A stretch of 44,575 nucleotides of DNA from Syntrophobacterales bacterium. GTDB taxonomy: Bacteria > Desulfobacterota > Syntrophia > Syntrophales > UBA2210. The translations under genes were made by a program, and so were the position numbers. The notes below the pieces were generated by a model that saw nothing but the letters and a program-made list of their open reading frames with translations, had not been told where the DNA came from and ran no database searches. Positions 1 to 44,575 of this stretch are shown piece by piece. The number at the start of each line of letters is the position of its first letter. Positions within the stretch are counted from its first letter, which is position 1. The stretch is taken from the NCBI GenBank assembly GCA_021163105.1, contig JAGGXJ010000154.1:1-44575 (forward strand), read 5' to 3'.

Positions 1-128
1 AACTCTTTCCCGACATTGACGGCGGCCAGCCGCGTGATATTGAAGGCATTTCCTTCTATATAAATTCCCAGCACACAAAAAGCGAGGCGGAAAGCTACAT
101 CTATAATGTCCGCTTCAGCAGGGATTAA
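1..128 (+). CDS. 3' end of an unidentified protein (partial)
   Basis: An open frame enters from the left edge (first full codon at 3) and ends at TAA 126-128, giving about 41 residues that finish ...YIYNVRFSRD. The tail alternates polar and aromatic residues, as in the last strands of a beta-sandwich. I cannot assign a family from so little. It is convergent with the endonuclease V gene, and a short palindrome (135-158) lies between the two stops. Confidence 0.5.
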   Translation, partial: LFPDIDGGQPRDIEGISFYINSQHTKSEAESYIYNVRFSRD

Positions 129-134
129 ATCGAT

Positions 135-158
135 GGGGACAGGTTTAACCCTGTCCCC
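135..158. repeat. 9-bp palindrome covering the endonuclease V stop codon
   Basis: GGGGACAGG (135-143) and CCTGTCCCC (150-158) are perfect inverted arms around a 6-nt loop. The loop contains the minus-strand TAA of the endonuclease V frame. No T-run follows on either side, so it is a weak terminator candidate. It resembles the sequences at 12324-12422 and 15692-15707 in carrying a GGGACA/TGTCCC core at a gene 3' end. Confidence 0.6.
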
Positions 159-840
159 GATTCTTATCCAGCCTTATCTCATTAACGGCCAGGTGTGCCT
201 TCCTTGTGGGTTCGGGCAGTCTGTATCCTCTGCAGCAAGACAGGGTTATGTCTATAGCCTTTTTTAACCCTATTTTGTGTCCCTGTGACACGAAGACCGG
301 TTTCACATTCTTTTTTGTTATCAGAACTGCGCCCATTATTTCACCATTATGGACAAGTGGAGAAAAATCGCCCGGTTCGTTTCCTGTTTCATCATATGAC
401 CCGACCAGTCTCGTCTTTGCGCAACCTATGGAGGGTATGTTGAGAAACAGGCCCATATGAGATGCGAGACCGATACCCCTCGGATGAGAGATTCCATGCC
501 CGTCGAAGATAATAACGTCAGGGGGGGAGCTTAACTTTCGGAAGGCTTCCAGAAGTATTGGTCCTTCTCTGAATGTAAGCAAACCGGGGATATAGGGGAA
601 ATAGACTGTTTTGCTGAATGATACCTATTCGATAATTTCCATGGTTGGAAAATCAAGGATTACAACGACCGCGAAAAAGAGATTACTGTTTCTTGAATAG
701 GAAATATCGGCGCCGGCTATTGTTTTTATCTTGTCGGGGAGGTCTTTATCGTGAAGGATGAGTTTTGTCCTGAGTTCATTCTGTATCCCTCTGGCTCTGT
801 CATAGCTGACATTCCAGTTGTGCAGGTGTCTTATCTTCAT
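145..840 (-). pseudogene. nfi: Endonuclease V interrupted by an in-frame TAG
   Basis: Read straight through, this minus-strand frame encodes a full-length endonuclease V (deoxyinosine 3' endonuclease, about 231 sense codons). The family's acidic and aromatic active-site positions are all present: Asp45 in GADISYS, Tyr83 in FPYIPG, Glu92 in FREGP, Asp113 in DGHG and His119 just after. One TAG at 625-627 (codon 72) splits it. Flanking residues and spacing are as expected for the family, so no frameshift is involved. TAG is a genuine stop in several neighbours (mreB, recA, atpG, atpC), so recoding is unlikely. A nonsense mutation or a sequencing error is the simplest reading. The gene starts 15 nt after ribF ends and is probably co-transcribed with it. 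Confidence 0.85.
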
Positions 841-855
841 CTTTCAGCCACGGGG

Positions 856-1809
856 TTACGGGGATGTATGGAGCATGTTTGCTGCGCGGGATGACAGGAT
901 TTCCCTGGCCCTTTCGATGTCCTTTTTTATCTGCCGGGCAAGCTCTTCAGGACCCTTGAATTTTATTTCATCACGCAGTCGGTCGATAAAGAGTATTGTA
1001 ATAGCCTCTCCGTATATGTCACCCTCAAAATCGAGCAGGTGTACCTCCGCTGAAATCTCTTCATTACCGAAAGTGGGATTGCACCCGATATTGATGACGC
1101 CCCGGTGCCTTATCCCTTCAAGCTCGGCGATAATGACATAAACGCCTGTCGCGGGGATTACCTTTTCCGATTTTATATTGGCCGTGGGATAGCCTATGTC
1201 GGTACCACGCCTGTAACCTTTGACAACCGTGCCACTCACACCATAGGGCCTTCCCAGCATTTCTGAGGCCAGTTTGACGTTTCCTTCAAGTATCGAGAGG
1301 CGTATGTTTGTGCTGCTGGAGATCATGCCGTCTGTTTTCACGGCGCTTATTTCCTCTACCTGAAACCCGAGCTTTTTCCCGTATGCCTTCAGAAATTCCG
1401 CGTTTCCACCCTTGTCCTTTCCAAATACATAGTCATAACCGACGAACAGTTTGCTCAAACGCAGTTTTCCCCACAGGATATTTTCCACAAATTCTCCGGC
1501 AGTGATCTCGGCAAACTCGGTGGAAAACTTAATCAGAATAACCGCATCCACACCGCAGGATCTGATAAGATCCAGCTTTTGATTCAAGGGGGTCAACAGG
1601 AAAAATGGCCTTTTTTCCGGGTGCATTATTTTCTGGGGGTGGGGATCAAAGGTGATCACCACTGATTTAGTATTTCTTTCCCCTGCTTCTTTTACGATTT
1701 TCCTGAAGATTTCCCTATGCCCGAGGTGTACGCCGTCGAAGTTGCCTATTGTAATTACGGCACCAGTCAAATCTTCGGGGGTGCTTTCAATATCTCTTAT
1801 AATCTTCAT
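856..1809 (-). CDS. ribF: Bifunctional riboflavin kinase / FAD synthetase
   Basis: RibF phosphorylates riboflavin to FMN and adenylylates FMN to FAD in the cytoplasm. The 317-residue length is normal. The N-terminal nucleotidyltransferase half shows IGNFDGVHLGHR and TFDPHP. The C-terminal flavokinase half shows GYPTANI, GVYV, NPTFG and the EVHLLDF segment with its conserved Glu. The start ATG 1807-1809 places the first motif about 20 residues in, as usual. A TTGAAA-16-TATTGT promoter candidate (1864-1891) lies upstream. I see no FMN riboswitch in the short leader. Endonuclease V follows in the same direction. Confidence 0.95.
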   Translation of the reverse strand: MKIIRDIESTPEDLTGAVITIGNFDGVHLGHREIFRKIVKEAGERNTKSVVITFDPHPQKIMHPEKRPFFLLTPLNQKLDLIRSCGVDAVILIKFSTEFAEITAGEFVENILWGKLRLSKLFVGYDYVFGKDKGGNAEFLKAYGKKLGFQVEEISAVKTDGMISSSTNIRLSILEGNVKLASEMLGRPYGVSGTVVKGYRRGTDIGYPTANIKSEKVIPATGVYVIIAELEGIRHRGVINIGCNPTFGNEEISAEVHLLDFEGDIYGEAITILFIDRLRDEIKFKGPEELARQIKKDIERAREILSSRAANMLHTSP

Positions 1810-1863
1810 AAATCATTCCATGAAAGGATTTTTTCCGGTGGAGCCATCACGTTCAGGATAAGC

Positions 1864-1891
1864 ACAATAACACTTATAGCGTTATTTTCAA
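1864..1891 (-). promoter_or_regulatory. Candidate sigma70-type promoter for ribF
   Basis: On the minus strand TTGAAA (complement of 1886-1891) is followed by a 16-nt spacer and TATTGT (complement of 1864-1869). It lies about 55 nt upstream of the ribF ATG and diverges from the tRNA-Leu promoter 13 nt away. The match is fair, not exact. Confidence 0.4.
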
Positions 1892-1903
1892 GGGTAATTT
1901 CTC

Positions 1904-1932
1904 TTGACAATATTTGGGCGTGTAAGTATAAA
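1904..1932 (+). promoter_or_regulatory. Near-consensus sigma70 promoter for tRNA-Leu
   Basis: TTGACA (1904-1909), a 17-nt spacer and TATAAA (1927-1932) end 19 nt before the first base of the mature tRNA. Such a strong match is typical of stable-RNA promoters. No discrete terminator is visible after the tRNA, so the CsgG-like lipoprotein gene may be read from the same transcript. Confidence 0.8.
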
Positions 1933-1951
1933 CATTCCATAGTTTTTTAGC

Positions 1952-2038
1952 GCCGAAGTGGCGGAATTGGTAGACGCGCTAGGTTCAGGGTCTAGTGGGC
2001 TTATGCCTGTCCGAGTTCAAGTCTCGGCTTCGGCACCA
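1952..2038 (+). tRNA. tRNA-Leu (anticodon CAG)
   Basis: A class II tRNA of 87 nt with encoded CCA. The acceptor stem GCCGAAG (1952-1958) pairs with CTTCGGC (2028-2034), followed by A73 and CCA (2036-2038). The D-arm contains the usual GGTAGACGCGCT. The anticodon stem CTAGG/TCTAG encloses TTCAGGG with CAG at 1986-1988, which reads CUG codons. A long variable arm and a GTTCAAG T-loop complete it. Confidence 0.97.
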
Positions 2039-2125
2039 TAAAAAAACGGCATGATAGAATCCAGGTTGCCGGTATCTGGGCGGGAGGAAATTGTGCGTAA
2101 ACGTAAAAAAGGAAGGGGTTTTCTA

Positions 2126-2926
2126 ATGAATAGAAAAATATGGATGGTTGGGTTGCTTGCCCTGGCGGTTTTTATGACTGCTGGATGTATGGAAAAAATG
2201 GTTGAGCCTACTGCCAAGACAGATACCGGAGAGGCAATGCAGCTTCCTCCGTATAACGGGCTCAAAGCAAAGGTTGCGGTTGCCAATTTTGAATGGAAAG
2301 TAGGGGGAAGCGGAAGCACAACCACGATTTCAGGGTTTGGACAACAGGACATATCTGTTACCAGTTCCACACACAGCGGATACGGTACGGGTCTGAGGGA
2401 CATGTTGACCACTGCTATGGTGCAAAGCAAGAGATACCGCGTGCTTGAACGCCAGAATATCGCCGCGCTTAAACAGGAGATGTCTCTGGGTCAGCAGGGT
2501 TATGCGGACAAGAGCGGTATAAAGAAGGGCGGCATCAAGGGCGCTGACCTTCTTATTATGGGAGCCATAACAGGATGGGATCCCGCCACATCAGGCGCTG
2601 GAGGAGGTTTGGGCGGCGGTCTTCTGGGTAAGGCAGGAGCCATTTTCGGCGGTATTAAAGGTGCCTTCAAAAAATCGTCAATGGCTATGGACATACGCAT
2701 AGTAGATACCCACACGTCGGAAGTCTTGGCGGCCACCCGTGTTGAAGGTGAAGCCAAGGATGTGAACCTCGGAGGTTTTCTGGGGGGATTCGGTGGAAGT
2801 GGTGGCATGGCGGGAGGCCTGGGCGGTTTTGCCAAGACTCCCATGGAGAAAGCGATAAGGATCTGTATGTATAATGCCGTGAAGTATATAGCGGAGAACA
2901 CACCGAAAGAATATATGAAATATTAA
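2126..2926 (+). CDS. CsgG-like lipoprotein with glycine-rich insertions
   Basis: A 266-residue protein with a lipoprotein signal: MNRK, a hydrophobic stretch, then the lipobox MTAGC. The body (VAVANFEW near residue 50, YRVLERQNIAALKQEM, ADLLIMGAITGW, MDIRIVDTHTSEVLAATRVEG) matches the CsgG/periplasmic nucleotide-binding-like fold found in curli secretion CsgG and related lipoproteins. Two glycine-rich segments interrupt it (about residues 160-180 and 215-235). The frame opens at 2051, but the ATG at 2126 with GGAAGGGG upstream puts the signal peptide at the terminus. No csgA/B/E/F neighbours are present, so a role in curli export is not implied. Outer-membrane location is inferred. Confidence 0.85.
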   Translation: MNRKIWMVGLLALAVFMTAGCMEKMVEPTAKTDTGEAMQLPPYNGLKAKVAVANFEWKVGGSGSTTTISGFGQQDISVTSSTHSGYGTGLRDMLTTAMVQSKRYRVLERQNIAALKQEMSLGQQGYADKSGIKKGGIKGADLLIMGAITGWDPATSGAGGGLGGGLLGKAGAIFGGIKGAFKKSSMAMDIRIVDTHTSEVLAATRVEGEAKDVNLGGFLGGFGGSGGMAGGLGGFAKTPMEKAIRICMYNAVKYIAENTPKEYMKY

Positions 2927-2964
2927 CCCGTCCTTAAAATGGATGACGGTTGCATACTGATATG

Positions 2965-3016
2965 CCCGCGGTGGTTGAAACAGACATGAGTTTGTTCTGC
3001 CGCCGCGGGTTTTTAT
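2965..3016. terminator. Bidirectional rho-independent terminator
   Basis: CCCGCGGTGG (2965-2974) pairs with CCGCCGCGGG (3000-3009) with one G-U pair, followed on the plus strand by a T-run from 3010. It ends the CsgG-like gene. The opposing isochorismatase gene ends at 3013, so its last codons overlap the T-run. Confidence 0.75.
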
Positions 3017-3552
3017 TTGACCAATCGTGAGATTTCCTTGAATCTGTCACCCTTGGCGACCTTCAGAAGTTCAAACAACACCATCTCCGTGCCTGTGGGT
3101 TTTGCCCCCTCGTCTCTCATTCTCTCAATGCCAAGGGTTCTGTTCTCCAGGGTTCTTGACGAAGTACAATCGGTTACGATGTGTACTTCATATCCCGCGC
3201 GGATAAGATCAACCGTTGACTGGTATACGCATACGTGTGATTCAACTCCGACAACCAGAACCTGCTTGCGCTTTATGCGATCCAGCTCTTTCATGAAAGC
3301 ATCCGTTTCGCAGCAGCTGAAGCTTGATTTGTGGACGGGGGTGATATTGTCCAGCAGGTAAGATATCTCCGGAACTGTGGCACCCAGTTTCTCCGGGTCC
3401 TGCTCTGTGGCAATCATGGGAATATCCAGAATTCCGGCGCCTTTGATTATCTTCTGAAGATTTTCCAAAAGGGCTTCCTTTTCGTGCATTACCCGCACAA
3501 GCCTGTCCTGAACATCGATTACGACCAATAAACTGTTTTCTATTGCAAGCAT
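3013..3552 (-). CDS. Isochorismatase-family cysteine hydrolase
   Basis: A 179-residue single-domain protein of the isochorismatase-like fold. The catalytic triad is visible: Asp in VVIDVQD near residue 13, Lys in HKSSFSCC near residue 75, and Cys in GVESHVCVYQ near residue 107. These residues hydrolyse C-N or C-O bonds through a cysteine nucleophile. The physiological substrate cannot be told from the sequence, and there is no siderophore or pyrimidine pathway nearby. The start at 3552 has AGGAGAAAT at good spacing. The gene is monocistronic and convergent with the CsgG-like gene. YcaC-type relatives are common in bacteria and poorly characterised. Confidence 0.9.
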   Translation of the reverse strand: MLAIENSLLVVIDVQDRLVRVMHEKEALLENLQKIIKGAGILDIPMIATEQDPEKLGATVPEISYLLDNITPVHKSSFSCCETDAFMKELDRIKRKQVLVVGVESHVCVYQSTVDLIRAGYEVHIVTDCTSSRTLENRTLGIERMRDEGAKPTGTEMVLFELLKVAKGDRFKEISRLVK

Positions 3553-3618
3553 GTGTTATATTTCTCCTGTTATTTTGTTTTTACAGCATAACATATAAGG
3601 AGGCCTTTGCACAAATGC

Positions 3619-3710
3619 CGTAATTTGTCATTTCGACCGCAGGGAGAAATCTTAACAGACTTGATTCATTAAGATTTCTCGTCGTTTCCGCTCCTCGAAA
3701 TGACATTACG
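3619..3710. repeat. Palindromic intergenic element, about 92 bp
   Basis: The left arm runs TGTCATTTCGA...GAGAAATCTTAA and the right arm TTAAGATTTCTC...TCGAAATGACA, with CGTAA/TTACG at the outer ends. The arms are inverted with a few internal mismatches. It lies in the gap between two divergent genes. A shorter one-armed relative is at 27897-27924. It looks like a non-autonomous REP/MITE-type repeat. Confidence 0.75.
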
Positions 3711-3797
3711 CAAAGCTCTAATAAGATGGAATAAAAACAGTATATTTTATTCGCGTGCCATATAATTATTTTTAATGGATTAAAGAGGCAGAGAAGT

Positions 3798-4940
3798 TTG
3801 AAACTTTTTCAGAATCACAGTCCTTCGGAAATTCAGGCATATCCGGCACATGTGCTGGACGATATCCTGCGTTTTCACAGGGCGCTTCCAGGGTATGCGC
3901 CCACACCCCTCATTTCACTGAACGGGATTGCCGGCGATCTTGGGGTTGGGCGTTTACTGGTGAAGGATGAGGGGAGGCGCTTCGGTCTGAAGGCATTCAA
4001 GGTGCTTGGGACATCCTATGCCGTATATCGTGTATTTCATGAACGAAGCGGCGGTCGTCTTGAGCCGGAAGAATTTGTCGGAGAAAGAGGGCGCGAGCTG
4101 GCGGACGGCATAACTTTTTCCTGCGCGACCGACGGCAATCATGGACGGGCTGTGGCCTGGATTGCAGGGTTGCTTGAAAGGCCAGCTGTCATTTATGTGC
4201 CCCGGGGAACAGTGCCCGCGCGTATCGATGCAATACAGTCGGAAGGTGCCCGGGTCGTTGTGGTGGATGGCGGTTATGATGATGCCGTGAGACGTGCGGC
4301 GGAAGAAGGTAAAGATAGTCGCATGGTTATAGCCGATACTGCGTATGCCGGTTACACGGAGATCCCACGCTATATCCAGCAGGGATATCTCACAATATTC
4401 CGGGAGGTGTCTGAGCAGCTTAAAAAAATGGGTGAAGGAGCTCCCGATATTGTCTTTATACAGGCCGGTGTTGGCGCCTTTGCGTCCGCGGCGGCGATGT
4501 TCTTCAACAGCCCGTCGGACGGTGTTCGTCTGATCTGCGCTGAACCGCAGGCCGCTGATTGCCTCTTCCAATCCGCAAAGGCCGGAGACGGTATGCCCCG
4601 CTCTGTTTCATCCGGGAAGGGCACCATAATGGCCGGGCTGAATTGTGAAACACCGTCACTGACCGCGTGGCCGTCTGTGCGCGACCGGTTTGACGCATTT
4701 GTTTCCATGGAAGATGACCGGGCACGGGAGGCGATGATACGTCTTGCCGCCGAGGATGTAGTGTCCGGAGAATCAGGAGCCGCGGGACTTGCCGCCCTTA
4801 TCGCGCTTTGTGAGGAGAGGCCTGATTTTTTGAGTGAGGAATTGCGTCTGCGTGATAACGCGCGGATACTTGTCATAAACACAGAGGCGGATACCGACCC
4901 GGATGCATATCGCCGGATTGTGGGTTTCCGGGGGAACTGA
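3798..4940 (+). CDS. dpaL: Diaminopropionate ammonia-lyase
   Basis: A PLP-dependent fold-type II enzyme of 380 residues that converts 2,3-diaminopropionate to pyruvate and two ammonia. It shows PTPLISL near residue 35, the PLP lysine in RFGLKAFKVLG near residue 68, the substrate loop ATDGNHGRAVAW, PRGTVPARID, and the glycine-rich phosphate-binding QAGVGAFA. The start is TTG at 3798 after AAAGAGG. A perfect TATAAT at 3761-3766 may be its -10 element. The lysoplasmalogenase gene follows 8 nt after the stop, so they are probably co-transcribed, though no functional link is obvious. Threonine dehydratase-like alternatives fit less well. Confidence 0.9.
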   Translation: MKLFQNHSPSEIQAYPAHVLDDILRFHRALPGYAPTPLISLNGIAGDLGVGRLLVKDEGRRFGLKAFKVLGTSYAVYRVFHERSGGRLEPEEFVGERGRELADGITFSCATDGNHGRAVAWIAGLLERPAVIYVPRGTVPARIDAIQSEGARVVVVDGGYDDAVRRAAEEGKDSRMVIADTAYAGYTEIPRYIQQGYLTIFREVSEQLKKMGEGAPDIVFIQAGVGAFASAAAMFFNSPSDGVRLICAEPQAADCLFQSAKAGDGMPRSVSSGKGTIMAGLNCETPSLTAWPSVRDRFDAFVSMEDDRAREAMIRLAAEDVVSGESGAAGLAALIALCEERPDFLSEELRLRDNARILVINTEADTDPDAYRRIVGFRGN

Positions 4941-4948
4941 GTGTTACT

Positions 4949-5608
4949 ATGATCACCATTACTATCATTGTCATGGCGGCGCTGTTGCTTGTCCTGCTTC
5001 TCTATCACATAAAGAGGGATAATCAGTACAGCGTCCTGCTGATCAAAACTGCACTTTCCTCCCTGTTCGTCATTGCGGCTCTCATACAGCCGCACCTTAT
5101 CAGAGGATATTGCAACTTTCTTCTTGCCGGGTTGATATTCTGTCTGCTGGGGGATATTTTTCTGGCCCTGTCTCAGAAAGGAATGTTTCCAGCGGGGCTG
5201 GCGGTTTTTCTGACAGGGCACCTGTTGTATGCCTTCGGTTTCTTTCGTGTGACGGAGATCAGCGAATGGACAGGAACAGGATCTCTGGTGATTGCTGCTG
5301 TCGGCGGTTTGGTTTATTTCCGGTTGAGGGCCTACCTGGGGCGCATGAAGATACCGGTTATATTCTACATGATCGTTATTTCCGTTATGCTGGCGGGGGC
5401 GTGGGCGGTTTTTGGAAATTGCGGTCTGGCCAGATCAGGACGGATCATGATTTTTACCGGCGCGTTTTTGTTTTATCTTTCCGACCTGTTCGTGGCGCGA
5501 AACCGCTTTGTGAAAAAGGAATTCTCCAATCGCCTTACAGGTCTGCCGCTGTACTACACCGGGCAGTTCCTCCTGGCCTTTTCCGCGGGTTTTCTGGAGA
5601 GGCTATAA
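4949..5608 (+). CDS. YhhN-family lysoplasmalogenase
   Basis: A 219-residue integral membrane protein with about eight hydrophobic helices. It has the family features KTALSSLF near residue 33, the conserved GDIFLALS near residue 67, FLTGHLLYAFGF and YLSDLFVARNRF. Members of this family (TMEM86/YhhN) hydrolyse the vinyl-ether bond of lysoplasmalogens. Plasmalogens are known from anaerobic bacteria, which fits the inferred lifestyle. It follows dpaL by 8 nt. Its last six bases overlap the 3' end of the opposing DUF493 gene. Confidence 0.88.
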   Translation: MITITIIVMAALLLVLLLYHIKRDNQYSVLLIKTALSSLFVIAALIQPHLIRGYCNFLLAGLIFCLLGDIFLALSQKGMFPAGLAVFLTGHLLYAFGFFRVTEISEWTGTGSLVIAAVGGLVYFRLRAYLGRMKIPVIFYMIVISVMLAGAWAVFGNCGLARSGRIMIFTGAFLFYLSDLFVARNRFVKKEFSNRLTGLPLYYTGQFLLAFSAGFLERL

Positions 5609-5875
5609 GACCATCTTGATCGCGGGATTATTCCGTAATTTGTCATATATACCTGTGCGGTGCCCTTCATCATCAACCAGTACTTCGAGATTCAGACTGT
5701 GATATTTGCATGCTTTGCTGGTATTGGACGGTGTGATGGTATAATCGCACCCATTAACGATTTCCTTTATGGCCTTTTTCGTTTCCCTGCTGTCGGAGCC
5801 TATTATTTTATAAATCCACCGGCAGGGATATTCGATGATGAGTTTTTGGCCGTCTTTGTTTAATGTTTTTTCTAT
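5603..5875 (-). CDS. DUF493 (YbeD-like) protein with apparent AUA start
   Basis: A minus-strand frame of 90 codons that has no ATG, GTG or TTG start. The product begins EKTLNKDGQKLIIEYPCRW, continues YKIIGSDSRE and ITPSNTSKACKYHSLNLEV, and ends KLRNNPAIKMVL. The last part aligns well with E. coli YbeD (PSSKGNYHSVSI ... IVRMVL), so the assignment to DUF493 is firm. An in-frame TGA (5888-5890) sits just upstream. The only codon at proper distance (6 nt) from a strong AAGGAGG is ATA 5873-5875. Either AUA is used, or the ATG was lost by one substitution. YbeD-type proteins are small ferredoxin-like proteins thought to be regulatory. Confidence 0.8.
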   Translation of the reverse strand: MEKTLNKDGQKLIIEYPCRWIYKIIGSDSRETKKAIKEIVNGCDYTITPSNTSKACKYHSLNLEVLVDDEGHRTGIYDKLRNNPAIKMVL

Positions 5876-6205
5876 TTTAATCCTCCTTCAATAAACTTCC
5901 ATGTTTTTCAAGAATCGCGTGAAATCTTATCACAGGAAAAACAGAAATACTATACGGATAGTGATGCAATACGCACAAACCTCACGTTGTCGGAGAATTA
6001 GTCTGGAGGCTGGCGGAATTCGACACTATCCGTGCAAAGGAGCATTGCCTTCCCGATAATCTCAATTTGTTCCTCAAGTATTGATGCGAAAGAGACCAGG
6101 GAAAATCTCTTTCGCATTGGACAGGCCGGGTAAATATAGATCATTCCCCTGGTATCTTGGATTCATTTTTGAATGGTACCGGCTAACGTTTATGTCTCTT
6201 CAAAA
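5876..6205. other. 330-bp gap between DUF493 and dodecin genes
   Basis: No credible gene is seen here. The best frame is a 39-codon minus-strand ORF (5998-6117) without a ribosome-binding site. The gap holds a 12-bp perfect hairpin (6084-6117) and a 10-bp inverted pair, ACGGATAGTG at 5954-5963 and CACTATCCGT at 6024-6033. It must contain the leader of the DUF493 gene. No near-consensus promoter was found for that gene. Confidence 0.5.
6084..6117. repeat. Perfect 12-bp hairpin downstream of dodecin
   Basis: ATGCGAAAGAGA (6084-6095) and TCTCTTTCGCAT (6106-6117) form a perfect stem with a 10-nt loop, extendable by two G-T pairs. It lies about 90 nt beyond the dodecin stop on the minus strand. 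It lacks a T-run on either side, so an intrinsic terminator is not supported. An RNA-processing or 3'-stabilising hairpin is possible. Confidence 0.5.
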
Positions 6206-6415
6206 TCAGTCTTCCAGTTTGAACGAGACGTTGACTCTCGCCCTGTAATTTTTCACTATTCCATCTTCAACAGTCATATCGAGTTTGGTAATTTCGGCAA
6301 CTCTTAATCCTGTAAGGCTCTTGCCGGCCGTTTCCACGGCTTTCTTAGCGGCATCCTCCCAGGAGACCGCACTTGTTCCGACCAATTCTATAAACTTGTA
6401 AACATTTTCAGTCAT
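6206..6415 (-). CDS. Dodecin, flavin-storage protein
   Basis: A 69-residue protein matching the dodecin family, small dodecameric flavin-binding shells that sequester and buffer FMN or riboflavin. Conserved features are the VYKFIELVGTS start, SWEDAAKKAV (with the Trp that stacks on the isoalloxazine ring), LRVAEITKLD and the final strand YRARVNVSFKLED. GGGAGGTG precedes the ATG at good spacing. A TTGACA-17-TATACT promoter lies at 6464-6492. The gene is monocistronic. Confidence 0.93.
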   Translation of the reverse strand: MTENVYKFIELVGTSAVSWEDAAKKAVETAGKSLTGLRVAEITKLDMTVEDGIVKNYRARVNVSFKLED

Positions 6416-6463
6416 GATACACCTCCCTCATATTTTTTTGAAGATACTGCTTTGGGTAAGGTA

Positions 6464-6492
6464 AGTATAAAAATAATGAGCTTGCATGTCAA
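6464..6492 (-). promoter_or_regulatory. Near-consensus sigma70 promoter for dodecin
   Basis: On the minus strand TTGACA (complement of 6487-6492), a 17-nt spacer and TATACT (complement of 6464-6469) lie about 48 nt upstream of the dodecin ATG. Five of six -10 positions and all six -35 positions match consensus. Confidence 0.75.
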
Positions 6493-6527
6493 CAAGAAAG
6501 AGCCGCAGAGGACAGCCTGCCCTTTAA

Positions 6528-7109
6528 TCATCTTTTCCGCTTTGGTGGAAACTGAGCCAGGATCTCATCAACGGTTTTGTTTATGTCCGTTATTGTCTTT
6601 TCCGGATCTGACTGCATCGATACCCGTCGGGTTCCGATTCCACGCCATATCAGGTTACCGTTACCGGCATCGATAAAATCGATTACCAGCATGCCTTCAT
6701 CATATTCGCTGACACTGCTGCCGGTGCCGATGCCGATGCCACCAGCGGCGCCGCTACGGTGTCCGAAGCCTCCAATCCCGAATCCGATTCCGGTGCTGAC
6801 GTCGTCCGATCCAATTGTTTTGCGAATCGTGTACTGATAGCTTACATGAAAATCAGGCGTGCCATCAGAGACCTTTTGATAGCCTTTTCGCGAAATGGAA
6901 CGGTCAAATGCCGCCCGGATACGGGCATTAAGCAGGGGATTGTCCACCCTTACATCATCTGTTTTTGCCTGCGTTTCGGATTGCCAGGCATATGTCTTCA
7001 GACCTGAAAAATCTTTTGCCGGATCGTAGTCCTGACTAACCTTAATACTGGAACACCCGAAGACAACAAAGAGCAATACTATGATAATAATCGGTTTATA
7101 TTTTCGCAT
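6528..7109 (-). CDS. DUF4136-type lipoprotein
   Basis: A 193-residue predicted lipoprotein: MRKYK, a hydrophobic helix, then the lipobox VVFGC. The pattern after it (YDPAKDFSGLKTYAW, then NARIRAAFDRSISRKGYQKV, PDFHVSYQYTI, MLVIDFIDAGNGNLIWRGIG) is that of DUF4136 lipoproteins, whose role is unknown. A glycine-rich low-complexity stretch (about residues 120-140) is inserted in the middle. The frame extends seven codons further upstream, but AAGGAGGGGGGA places the start at 7109. A perfect TATAAT (complement of 7161-7166) is upstream without a good -35. Outer-membrane location is inferred. Confidence 0.85.
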   Translation of the reverse strand: MRKYKPIIIIVLLFVVFGCSSIKVSQDYDPAKDFSGLKTYAWQSETQAKTDDVRVDNPLLNARIRAAFDRSISRKGYQKVSDGTPDFHVSYQYTIRKTIGSDDVSTGIGFGIGGFGHRSGAAGGIGIGTGSSVSEYDEGMLVIDFIDAGNGNLIWRGIGTRRVSMQSDPEKTITDINKTVDEILAQFPPKRKR

Positions 7110-7232
7110 TCCCCCCCTCCTTTTTATCATAAATGTAACTGGACATAATGGAATAGTACCATTATAAAGTTAATAGTCAAGATTTTTAAAATGTGGTGGT
7201 TTGGGGCAACAGGGAGGAAGATCAAGGCAATA

Positions 7233-7270
7233 AAAGAGGCACTCCGGATGTAATCACGGAGTGCCTCTTT
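7233..7270 (-). terminator. Rho-independent terminator of the cold-shock gene
   Basis: AAAGAGGCACTCCG (7233-7246) and CGGAGTGCCTCTTT (7257-7270) form a perfect 14-bp stem with a 10-nt loop. On the minus strand the stem leads into TTTTATT. It sits 18 nt beyond the csp stop codon. Confidence 0.85.
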
Positions 7271-7287
7271 CTGTTGGGGGTCAATAC

Positions 7288-7488
7288 TTATATAACTTTA
7301 ACGTTGGCAGCTGCCGGGCCTTTGTCGCCCTGCTCAATGTCAAACGTTACGCGCTGATTCTCCTCCAAGGTCCTGAAACCTTCAGTTTGAATAGCACTGT
7401 AATGAACAAACACATCACCGCCTTCATCGTTTTCGATGAAGCCAAAACCCTTGCTTGAATTAAACCACTTCACGGTACCTTCAGGCAT
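7288..7488 (-). CDS. Cold-shock-domain protein, CspA family
   Basis: A 66-residue single cold-shock domain, an RNA/ssDNA-binding OB-fold that acts as an RNA chaperone. RNP1 (KGFGFIE) and RNP2 (DVFVHYSAI) are intact and the [15 protein letters not shown] start is typical. AAAGGAGG precedes the ATG. Transcription from the TTGACT-16-TATTCT promoter at 7660-7687 would give a leader of about 165 nt. Long leaders that refold with temperature are known for cspA-type genes. A strong terminator follows. Confidence 0.95.
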
Positions 7489-7659
7489 TATGGCAATCCT
7501 CCTTTCCTGATTTTTCTAAAGCAGGATCGCCCACATGTGACAAGGAACCAGAAGCCGGAAAATTCAAATGTTCAAACTTGTACTTTAAAATGTTTCAATC
7601 CTAGCTTTACCGCATCATGCCGACTGCCTGTCAGCTAAGATGCTTTCTTAAATAGTGGT

Positions 7660-7687
7660 AGAATATAGTGTTTTTGATGTAAGTCAA
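7660..7687 (-). promoter_or_regulatory. Promoter of the cold-shock gene, with long 5' leader
   Basis: On the minus strand TTGACT (complement of 7682-7687), a 16-nt spacer and TATTCT (complement of 7660-7665) lie about 170 nt upstream of the csp ATG. The interval carries no ORF. A long leader fits thermoregulated csp messages, but I cannot show a switch by eye. Confidence 0.6.
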
Positions 7688-7758
7688 GTTATTTTTTTCG
7701 ATAACAGTTATTTTTTTCGAAATCCGGGACAATGCGAATTCAGGATACGATCGTTTTC

Positions 7759-8436
7759 CTATTCCCCTGTTGCTTCTTCGAGAATTTTCCGCATTGTCTT
7801 TCTGTTTCCGAAGACTTGCTCAATGCAATCTGAAAGGGCTTTGTTTATTTGCTCTTCCAGTATCTTTTCAGAGAATTTCACATGTGTCAGTGAAGGGCTC
7901 GTCTCGATCTCCATTTTGCGAAATATGCGCGCATTGCGTGCATCCGCAAAGATTATCGTCAGCTTTACATCCGCCATATAATTTTTCTTTATACCGTCCT
8001 TGTGACAGACAACTTCAAGCTTGTCGATGGTGCCGCCTATCAGCACGTCCCCCCGGTTTTCCTCAATCGAATCGTTCTGGAGATCCCATACAGGAATTTC
8101 CGGGGTCAGAGAATATCCTGCCGTGGACAGGTACGCTCTGATACCAGCGGTAACGGCATCCACGGGTTTCAAATATTTCGGCAGTACCGGTATTGAGCCG
8201 CCGTCGGACGATACCACTCTGCCTATAACCGTCTTGTCCTTTATGTTTCTTGAGTCGATGAACCTGGCTACCGTAAGCTGAACATTCCCTGTGTTGTCAA
8301 TCCTGGCCGCAACCGTTTCCGACGGCGTATAGTTCATGTTAATTGTGTAGAGGTTTACGGGGGCGCATGAGAAGAGGAAAATCAGAGTCAGTGCCGTGAT
8401 TCCGGTTCCCGCGATTAATGAAAAATAGCGCTTCAT
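7759..8436 (-). CDS. Uncharacterised lipoprotein
   Basis: A 225-residue protein with a signal peptide and a cysteine in LIFLFSCAP that suits a lipobox. The mature part starts with an N-terminal strand pattern (VQLTVARFIDSRNIKDKTVIG) reminiscent of YajG-type lipoproteins, followed by a mixed alpha/beta region (DVLIGGTIDKLEVVCH, YMADVKLTIIFADARNARIF) and a C-terminal helix. I do not recognise a specific family with confidence. It has its own near-consensus promoter at 8479-8507. It is the third lipoprotein gene within 6 kb but is not in an operon with the others. Confidence 0.75.
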   Translation of the reverse strand: MKRYFSLIAGTGITALTLIFLFSCAPVNLYTINMNYTPSETVAARIDNTGNVQLTVARFIDSRNIKDKTVIGRVVSSDGGSIPVLPKYLKPVDAVTAGIRAYLSTAGYSLTPEIPVWDLQNDSIEENRGDVLIGGTIDKLEVVCHKDGIKKNYMADVKLTIIFADARNARIFRKMEIETSPSLTHVKFSEKILEEQINKALSDCIEQVFGNRKTMRKILEEATGE

Positions 8437-8478
8437 AGTGATTTTTTTCCTCCTCTTGATTTATTCCTGTTCAAAATC

Positions 8479-8507
8479 AGTATATGTGGGTAATTGCCGG
8501 GTGTCAA
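8479..8507 (-). promoter_or_regulatory. Near-consensus sigma70 promoter for the lipoprotein gene
   Basis: On the minus strand TTGACA (complement of 8502-8507), a 17-nt spacer and TATACT (complement of 8479-8484) lie about 43 nt upstream of the lipoprotein ATG. The hexamers and spacing match those of the dodecin promoter. Confidence 0.75.
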
Positions 8508-8602
8508 ATAGAAACGGAGGGGGGTTACTTCGTGGCGATCCTGTTTGAGGTGTTGGTTTATTCGCCAGAAATATGCTATTGTGCGCCTCAGGAGACAGGA
8601 AA

Positions 8603-9619
8603 ATGTGTAGTAAAAAAATATTAGTGACCGGTGGCGCCGGATATATCGGCAGTCATACCTGTGTGGTATTGCTTGGAGCAGGTTATGATGTGATTGTTGT
8701 CGATAATCTTGTAAACAGCAAGGAGGAATCGCTGAAAAGGGTGCAGCAAATCACGGGTAAGACTTTGGAATTCCACAAAGTGGACTTGCTGGACAGGGAC
8801 GCGTTGAACAGGATTTTTAAAGATGCTTCAATCGACGCGGTGATTCACTTCGCGGGCCTGAAGGCGGTCGGAGAATCTGTCAGCATGCCGCTTCGTTACT
8901 ATCACAATAACGTTACTGGAACGCTGCATCTGTGTGAGGCTATGCGCGAGCACAGCGTCAGAAAGATAGTCTTCAGCTCTTCCGCCACTGTGTATGGAGA
9001 TCCTCACACGGTTCCGATAATGGAGGATTTTCCGCTGGCGCCCACCAATCCATACGGACGTTCAAAGCTTATGATTGAAGAGATTCTCTGTGACATCAAT
9101 GCTGCCGGGGAAGGGTGGGATATAGCGCTTCTTAGATATTTCAATCCGGTAGGAGCCCATCCCAGCGGTCTGATCGGCGAAGATCCCAACGGCATACCAA
9201 ACAACCTTTTCCCTTATATAACGCAGGTTGCGGTCGGCAAGCACAAGACGCTTTCCGTGTTTGGTAACGACTATCCCACTGTGGATGGAACAGGCGTAAG
9301 GGATTATATCCATGTCATGGATCTGGCGGATGGCCACCTGGAGGCATTGAAAAAGATAGACTCCGGTCCTGGCATTGTCACCTGTAATCTGGGCACCGGG
9401 CGGGGATACAGTGTTCTTGAAGTTGTTGAAGAGTTCGAGAAGGTCTCCGGTCGCAGAATACCTTATGACATAGTGAAACGCCGTCTTGGTGATATAGCGG
9501 CATGCTATGCCGATTGTTCGAAGGCAAAGGATGAAATGGACTGGTCGGCGAAAAGGAGTATGGATGAGATGTGCGCCGATGCGTGGCGCTGGCAGTCCCG
9601 AAACCCCGACGGGTATTGA
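8603..9619 (+). CDS. galE: UDP-glucose 4-epimerase
   Basis: A 338-residue extended short-chain dehydrogenase that interconverts UDP-glucose and UDP-galactose (or the GlcNAc/GalNAc pair) for polysaccharide and LPS synthesis. The NAD-binding GGAGYIGSH is at the N-terminus. FAGLKAVGES, the catalytic Ser/Thr region SSSATVYG and the YGRSK dyad follow, with YFNPVGAHPSG after. The length equals E. coli GalE. The frame opens 10 codons earlier, but ATG 8603 with CAGGAGACAGGA upstream fits the family start. polA lies in the same frame immediately after the TGA. Confidence 0.95.
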   Translation: MCSKKILVTGGAGYIGSHTCVVLLGAGYDVIVVDNLVNSKEESLKRVQQITGKTLEFHKVDLLDRDALNRIFKDASIDAVIHFAGLKAVGESVSMPLRYYHNNVTGTLHLCEAMREHSVRKIVFSSSATVYGDPHTVPIMEDFPLAPTNPYGRSKLMIEEILCDINAAGEGWDIALLRYFNPVGAHPSGLIGEDPNGIPNNLFPYITQVAVGKHKTLSVFGNDYPTVDGTGVRDYIHVMDLADGHLEALKKIDSGPGIVTCNLGTGRGYSVLEVVEEFEKVSGRRIPYDIVKRRLGDIAACYADCSKAKDEMDWSAKRSMDEMCADAWRWQSRNPDGY

Positions 9620-9643
9620 AAGGGATTGCCTGAGATTGGGAAA

Positions 9644-12325
9644 ATGACTGAAAAAACATCAAAACCCATGTTGTTTCTTATAGATGGGACAAATTATATC
9701 TACCGCGCGTTTTACGCGATCCGCGGGCTCTCTAATTCCAAAGGATTTCCCACCAACGCGATCTATGGTTTTACCAATATGCTCATGAAGCTGTGCCATG
9801 ACTGGGAGCCGGATTATATTGCCGTTGTGTTTGACGCAAAAGGTCCCACATTCAGGCATGAGGCATATGATCAATATAAGGTAAACCGCAAGGCGATGCC
9901 AGATGAACTCCGCCCCCAGATCCCCCATATCAAGGATATCGTCAGTGGTTTCTCTATAAAGGTTATCGAGGAGCAGGGGGTAGAGGCGGATGATGTTATA
10001 GGAACCCTGGCAAAGAGATGTGAGCAGGCAGGGATGAAGGTGGTCATCGCTTCCGGTGATAAAGATCTGATGCAGTTAGTGTCGGAAAATGTCCTGATGG
10101 TGGACACCATGAAAGGCATATCCTATGACGTGGAAGGTGTCAGAAAGCGTTTCGGTGTCGGGCCCGACAGGGTGATCGATATACTGGGCCTTGCTGGAGA
10201 CACATCGGATAATGTCCCCGGTGTTCCCGGTGTGGGTGAAAAGACAGCGCTCAAGCTGGTAAAAGAATTTGGTTCCCTGGAAGGCGCTCTGGGGAATGCC
10301 GGAAAGGTCAAGGGCAGGGGACTGAGTGAGAAATTGAGAGAATTTGCTGATCAGGCCCGGATGAGCAGGGACCTGGTTACCATTAGAACAGATGTCCCGA
10401 TAGGCTCCAATCTGGAGGATTTTCGTTCCCGGGAACCTGATGTGGAAACATTAAAGGGGATTTTTTGGGAATTTGAATTTCCCGCTCTTATTTCGAGACT
10501 GGGAATAAAAGAGGGGAAAGAGGAAACCGATTACCGTCTGATCACCGGTGAAGTAGAATTCAACAATCTGCTGGATGAAGTTCGGCAGTCCGATCGGTTT
10601 TCCTTCGATCTGGAATTGACTTCAGATGAGGCGATGAGGGCGAAGATCACAGGAGTCGCAGTCTGCACCGGTGAAAAAAAAGCCTGCTATATTCCCCTCT
10701 CTCACACGTGTGAAGAGGCGCGGGGACAGCTCGACGCAGATATGGTGCTGGAACGCTTGGCCCCGCTTCTTTCCGACTGTGAACTGAAGAAATACGGGCA
10801 TAATCTCAAAACAGCGTCTCTTGTCCTCTCGCGGAGGGGAATCGCGCTGAAAGGGGAGCTATATGACGTCATGGTGGCGTCGTATGTTCTCAATCCATCC
10901 AGGCGAGGGTATGATCTCGGCGATATCGTTCAGAATCATCTCGATCGCACCATTGCTTCCCCCAAAGATCTGATGGGAAGCGGAGCGAAGGCGATCCCAT
11001 TTCATGCCGTACCTCTGAAAGATGCCGCACAATACGCGTGTCGCAGGGCGGATTTTATCCTCAGGCTCGCGCCTTTCCTGGATGAAGATATGGAGAAAAC
11101 GGGTCTGAAAAACCTTTTCCGTGACGTGGAAATGCCCCTTGTCGGAGTGCTTGCCTTGATGGAGAAAAGAGGGGTTCTCCTTGATTGTGAACTTCTGGGA
11201 GAGATATCGCTCCAGCTTGGGGGGTTGCTTTCTGTCTCCGGGGAGAAAATATACAGGCTCGCGGGGGAGGAGTTCAATATAAATTCCCCGAAACAGTTGC
11301 AGTCAATACTCTTTGACAGGCTTGGCCTTCCCCGGGGGAAAAAGACGAAGGCCGGCTATTCGACGGATGTGGATGTCCTGACAAATCTTGCGAAGTCTTA
11401 TGAACTCCCGGCGGAGATACTCGCCTACCGGAGTCTGGCAAAGCTCAAATCAACTTATGTCGATGCCCTGCCCGCGCTTGTCAACCCGGAGACGGGAAGG
11501 ATACATACATCGTATAATCAGACGGTGACGGCGACAGGGAGACTTTCCAGCAGTAATCCAAATCTCCAGAACATACCGATAAGGACACCGGAGGGGAAAA
11601 GGATACGTCAGGCATTTATCGCGTCTGAAGGCTGCGAAATCGTATCGGCTGACTACTCTCAGATAGAGCTTCGCATTCTGGCACATTTGTCTGGGGACGA
11701 GTTGCTTATAGAGGCGTTCGAATCCGGTGAGGATGTGCATGCAAAAACAGCCTCCGACATATTCGGCGTGTTTCCCGGGATGGTCAGCGAGGAGATGCGC
11801 CGGCAGGCGAAGGTGATAAACTTCGGCGTCATTTATGGGATGAGCCCCTTCGGCCTTGCCAGAGAGCTGGGGATAAGCCAGAAGCGCGCGAAAGATTACA
11901 TAGATGAATATTTCTCCAGATTTTCCGGTGTTAGCATGTTAATAAAAGAAATACTGAAGAAGGCGAGAGAAAGGGGATTTGTCACCACGCTTCTGAACCG
12001 CCGACGATACATACCGGAGATCAACAGCGGCAATGCCCAGGTTCGCCAGTTCGCGGAACGAATGGCTGTCAACACACCCATACAGGGAACAGCGGCCGAT
12101 CTTATCAAGGTGGCGATGCTGAATATTGCGGCCGGGATTAAAGAAAAAAAACTGTCCGCGTGTATGATAATGCAGGTGCATGACGAGCTCGTTTTTGAGG
12201 TTCCGATATGTGAAAAAGAAGAGGTTATGAATCTCGTCAGGTGGGAGATGGAAAACGTTATAGCCTTGAAAATTCCGATAAAGGTGGAGATTGCCTCCGG
12301 GAGAAACTGGGATGAGGCGCATTAA
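9644..12325 (+). CDS. polA: DNA polymerase I
   Basis: A full-length family A polymerase (893 residues) for Okazaki-fragment processing and repair. The 5' nuclease domain starts at LFLIDGTNYIYRAFYA. The polymerase domain has motif A (ADYSQIELR, about residue 669), motif B (RRQAKVINFGVIYGMS) and motif C (VHDELVFEV, about residue 845). In the 3'-5' exonuclease domain Asp322 and Glu324 remain. The position of E. coli Asp424 is Ala391 (NLKTAS for NLKYDR), and that of Asp501 is Arg468 (YACRRAD for YAAEDAD). Proofreading is therefore probably lost. The ATG at 9644 was chosen; TTG 9626 is in frame, and neither has a well-spaced Shine-Dalgarno. Confidence 0.95.
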   Translation: MTEKTSKPMLFLIDGTNYIYRAFYAIRGLSNSKGFPTNAIYGFTNMLMKLCHDWEPDYIAVVFDAKGPTFRHEAYDQYKVNRKAMPDELRPQIPHIKDIVSGFSIKVIEEQGVEADDVIGTLAKRCEQAGMKVVIASGDKDLMQLVSENVLMVDTMKGISYDVEGVRKRFGVGPDRVIDILGLAGDTSDNVPGVPGVGEKTALKLVKEFGSLEGALGNAGKVKGRGLSEKLREFADQARMSRDLVTIRTDVPIGSNLEDFRSREPDVETLKGIFWEFEFPALISRLGIKEGKEETDYRLITGEVEFNNLLDEVRQSDRFSFDLELTSDEAMRAKITGVAVCTGEKKACYIPLSHTCEEARGQLDADMVLERLAPLLSDCELKKYGHNLKTASLVLSRRGIALKGELYDVMVASYVLNPSRRGYDLGDIVQNHLDRTIASPKDLMGSGAKAIPFHAVPLKDAAQYACRRADFILRLAPFLDEDMEKTGLKNLFRDVEMPLVGVLALMEKRGVLLDCELLGEISLQLGGLLSVSGEKIYRLAGEEFNINSPKQLQSILFDRLGLPRGKKTKAGYSTDVDVLTNLAKSYELPAEILAYRSLAKLKSTYVDALPALVNPETGRIHTSYNQTVTATGRLSSSNPNLQNIPIRTPEGKRIRQAFIASEGCEIVSADYSQIELRILAHLSGDELLIEAFESGEDVHAKTASDIFGVFPGMVSEEMRRQAKVINFGVIYGMSPFGLARELGISQKRAKDYIDEYFSRFSGVSMLIKEILKKARERGFVTTLLNRRRYIPEINSGNAQVRQFAERMAVNTPIQGTAADLIKVAMLNIAAGIKEKKLSACMIMQVHDELVFEVPICEKEEVMNLVRWEMENVIALKIPIKVEIASGRNWDEAH

Positions 12326-12422
12326 AACAGGGACACTTCCCTATTTAGCAAGTGGGTGTAATTACTCAGGTATAGACAGTAAGTAAAGTAGGTAAATTTA
12401 AATAGGGAAGTGTCCCTGTTTT
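12324..12422. repeat. 24-bp perfect inverted repeat around a 51-bp core
   Basis: The arms 12324-12347 (starting AAAACAGGGACACTTCCC) and 12399-12422 (ending GGGAAGTGTCCCTGTTTT) are exact reverse complements. The left arm begins inside the polA TAA. The right arm ends 12 nt before the channel gene's start codon. The core has no ORF. The structure looks like a mobile REP/MITE-type unit and shares GTGTCCCTGT with 15698-15707. Confidence 0.85.
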
Positions 12423-12434
12423 AAAGGTGAGGTT

Positions 12435-13679
12435 ATGAAATTGATAACAAACTGGCTGATACAATCGGGATTTGAAGATAAAATGGCGGCAATCTGCGCG
12501 GATATCATTACAGCCTTCTGCATCCTTGTGCTTGCCGGTCTTATTTATATCGGTGTAGGGCGATTTGTCATGAAGGGTATCATTCGTCTGGCGAGGCAGA
12601 CCAGGACGGATTGGGACGATGTCCTGCTCAGGGAAAAATTCTTCCAGCGTGCCTCGCATCTGGCGCCCGCGCTGGTCATCTATTTCATGGCCCCTCTTGT
12701 CTTCGGTGGACACGAGCCTGTCATGGCAGTGGTGCAATGTGCCGCCAGAATATATATGCTGATCACCGGTCTGATGATGGCGGATTCGCTGCTCAATGCC
12801 GTTGTGGCTATCTCCCGGTCCCGCAATCTTCCGTATAAGGCATCCGTTCGAGGGATCGCGCAGGCATTCAAGATTGTCCTGTATATTGTTATCGGCATCG
12901 TCATCCTTTCCATGATTGCCGGGAAATCACCCGCCTTTTTCATCAGCGGTATGGGCGCGATGATGGCGGTGCTGATACTGGTTTTCAGGGACTCCATCCT
13001 GGGATTTGTCGCCGGGATCCAGATATCTGCGAATGAGATGGTAAACATTGGCGACTGGATCGAGATGCCCAAATATGGCGCGGATGGAGAAGTGATCGAT
13101 ATTTCCCTGACAACGGTAAAGGTGCGGAACTGGGACCAGACGGTTATCACTATCCCGACCTATGCCATGATCTCCGATTCCTTTAAGAACTGGCGGGGAA
13201 TGACTGAATCAGGAGGACGGCGTATAAAACGTGCCCTCTATATCGACATGACAAGCATCAAATTCTGCACGGAAGAGATGCTGAACAGGTTTTCCAGGTT
13301 TCAGCATATTACCGGATATATCGACGCAAAAAAGGAGGAACTGGCCAGGTATAATGCTGAACACCATGTGGATGACTCAGAGATTGTCAATGGCCGTCGT
13401 CTTACCAATGTCGGGACATTCAGGGCATATATTACCGCGTATCTTAGAAATAATCCGAAGATACACCAGAATATGACCCTTATGGTGAGACAGCTTGCCC
13501 CCACGGATCATGGACTACCTGTTGAGATCTACGCGTTCAGCAACGATCAGGCCTGGGTCAATTATGAGGGAATTCAGGCCGATATCTTTGATCATATCCT
13601 GGCGGTTATTCCCCAGTTCGAGTTGCGGATCTTCCAGAATCCGACGGGCGAGGATTTTAAAAAGCTTCAGAGTAAATAA
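12435..13679 (+). CDS. ybdG: MscS-family channel of the YbdG (MscM) type
   Basis: A 414-residue inner-membrane protein very like E. coli YbdG, a miniconductance channel that responds to osmotic down-shock. About five N-terminal helices lead to the pore-lining helix (SGMGAMMAVLILVFRDSILGF read in two halves) and the beta domain (MVNIGDWIEMPKYGADGEVI, VRNWDQTVITIPTYAM). The soluble C-terminal part carries the YbdG hallmarks NWRGMTESGGRRIKR and MVRQLAPTDHGLPVEIYAFS. AAAGGTGAGG precedes the ATG and abuts the palindromic repeat. The enoyl-CoA isomerase-like gene follows after 43 nt. Confidence 0.92.
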   Translation: MKLITNWLIQSGFEDKMAAICADIITAFCILVLAGLIYIGVGRFVMKGIIRLARQTRTDWDDVLLREKFFQRASHLAPALVIYFMAPLVFGGHEPVMAVVQCAARIYMLITGLMMADSLLNAVVAISRSRNLPYKASVRGIAQAFKIVLYIVIGIVILSMIAGKSPAFFISGMGAMMAVLILVFRDSILGFVAGIQISANEMVNIGDWIEMPKYGADGEVIDISLTTVKVRNWDQTVITIPTYAMISDSFKNWRGMTESGGRRIKRALYIDMTSIKFCTEEMLNRFSRFQHITGYIDAKKEELARYNAEHHVDDSEIVNGRRLTNVGTFRAYITAYLRNNPKIHQNMTLMVRQLAPTDHGLPVEIYAFSNDQAWVNYEGIQADIFDHILAVIPQFELRIFQNPTGEDFKKLQSK

Positions 13680-13722
13680 CGGCACTGAGCGATAAAAAAG
13701 GAATGAGGAGGAGAAGGTAGAT

Positions 13723-14439
13723 ATGGCGATTATAGAATGGGAAAAGGATGGGACAGTCGCTGTCATGACCATGAACAATGGCGAGAACAGGCACAATCCC
13801 GATTTCAACAGGGCTATACTTAACGCTTTTGACGAGATCGAGAATGACGAGACAATTTCATCCGTGGTTATCACTTCAAGTGATGAGAAGAGCTGGTCTC
13901 AGGGCATCGATGTGGAATGGATTATGGGTGCCATGAATAATAAAGAAACCCAGTCAATCAAAGATTTCATGTATGGTCTGAACCGGATATTTACAAGAAT
14001 CCTGTATCTCCCGATGCCTGTTATCGCGTCCATAAACGGGCACGCTTTTGGGGATGGGGCCATCATGGCTTGCGCGTGTGATTTCAGATTTATGAAGGCG
14101 GACAGGGGATATTTCTGTTTTCCGGAGATTGATATAAGCATACCCTTTCTGCCGGCAATGTTAGCTATTATAAAGAAGGCGTTTCCCTATTACAAACTTG
14201 AAGAACTTGTATACAGCGGGAAAAGGGCAACCGCGAAGGAACTGGAGGCAAGCCACGTGATTGTAAAGGCGTGTGAGAACGCTCAAGCCCTCCTTGAAGA
14301 CGCAACAGCCTTTGCGGGGACCTTCATCAAAAAGAGAGCGATATTTGAGCAACAGAAGAAAAGACTACACAAGCATATCATTGAAATCATGGAGAAGGAA
14401 GACCCCGAGTTTATAGAGCCTCTCAATATAATGGTCTGA
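13723..14439 (+). CDS. Enoyl-CoA hydratase/isomerase family protein, isomerase-like
   Basis: A 238-residue crotonase-fold protein, short for the family. Oxyanion-hole segments are SWSQGIDVEW (about residue 64) and NGHAFGDGAIMA (about residue 106). The glutamate of hydratases in the latter helix is replaced by a hydrophobic residue, while the second glutamate is kept in FPEIDISIPF. One active-site Glu with this surrounding sequence is the pattern of delta3-delta2-enoyl-CoA isomerases, which shift double bonds for oxidation of unsaturated acyl-CoAs. A strong GAGGAGAAGG precedes the ATG. The YhiN-like gene starts one base after its stop. Confidence 0.85.
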   Translation: MAIIEWEKDGTVAVMTMNNGENRHNPDFNRAILNAFDEIENDETISSVVITSSDEKSWSQGIDVEWIMGAMNNKETQSIKDFMYGLNRIFTRILYLPMPVIASINGHAFGDGAIMACACDFRFMKADRGYFCFPEIDISIPFLPAMLAIIKKAFPYYKLEELVYSGKRATAKELEASHVIVKACENAQALLEDATAFAGTFIKKRAIFEQQKKRLHKHIIEIMEKEDPEFIEPLNIMV

Positions 14440-14440
14440 A

Positions 14441-15685
14441 ATGGTAAAGCGTAATGTTATTGTAGTCGGCGGTGGCGCGTCCGGCATGATGGCCTCAGGA
14501 CAGGCAGCCGAAATGGGTGCGGATACGCTGCTTCTTGAGAAAATGCACCGTCCGGGACGCAAGCTCGGCATCACGGGCAAGGGGCGATGCAATCTCACAA
14601 ATGTGGCTTCACTCCCGGAGTTTATTTCGCACTTCGGGTCCAATGGCACTTTTCTCCGGCAGGCCTTTCACCGGTTTTCGAATGATGAGCTTGCGGCGTT
14701 TTTTGAAGATCTGGGTGTTTCTACCATTGCCGAACGCGGTGGCCGTGTTTTCCCGGTAAGCAGTCAGGCAAGGGATATAGTGAACGCATTGACGGGATGG
14801 ATGCGAAAGCAGGGCGTAACAGTGCGGCGGAAAGTATCCGTGGATGGTCTGCTTATCGAAGGACGGAAGGTTTGCGGTGTGCGTGATTCCAGCGGGCAGA
14901 CATATCCTGCCGATGCTGTTATTATCGCGACCGGGGGTGTGTCTTACCCTGCCACCGGTTCAACCGGCGACGGGTATCGTCTGGCACGGTCGGCGGAGCA
15001 TTCAATAGTGCCGGTGCGTCCGGCGTTAATCCCTCTGGAAACAGGGGGTGATGTGGCGCAGCGTCTGCAGGGCCTCAGTATGCGCAATGTGAACGTCAGA
15101 GTCCTGGTTGACGGCGGAAAACAGGGTGAGGCGTTTGGAGAAATGATCTTCACGCATTTCGGCCTTTCGGGGCCGATAATTCTTTCTCTCAGCGGCGTGG
15201 CGACGGACGCGCTGAATATGGGCGGCAGGGTGATTATCTCTATTGATCTCAAACCTGCCCTGGATGAACGTAAACTGGATGAAAGGCTTCTGCGCGATCT
15301 TGACGCGCATGGGAAACGTAAGTTTCAGACGTTGCTGGAAGAGCTGTTGCCCGGGAAATTGATACCCGTTTGCATGGAGCTTACCGGGATCCCACCGGAC
15401 AGAAGGGGTCACCAGATTACCGCAAGGGAGAGAAAACGTCTGAGAACATGGCTCAAGAATTTCCGTCTCGAGGTAACCGGAACGCGTCCCATCTCCGAGG
15501 CCATCATTACCGCCGGAGGTATAAACACAGGAGAGATAGATCCGCGCACGATGGCGTCACGTCTTATCGCCGGGCTCTATTTCGCGGGTGAGGTAATCGA
15601 CATAGATGCCGACACCGGGGGCTATAACCTGCAGGCTGCGTTTTCTACCGGCTGGCTTGCGGGAAGATCAGCCGCCCGGCAGTAG
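14441..15685 (+). CDS. YhiN/HI0933-family FAD-dependent oxidoreductase
   Basis: A 414-residue flavoprotein of the BaiN/YhiN/HI0933 family. The dinucleotide-binding VVGGGASGMMAS is at the N-terminus. The family signature LLEKMHRPGRKLGITGKGRCNLTN (residues 30-53) follows. ATGGVSYPATGSTGDGY and the C-terminal FAD-binding AGEVIDIDADTGGYNLQAA complete it. The gene starts 1 nt after the enoyl-CoA isomerase-like gene, so translation is probably coupled. Members are variously annotated as aminoacetone oxidase or flavoprotein, and the natural substrate is unknown. It is convergent with iorB, 21 nt apart. Confidence 0.9.
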   Translation: MVKRNVIVVGGGASGMMASGQAAEMGADTLLLEKMHRPGRKLGITGKGRCNLTNVASLPEFISHFGSNGTFLRQAFHRFSNDELAAFFEDLGVSTIAERGGRVFPVSSQARDIVNALTGWMRKQGVTVRRKVSVDGLLIEGRKVCGVRDSSGQTYPADAVIIATGGVSYPATGSTGDGYRLARSAEHSIVPVRPALIPLETGGDVAQRLQGLSMRNVNVRVLVDGGKQGEAFGEMIFTHFGLSGPIILSLSGVATDALNMGGRVIISIDLKPALDERKLDERLLRDLDAHGKRKFQTLLEELLPGKLIPVCMELTGIPPDRRGHQITARERKRLRTWLKNFRLEVTGTRPISEAIITAGGINTGEIDPRTMASRLIAGLYFAGEVIDIDADTGGYNLQAAFSTGWLAGRSAARQ

Positions 15686-15691
15686 GGGCGG

Positions 15692-15707
15692 CAGGGGGTG
15701 TCCCTGT
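15692..15707. repeat. Short hairpin and GTGTCCCTGT core at the iorB stop
   Basis: CAGGG (15692-15696) and CCCTG (15702-15706) form a small hairpin in the 21-nt gap between convergent genes. The sequence GTGTCCCTGT (15698-15707) is identical to part of the right arm of the 12324-12422 repeat. It runs into the complement of the iorB TGA and then a T-run, so it may act as a weak terminator on the plus strand. Confidence 0.45.
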
Positions 15708-16324
15708 CAATTTTTCAACAGCCGGAAGCCCATATCAAATGCCTTCATATTCAGTTCGACCTGCTGATTTTCCAGCCTGTTCACGATTGTTTCATGGAAG
15801 TCTTCTCTGTCCAGTGGAAGTACGCCCGCACCGCACGCGGTTCCCAGCAATACGATACCGGCCAGTATGGAATTTCCGAGGCTTACCGCTTTTTCAGTGG
15901 CGTTCATGAAGGTTGTGTCCGGTGCCAGATCTCTGACGGAGCTTTCTATCTTTTCCGGAGAGGGATAACCGGTCTCGCCACGGATAACACTTGACGGATA
16001 GACTGGGTGAGAATTGCACAACAGTTTTACCGCCGGGTTGCCGTACCTGGCCAACACCCGGATTCCCTCAACAGGTTCGATTGCGATTATCAGGTCAGCC
16101 TTATATTCCGGTATCTGGGGACTCCAGATGGATTTCTTTGATATCCTCATATGACTCATGACGGATCCTCCACGCTGAGAGGCCCCGAATGTTTCACCTA
16201 TCGTGACATAATATCCCCTGCCGACCAGCATGTTTCCCAGAAGCCTGGAAGCCATCACATTTCCCTGCCCTCCGACACCTGTGATTATAATATTGTATGG
16301 ATCTTTCAACAGGTTATCCGACAT
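15707..16324 (-). CDS. iorB: Indolepyruvate:ferredoxin oxidoreductase, beta subunit
   Basis: A 205-residue gamma-type domain of 2-oxoacid:ferredoxin oxidoreductases. Signature segments are ITGVGGQGNVMASRLLG, GETFGASQRGGSVMSHMRI and ADLIIAIEPVEGIR. It binds CoA and pairs with the TPP- and Fe-S-containing alpha subunit to convert aryl-pyruvates to aryl-acetyl-CoA with reduction of ferredoxin. The start overlaps the iorA stop by 11 nt, which suggests translational coupling. It is the last gene of the frhB-like/iorA/iorB operon. Confidence 0.93.
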   Translation of the reverse strand: MSDNLLKDPYNIIITGVGGQGNVMASRLLGNMLVGRGYYVTIGETFGASQRGGSVMSHMRISKKSIWSPQIPEYKADLIIAIEPVEGIRVLARYGNPAVKLLCNSHPVYPSSVIRGETGYPSPEKIESSVRDLAPDTTFMNATEKAVSLGNSILAGIVLLGTACGAGVLPLDREDFHETIVNRLENQQVELNMKAFDMGFRLLKN

Positions 16325-18269
16325 ACTCTGCCACCTCTTCTCTCTTTATGGCCCCTGCGGGACAGATGTCGGCACAGACGCCGCAACCTGTACACATGAT
16401 GTCATTGATTTTGCTTACGCCCTTTTCTTCGTCCCATAAAAGTCCCGGACAGCCGAATATGCGTGTACAGAGGCGGTTACACCCGCAATTCCCGCCGATG
16501 CAGATCTCTTCATCGACCTTCATCCTGTATTTCGGATTGTCTTTTCGTTCGGGGCTGAGAGCGCATGCCTGGCTCAGTATCAGTACCTTTGTTCCCTCCT
16601 GATGCTCTATCAGATGATGAAGAGTTTGCTGAGTCTCTTCGATATCGAACGGGTTTCTTATTTCCACCGTTGCTCCCATTGCCCTGCATATCTCCGCTAT
16701 ATCCAGCGACGGCACAGCCTCTCCCATGGCGTTTACCGGTGTCCCCGGGTGAGGTTGGAATCCGGTCATTGCCGCGCCGCGGTTATCCAATATAATCATG
16801 GTAAAGGGTGATTTATGATGTATCGCATTGGCAAGGGCCGGCATCGCCGCGTGAAAGAATGTAGAATCGCCGCATATGGACAATACCGGCTGGTCCATAC
16901 CAAATTGTCTGAGTTTCCCGAAGCCGCCGGCAATACCGCTCCCGGAGCCCATTGAATGTAATGTCTTTACCGTGTTAAAACCTCCAGGCCAGAGCCCTGC
17001 CACATAGCAACCTATATCTCCGCAGACAAACCCTTTTCTTCCATCCATCTCCAACGCGTTATGTATAGACCATAACGATGCCCTGTGCGGACAGCCGGGA
17101 CACATGGTCAGTCCACGAACCGGAATCCCGGTTTCGATAAGCGCCGCGGCCTCTTTCACGAACGATTCCGATACGCTTTCCACCCGGACATCAAGTATGG
17201 TAGAGAGGGCCGATACCACAATATCCGGATTTAACTCTCCCACCGATGGAATGTTGCCCGCATTCTTTCCGTAGAATGTCTTGGGACCTATCTCGTGTGC
17301 CATCTCCGCGGCCAGAATCTTTATATTTTCTTCAAGTATGGGGAGAACTTCCTCCACCACTAAAATCCTGTCTGTGACGGACAGATATTTTTTGATAAGT
17401 CTTGGCGGAAGAGGCCAGGTTGTCGCCAGTTTCAGGATTCCAACCCTGTCCTTCACGTTTAAGAGGCTTATGGCTTCTCTGCTGTACAGGGTGCACGCGC
17501 TGCTGGTGATGATCAGCAATTCAGGTTTTTCAGGTCCTTCATACGTATTGAATGGACAATCTTCAAATATCTCTGCGGCCTTTTTTATCTTTTCCTGCTG
17601 AGGGACGTGCTGGAGTTCCGAGATTCCCACTACCATGCTGATTACGGGTCCGGTTTCGGGATCGGAAAGTGGGCCGTCAAATCTGAAATCTGCTTTTGCG
17701 TTGGTATCCGGGAGCCGCTCGTATCGTACATTTCCGCTGGCATGTGACATCCTGGTGACGCTACGTATCATTACGATGTTCCTGATCTCTTCGGAGAGTT
17801 CAAACGCCCATTTTGTTATATCTTTTGCTTCCTGAAAATCTCCCGGTTCAAGGAGGGGTATTTCTACAAGTCGCGCGAATGGTCTGGATTCGCCTTCATT
17901 TACACTGGAAAGAGCTCCCGGATCATCACACGCAACGAGAACCATCCCTCCCCGTGTGCCGGAACTTGCCAGGTGAAGCAGAAAGTCAGACGCCACATTT
18001 ACGCCGTTCTGTTTCATTACACACATCGTGCGAAGTCCGGCAAAAGATGCCGATGCGGCCACTTCCAGGGCAACCTTCTCGTTTATTGACCATTCCACAT
18101 ACAGGTTACGCTCCTTCGCCACGCTGGAAAGGGCCTCTATAATCTCCGACGAAGGGGTCCCGGGGTATCCCGACGCGACATTAACGCCCCCTTCCAGGGC
18201 GCCCCGCGCGATCGCCTCGTTACCCATAAGCAGATAATCGTTATTTTGATTGTCGGTCAGGTACGACAT
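16314..18269 (-). CDS. iorA: Indolepyruvate:ferredoxin oxidoreductase, alpha subunit
   Basis: A 651-residue catalytic subunit. The N-terminal pyrimidine domain has GNEAIARGALEGGVNVASGY and PGTPSSEI. The TPP-binding half has CPGCPHRASL, CGDIGCYVAGLWPG and ICGDSTFFH with the metal/TPP Gly-Asp-Ser. The C-terminal ferredoxin part has a first cluster CIGGNCGCNRLC...GCP and a second CTGCGVCADICPAGAI. Expected substrates are indolepyruvate, phenylpyruvate and hydroxyphenylpyruvate from aromatic amino-acid transamination. The frame opens 8 codons earlier, but AGGGAGAAT before the ATG at 18269 fits better. It lies 16 nt after the FrhB-like gene and overlaps iorB. Confidence 0.94.
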   Translation of the reverse strand: MSYLTDNQNNDYLLMGNEAIARGALEGGVNVASGYPGTPSSEIIEALSSVAKERNLYVEWSINEKVALEVAASASFAGLRTMCVMKQNGVNVASDFLLHLASSGTRGGMVLVACDDPGALSSVNEGESRPFARLVEIPLLEPGDFQEAKDITKWAFELSEEIRNIVMIRSVTRMSHASGNVRYERLPDTNAKADFRFDGPLSDPETGPVISMVVGISELQHVPQQEKIKKAAEIFEDCPFNTYEGPEKPELLIITSSACTLYSREAISLLNVKDRVGILKLATTWPLPPRLIKKYLSVTDRILVVEEVLPILEENIKILAAEMAHEIGPKTFYGKNAGNIPSVGELNPDIVVSALSTILDVRVESVSESFVKEAAALIETGIPVRGLTMCPGCPHRASLWSIHNALEMDGRKGFVCGDIGCYVAGLWPGGFNTVKTLHSMGSGSGIAGGFGKLRQFGMDQPVLSICGDSTFFHAAMPALANAIHHKSPFTMIILDNRGAAMTGFQPHPGTPVNAMGEAVPSLDIAEICRAMGATVEIRNPFDIEETQQTLHHLIEHQEGTKVLILSQACALSPERKDNPKYRMKVDEEICIGGNCGCNRLCTRIFGCPGLLWDEEKGVSKINDIMCTGCGVCADICPAGAIKREEVAEYVG

Positions 18270-18285
18270 AATATTCTCCCTGTGC

Positions 18286-19404
18286 TCAGGCAATAATCTC
18301 TTCGAGGGTTTCGTTATTCAGCCTGATATATGATATCTTATCCTTCCCCGGGTTGTTCACCATGCCCTCTTTATGCGCCTTGAGCAACGCTTTCTTCTTT
18401 TTGTTGCCGGCAGCCCATTTCAGGTGTTCGAGATTTATCTCCGGCATGTCGTCAACGATCAGATATCCTTCTCTCACGGCTTCATCAACGATCATTTTCC
18501 CCCTTTCGGTTCTTATTATAAGGGTGTTTCTTCCGGGATCTCCCTCCAGCACGCCAACCGATATGTCAGAAAACTCCGAGGTCATATCCATGCAGTAGGA
18601 GCAGGCGTCGGGGACCAGATTTCTTATCTCTTCCAGCGGGATCTGCAGCTTGCTTCCATCGCTTGTATATACCTCCATAACTTCAGCGGGGGGCGGCGGA
18701 ATATCTGTTTTTGTTATAGTATTAATATCTACACGTGATGCTATGAATGGTTCAAAAGCTCTGAAATCAAGGGCCCAGGTGCAGAAGATGCCTACGACCA
18801 GGCCGACAGGATCAGTGAAATCTTTTTCTTCCAGAGGGTTTGCTCTCAGCATGGCTGTTGACAGTGCCTGGCACGGGGTTGACACAATTCCTATGCGGTT
18901 CAATCCTTCTTCTATTGCCCTGTTTACTGCGGAAAGTGTGGGGGCGGCGGTGTACTTGGAGGAACCACATGACAGCACATCCTCCGGGTTCATTACGATG
19001 CGCGGCGTTGGAAGGATACCTTCCTGACCGGTGAGTACCGCTCCGTCGATATAACCTCTTTCCAGGGCAAAGTACATTATTGCTGATACCGTCCCCCCGG
19101 CCTGGAAGCTGTTTCCGGTAAATTTTTCGCTGGCTCTGGATGTCACAATCGATTTGTAAAATCCCAGGGGGTCGCTGTTATATGGTTTTTCAAAGTATTT
19201 TCCGGACAGATAATCTAAATCAACTTCGAGGCGGGGGCAATAGGCGAAGCATCTTCCCTGTGGAAGTGTGCAGGGAAACAGCATAGTCGTTTTCCCCCTG
19301 TATGATTTAAAATAGGGGCATAGATCAACACACGCTCCGCATCCCGTGCAGAGATTTCTGTTGATCACATTTTCTAACAGTTCATTTGGTCCGGAGATGT
19401 TCAT
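18286..19404 (-). CDS. FrhB-like coenzyme F420 hydrogenase/dehydrogenase beta-family protein
   Basis: A 372-residue Fe-S flavoprotein-like protein. The N-terminus has a ferredoxin-type cluster (CTGCGACVDLCPYF), and two more cysteines follow in GRCFAYCPRLEVD. The core has SFQAGGTVSAIMYFALERGYIDGAV, GSSKYTAAPTL, the family hallmark IVSTPCQALSTAM and a late ACSYCMDMTSEFSDISVG. This is the FrhB/FdhB fold, which binds FAD and Fe-S and passes electrons between carriers. Most bacteria with such proteins lack F420, so the partner is uncertain. Being first in the operon with iorA and iorB, it probably handles their electrons (inference). Confidence 0.88.
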   Translation of the reverse strand: MNISGPNELLENVINRNLCTGCGACVDLCPYFKSYRGKTTMLFPCTLPQGRCFAYCPRLEVDLDYLSGKYFEKPYNSDPLGFYKSIVTSRASEKFTGNSFQAGGTVSAIMYFALERGYIDGAVLTGQEGILPTPRIVMNPEDVLSCGSSKYTAAPTLSAVNRAIEEGLNRIGIVSTPCQALSTAMLRANPLEEKDFTDPVGLVVGIFCTWALDFRAFEPFIASRVDINTITKTDIPPPPAEVMEVYTSDGSKLQIPLEEIRNLVPDACSYCMDMTSEFSDISVGVLEGDPGRNTLIIRTERGKMIVDEAVREGYLIVDDMPEINLEHLKWAAGNKKKKALLKAHKEGMVNNPGKDKISYIRLNNETLEEIIA

Positions 19405-19525
19405 GTCTGCTCCACTCTAAGACAAGATCATGAGAAATCCATATTATCAGGTGACAAACAGCCCGGGAGACTGTCCGGGGGGGGGATCTGTGCGGCAGAA
19501 TGCGCGAAAGAACGGGGTTAGCTTT

Positions 19526-21124
19526 TTAGAGATCTTCCGCTTTCTTGAGTATTTTCAAGCGTTTTCTATCGGCCATATTTTTCTTGGTGCCCTCCAGCCA
19601 CGACATAAAGTATTGTTCTTCCTTCAGCCTCAAGAGATAATTTTTCAGGGGATCTTTATTTGTCTCCCATTCCCTTTCGTTTAACTTACCCTCTGCTTTA
19701 AACTTTACCACAACATAATTTCCATTAATGAAGAATACATTATCCGGGAAAGGCCTCTTCGCGGATATTTTAAAGAGGGCTTCTTTAAGGTCCGGGGAGA
19801 ATCCGATCTTCGGTATGTCAGGCCCCGGCAGAAATAATCCGGTCTCCGATAACTTCAGGCCTTCATCCCTGGAGAGCTTTGTCATATTCGTTCCGGTTTT
19901 CAGGCGGTCAAGTATCCTCTCAGCTTTTTCTTTGCACAACCTGATGGACGCACTTTTCACGTAGCTTTTTTTGATCTTCTCCGCGATTTCTCCAAGCCGG
20001 GGTATATAGGAAGGCTTCAGTGATACAAGTTTGAACACATAATGGTTATTCTTATCGGAGAAGACACGCCCCAAGTCGCCCTTCTCCAGCCCGAATACAT
20101 ACTCGCTTAGATCCTGAAGGCCGGATAATTGACCGGTAGGAGAGACATCTCGGGAAAATTCCGAGGTTTTTATCTCGAACCCATGTTTTTCGGCGTACTC
20201 TTCGAAATTTTCCTCTTGGTAGATTGTGTCATGTGCCTTTGCCGCCGCTTTGAATGCTGCGTCCATACCCTTTATAGATCTCAATCTGGAGACAATTCTG
20301 TCTTTTACCTCCGGCAGGGGTTTTGTCTTTCCATTGTCTTCGAACTCATTTTCATGATAATCATAATATTCTTCTATCTCTTCGTCCGATATATCCGCAA
20401 TCCTGGCAAAAGACTCTCCCTTGAAGATAATATATTCAATCTTTGCTCTCTGAGGCATCCGAAACTCTTCGCTGTATTCTTCGAGGTATCTTTCAAGATC
20501 TTCTTCGGAGGGCTCTGTTTTGATCTTGATGCTATTTGTGTCTATCGCTATGAAACTCACATTGATCTTCCTATTCTGGATATTGTAGATATCGCGGACT
20601 TCTTTCTCGGATACCTTTGCCGATTCCTTGATAAGTCTCTCCAGCTTTTCTATTTTTAACATCCGTCCCTGGATGGCCTCAAAATCCTCGGGTGTCAGCT
20701 TCTGATACCGAAGGGCTCGCTGGTACAAGTTGTTGTCAAAAATACCATTTCTCTGGAAGGCCGGATAGGAAAGAATGGATGCCTTCAGTTCATCGTCACT
20801 TATATCCAAGTTCAACTCATCGGCCTTTGACAGGATCACCGCCTGATTTATAAGTCTGTCGAATGCCTGTTGTTTCAAATTCAATTTTTTCAGCAGATCA
20901 TCGGTAAGGTTGTTGTCATATTGCTGACGGTAGAAGTCCAACAGATTCTGATATTCTCTCTGGAATTCTGCGTAGGCTATCAGAGATCCGTCGATCTCTG
21001 CGACTGTTTCAGTTATTTGTCTTCCCCGCATAGATCCGAAGTAGAAGACAAAGACAAGAATAATGATACCAAGAATAACCTTCATGAGCCAGTTTCTGGC
21101 ATGTTTTCGCATTAGCTGAAGCAT
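19526..21124 (-). CDS. PpiD/SurA-like periplasmic chaperone, no recognisable parvulin motif
   Basis: A 532-residue membrane-anchored protein. MLQLMRKHARNWLMKVI, a hydrophobic helix and then VAEIDGSLIAYAEFQREY form the PpiD/SurA N-terminal chaperone domain, which folds outer-membrane and secreted proteins. LNLKQQAFDRLINQAVI and DNNLYQRALRYQKLTPEDF continue the SurA_N pattern. PpiD is usually about 620 residues with a central parvulin domain. Here the corresponding part is shorter and lacks the GGDLGW-type motif. A degenerate parvulin-like segment may exist at QLSGLQDLSEYVFGLEKGD. PPIase activity is doubtful; chaperone function is inferred. It is divergent from mreB across 322 bp. Confidence 0.85.
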   Translation of the reverse strand: MLQLMRKHARNWLMKVILGIIILVFVFYFGSMRGRQITETVAEIDGSLIAYAEFQREYQNLLDFYRQQYDNNLTDDLLKKLNLKQQAFDRLINQAVILSKADELNLDISDDELKASILSYPAFQRNGIFDNNLYQRALRYQKLTPEDFEAIQGRMLKIEKLERLIKESAKVSEKEVRDIYNIQNRKINVSFIAIDTNSIKIKTEPSEEDLERYLEEYSEEFRMPQRAKIEYIIFKGESFARIADISDEEIEEYYDYHENEFEDNGKTKPLPEVKDRIVSRLRSIKGMDAAFKAAAKAHDTIYQEENFEEYAEKHGFEIKTSEFSRDVSPTGQLSGLQDLSEYVFGLEKGDLGRVFSDKNNHYVFKLVSLKPSYIPRLGEIAEKIKKSYVKSASIRLCKEKAERILDRLKTGTNMTKLSRDEGLKLSETGLFLPGPDIPKIGFSPDLKEALFKISAKRPFPDNVFFINGNYVVVKFKAEGKLNEREWETNKDPLKNYLLRLKEEQYFMSWLEGTKKNMADRKRLKILKKAEDL

Positions 21125-21227
21125 ATCTTAACGGTTTACCTTTCAATGTTTACGGGTACATCAATTTTAACAAGTGGCATTAGTAGTATAGTAATTCCCA
21201 AAATGCAATGATTTTCTATACCCGTTT

Positions 21228-21255
21228 ACAGTTCCCGGTTCACAGTCCCCGGTTT
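21228..21255. repeat. Tandem 14-bp duplication
   Basis: ACAGTTCCCGGTTC (21228-21241) is followed directly by ACAGTCCCCGGTTT (21242-21255), two mismatches apart. GGTTCACAG here also has an inverted partner CTGTGAACC about 35 nt downstream. It sits mid-way between ppiD-like and mreB. No function is visible. Confidence 0.5.
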
Positions 21256-21421
21256 CTCATCTGATACCTGCTCAATGTCTGTGAACCTGTTTGTCACTTT
21301 ATCCGTGAATGGTTATGATTTTTTGAAGAGTGTCAAACTTTTTGCAAATCCGACAACGGTGGAGCCGGGGACATTTTTAATTGATTAGGCTATTGAAATA
21401 CTGTATAGGAGGAGACCGATT

Positions 21422-22484
<1,063 letters not shown>

Positions 22485-22579
22485 CCACCAGCAATTGCCG
22501 GATTACAATGTTTTTCCCCTGGAAGCCTTGCCCTCGTACTTTCGTGATGACGTTTTTAATTAAACATTAAACATCTAAA

Positions 22580-22617
22580 ATTAAACATTGCCTTTTTGGT
22601 CCCGGCTCGTCCAGGTC
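22580..22617. repeat. 38-bp segment repeated at 27185-27222 (copy 1)
   Basis: Runs from ATTAAACATTGCC through CTTTTTGG and CCCGGCTCGTCC to AGGTC. The copy at 27185-27222 differs at 7 positions, mostly transitions. Three ATTAAACAT motifs are clustered just upstream (22558-22588). The two copies bracket mreC-mreD-mrdA-rodA in the same orientation. Confidence 0.6.
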
Positions 22618-22633
22618 AGTAAGTTAGAAATTA

Positions 22634-22702
22634 TTTTCTGCGTTTTTTGGCAGAAAACAATTTCGTTAACGCGCTTATCCCGTTTATCGGGGTTAGGATA
22701 AG
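22634..22702 (+). promoter_or_regulatory. Two hairpins before mreC, the second covering its RBS
   Basis: TTTTCTGC (22634-22641) and GCAGAAAA (22650-22657) form a perfect 8-bp hairpin. Next, CTTATCC (22674-22680) pairs with GGATAAG (22696-22702). Alternatively CCCG (22679-22682) pairs with CGGG (22688-22691). The mreC Shine-Dalgarno (AGGA, 22695-22698) lies in the downstream arm, so pairing would hide it. Regulation by structure is an inference. Confidence 0.4.
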
Positions 22703-22704
22703 AA

Positions 22705-23532
22705 ATGGCATCTCCCAGGAAATATTACACCATTACCGCAATAGTTGTCTTTGTAGTTGTTTCTCTTATAGTCTTTTCCCTTAATTTTAAATCACCTGAA
22801 AGGATGAGTTTCTTCAGAAAAATCGTACTGGAGGCGGTGGATCCTCTGGAGTGTGCAGTTGATTCGGTTTTCAGTTCCGTTGGCGGGGCGTGGAAAAGGT
22901 ATGTCATGCTGGTTGGGCTGGAAAGAAAAAACAAGGAGTTGGAGGCCAAAATTGTGTCTCTGGTGAGAGATGTAGGTGATTATCGTGAGATGTCCCTTGA
23001 ATGCGCAAGACTCAGAGAAATCATGAATATGAAAAAAGGTTTCGAGTTTACAACAGTTGCAGCCAGAGTTGTGGGAAGAAACAGGTCCTCCGTATTCAAA
23101 ACGGTATTGATCAATAAGGGGACTGCTGACGGAATAAAAACAGGATTTCCGGTGATGGGTACGGGGGGTGTGGCTGGCAGAATAATGGAAACTTCGCGGA
23201 ACGTATCCAAGGTACTTCTCCTTGTGGATTATAACAGTAATATCGATGTTCTTGTCCAGAGAAACAGATGTCAGGGCGTGCTCCGAGGTTGTGGCAGTTC
23301 CGGGTGCGAGCTGAGATACGTTCAGAAATCCGAAGACGTGAAAACCGGAGATGTAGTAGTGTCTTCAGGTCTTGCCGGGGTATTCCCTCGGGGGTTACTT
23401 ATCGGAAAGGTTGCCGTAGTGAAAAAAGGAGAAGTCGGTTTATTCCAGAAAATCATGGTACATCCCGCGGCCGATATTGCCAGACTGGAGGAGGTGCTGG
23501 TTATATTAAGAGAAAAGGAGGACAATGGATGA
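22705..23532 (+). CDS. mreC: Rod-shape determining protein MreC
   Basis: A 275-residue periplasmic elongasome scaffold with one N-terminal transmembrane helix (about residues 8-28), a coiled-coil (about 70-105, LERKNKELEAKIVSLVRDV) and the beta-barrel MreC domain (VVGRNRSSVFKTVLINKGTADG read in two parts, GVAGRIMETSRNVSKVLLLVD, VVVSSGLAGVFPRG). The length is normal. Its stop overlaps the mreD start as ATGA (23529-23532). Confidence 0.95.
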   Translation: MASPRKYYTITAIVVFVVVSLIVFSLNFKSPERMSFFRKIVLEAVDPLECAVDSVFSSVGGAWKRYVMLVGLERKNKELEAKIVSLVRDVGDYREMSLECARLREIMNMKKGFEFTTVAARVVGRNRSSVFKTVLINKGTADGIKTGFPVMGTGGVAGRIMETSRNVSKVLLLVDYNSNIDVLVQRNRCQGVLRGCGSSGCELRYVQKSEDVKTGDVVVSSGLAGVFPRGLLIGKVAVVKKGEVGLFQKIMVHPAADIARLEEVLVILREKEDNG

Positions 23533-24041
23533 TATATTATCTCCTGTTACCGATTTTCTCACTGCTCTTACTGGTAATTCAGGTAACCGTTTTTGACATA
23601 CTTTTTTTCGGGAAGACGGGATTGGAGATATCATTGATATTGGTTGTATATGCGGGTTTTTACCTGAGTATGATAAGGGGTATCACATTGGCCTTTGTCC
23701 TCGGTTTTTTACTGGATTGTATTACAGGTGTTGTGCCGGGTTTCTTTGTGCTTAGTTATGTACTGATATTTTTGATTTCCAGAGGGGCTTCACTCAAGGT
23801 ATATGCCAGGGGAATGGTTTTTACCATGGGCTTTATATTTGTATGTGTCCTCTTTGAGAAATTCCTGATAATTTTGATGTACAGGAGTTTGTACGGCATT
23901 AATGTGTTTTATGATATACTGAATACTTCGCTCCTCCAGGCTGTAGCTGCCGGCGTATTCGCGCCTGCCTTCTTTGTCCTGTTTCATCGTCTTGAGGTTT
24001 TATTCAATGTCTGGGAAGCAAGATCGCCTGACCAACTATGA
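23529..24041 (+). CDS. mreD: Rod-shape determining protein MreD
   Basis: A 170-residue, very hydrophobic inner-membrane protein with five or six helices, as for MreD. The motif FLLDCITGVVPGFFVLSYVL is characteristic. The start ATG 23529 overlaps the mreC stop by 4 nt. A longer frame opens upstream inside mreC but is not credible. Its 3' end overlaps mrdA by 35 nt, consistent with tight translational coupling in the mreC-mreD-mrdA-rodA transcript. Confidence 0.92.
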   Translation: MIYYLLLPIFSLLLLVIQVTVFDILFFGKTGLEISLILVVYAGFYLSMIRGITLAFVLGFLLDCITGVVPGFFVLSYVLIFLISRGASLKVYARGMVFTMGFIFVCVLFEKFLIILMYRSLYGINVFYDILNTSLLQAVAAGVFAPAFFVLFHRLEVLFNVWEARSPDQL

Positions 24042-25863
24042 TCCTGTAAAGTTCAGGAAAAAAATTCAAGTGATTATATGGCTGGTATCTCTTGCCTTTT
24101 TTCTCCTGATTGCCAGGATATGGTACCTCCAGGTTGTCAGGGGAGACGACTTGAGGAAGCGCTCTGAGAACAACCGGGTTCGCATCCAGGAAATAAAACC
24201 CCTCAGGGGATTAATAATGGATACTCACGGGAATATTCTGGTGGATAATCAATCCTCTTTCGATATATCCATAATTCCTGAGGACGCAAAGGATGTAGAA
24301 GATGTTATAAACAAACTAACAAAGCTTTGCGATCTTGGCGAAGAAGCAATATCCTGCGGAAAGGCCTCTTTAAAGTCAGGAAGGTCTTTTGTCCCTGTCA
24401 GAATCTGCAAGAATATAGACAGAGATAAACTGGCCGCGGTGGAAACCAATTCTCTGGATCTGCCCGGTGTGGTTGTCGATGTTGTCCCTGTAAGGGAATA
24501 TATATATGGAGAGATGATGGCCCACATCCTTGGTTATGTTGGAAATATAAGCAGTTCTGAGCTGGGGAAGGATGTTTACTCCGGTTACAGGTCAAATGAC
24601 ATAGTAGGGAAATACGGGATTGAGAAATCTCTGGGTCGATATCTCAAGGGTGAGAGCGGTGGGGAACAGGTGGAAGTGGATGTCGCCGGGAGAAGACTGA
24701 ACGTATTGGGAGAAGTCAAGCCTGTTTCCGGTTACAATGTTGTTCTCAACATAGATGCGGATCTTCAGAAGATCTGCCGGGACGCCTTTCAGAAGAAGGC
24801 GGGAACGGCGATTGTTATGGACCCGCGCACCGGCTCCGTTATGGCAATGGTGAGCAAGCCGTCTTTTGATCCAAACCTGTTTAACCGCGGGATATCCGGG
24901 GACAAATGGGAAAAACTGACGGAAGATTCGCTATGTCCCTTACAGAACAGGGCTATCTCGGGGCAGTATCCTCCCGGTTCCACCTATAAACTGATTGTAG
25001 CGGCCGCAGCTCTTGAGGAGGGTTTAATAACAGAAAATACCGAAATATTTTGTGACGGCACATACCAGATGGGGAATAGAACTTTCAGGTGCTGGAAAAA
25101 AAGAGGCCATGGTATGGTGAGCCTGCATCGCGCCATAGTGGAATCGTGTGACGTCTATTTTTATCATCTGGGAGAGATGCTTGGTGTTGATAAACTGGCG
25201 GAGTATGCCGGAAAATTTGGGTTTGGATATAAAACGGGCATATCTCTTCCCGGAGAAAAAAAGGGCTTGGTGCCTACAAAAGAGTGGAAGATGAGAAAAT
25301 ATGGAGAACCCTGGCAGAAGGGCGAAACCACCTCGTTATCCATAGGTCAGGGATTTACTCTCGTTACACCCCTGCAGCTGCTTAGAGCATATTGCGTAAT
25401 AGCCAACGGCGGGATTCTCTATAAGCCGCGGCTTGTAAAGAAGATTGAAACGACGGATGGTCAGGTAATCGAGACGTTTCCTCCTGAAAAAGAGAGAATA
25501 GTTTCCGTTAGCAAGAAGAATATTGATATATTAAGATACGCACTGTGGGGAGCGGTTAATGAACCCCACGGCACTGGTTGGGCATTGAAAAGGAAAGAAA
25601 AGGATGTCTGTGGAAAAACGGGCACGGCGCAGGTTGTTGGAATGCCTCAGGATGAGGAAAAACCTGATATAAAAGAAATTCCATATAAGTACAGGGATCA
25701 TGCCCTGTTTGTCTGTTTTGCGCCGTACAAAGACCCCACAATAGCGACTCTGGTTATTGTGGAACATGGAGGACATGGCGGCTCTGTTTCCGCTCCCATT
25801 GCACGCAGGATTGTTGACGGATATTTTAATCTTGAGCAAAAAAGGGGAAAACGTGAAGGTTGA
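24007..25863 (+). CDS. mrdA: Penicillin-binding protein 2, elongation transpeptidase
   Basis: A 618-residue class B PBP that cross-links lateral peptidoglycan together with RodA. A short cytoplasmic tail and one TM helix (about residues 22-42) precede the pedestal domain (RGLIMDTHGNILVDN, IVGKYGIEKSLGRYLKG). The catalytic Ser-x-x-Lys is in PGSTYKLI (about residue 323), the second motif is SCD (about 380, typical of PBP2) and the third is KTGTAQ (about 536). The frame opens at 23974, but ATG 24007 gives the expected N-terminus. It overlaps mreD by 35 nt and rodA by 11 nt. Confidence 0.95.
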   Translation: MSGKQDRLTNYDPVKFRKKIQVIIWLVSLAFFLLIARIWYLQVVRGDDLRKRSENNRVRIQEIKPLRGLIMDTHGNILVDNQSSFDISIIPEDAKDVEDVINKLTKLCDLGEEAISCGKASLKSGRSFVPVRICKNIDRDKLAAVETNSLDLPGVVVDVVPVREYIYGEMMAHILGYVGNISSSELGKDVYSGYRSNDIVGKYGIEKSLGRYLKGESGGEQVEVDVAGRRLNVLGEVKPVSGYNVVLNIDADLQKICRDAFQKKAGTAIVMDPRTGSVMAMVSKPSFDPNLFNRGISGDKWEKLTEDSLCPLQNRAISGQYPPGSTYKLIVAAAALEEGLITENTEIFCDGTYQMGNRTFRCWKKRGHGMVSLHRAIVESCDVYFYHLGEMLGVDKLAEYAGKFGFGYKTGISLPGEKKGLVPTKEWKMRKYGEPWQKGETTSLSIGQGFTLVTPLQLLRAYCVIANGGILYKPRLVKKIETTDGQVIETFPPEKERIVSVSKKNIDILRYALWGAVNEPHGTGWALKRKEKDVCGKTGTAQVVGMPQDEEKPDIKEIPYKYRDHALFVCFAPYKDPTIATLVIVEHGGHGGSVSAPIARRIVDGYFNLEQKRGKREG

Positions 25864-26956
25864 TCGCAGATTATTTTCTAATTTTGACTGGGTACTTCTG
25901 GGATTGGTGCTTTTGATAAGCGGCATAGGTATTTTGAATCTCTATAGCTCCGGTTATAACCTGTGCGCGGGACGAGAACCTCTCTATATGAAACAGATAT
26001 TATGGATCTTGCTGGGGCTCATTATGATGATTATTGTCTTCAGTATGGATTATCGTATTATCATAAGGCATGCCTATATTATTTACGCGGTTTCCCTTCT
26101 GCTTCTTTTGCTGGTTTTCTTCTACGGAAATATGACGCACGGTTCGCAGAGATGGCTGGCCCTGGGGGGATTTTCCTTTCAGCCGTCGGAATTGATGAAA
26201 CTGACGATAGTTATTGTTCTGGCAAGGTATTTTAACGATAACATTGATAAGGGGTATAACTTCGGTAATCTGGTGACCCTGCTTGTGATCCTCGGGATAC
26301 CGTTCTTGTTGATAGTAAAGCAACCGGATCTGGGTACTGCCATATTTCTGGTGATTCTGGTTTTCTGCATGGCGGTTTTCGTTGGGGTCGGCAGGAAATT
26401 TCTTGTATGCTTTATCTCGGGCAGTATGATATTAACCCCGCTGTGCTGGTTCCTTATCAAGGATTATCAGAGAGAAAGGATACTCACCTTTCTAAACCCT
26501 GAACGGGATCCACTCGGGGCTGGTTACCATATCATACAATCCATAATTGCCATTGGTTCCGGTGGCATCTGGGGAAAGGGATTTTTACAAGGAACTCAGA
26601 CGCAGCTAAGATTTTTGCCTGAACAACAGACGGACTTTGCCTTCTCCGTTTTTGCCGAGGAATGGGGTTTCCTGGGGGTATTTGTCCTGATGTTTATATT
26701 TCTCGCGTTGGTCCTGTGGGGTTTAAAGATTGTGCGACACTCCAGAGATTTCCCCGGGGCATTGATGGCCTTTGGAGTAACAATGTTTGTTTTCTGGGGC
26801 ATACTCATCAATATCGGCATGGTTATCGGCATATTACCTGTCGTGGGAATACCTCTTCCTTTTTTCAGCTATGGAGGATCTTCGATGATTATTTTGATGA
26901 TGGGAGCGGGTCTGCTGATGAATGTAAGTATGAGGAGGTTTATTCTTCAACCTTGA
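25853..26956 (+). CDS. rodA: RodA peptidoglycan glycosyltransferase (SEDS)
   Basis: A 367-residue SEDS protein with about ten transmembrane helices that polymerises lipid II during elongation. Family signatures are GSQRWLALGGFSFQPSELMKL (read in two parts), KQPDLGTA, NPERDPLGAGYHIIQS, FLPEQQTDFAFSVFAEEWGF and IPLPFFSYGGSS. The start GTG 25853 lies inside the 3' end of mrdA with AGGGGAAAA upstream. The last codons and TGA coincide with the start of a repeat element at 26949, so the natural terminus may have been slightly altered. Confidence 0.95.
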   Translation: MKVDRRLFSNFDWVLLGLVLLISGIGILNLYSSGYNLCAGREPLYMKQILWILLGLIMMIIVFSMDYRIIIRHAYIIYAVSLLLLLLVFFYGNMTHGSQRWLALGGFSFQPSELMKLTIVIVLARYFNDNIDKGYNFGNLVTLLVILGIPFLLIVKQPDLGTAIFLVILVFCMAVFVGVGRKFLVCFISGSMILTPLCWFLIKDYQRERILTFLNPERDPLGAGYHIIQSIIAIGSGGIWGKGFLQGTQTQLRFLPEQQTDFAFSVFAEEWGFLGVFVLMFIFLALVLWGLKIVRHSRDFPGALMAFGVTMFVFWGILINIGMVIGILPVVGIPLPFFSYGGSSMIILMMGAGLLMNVSMRRFILQP

Positions 26957-27122
26957 CGGCTTTGTAAAAAGTCCAACTTCGGCGTTCCGCTGCACCTTTT
27001 GTCACTGCGGCGTACCGTAAGTACACCTCATTCCTCAAGATTTGCACGCCTTGAATTTGAAGCTTTTTACTTTGCCGTCCAATCTTGATTTTTTATGAGT
27101 GCATCAACCTTGACGGCCTTGT
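26949..27122. repeat. Composite repeat element starting at the rodA stop
   Basis: TTCAACCTTGACGGCTTTGTAAA begins at 26949 (inside the rodA end) and recurs with few changes at about 27107. Between them GACGGCTTTGTAAAAAG has an inverted partner CTTTTTACTTTGCCGTC ending near 27081, and a small GTACCGTAAGTAC palindrome lies inside. The block has no ORF. Its terminal inverted plus flanking direct repeats look like a non-autonomous mobile repeat. Confidence 0.7.
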
Positions 27123-27184
27123 AAATACAGCAGGCAGACTTTTCAGTTTCCTGATTGTAAAGTTCTTGAAAAAATGGCAAAAAT

Positions 27185-27222
27185 ATTAAACACTACCTTT
27201 TTGATTCCGGCTTATCCGGGTC
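27185..27222. repeat. 38-bp segment repeated at 22580-22617 (copy 2)
   Basis: Runs from ATTAAACACTACC through CTTTTTGA and TCCGGCTTATCC to GGGTC, in the same orientation as copy 1 with about 82 percent identity. It lies 30 nt before the bactofilin start, so it forms much of that gene's leader. Confidence 0.6.
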
Positions 27223-27251
27223 GGGGAGGAGACGCAGAGAGGGGAGCTTGA

Positions 27252-27638
27252 ATGATGAATAGAAAGAAAGACATTGGTGGTGAGGATATGAAGGCATTTT
27301 TAGGTAAGGGAGCAGAGTTCAATGGAAACCTTGTTTTAAGTGGTTTGGTGAGAATTGACGGAGAATTCAAGGGTGAGGTATTAGGCAGTGGAACGCTGAT
27401 CGTAGGGGAGGGCGCCTATATCGAAGCGGATATTGCGGTTGACAACATACTGATTTCAGGTGAAGTGAGGGGAGATCTCAATATCAAGCAAAGGGTGGAG
27501 ATCTCACCGACGGGCAAACTTTCAGGAAACATAAAGACAGCAATTCTTGAGGTGAAAGAAGGCGCGATAATCGATGGCGCTTGTCAGATGTCGGACAAGG
27601 ATAGAATTGAAAATTCAAGGAGCGAAACAGGCGAATAG
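27252..27638 (+). CDS. Bactofilin (polymer-forming cytoskeletal protein)
   Basis: A 128-residue bactofilin. Short, non-hydrophobic tails surround a right-handed beta-helix core with repeated glycine turns: FLGKGAEFNGNLVLSG, VRIDGEFKGEVLGSGTLIVG, YIEADIAVDNILISGEV, KLSGNIKTAILEV, GAIIDGACQM. Bactofilins polymerise without nucleotide and position wall-modifying enzymes. Location after mreBCD-mrdA-rodA suits a morphogenetic role. The start ATG ATG at 27252 has GAGGGGAG upstream; a second in-frame ATG at 27288 is possible. Confidence 0.92.
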   Translation: MMNRKKDIGGEDMKAFLGKGAEFNGNLVLSGLVRIDGEFKGEVLGSGTLIVGEGAYIEADIAVDNILISGEVRGDLNIKQRVEISPTGKLSGNIKTAILEVKEGAIIDGACQMSDKDRIENSRSETGE

Positions 27639-27717
27639 CAAAAATTATCTTATCGAAAAATATCACAAAAGTTCGACTCCTTTGTTATCGAAAGATGATG
27701 ATATTAAAATGTGGTCT

Positions 27718-27778
27718 CTTGCCAAAAAAACTTGACAAGGTTCCGGAGTTGTGGTTAGTACTCTCCGATTTTGGCAAG
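27718..27778 (+). promoter_or_regulatory. Candidate atp promoter bracketed by an inverted repeat
   Basis: TTGACA (27732-27737) followed at 18 nt by TAGTAC (weak -10) lies between CTTGCCAAAA (27718-27727) and TTTTGGCAAG (27769-27778). The arms are perfect reverse complements separated by 41 nt. The repeat could be an operator for a dimeric regulator or a hairpin in the first part of the transcript. Confidence 0.4.
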
Positions 27779-27896
27779 TATCTTGATGGAAGTTTTTCAA
27801 GGTAGTTTTTGCACAGTTATAAGAAGTCAAATTCAGAGAATCTTTTATCTCGATCAGAGGAAGAGTTTTTGAGTTTTTGGTGTGTTACATTATATC

Positions 27897-27924
27897 AGAT
27901 TTCTCGTTTTACTCGGAATGACAA
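27897..27924. repeat. One-armed relic of the 3619-3710 palindromic element
   Basis: AGATTTCTCGTTTTACTCGG then AATGACA matches the right arm of the 3619-3710 element (AGATTTCTCG...CTCGAAATGACA), with an internal gap of several bases. The left arm is missing. Confidence 0.5.
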
Positions 27925-28010
27925 ACTGCCGAGACTTCTTGCCAGTCTATCAGTTTCTAACTTTCGAATATTTCTCACATAATACTTAGCCCAAAGAATG
28001 GTGAGCAATA

Positions 28011-28436
28011 ATGGTAGAGTTAAATTTCACAGTCTGGATCCAAACAGTCAATTTCATCGTATTGATTTTCGTACTAAATTTTCTTCTTTATAAGCCTGTC
28101 TTAAAAATTATCGAAAAGAGAAATAAAAAGATTGAAGAGTCGGATGAAAAAGTGAAAGCTCTCAACGAAACAATAGAGCATAACATGGCCGAATACGAGA
28201 GTAAAATACGCCAGGCAAAAGTAGAAGCTACTGTTCAGAAAAACGAAATTGAAGAAGAGGGAGCAGAGCAGGGGAAGACGATAATCGGAAAAGTAAGGGA
28301 TGAGATCTCGGAAAAACTGGGAGACTTTAAGACCAAACTGCAGGGTGAAACGGATAAAGCCAGAGGTGTCCTGCGGGATCAAACCAGAACGATAGCTACG
28401 GAGATTTCTGAAAAGATATTGGGAAGGGATATATAG
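28011..28436 (+). CDS. ATP synthase Fo subunit b'
   Basis: A 141-residue peripheral-stalk subunit. One N-terminal transmembrane helix (about residues 8-26, VNFIVLIFVLNFLLYKPV) is followed by a long charged coiled-coil, as in b/b' stators. The conserved LYKPVLKIIEKRNKKI follows the membrane. It pairs with the separate b subunit encoded directly downstream, whose ATG is immediately after this TAG. GGTGAGC precedes the start. It is the first gene of the b'-b-delta-alpha-gamma-beta-epsilon operon. Confidence 0.9.
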   Translation: MVELNFTVWIQTVNFIVLIFVLNFLLYKPVLKIIEKRNKKIEESDEKVKALNETIEHNMAEYESKIRQAKVEATVQKNEIEEEGAEQGKTIIGKVRDEISEKLGDFKTKLQGETDKARGVLRDQTRTIATEISEKILGRDI

Positions 28437-29135
28437 ATGAAACGCCTTTTAGTTGTTTTTGGTTTAATCTCGATATTGTTACTGGTTTCCACCACCTTTG
28501 CCGTTGCGGATAGCAGCCAGAAGAGTGAAGGCAATCTACAAAGCGAAAAGACTCTGCAGAGCACCGGGGCGAAGGAAGGCATAGAAATAGAAGCCGAAGA
28601 TGTTTCCATGGAAGATATTGCCGAAGAGGAACATCATGGAGAGGATCATAACAAGGCAAGCTTTATCAATTTTGGGTGGAGATTTCTTAATTTTGTCGTA
28701 TTGATTGTAATTCTTTACAAACTTTCGGCCAAGGCTATCAAAAATTTCTTCGTCGGTGATCGTGAGTCCATCAGGGTTTCACTGGAAGAAGCGGTAGCGG
28801 CAAAAGAGGAAGCGGAAAAGAGATTTGAGGAGCATTCCGCCAGGTTGGACAAGGCCGCGGCAGAGATACAGGAAATCTCCGGCATGATAAAGGCTCAGGG
28901 ACTTGCCGAGAAAGAAAAGATTATAGAAGAGGCGAAAAAAACCGCCGAAAAAATGGAGGAAGATTCAAAGGCCAGGATGGATCAAGAATTTAAAAAGGCC
29001 CTTAATCAAATCAGGACAGAGGCCGCAGGATTTTCTATTAAGATGGCCGAGGAAATTTTAAAGAAGAATATCAAAGAAAAAGATCACGAGAATATAGTTA
29101 ACGATTTCTTGGATAGGATGGTGAGCCGAAATTGA
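28437..29135 (+). CDS. atpF: ATP synthase Fo subunit b with N-terminal signal-like extension
   Basis: A 232-residue b subunit, longer than the usual 156-170. Residues 1-22 look like a cleavable signal peptide (KRLLVVFGLISILLL, then TTFAVAD). An acidic, His-containing linker (EIEAEDVSMEDIAEEEHHGE) leads to the true membrane helix FLNFVVLIVILYKLSAKAI (about residues 83-101) and a coiled-coil of about 120 residues. It forms the stator with b' and delta. The extension would put about 60 residues in the periplasm. Related long b subunits occur in other delta-group bacteria. It starts directly after the b' stop and overlaps atpH by 4 nt. Confidence 0.92.
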   Translation: MKRLLVVFGLISILLLVSTTFAVADSSQKSEGNLQSEKTLQSTGAKEGIEIEAEDVSMEDIAEEEHHGEDHNKASFINFGWRFLNFVVLIVILYKLSAKAIKNFFVGDRESIRVSLEEAVAAKEEAEKRFEEHSARLDKAAAEIQEISGMIKAQGLAEKEKIIEEAKKTAEKMEEDSKARMDQEFKKALNQIRTEAAGFSIKMAEEILKKNIKEKDHENIVNDFLDRMVSRN

Positions 29136-29677
29136 TTGGGAGCGATATTGCAAAGAGATATGCCCGAGCGTTGTTTGATATAGCGCAAAAGGAAGATAAA
29201 ATAGAGGACATCTATGGTGAGCTTAAAGAATTCTCTTCCATATTGAAAAAAAGCGAAGATTTGGCGGAATTTTTTGCCAATCCCGTATTTGACAATTCTG
29301 ATAAATCAGCTGTTATAGGAGATATTCTTGATAAGATCAGCATGTCGACCACTACGTCGAATTTTCTGATGTTGCTGGTGGATAAGAGAAGGGTTGATGT
29401 CCTTGAGCAGATTGAAGAGTGCTATCAAAGATATATGGATGATGTTTTAAATAAAGTAAGAGTCGGCGTGAAAACGGCATTTCCACTGTCAAGTAAACTG
29501 TCCACAAGGATCAGGAAACAGATGGAAGGTCTGACCGGAAAAAATGTTGAGATGGTTATTGACGAAGATCCATCATTGTTGGGTGGTGTTGTTATAGGGG
29601 TCGGCGATACCCTTTACGATGGCAGTGTTAAAGCTCAGCTGAATGACATAAGGGGGCTCATAAGGGAGGAGATGTAA
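29132..29677 (+). CDS. atpH: ATP synthase F1 subunit delta
   Basis: A 181-residue delta (OSCP) subunit linking the b/b' stalk to the top of F1. It shows the family N-terminus IAKRYARALFDIAQKE, a six-helix N-terminal domain, FLMLLVDKRRVDVL and the C-terminal DPSLLGGVVIGVGDTLYDGSV. The start is TTG at 29132, overlapping the atpF TGA by 4 nt. The next gene begins 3 nt after its stop. Confidence 0.95.
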   Translation: MIGSDIAKRYARALFDIAQKEDKIEDIYGELKEFSSILKKSEDLAEFFANPVFDNSDKSAVIGDILDKISMSTTTSNFLMLLVDKRRVDVLEQIEECYQRYMDDVLNKVRVGVKTAFPLSSKLSTRIRKQMEGLTGKNVEMVIDEDPSLLGGVVIGVGDTLYDGSVKAQLNDIRGLIREEM

Positions 29678-29680
29678 AGA

Positions 29681-31195
29681 ATGGATGCAATCAGGGCAGA
29701 GGAAATAACACAGGTAATTTCCAAACAGATAAAGGATTATGCGAAAAAACTGGATGTCAGTGAAACAGGCACTGTCCTGTCGGTTGGGGATGGTATTGCC
29801 AGAGTTTACGGCGTGGAAAATGCCATGGCCATGGAACTTCTGGAGTTTCCTGGTGGTATATTGGGAATGGTGCTCAACCTTGAAAGAGACAATGTTGGTG
29901 TCGCTATCCTGGGTGAAGATATACATATCAAAGAGGGCGATATTGTCAAGAGGACAGGCAAGATAGCGCAGGTTCCTGTAGGAGAGGCCGTTCTGGGGCG
30001 CGTTATTGATGCCACAGGAGCGCCTCTGGACGGGAAAGGCCCGATAGAGACAGACACATACAGCAGGATAGAAATGGTCGCGCCCGGTGTTATCGACAGA
30101 CAGCCGGTTAGCCAGCCTGTCTATACGGGATTGAAATCCGTTGATGCCATGACACCTGTCGGAAGGGGACAGAGAGAACTCATCATCGGGGACCGCCAGA
30201 CAGGTAAAACGGCGATATGCATAGACGCCATTATAAGGCAGAAGGATACCGGAATCAAATGCATATATGTTGCCATAGGACAGAAGAAATCGACGGTGGC
30301 GCAGGTGGTGGAAGTACTTAGAAAACACGATGCCATGAGTTATACATGCGTTGTTTCAGCCTGTGCCAGTGATCCGGGAACGTTGCAGTATATAGCCGCG
30401 TTCGGGGGATGCAGCATTGGAGAATATTTCAGGGACAACGGGCAGGATGCCCTGATAATGTATGACGACCTCTCTAAACAGGCAGTGGCCTACCGGCAGA
30501 TATCGCTTCTCCTGAGAAGGCCACCCGGACGTGAAGCATATCCCGGAGATATCTTCTATAATCACTCGAGACTTCTGGAACGAGCCGCCAGAGTGAACGA
30601 AAAACTGGGCGGTGGTTCTCTCACAGCACTCCCCATTATCGAGACCCAGGCCGGGGATGTCTCCGCGTTTATTCCCACGAACGTTATTTCCATCACCGAC
30701 GGTCAGGTCTACCTTGAGCCGGATCTGTTCTATTCCGGCGTACGGCCCGCGATCAATGTCGGCCTGTCTGTCTCAAGGGTTGGTGGCGCGGCACAGGTAA
30801 AGGCTATGAAACAGGTTGCCGGCACCTTGAAGCTTGACCTCGCGCAGTACAGAGAGCTGGCCTCTTTCGCGCAGTTCGGGAGCGATCTCGACAAGGCAAC
30901 TCAGGCGCAGCTGAACAGAGGGGTTAGGCTTGTCGAAATCCTGAAGCAGCCTCAGTATCAGCCGATGTCCCTGTCTCAGGAAGTGGTAATATTGTATGCG
31001 GGTGTCAGGGGATTTGTAGATAAATATCCTGTAGAGAGTATCAAGGATTACGAAAAGCAGCTATTAAGTTTTGTGGATGGCAAATATCAGGATCTGATGA
31101 AAGAAATAGATGAGAAGCAGGAGCTCAACCCGGAACTGGACAACAGAATAAAAGATATGTTGACGGAATTTGATTCGGTATTCGTTACCGAGTAG
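29681..31195 (+). CDS. atpA: ATP synthase F1 subunit alpha
   Basis: A 504-residue non-catalytic nucleotide-binding F1 subunit of standard length. It has the Walker [14 protein letters not shown] (about residue 169), QKKSTVAQ, the Walker B-type [18 protein letters not shown] and [20 protein letters not shown]. The conserved arginine finger region is in [20 protein letters not shown] at the end of atpH serves as its ribosome-binding site. Transcribed with the rest of the F1 genes. Confidence 0.97.
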
Positions 31196-31254
31196 AAAAA
31201 AACCGGCATCCGGGTACTTTATAATCTGGACATGGCACAGGGGAGCGGTTGTTA

Positions 31255-32133
31255 ATGGGTGCATCATTAAAAGAGATTAAAAGACAATCTGTAGCCGTAG
31301 ACAAGACCAGACAGATCACTAGGGCTATGAACATGGTGGCGGCGTCGAAATTGAAGTCGGCACAGTTAAAAATGGAAAAATTCAGGCCTTATGCGGATAA
31401 GCTTATGGGTGTATTCGGCAGTCTGGCCGGCCGAGCGGAATCGATCACCAGCCCTCTGCTTGCCGTGCGTGAACCACGCAAGGTCAGGGTAATCATGATG
31501 ACGTCGGACAGAGGCCTCTGCGGCGGATTTAATACGAATATAATAAAGGCAGTTACAAATTTTATAAAAGAAAAGAATGCTGAAGGCCAGGAAGTGTCGT
31601 TGATTGCCGTCGGTAAAAAGGGAAGAGATTCTTTCAGGAAAAAAGAAAGTATAGTTAGTGAGCATATAGAGAAACTGGGTAGTTTTGATATGAGTCTTGC
31701 CGCGGAAATTGCGGGGGAGGCGGTGCCTCCCTTTGTCGCGGAAGAGTATGATGAACTGTACCTCTGCTACAATGAATTCCGGAACATTGCCTCGCAAAAG
31801 CCTGTCATAATCAGATTGCTGCCGGCATCTACCGTAGGGTCGGAAGAAGCAAGCCCCGAATCCTCGATTGAATATATCTACGAACCTTCGGAAGAACAGC
31901 TTTTGGCCCATATTATCCCCATGTATTTGAGGGTGCTTATATACAGGGGACTACTGGAAACGTCAGCCGGCGAACATGGTTCCAGAATGGTTGCGATGGA
32001 TAATGCAACGAGTAATTGCGAAGAGATGATACAGAGCCTGACCCAGCAGTTTAACAGAGCACGGCAGGCGGCCATCACCGCTGAACTCATGGATATTGTA
32101 GGCGGTACAGAGGCGCTGGCGGCGGGGAAATAG
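31255..32133 (+). CDS. atpG: ATP synthase F1 subunit gamma
   Basis: A 292-residue central-shaft subunit. The N-terminal helix MGASLKEIKRQ...TRQITRAMNMVAASKLK, the Rossmann-like middle (MMTSDRGLCGGFNTNI) and the C-terminal helix SRMVAMDNATSNCEEMI ... FNRARQAAITAELMDIVGG are intact. ATG 31255 with CAGGGGAG upstream is preferred over an in-frame TTG two codons earlier. Confidence 0.96.
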   Translation: MGASLKEIKRQSVAVDKTRQITRAMNMVAASKLKSAQLKMEKFRPYADKLMGVFGSLAGRAESITSPLLAVREPRKVRVIMMTSDRGLCGGFNTNIIKAVTNFIKEKNAEGQEVSLIAVGKKGRDSFRKKESIVSEHIEKLGSFDMSLAAEIAGEAVPPFVAEEYDELYLCYNEFRNIASQKPVIIRLLPASTVGSEEASPESSIEYIYEPSEEQLLAHIIPMYLRVLIYRGLLETSAGEHGSRMVAMDNATSNCEEMIQSLTQQFNRARQAAITAELMDIVGGTEALAAGK

Positions 32134-33582
<1,449 letters not shown>

Positions 33583-33598
33583 GCCGGAGGATTGTTAG

Positions 33599-34006
33599 AT
33601 GGCTGATGAACTGATGTTGGAGATAGTTACACCTGAAAAACTCGCATTCAGCGATATTGTTGGAGAGGTGACATTATCGGGAAGCGAGGGCGAATTCGGG
33701 GTATTGATTGGTCATGCGCCGTTCTTGAGCTCTGTAAAATTCGGTGAGCTCAATTATACGAAAGACAACAAAAAAACATATTATGTTGCCGGTGAAGGAT
33801 ATGCGGAAATAACAAATCTCAAGGCAACGGTTCTTGTTGAATCTATCGAGAAAGTTGAGTCAACGCTAAAAGAAGAAGCGCAGAAGTCCAAAGAATCGGC
33901 GGAAGCGAAACTGGCCGGGATGAACAAGGAGGACGCCGATTACGAGAAGGCAAAGAGCGCTTTGGACAAGGCTAACACGAGGCTTAAGGTTGTAGAAAAG
34001 GTGTAG
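33599..34006 (+). CDS. atpC: ATP synthase F1 subunit epsilon
   Basis: A 135-residue rotor subunit. The N-terminal beta-sandwich (LEIVTPEKLAFSDIVGEVTLSGSEGEFGVLIGHAPF read in sections) is typical. The C-terminal two-helix domain is present (VESTLKEEAQKSKESAEAKL and YEKAKSALDKANTRLKVVEKV) and can inhibit ATP hydrolysis in many species. It is the last gene of the atp operon and is followed by a terminator at 34062-34097. Confidence 0.95.
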   Translation: MADELMLEIVTPEKLAFSDIVGEVTLSGSEGEFGVLIGHAPFLSSVKFGELNYTKDNKKTYYVAGEGYAEITNLKATVLVESIEKVESTLKEEAQKSKESAEAKLAGMNKEDADYEKAKSALDKANTRLKVVEKV

Positions 34007-34061
34007 AGAGATTCTCTGCGTAATTTCTTGTCTGTCCGGATATGTGGAGGTTAAGATATTG

Positions 34062-34097
34062 AAGCCAAGGGGGACGAACTCTCTTGGCTTGTTTTTT
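34062..34097 (+). terminator. Rho-independent terminator of the atp operon
   Basis: AAGCCAAG (34062-34069) and CTTGGCTT (34083-34090) form an 8-bp stem followed by GTTTTTT. It separates atpC from the antiporter gene, whose ribosome-binding site begins just after. Confidence 0.8.
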
Positions 34098-34118
34098 ATG
34101 TGGCAAAGGAGTTGACTT

Positions 34119-35606
34119 GTGAGGAATTCGAGAAAGTGTTTGCTGAATGTCCTGACATTTGTCCTGATTTATGTGTTGATCAGCCTTGTCTTTGAGGGTT
34201 CCGCTATCGCGGCAGGGGCTGTGGTCCATGCCCATGGCGTACATGATATTGGGGCAGAGCTGCCTGTCTGGACGACGCTTCCCTTTGCCGGGATTCTTTT
34301 ATCTATAGCCCTGTGTCCGCTTCTGATACCCCATTTCTGGCATAATCATTTCGGGAAGATCTCTGCCTTCTGGGCTTTGCTCTTTGCTGTGCCCTTCCTT
34401 TTCACCTATCACAAGGTAGCGTTGCACCATATACTCCATATATATCTAATAGACTACATCCCCTTTATTATACTCCTGTGGGGACTATTTACGATAGCCG
34501 GAGGAATTGTCGTGGGCGGTTCACTGAAAGGCACCCCTGTAGTCAATACAGTTATGCTGCTGATAGGCACAATTCTGGCGTCATGCGTGGGCACGACAGG
34601 GGCGGCCATGGTTATGATACGTCCGGTTCTCAGGGCGAACGAAGATCGTCTTAAAAAGACTCATGTTGTGTGTTTCTTCATATTTCTCGTCGCGAATATA
34701 GGCGGTTCTCTCACACCGCTGGGCGACCCCCCCCTCTTTTTAGGGTTTCTCCATAATGTTCCATTCTTCTGGGTGACTGCGAACATACTTCCGCACATGT
34801 TGACTGCCTCCGGAATATTGCTGGCAATGTTTTTCGTTGTTGACACTCTTTATTACAGGAAAGAGAAGAAACAAGTACACGCCGGATCTGTAGAAGAAAA
34901 GATTCCCCTCAAGATAGAGGGGATTATCAACTTTGTGTTTCTCGCTGGCGTGATTATTCTTGTACTTATGAGTGGTTACTGGAAACCGGGACATCTCAGT
35001 GTGATAGGGGTGAATCTGGAATATCAGAGCATAGTGAGAGATCTTGGCATCATAACAATGGGGATTCTTTCCCTTGTGTTTACATCCAAGCTATTGAGAG
35101 AGGCTAATGATTTCAGTTGGTTTCCCATTATGGAAGTTGCGAAGCTGTTCGCGGGTATATTTATGACAATCATTCCTGCGCTGGCAATATTGAAGGCGGG
35201 GAATGAAGGCGCCCTGTCCGGTCTTGTGTCTGTTGTAAAAGAATCCTACCACTACTTCTGGGTCACCGGTGCTTTGTCATCCTTCCTTGACAATGCCCCC
35301 ACATATCTTACCTTTTTCAATCTTGCTCTCGGTAAACTTGGCATTACAGAAGCTATGGTACCCGGCGCACTCGCGGCGAAGGCAGCTACGGCAAACCCGG
35401 AGTTTATCCTGTATCTGAAGGCCATTTCCGCAGGAGCAGTTTTTATGGGCGCGAATACCTATATAGGCAACGCTCCCAACTTTATGGTAAAGTCCATAGC
35501 AGAGGAGGCTGGTATAAACATGCCCAGCTTCTTCGGATATATGATAAAATACTCAATTCCTATTCTCGTTCCTCTCTTTATCCTCGTCACCTTTATATTC
35601 TTTTAA
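34119..35606 (+). CDS. NhaD-like sodium:proton antiporter
   Basis: A 495-residue inner-membrane transporter with about 12-13 helices and a signal-like N-terminus. It belongs to the ion-transporter superfamily near NhaD. Features are CVGTTGAAMVMIRPVLRAN, ANIGGSLTPLGDPPLFLGFL (duplicated in function by SSFLDNAPTYLTFFNLALG) and GANTYIGNAPNFMVKSIA. The paired Asn/Asp-containing re-entrant segments suit Na+ or H+ binding. The start is GTG 34119 after AAAGGAG. It follows the atp terminator by about 20 nt, so it could also be reached by read-through. Substrate (Na+ or Li+ versus other) is inferred from family. Confidence 0.85.
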   Translation: MRNSRKCLLNVLTFVLIYVLISLVFEGSAIAAGAVVHAHGVHDIGAELPVWTTLPFAGILLSIALCPLLIPHFWHNHFGKISAFWALLFAVPFLFTYHKVALHHILHIYLIDYIPFIILLWGLFTIAGGIVVGGSLKGTPVVNTVMLLIGTILASCVGTTGAAMVMIRPVLRANEDRLKKTHVVCFFIFLVANIGGSLTPLGDPPLFLGFLHNVPFFWVTANILPHMLTASGILLAMFFVVDTLYYRKEKKQVHAGSVEEKIPLKIEGIINFVFLAGVIILVLMSGYWKPGHLSVIGVNLEYQSIVRDLGIITMGILSLVFTSKLLREANDFSWFPIMEVAKLFAGIFMTIIPALAILKAGNEGALSGLVSVVKESYHYFWVTGALSSFLDNAPTYLTFFNLALGKLGITEAMVPGALAAKAATANPEFILYLKAISAGAVFMGANTYIGNAPNFMVKSIAEEAGINMPSFFGYMIKYSIPILVPLFILVTFIFF

Positions 35607-35644
35607 TGGGAGTGAGAAATTATACAAAGAAAGGTGTTTACAGT

Positions 35645-36226
35645 ATGAACAGGGAATATTGTGAAATGGTGGTGGAAGGATCTCTCGATCTTGTAAAGGG
35701 TTTCGTTATCGGATTCCTTGAGGGAAAGGGGATTCAGGGAGAGGCAATTTTTGGTGAGGACCATCATGTGCAAAATGAAGGCAAACTCGGCCATATGCTA
35801 CACCTTGTTGGTATGAAAGGAAACCGCCTTCACATTATTATTGGCAACTGTTCTCAGCAACGACTCTTGAAAGATGCCATGGAGAGACGAAAAGAAGAGA
35901 TAGATTTAAAGTTAGTTTCAGAGAAGAAAATTGTGCAGGCATCTTTCGTGTTTAGATACAGGGCATATACCAAGGATTTGGGGGATGAATTAAAGGAACT
36001 GTTTGACGGGTTGCCGGAGGGACTCCAGATAGAAGATTACGAACCGAAAGAGACGGTGTACCCGGAAGGCAGGGGAATAGAGGCCTATGCACCCCTGCAT
36101 GAATATGAGGTGAAGGCCGGGGGAAGGATATACGGTTTCGCCGGAGACGTGATTAACTTTTACAGCAGGGCAGAGCGCCACGGCATGGTGAAACTTGACG
36201 ACATAAAACTGGAATACGCGGATTAA
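35645..36226 (+). CDS. Conserved-looking protein of unknown function
   Basis: A soluble 193-residue protein without signal peptide. I do not recognise the family. The N-terminal half (EYCEMVVEGSLDLVKGFVIGFLEGKG, then LHIIIGNCSQQRLLKDAMERRKEEI, read in parts) and the C-terminal half (KIVQASFVFRYRAYTKDLGDELKEL, then LHEYEVKAGGRIYGFAGDVI) each suggest a beta-alpha-beta ferredoxin-like unit, possibly a duplication. Length and codon use look like a real gene. ATG 35645 with AAAGGTG is preferred; ATG 35606 overlaps the antiporter stop (TAATG) but lacks a Shine-Dalgarno. Probably co-transcribed with the antiporter. Confidence 0.75.
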   Translation: MNREYCEMVVEGSLDLVKGFVIGFLEGKGIQGEAIFGEDHHVQNEGKLGHMLHLVGMKGNRLHIIIGNCSQQRLLKDAMERRKEEIDLKLVSEKKIVQASFVFRYRAYTKDLGDELKELFDGLPEGLQIEDYEPKETVYPEGRGIEAYAPLHEYEVKAGGRIYGFAGDVINFYSRAERHGMVKLDDIKLEYAD

Positions 36227-36715
36227 GCTGCAGGGTTTCCTTATCATAATCCGAACAGCACCGGGCTGTGACCATTCCGGAAGGGTTCAATTTAAAGGCA
36301 ATGCCGGATTCATTGAATTGCGATGAATGTCGTAAGGGAAGATGCCATCATAACTGAAACGACAATACTCTTTTTCTGCAATATCTTACTGTTCATTATA
36401 ATCGCTGTCTTTGCTGATATATCGACCGATTCGCTGCTCTTTCGTTTCAAACTTGAAATATTGTTCCGGTGGTCTCAGTCTGCTCTCGATGGATAACACT
36501 CCTCCCGGTTTCCCGTAGCCCTTTGTCCGTGACCACGCGCACTCCTTCAAAGCACAGGTCCGGACTTCCTGTAATGTCGCTGTCCACTCCATTCGACATA
36601 TCCCGGTAGCTCAACCGGACAGATTACTTGCTTCCGGCAGGATTTGAGTTATTCATTGACAAAGGAGAGTGGTCATTGTACTCCTGTGTGCAGTAAAGTA
36701 AGGGGGCATGATACC
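36227..36715. other. 489-bp stretch without an assignable gene
   Basis: Two overlapping frames exist. A 68-codon minus frame (36386-36592, with KGYGKPGGVLSIESRLRPPE) has no convincing ribosome-binding site. A 57-codon plus frame (36323-36496) has one hydrophobic segment and no Shine-Dalgarno. Neither matches a family I know. Near the right end AAAGGAG (36661-36667) precedes a six-codon TTG frame ending at TAA 36694-36696. The pgpA promoter should lie here. Confidence 0.4.
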
Positions 36716-37171
36716 ATGTATGACAGGTTCATAAGGATTGTGGCAACGGGTCTGGGCAGTGGTCTTTCGCCTTTTGCCCCCGGCACGGCGGGGACGCTGG
36801 TTGGCATACCTGTATATATGGTTTTTTCCCGTTTTTCATGGTCGCTTTACCTCTTGTCTGTTGTTGCCCTTTCGCTTTTTGCCGTTTATGTTTCGCATGA
36901 GGCGGAAAGGGTATATAATGAAAAGGATCCGGGCCGGATCGTTATTGACGAAATAGTGGGATTTCAGGTTACCATGTTCCTCGTTGCGCCGACTGTCTGG
37001 CATATATTCTGGGGATTTATAATCTTTCGAGTCTTTGACATTATCAAACCATTTCCCATACGCCTCTGCGAAAGGAAACTTCCGGGAGGCTATGGCGTTG
37101 TAGGTGATGACATAGTTGCCGGCATTTACGGCAATATAATATTGCTTTTGCTTCTCAGATTTGTGATTTAA
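36716..37171 (+). CDS. pgpA: Phosphatidylglycerophosphatase A
   Basis: A 151-residue membrane enzyme that dephosphorylates phosphatidylglycerophosphate to phosphatidylglycerol. The family signatures are GLGSGLSPFAPGTAGTLVG near the N-terminus, DPGRIVIDEIVGFQVTMF (with the metal-binding acidic residues) and FRVFDIIKPFPI ... GYGVVGDDIVAGIYGN. ATG 36716 with AAGGGGGC upstream is preferred over a longer frame opening at 36644. cinA starts 9 nt after the stop, a common gene pair. Confidence 0.94.
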   Translation: MYDRFIRIVATGLGSGLSPFAPGTAGTLVGIPVYMVFSRFSWSLYLLSVVALSLFAVYVSHEAERVYNEKDPGRIVIDEIVGFQVTMFLVAPTVWHIFWGFIIFRVFDIIKPFPIRLCERKLPGGYGVVGDDIVAGIYGNIILLLLLRFVI

Positions 37172-37180
37172 AGAAATATA

Positions 37181-38428
37181 ATGAATATCGGAATACTGAC
37201 CATAGGAAACGAGCTGACAAGCGGCATGACGCAAGATACAAATTCTTCCTTTATTGCGCGTGAGCTACACGCACAAGGGTGGGGCGTGTCAGCTGTGATA
37301 ACGGTTGGTGACGACAGGGACGCGATTGGCGGAGGCCTTGATTATCTTCTGGGAATCTCCGACGCGCTAGTCGTCACGGGAGGACTCGGTCCGACCGCAG
37401 ATGATATAACAACTGCAGCTGTTGCCAGCGTGTTTGGCCTTGATTTATACACCGATGGAGCCGTTCTCAAGCAGCTTAAAGAACGATTCGACAGACTTAA
37501 TATTCCGTGGACGGAAAACAACGCGAAACAGGCCATGTTTCCTGAAGGGGCGGGTATCATAGACAATCCTGTTGGTATTGCCTGCGGTTTTTCCCTGGAG
37601 AGGGGCAGTAAGCCTGTCGCCGTCATGCCGGGAGTCCCTGTCGAGGCAGGGAAAATGTTCTCAGATGGTGTGATCCCACTCTTCAGAGATAAGATCTCGT
37701 ATCGTGAACATATTGCGAAAAGGACGATAAAGACTTTTGGGCGTACCGAGTCACGAATAGACCAGGCTCTTTCGCATGAAAATCTGGAGATTCCCGGAGT
37801 GAGTATCGGCTTTTATCCCCGGTTTCCAGAGATACATCTGGTTGTCACATCCAGGGGCGAAGACAGGAACAATGTGGAGGCAAATTTGCGAGTCACCTGT
37901 GAAAGAATAGAAGGAAAACTTCACAGGTATATATTCGGTTATGACGATGATACCATGGAGGGAGTGGTAGCCGCTTTTTTAACTGACAGAGAATTGACAC
38001 TTTCTATAGCTGAATCGTGCACCGGGGGTCTGATAACCGACCGCCTGACAGATGTTCCGGGCAGCTCGGTGTTTCTGGAAAGGGGTGTAGTCACATACAG
38101 CAATACCTCAAAGGTGGAACTTTTAGGGGTGCCCTCTTCAATCATAGAGAAACATGGTGCCGTGAGTGAAGAGGTCGCCATCTTGATGGCGGAGGGTGTA
38201 AAAAGACTTGCGGGCACGGATATAGGTTTGTCTACAACAGGTATCGCGGGTCCTGCGGGTGGAACGGGGGGAAAGCCTGTAGGGACTGTATTTGTCGCGC
38301 TGTCCACAGGGGAAGGCACCACATGCCGCAGGTTTCTGTTCAGGTGGGATCGCAGGAGAATAAAGGAGATATCGTCGCAGATAGCTCTGAATATGTTGAG
38401 GAAGTTTCTGATTGGAGTAGTAGATTGA
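37181..38428 (+). CDS. cinA: CinA: NMN deamidase / ADP-ribose pyrophosphatase family protein
   Basis: A full two-domain CinA of 415 residues. The N-terminal MoaB-like COG1058 domain starts NIGILTIGNELTSGMTQDTNSSF (read in parts) with TGGLGPTADDITTAAVA. The C-terminal PncC domain begins near residue 265 with SIAESCTGGLITDRLTDVPGSS, VVTYSNTSKVELLGV and TGIAGPAGGTGGKPVGTVFVA. The C-domain deamidates nicotinamide mononucleotide for NAD salvage. Co-location with recA is long known. It sits in the pgpA-cinA-thpR-recA-recX-alaS run. Confidence 0.95.
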   Translation: MNIGILTIGNELTSGMTQDTNSSFIARELHAQGWGVSAVITVGDDRDAIGGGLDYLLGISDALVVTGGLGPTADDITTAAVASVFGLDLYTDGAVLKQLKERFDRLNIPWTENNAKQAMFPEGAGIIDNPVGIACGFSLERGSKPVAVMPGVPVEAGKMFSDGVIPLFRDKISYREHIAKRTIKTFGRTESRIDQALSHENLEIPGVSIGFYPRFPEIHLVVTSRGEDRNNVEANLRVTCERIEGKLHRYIFGYDDDTMEGVVAAFLTDRELTLSIAESCTGGLITDRLTDVPGSSVFLERGVVTYSNTSKVELLGVPSSIIEKHGAVSEEVAILMAEGVKRLAGTDIGLSTTGIAGPAGGTGGKPVGTVFVALSTGEGTTCRRFLFRWDRRRIKEISSQIALNMLRKFLIGVVD

Positions 38429-38487
38429 CATAACAATGCCGGCGCATGTAAAATTATCCATCGGCTCTAACCTTGAAAAGGGTTGTC

Positions 38488-39072
38488 ATGAACGACAGAA
38501 AACCCATAAGGACATTTCTGGCGATAGAACTTCCGCCGGGCATAAAATATCTGATAGAAGGCATTAAAGAAAAGTTAATGCCCGAACTGAAAGGGATAAG
38601 GTGGATCAAACCGGAAGGAATGCACCTTACATTAAAGTTTTTCGGCGATGTATCTCAGGATGATGTGGCCCGTATTTCGGAAGTTATCGAAAAAAACGTC
38701 AGAGACATTGCCCCCATGAGACTGAACGTAGGCTTGCCGGGGGGATTCCCCAGCTTGAAGAAGCCGAGGGTATTATGGCTCGGCACAGGTGGAGATGTAC
38801 AGAGGCTGACGGTTCTTCATGCTAAGATTGAAGAGGATTTGAAGGGATGCGGTTTTCCGGAAGAAAAGAGGCCATTTAAGCCGCACCTTACGCTGGGAAG
38901 GACCCTGTCACGCGGCGGAATAATCTCAGGGACAGAAAACATTATTGCAAAAACAGGAGAGCTTGGCAGACACCGGTTTGATGTGCGGGAACTGATACTT
39001 TTTAAGAGCGAGCTTAAACCCGGCGGTGCGGTATATACAAAGCTTGTCACTTTTCCGTTCGGCGGACGCTGA
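38488..39072 (+). CDS. thpR: RNA 2',3'-cyclic phosphodiesterase
   Basis: A 194-residue 2H phosphoesterase (formerly LigT/2'-5' RNA ligase). Both catalytic HxTx motifs are present, MHLTLKFFGD near residue 44 and PHLTLGR near residue 132. The N-terminus RTFLAIELPPGIK is typical. It opens 2',3'-cyclic phosphate RNA ends. ATG 38488 has AAAAGGG upstream; an in-frame TTG at 38473 lacks one. recA follows after 52 nt. Confidence 0.92.
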   Translation: MNDRKPIRTFLAIELPPGIKYLIEGIKEKLMPELKGIRWIKPEGMHLTLKFFGDVSQDDVARISEVIEKNVRDIAPMRLNVGLPGGFPSLKKPRVLWLGTGGDVQRLTVLHAKIEEDLKGCGFPEEKRPFKPHLTLGRTLSRGGIISGTENIIAKTGELGRHRFDVRELILFKSELKPGGAVYTKLVTFPFGGR

Positions 39073-39124
39073 TTTAAATTTTTGGATCGATTTTTTCAGA
39101 GGGTATAAATAAAGGGAGGTTATT

Positions 39125-40147
39125 ATGATATCTGATACAGATAAAGAAAGATCTGTTGATCTGGCTATAACCCAGATCGAAAAGCAATTTGGAAAAGGTT
39201 CTATTATGAGATTGGGCGGGGATGAATTTATATCGAATGTGCCTGCCATATCGACGGGTTCCATAAGCCTTGATCTTGCCCTTGGTGTCGGTGGTGTTCC
39301 TAGGGGAAGAGTTATTGAGATATTCGGCCCGGAATCAGGGGGAAAGACCACTTTGGCGCTTCACATTGTCGCAGAGGCACAGAAGGCAGGCGGTCTCGCG
39401 GCGTTTGTGGACGCGGAACACGCGCTGGACGTGACTTATGCGAGGAATATCGGTGTGAATACGGATGATCTTCTCATATCCCAGCCTGATACGGGAGAGC
39501 AGGCACTTGAAATCGCCGAGGTTTTGGTGAGGAGTGGCGCGCTCGATGTCCTCGTTATAGACTCCGTTGCAGCCTTGGTACCGCGTTCGGAGCTTGAAGG
39601 AGACATGGGAGACGCGCAGATGGGGCTGCAGGCGAGACTGATGTCGCAGGCACTCAGAAAACTTACCGGAACAATAGGCAAAACCATGACAACAGTTATT
39701 TTTATCAACCAGTTGCGTATGAAGATTGGGGTATTCTTTGGTAATCCGGAGACAACGACCGGGGGAAACGCCCTCAAATTCTATTCAACCATGCGCTTGG
39801 ATATACGCAAGATCTCTGCGATAAAACAGGGACAGGATGTGATAGGAAACAGAGTACGGGTCAAGGTGGTGAAAAACAAGGTTGCTCCTCCATTCAGGCA
39901 GACCGAATTTGATATCATTTTCGGAGAGGGTATCTCAAAGGAAGGCGATCTCCTTGATCTGGCTTCCGACAATGGGATTGTTGAAAAAGCAGGCGCCTGG
40001 TATTCGTACGGAGGAGAAAGGATAGGGCAGGGCAGAGAAAACACCAAGCAGTTTTTGAAGGATAACCCCGATATAACAGCCAAAATAATGGATGAGGTCT
40101 GCCAGAAATTCAGTCTGAAAAAAGACGAGATAGAGGCAAAAGAATAG
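39125..40147 (+). CDS. recA: Recombinase RecA
   Basis: A 340-residue RecA for strand exchange and SOS induction. The N-terminal [20 protein letters not shown], Walker [10 protein letters not shown] (E. coli has GPESSGKTT), the MAW-type [14 protein letters not shown], Walker [13 protein letters not shown], and the L2 region [28 protein letters not shown] (in parts) are intact. AAAGGGAGG precedes the ATG. I see no obvious LexA box in the 52-nt gap upstream. recX overlaps its TAG by one base. Confidence 0.97.
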
Positions 40148-40647
40148 TGAACGACGATCCTTTGTATGAGAAGGCAAGGCAAAGTGCGCTACGATATCTT
40201 TTATACAGGGGAAGAAGCATAAAAGAAGTACAGACCAAGCTTGCACAAAAGGGTTTCGGCGCAACCGTGATCGGGAAGGTTGTTGACAGGTTTACCGATC
40301 TGGGCTATCTGGATGATAAGAATTTTGCAGGGCAATGGGCAAAAAGTCTCGCCGTCAGCAGGCTGTGGGGTGACAGAAAGATAGAGATAAGCCTTTTCGA
40401 AAAGGGAATCTCCCGCGATCTTATAAAAGAAGCTATCGCCGAGGCAAGAGAAGAGAAAGACGAAAGGCGTGCCATAGAGGAACTTGTCGAGAAGAGACTT
40501 CGCAGGGAATCTGAATGCGAGGTCTTTTCATATAAAGGAAAGAGAAGATTGACGCAGAGCCTCGCCGGCAGAGGGTTTCCTGTGGGGCTTATACTGGATG
40601 TGTTGAAAAATATGAAAGAAAATTGCTGCGTTAACGATAAAGTTTGA
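40147..40647 (+). CDS. recX: RecA regulator RecX
   Basis: A 166-residue helical-repeat protein that modulates RecA filaments. It shows the three-helix repeats of the family: ARQSALRYLLYRGRSIKEV, GFGATVIGKVVDRFTDLGYLDDKNFA (in parts), WGDRKIEISLFEKGISRDLI and FSYKGKRRLTQSLAGRGF. The start is GTG 40147, sharing one base with the recA stop, so its translation is coupled to recA. This is the standard recA-recX arrangement. Confidence 0.93.
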   Translation: MNDDPLYEKARQSALRYLLYRGRSIKEVQTKLAQKGFGATVIGKVVDRFTDLGYLDDKNFAGQWAKSLAVSRLWGDRKIEISLFEKGISRDLIKEAIAEAREEKDERRAIEELVEKRLRRESECEVFSYKGKRRLTQSLAGRGFPVGLILDVLKNMKENCCVNDKV

Positions 40648-40665
40648 ACGAGGAGATGTATATTG

Positions 40666-43305
40666 ATGACAGGCAGTGAGATAAGAAAAAAATTTCTTGA
40701 ATATTTTAAAGAACGGGGCCACGCGATTGTGGCCAGTTCATCACTTATTCCGAAGGAAGACCCGACATTGCTCTTTACAAACGCGGGGATGGTCCAATTC
40801 AAGAGCCTTTTCCTGGGTCAGGAGAAGCGCGATTATACGAGAGCAGCCACATCACAGAAGTGTGTCAGGGCTGGAGGAAAACACAATGACCTGGAAAACG
40901 TCGGATTTACCGCGCGCCACCACACATTTTTCGAAATGCTTGGCAATTTCTCATTCGGTGACTATTTCAAGGATGAGGCCATAGCATGGGGGTGGGAGTT
41001 TCTTGTTGATGTTATGGGTCTTCTCGAAAATAGAATGTGGGTGAGTGTCTTCAGGGATGATGATGAGGCCTTTGAGATATGGAATAAAAAGATTGGTGTG
41101 CCGGCTGAACGCATCGTGCGCATGGGAGAAAAGGACAACTTCTGGATGATGGGCGATACCGGCCCGTGTGGTCCCTGCTCGGAGATATACTACGATTTGG
41201 GTAAAGATGTGGGATGTGGAAGACCCGAATGCAATCTGGAATGTGACTGTGGCCGATATGTGGAGATATGGAACCTTGTATTTACGCAATATGACAAGGA
41301 CGAATCTGGGACGTTGACGCCTCTGCCGAGGCCCAACATAGATACAGGGATGGGGCTTGAACGACTGGCGGCTGTTATGCAGGGTGTGGAAAGCAACTAT
41401 GATTGTGACCTCTTTCGAGACATTATCCTGCACATTGAGGATATATCTGGGAAAAAATATAAAGATAACGAAGAAGACGACATATCTATCAGGGTCATAG
41501 CCGATCACTGCAGGGCCATAACTTTTCTCATAAGTGACGGAGTTCTCCCGAGTAACGAGGGGAGAGGATATGTTCTTCGCAGGATACTGAGAAGAGCAGC
41601 CCGGCATGGTAAACTCCTCGATCTTAACAGGCCTTTCCTGCATGATATGGTTCCCGTAGTCATCAAGGGAATGAAGGATTTTTATCCGGAACTTTCGGAC
41701 AAGGAATCCTATGTGAGGAAAGTAGTTGTTAATGAGGAACAGCGTTTCATGGAGACCCTTGATGCCGGTCTGCGGATATTGAATGACGAAATGGAATCAC
41801 TGGAAAAGAAAGGGGAGAATGTAATCCCCGGCGAGATAGTGTTCAAACTTTACGATACCTTCGGTTTTCCTGCCGATCTGACCGGGGATGCCGCCAGATC
41901 GCGCGGCATGTCACTGGATATGGAGGGCTTCGAAAAATCCATGGAAGCCCAGAGAGAGAAAGCGAGGGAATCATGGAAGGGGAGTGGTGAAGAAGAGATA
42001 GCGGATATCTATAGGACTCTTTCAGTAGATGGGATTTCCACACTGTTCGCGGGGTATGAAAGTAATACCGAAACAACCTCCCGCGTTGTCGCGATCTTGA
42101 AGGATGATAAAAAGGTTAATTCCCTCTCGGAAGGCGAAAAAGGGGAGATATTTGTGGATGAAACCCCATTCTACGGAGAAGTGGGAGGACAGGTGGGGGA
42201 TGTGGGTGTCCTGGAAAAGGATGGAGCGCTTTTCGATGTATGGGACACGCAAAAGCCCCTTGACGATCTGTTTACACACATAGGCAAGCTTAAAGAGGGG
42301 CAGCTAAGGGTTGGCGATATTGTTGTGATGAAGGTAGACACCGAGATGAGAAGGGCGGTAGAGGCTAACCACTCCGGCACGCATCTATTGCAGGCGGCCC
42401 TTAAAAACGTGCTTGGCGATCATGTCAAACAGTCCGGTTCCCTCGTAAATTCCGAAAGGCTCAGGTTCGATTTCACCCATTTCGCGAGGATAGAAGATGA
42501 AGAAATGGAAAGGGTGGAAAGGCTTGCCAATAAATATATAAGGGAAAATGAGCCGGTTGATACGAAGGTAATGTCTAATGAAGATGCCATAAAGACAGGC
42601 GCCACCGCGGTTTTCGATGAGAAGTATGGAGAGATGGTGAGGGTGGTCAAAATGGGAGACTTCAGCATGGAACTGTGTGGAGGCACGCATGTCCTGCGCA
42701 CTGGCGATATAGGATTCCTGAAAATTGTTCATGAATCGGCTGTTGCCGCCGGTGTGAGGAGGATAGAAGCGGTGACCGGCAGGGAGGCCGTGCGATATGT
42801 GGAAAAAATGGAGCGGGCATTAAGAGACGCGGCGTTTCTTGTAAGAACCAATCCCCTGGAACTTTCAGAGAGGGTAGGCAAGTTGTTGAAACATCAGAAG
42901 GGATTTGAGAGAGAAATCGAAACCCTGAGAGGAAAACTGGCGGCAAAGGATTCCTCTGACCTTCTTGATAAAATAAAAGAGATAGATGGTGTCAAATTGC
43001 TCGCAACCTTGGTTGATGTACCGGATGTGCGGACACTTCGTGACTTTGGAGATAAGGTAAGGGACAAGATTTCCTCTGGCATCGTGCTGCTGGGGAGCAG
43101 GACAGGGGATAATGCCATGCTTTTGTGCATGGTGACGAAAGATCTTACGGATCGTTATAACGCGGGAGAGATCATCAGAGAGATAGCACCGATTGTCGGG
43201 GGAAGCGGAGGAGGCCGTCCCGACATGGCCCAGGCCGGCGGGTCCAAACCTGAGAAACTGGAAGAAGCTATGGACAGGATAGAGGGGATCCTGCTCAGAG
43301 GCTGA
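40666..43305 (+). CDS. alaS: Alanyl-tRNA synthetase
   Basis: An 879-residue class II synthetase of normal length. The catalytic domain opens with FLEYFKERGHAIVASSSLIP and includes FTNAGMVQFKSLFLG, MGDTGPCGPCSEIYYD and GMGLERLAAVMQG. The editing domain has the zinc ligands HSGTH (about residue 568) and CGGTH (about residue 670). The C-Ala domain ends with IVGGSGGGRPDMAQAGG. AGGAG precedes ATG 40666; an in-frame TTG one codon earlier is unlikely. Gene order recA-recX-alaS is widely conserved. Confidence 0.97.
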   Translation: MTGSEIRKKFLEYFKERGHAIVASSSLIPKEDPTLLFTNAGMVQFKSLFLGQEKRDYTRAATSQKCVRAGGKHNDLENVGFTARHHTFFEMLGNFSFGDYFKDEAIAWGWEFLVDVMGLLENRMWVSVFRDDDEAFEIWNKKIGVPAERIVRMGEKDNFWMMGDTGPCGPCSEIYYDLGKDVGCGRPECNLECDCGRYVEIWNLVFTQYDKDESGTLTPLPRPNIDTGMGLERLAAVMQGVESNYDCDLFRDIILHIEDISGKKYKDNEEDDISIRVIADHCRAITFLISDGVLPSNEGRGYVLRRILRRAARHGKLLDLNRPFLHDMVPVVIKGMKDFYPELSDKESYVRKVVVNEEQRFMETLDAGLRILNDEMESLEKKGENVIPGEIVFKLYDTFGFPADLTGDAARSRGMSLDMEGFEKSMEAQREKARESWKGSGEEEIADIYRTLSVDGISTLFAGYESNTETTSRVVAILKDDKKVNSLSEGEKGEIFVDETPFYGEVGGQVGDVGVLEKDGALFDVWDTQKPLDDLFTHIGKLKEGQLRVGDIVVMKVDTEMRRAVEANHSGTHLLQAALKNVLGDHVKQSGSLVNSERLRFDFTHFARIEDEEMERVERLANKYIRENEPVDTKVMSNEDAIKTGATAVFDEKYGEMVRVVKMGDFSMELCGGTHVLRTGDIGFLKIVHESAVAAGVRRIEAVTGREAVRYVEKMERALRDAAFLVRTNPLELSERVGKLLKHQKGFEREIETLRGKLAAKDSSDLLDKIKEIDGVKLLATLVDVPDVRTLRDFGDKVRDKISSGIVLLGSRTGDNAMLLCMVTKDLTDRYNAGEIIREIAPIVGGSGGGRPDMAQAGGSKPEKLEEAMDRIEGILLRG

Positions 43306-43329
43306 GCACATAATTCAATCGGTACATGA

Positions 43330-43354
43330 CCCGGTTTGTTTTCATCAAATCGGG
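43330..43354 (+). terminator. Possible terminator after alaS
   Basis: CCCGGTTTG (43330-43338) pairs with CAAATCGGG (43346-43354) with one G-U pair and a 7-nt loop. It is followed by a T-poor tail (ATCGTGTTTCT), so termination strength is uncertain. Confidence 0.4.
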
Positions 43355-43387
43355 ATCGTGTTTCTATAAACAGGAGGTGTTGTAACC

Positions 43388-44239
43388 ATGGCCGGATTTT
43401 CTGCTGATTATGAAAGTTTCTTCATAGGTGAGGGTGGTTTAAAACTCTTTTACAGGCGGTATCAAGCTAACCCAGAGAAGGCGCGAATGGTGATTGCACA
43501 CGGGTTAGGTGAACATTCCGGGCGCTATGGCAATGTTGTTGAACGGCTTCTTCCCGAAGGTGTAAGCATATGGGTGCTGGACCACAGGGGACATGGACGG
43601 AGTGACGGTACCAGAGGGCATGTATTCTCCTTTTACCAGTACGTGGCTGAACTCTCCAAACTGGTTGGAATTTCTAGTGATGGAATAGCCGAAGATCTAA
43701 AGGTCTTTCTCTTGGGACACAGTCTGGGAGGGCTTATCGCGCTGCGGTTTGCCGCCGACTTCTCGAAAACGATAGATGGTGTGATTGTCTCTTCACCCTC
43801 GTTAGGATTAACCGCGGATATACCTGCCACCAAGGCGTTTGCCGGCAGGATTATGTCTACCATCTGGCCGCTGTTCAGTTTTGCTAATGATCTGGATGTA
43901 TCGAAAATCAGTCATGATGAAGATGTGGTTAGCGCGTACATCAATGATCCTCTGGTCCATAACCGGGTAACTGCCCGCTGGTTTACCGAGTTTTTATCAG
44001 CCATGAAAGCCGCCGGCGATTCGGCCCCGGGAATGAAAATCCCGGTACTGATGCAGTTGGCGGGTGATGATCATCTTACGAATGCAGACACATCGGCAAA
44101 CTTCTTTGAGGCCATGGGATCTGATGATAAGACGCTTCACATCTACAAGGATTTCTACCACGAGATATATAACGAGAAGACGGAGCAGAAAAAACAGGCG
44201 CTGGACGATCTGAATGAGTGGCTCATGAAACGCATTTGA
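43388..44239 (+). CDS. Monoacylglycerol-lipase-like alpha/beta hydrolase
   Basis: A 283-residue cytosolic serine hydrolase of the lysophospholipase/monoacylglycerol lipase type. The oxyanion segment is AHGLGEHSGRYGNVVERLL. It also has VLDHRGHGRSDGTRGHV, the nucleophile elbow LLGHSLGGLIALRFA (Ser about residue 116), a catalytic Asp in QLAGDDHLTNADTS and a His in YKDFYHEIYNE. A helical lid lies in the middle. GGAGGTG precedes the ATG. It is monocistronic between two hairpins. Substrate is inferred from family only. Confidence 0.9.
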   Translation: MAGFSADYESFFIGEGGLKLFYRRYQANPEKARMVIAHGLGEHSGRYGNVVERLLPEGVSIWVLDHRGHGRSDGTRGHVFSFYQYVAELSKLVGISSDGIAEDLKVFLLGHSLGGLIALRFAADFSKTIDGVIVSSPSLGLTADIPATKAFAGRIMSTIWPLFSFANDLDVSKISHDEDVVSAYINDPLVHNRVTARWFTEFLSAMKAAGDSAPGMKIPVLMQLAGDDHLTNADTSANFFEAMGSDDKTLHIYKDFYHEIYNEKTEQKKQALDDLNEWLMKRI

Positions 44240-44274
44240 CGATGCAGACTACCAAATCTTGACTGCCAAAAAAC

Positions 44275-44305
44275 AACCCCCCGTCTCCGGGGAAAACGGG
44301 GGGTT
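44275..44305. terminator. Bidirectional rho-independent terminator
   Basis: AACCCCCCGT (44275-44284) and ACGGGGGGTT (44296-44305) form a perfect 10-bp stem with an 11-nt loop. On the minus strand it runs into GTTTTTT, ending the AtpZ-like gene. On the plus strand it follows the hydrolase gene. Confidence 0.85.
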
Positions 44306-44336
44306 ATTTGTGGGGTATAATAAGGAGGTGTTATTC

Positions 44337-44573
44337 TTACTGTTTTTTCATGTGTATAAGCGCTTCTCCATAGAGTCTCCAGATACACAGGAATATGGCC
44401 AGCATGAAAAGACCTAACATGAAACTGGGTTCAGTATTAAGCTTGTTGTCAATCCAGCGACCTGCATAGAGGAACATGAACGAGGATACAACAATAACAA
44501 TCCCCCATGCGCTTATATTTAATATCTGAGAGAGACTTGACCTCAGGTTCATTGAATCGTGGTGTGTGATCAT
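44337..44573 (-). CDS. AtpZ/AtpI-like small membrane protein (5' end uncertain)
   Basis: A 78-residue protein with two transmembrane helices: ISAWGIVIVVSSFMFLYAG, then GRWIDNKLNTEP, then FMLGLFMLAIFLCIWRLYG. This two-helix hairpin with a G-x-x-x-D turn is the AtpZ/AtpI pattern. These proteins are encoded ahead of Fo genes and help c-ring assembly or Mg2+ supply. Here it is the last gene before a terminator, so any linked a and c genes would have to be upstream, beyond the edge. The start at 44573 abuts the window end and may be further out; ATG 44552 is an alternative. Confidence 0.7.
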   Translation of the reverse strand: MITHHDSMNLRSSLSQILNISAWGIVIVVSSFMFLYAGRWIDNKLNTEPSFMLGLFMLAIFLCIWRLYGEALIHMKKQ

Positions 44574-44575
44574 CA

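Follow-up and report, generated by a model that had tools for sequence, protein, structure and literature searches.

The window analyzed here, a stretch of 44,575 nucleotides that constitutes a whole contig (C78), contains an endonuclease V (nfi-type) gene at positions 145–840; it lies on the minus strand, which the preliminary description of this DNA did not specify. The frame is read from 840 to 145 and comprises 231 codons followed by a terminal stop at 147–145; translation reveals a single in-frame TAG, codon 72 (627–625, minus strand), by which the frame is broken. Directly upstream, also on the minus strand (856–1809), lies an ORF identified as ribF (bifunctional FAD synthase/riboflavin kinase) by recognition of its sequence rather than by a family search. 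A sequence search located a copy of the palindrome GGGGACAGGTTTAACCCTGTCCCC, an element dispersed in the genus, at positions 135–158, where it overlaps the 3′ end of the endonuclease V frame.

A single match to the Endonuclease_5 profile (PF04493) covers residues 22–216 of the frame, across the TAG, and profile positions 2–197 of 198 (E = 2.4e-74). The score of the window frame is 249.9 bits (249.7 in a repeat search) against a curated cut-off of 23.4 bits, and with the match being full-length, the assignment to endonuclease V is far beyond chance. In an alignment to Thermotoga maritima endonuclease V (E = 1.6e-54), both halves were aligned with no gap at the TAG, in agreement with the preliminary description of this DNA, according to which the two halves lie in the same frame with family-like spacing across positions 625–627. 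Window residues D45, E92, D113 and K142 pair with D43, E89, D110 and K139 of the T. maritima enzyme, which we take to be catalytic, the acidic ones being metal-binding. The PYIP wedge of the window frame (residues 82–85) pairs with P79–P82 of T. maritima, whose wedge is numbered 79–82 in the accessible text of PMC4650699. As can be seen, the frame shares with known endonucleases V (T. maritima, 2w35; E. coli nfi) the whole domain, with a score of the family, the RNase H-like acidic metal-binding residues and the PYIP wedge; it differs from them in that it is not one uninterrupted reading frame, due to the TAG at codon 72, and in having Ile rather than Arg at codon 174. The window copy is 82–87% identical to the intact copies of genus-mates.

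The part of the frame preceding the stop (628–840, minus strand) comprises 71 codons. Translation and alignments show that, of the aligned metal-binding acidic residues, it has D45 only (708–706); this is also the only aligned catalytic residue located 5′ of the TAG, the wedge, E92, D113 and K142 all being located 3′ of it. Since D45 alone precedes the stop, a 71-residue product would not be expected to form an active site. The longest ORF past the stop (145–582, minus strand; 145 amino acids) starts with a TTG at 582, beyond the PYIP wedge, and has neither the wedge nor D45. Just upstream of this ORF, nothing purine-rich that resembles a ribosome-binding site was seen.

The genus is represented in our collection by seven genomes (G000, the genome of the window, to G006), six of which have an endonuclease V match; ribF was located in all six genus-mates of G000 and served as a synteny anchor. 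The preliminary description had suggested that the position of the TAG be compared in close relatives. CAG (Gln) is present there in all five genus-mates keeping the gene, and CAA in G012, the next relative aligned outside the genus-mates in the codon comparison. One C-to-T change in CAG therefore suffices to produce the TAG. The column is variable among 30 relatives, with 18 Glu, 6 Gln, 2 Ala and one each of Asp, Val, Met and Ile (counts are of 30 loci, relatives without a locus being omitted). The gene was found in 45 of the 60 genomes searched, G000 included, and in 35 of the 46 near-complete ones, so its distribution in the order is patchy. Among these 60 genomes, G000 is the only one with an internal stop in the gene; none of the other 44 matching genomes has one. 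The window copy thus carries what is expected of a pseudogene, a frame-disrupting lesion at a position where relatives (five out of five genus-mates for CAG, 44 other genomes for a stop-free frame) have a sense codon. A pattern search of viral contigs retrieved no close relatives.

Within the genus, the gene is interrupted by a stop in one genome (G000), shortened by a 63-base in-frame deletion in another (G001), absent from a third (G002) and intact-looking in the remaining four (G003, G004, G005 and G006). The deletion in G001 (JAFDAR010000324.1; C97, L031/L104, 2126–2734) removes residues 22–42, just before the D45 strand, and splits the family match into two separate ones, 1–21 and 43–225. 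No endonuclease V match was found in G002, which is 93% complete. In this genome, ribF is directly followed by the sequence found downstream of the gene in sisters, with one palindrome, GGGGACAGATTTAAACCTGTCCCC, at the junction (L106, C128, 199–222), and the alignments to G006 and G001 overlap across the palindrome. Judging from these sequences, endonuclease V looks dispensable in the genus and repeatedly lost. According to the preliminary description, further inactivating changes in sisters would mark the window gene as a case of plain decay. This applies in part: G001 and G002 carry lesions, but each of its own kind and in a species of its own, and the gene looks intact in four sisters.

The palindrome GGGGACAGGTTTAAACCTGTCCCC, with its variants, is present in 2, 32, 4, 3, 0, 0 and 9 places in genomes G000 to G006, respectively, while a control pattern was present in 0. 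Possibly, it is of the REP type and mobilized by a transposase. The endonuclease V gene of G006 is preceded by a full copy and followed by one in which one arm is changed; in G001, the order is reversed, with the altered copy before the gene and the full one after. Since a deletion between flanking copies is predicted to leave one palindrome at the junction, as seen in G002, the loss of the gene from that genome could be explained by such a deletion. In the window, the palindrome contains or adjoins the terminal codons of the endonuclease V frame together with its stop (145–165). The C-terminal tails of endonuclease V vary between sisters, and palindrome insertion has probably rewritten the tail of the protein.

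The preliminary description considered all catalytic residues intact. This holds for D45, E92, D113, K142 and PYIP, all of which are aligned, but another strongly conserved residue, an Arg, is replaced by Ile at codon 174 (319–321, minus strand); out of 30 relatives, 29 have Arg and one has Lys at this position. The substitution may lend mild support to decay, although the count of such changes is not unusual among relatives: they deviate from 90%-conserved columns 0 to 6 times per sequence, and others among them equal or exceed the window copy in this respect. Selection was estimated as dN/dS from Nei–Gojobori counts, with the window copy compared to five sisters. The values for the window copy (0.15–0.23) are as low as those between sisters (0.16–0.24), and the region past the stop gave 0.13–0.20. 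Thus, the relaxation of selection expected of a pseudogene is not seen, and the stop either arose too recently for drift to be measurable or is spurious. It also follows that decay has to be argued from the stop itself, the substitution at codon 174 and the sister genomes.

The background frequency of internal stops was estimated by a filtered reciprocal comparison of G000 and its sister G005, with ORFs of one genome used as queries on the other. Internal stops in G000 were hit by 9 of 363 G005 ORFs, and stops in G005 by 9 of 358 G000 ORFs, with one further case resembling a frameshift. Upon inspection, four of the nine cases in G000 were clear (the endonuclease V TAG, a TAG in L199, and TGA codons in L182 and L166), one (a TAA in L177) was ambiguous, and the other four resembled start-site artefacts; in the reverse direction, about three to five of 358 were clear. 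Clear internal stops are thus present in about 1% of orthologous genes in G000, similar to G005. A Pfam match extends across the stop in endonuclease V and in the L166 ORF (VIT1), and in neither L182 nor L199. The L166 TGA (~4343, G000 C113) lies in a VIT1-family ORF where G005 has Trp and may be another young nonsense change or an error. Two other procedures were abandoned. An unfiltered comparison with G005, in which 46 of 432 and 52 of 425 ORFs met a stop, contained many ORFs evidently in a wrong frame and was replaced by the filtered one. A genome scan for TAG-interrupted genes using codon usage only missed the known endonuclease V case and mostly picked up neighbouring genes that share a frame; its stop counts alone were retained.

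These counts bear on the genetic code of the organism. Out of 471 confident ORFs (936634 of 2013084 bases), 118 end in TAG, 159 in TGA and 194 in TAA, and release factor 1 is present in G000 (545.9 bits). TAG is therefore an ordinary stop, as had been noted earlier from the neighbouring genes, and there is no withdrawal of TAG from termination of the kind that reassignment would entail. The search for pylS or an amber-suppressor tRNA, also suggested earlier, gave nothing in support of recoding. Five matches to pyrrolysyl-tRNA synthetase (TIGR02367) were found in G000, all below the cut-off (best 34.7 bits versus 178.15), and we take the ORFs of the three best ones to encode HisRS, LysRS and an EpmA-like protein. 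A CUA anticodon is absent from the 40 RF00005 matches, all of which were resolved by ARAGORN and which form an incomplete tRNA set (tRNA-Asn and tRNA-Ile(GAU) were not seen), and further stretches scanned by ARAGORN contained no CUA tRNA either. With the set incomplete, a suppressor tRNA could be encoded on a missing contig. A supE-type second tRNA-Gln was also considered, and tRNA-Gln(UUG) was the only one seen in G000; it is likewise the only tRNA-Gln among the resolved tRNAs of G005, which make up part of its 48 matches. Both genomes have a tRNA-Sec, that of G000 with a UCA anticodon at C61:12661–12753 (L153, L183), and since this tRNA is present, the lineage probably makes selenoproteins. 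Counting in favor of recoding, besides this tRNA-Sec, some marine Deltaproteobacteria combine pyrrolysine and selenocysteine (accessible part of PMC8318568). The window gene resembles their pyrrolysine-recoded genes in having an in-frame TAG. It differs from them in that its protein is not a methylamine methyltransferase and in the lack of PylS and CUA tRNA among the sequences found in the genome. With release factor 1 in place, TAG in ordinary use, a tRNA-Sec reading UCA and PylS matches that are sub-cut-off and in their three best cases resemble other proteins, we regard recoding of the TAG, be it by pyrrolysine, by selenocysteine with a CUA tRNA or by an amber-suppressor tRNA, as extremely improbable.

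Of the three options offered by the preliminary description, a recent nonsense mutation and a sequence error survive, whereas suppression or readthrough, with no PylS above the cut-off, no CUA tRNA found in the incomplete set and release factor 1 present, is left without support. We consider it most likely that a nonsense mutation has recently arisen in an endonuclease V gene that is dispensable and prone to loss, a reading that we favor without being certain of it. According to this reading, a single C-to-T change would have converted the CAG of Gln-72 into TAG in an ordinary non-essential endonuclease V gene. Translation would end after 71 residues, short of the DNA wedge and of all metal-binding acidic residues except one, so an active enzyme would not be expected. 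As the remainder of the frame is without drift, the mutation would have to have arisen very recently or to be still segregating in the population. A stop would also fit repeated loss of the gene in the genus, where one sister has an in-frame deletion and another lacks the whole gene, apparently via deletion between flanking dispersed palindromes. Counting against decay, four of the seven genus genomes retain an intact-looking gene, and dN/dS is unrelaxed.

The main rival, which ranks next and which we consider possible though clearly less probable than a young nonsense mutation, is a consensus or assembly error in this metagenome-assembled genome, the gene being functional in the cells, with a sense codon at this position. 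A single base would explain the TAG, the rest of the frame is normally constrained, and the TAG is ~625 bases from the end of a contig in a genome of 154 contigs; moreover, as stated in the accessible part of PMC11017572, many internal-stop pseudogenes of bacterial assemblies are assembly errors. Arguing against an error are the frequency of internal stops, which is not clearly higher in G000 (4 of 363 clear) than in G005 (about 3–5 of 358), the fact that sister genomes have this gene damaged in other ways, and the second unusual residue of the window copy, R174I, even though this too may be an error. Functional readthrough, or a CAG/TAG toggle in the population with low-level suppression by a near-cognate Gln tRNA providing a low dose of endonuclease V, would agree with the low dN/dS before and after the stop and with the many residues tolerated in column 72. 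CAG/TAG in-frame stops with dN/dS below 1 do exist, Paenibacillus being an example, and frequent readthrough has been argued for many of them (Belinky et al. 2021; accessible part of PMC7918605). The window gene is similar to these in having TAG versus CAG and purifying selection around the stop and differs from them in that its TAG is common to no other genome searched. With 44 of 44 other matching genomes having no stop in the gene, with no suppressor tRNA found in the incomplete tRNA set of G000, and with such stops being short-lived, on a timescale of polymorphism within populations (same part of PMC7918605), readthrough or toggling appears improbable. That the TAG is a real, tolerated CAG/TAG polymorphism which lowers the dose of endonuclease V through near-cognate tRNA-Gln readthrough is, if anything, slightly less probable still. 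If true, such a polymorphism would let inosine repair be turned down reversibly, in a genus where the alternative is complete loss of the gene.

The one-step change from CAG to TAG, the lack of other drift and the differing lesions in sisters are shared by the window gene with young bacterial pseudogenes that have a single nonsense codon, and no feature distinguishing it from them was found. An open-access search for literature on nonsense alleles of bacterial endonuclease V gave none among the matches listed, which is no proof of absence. The case is an ordinary one. The amber codon should not be read as a sign of an altered genetic code, and the consequence is mainly for annotation: what the window holds is probably a young pseudogene, or else an error of the consensus. 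If the favored reading of a young nonsense mutation is correct, three different kinds of loss in one genus, including one whose deletion point carries a dispersed palindrome, would provide a small example of the turnover of a dispensable repair gene.
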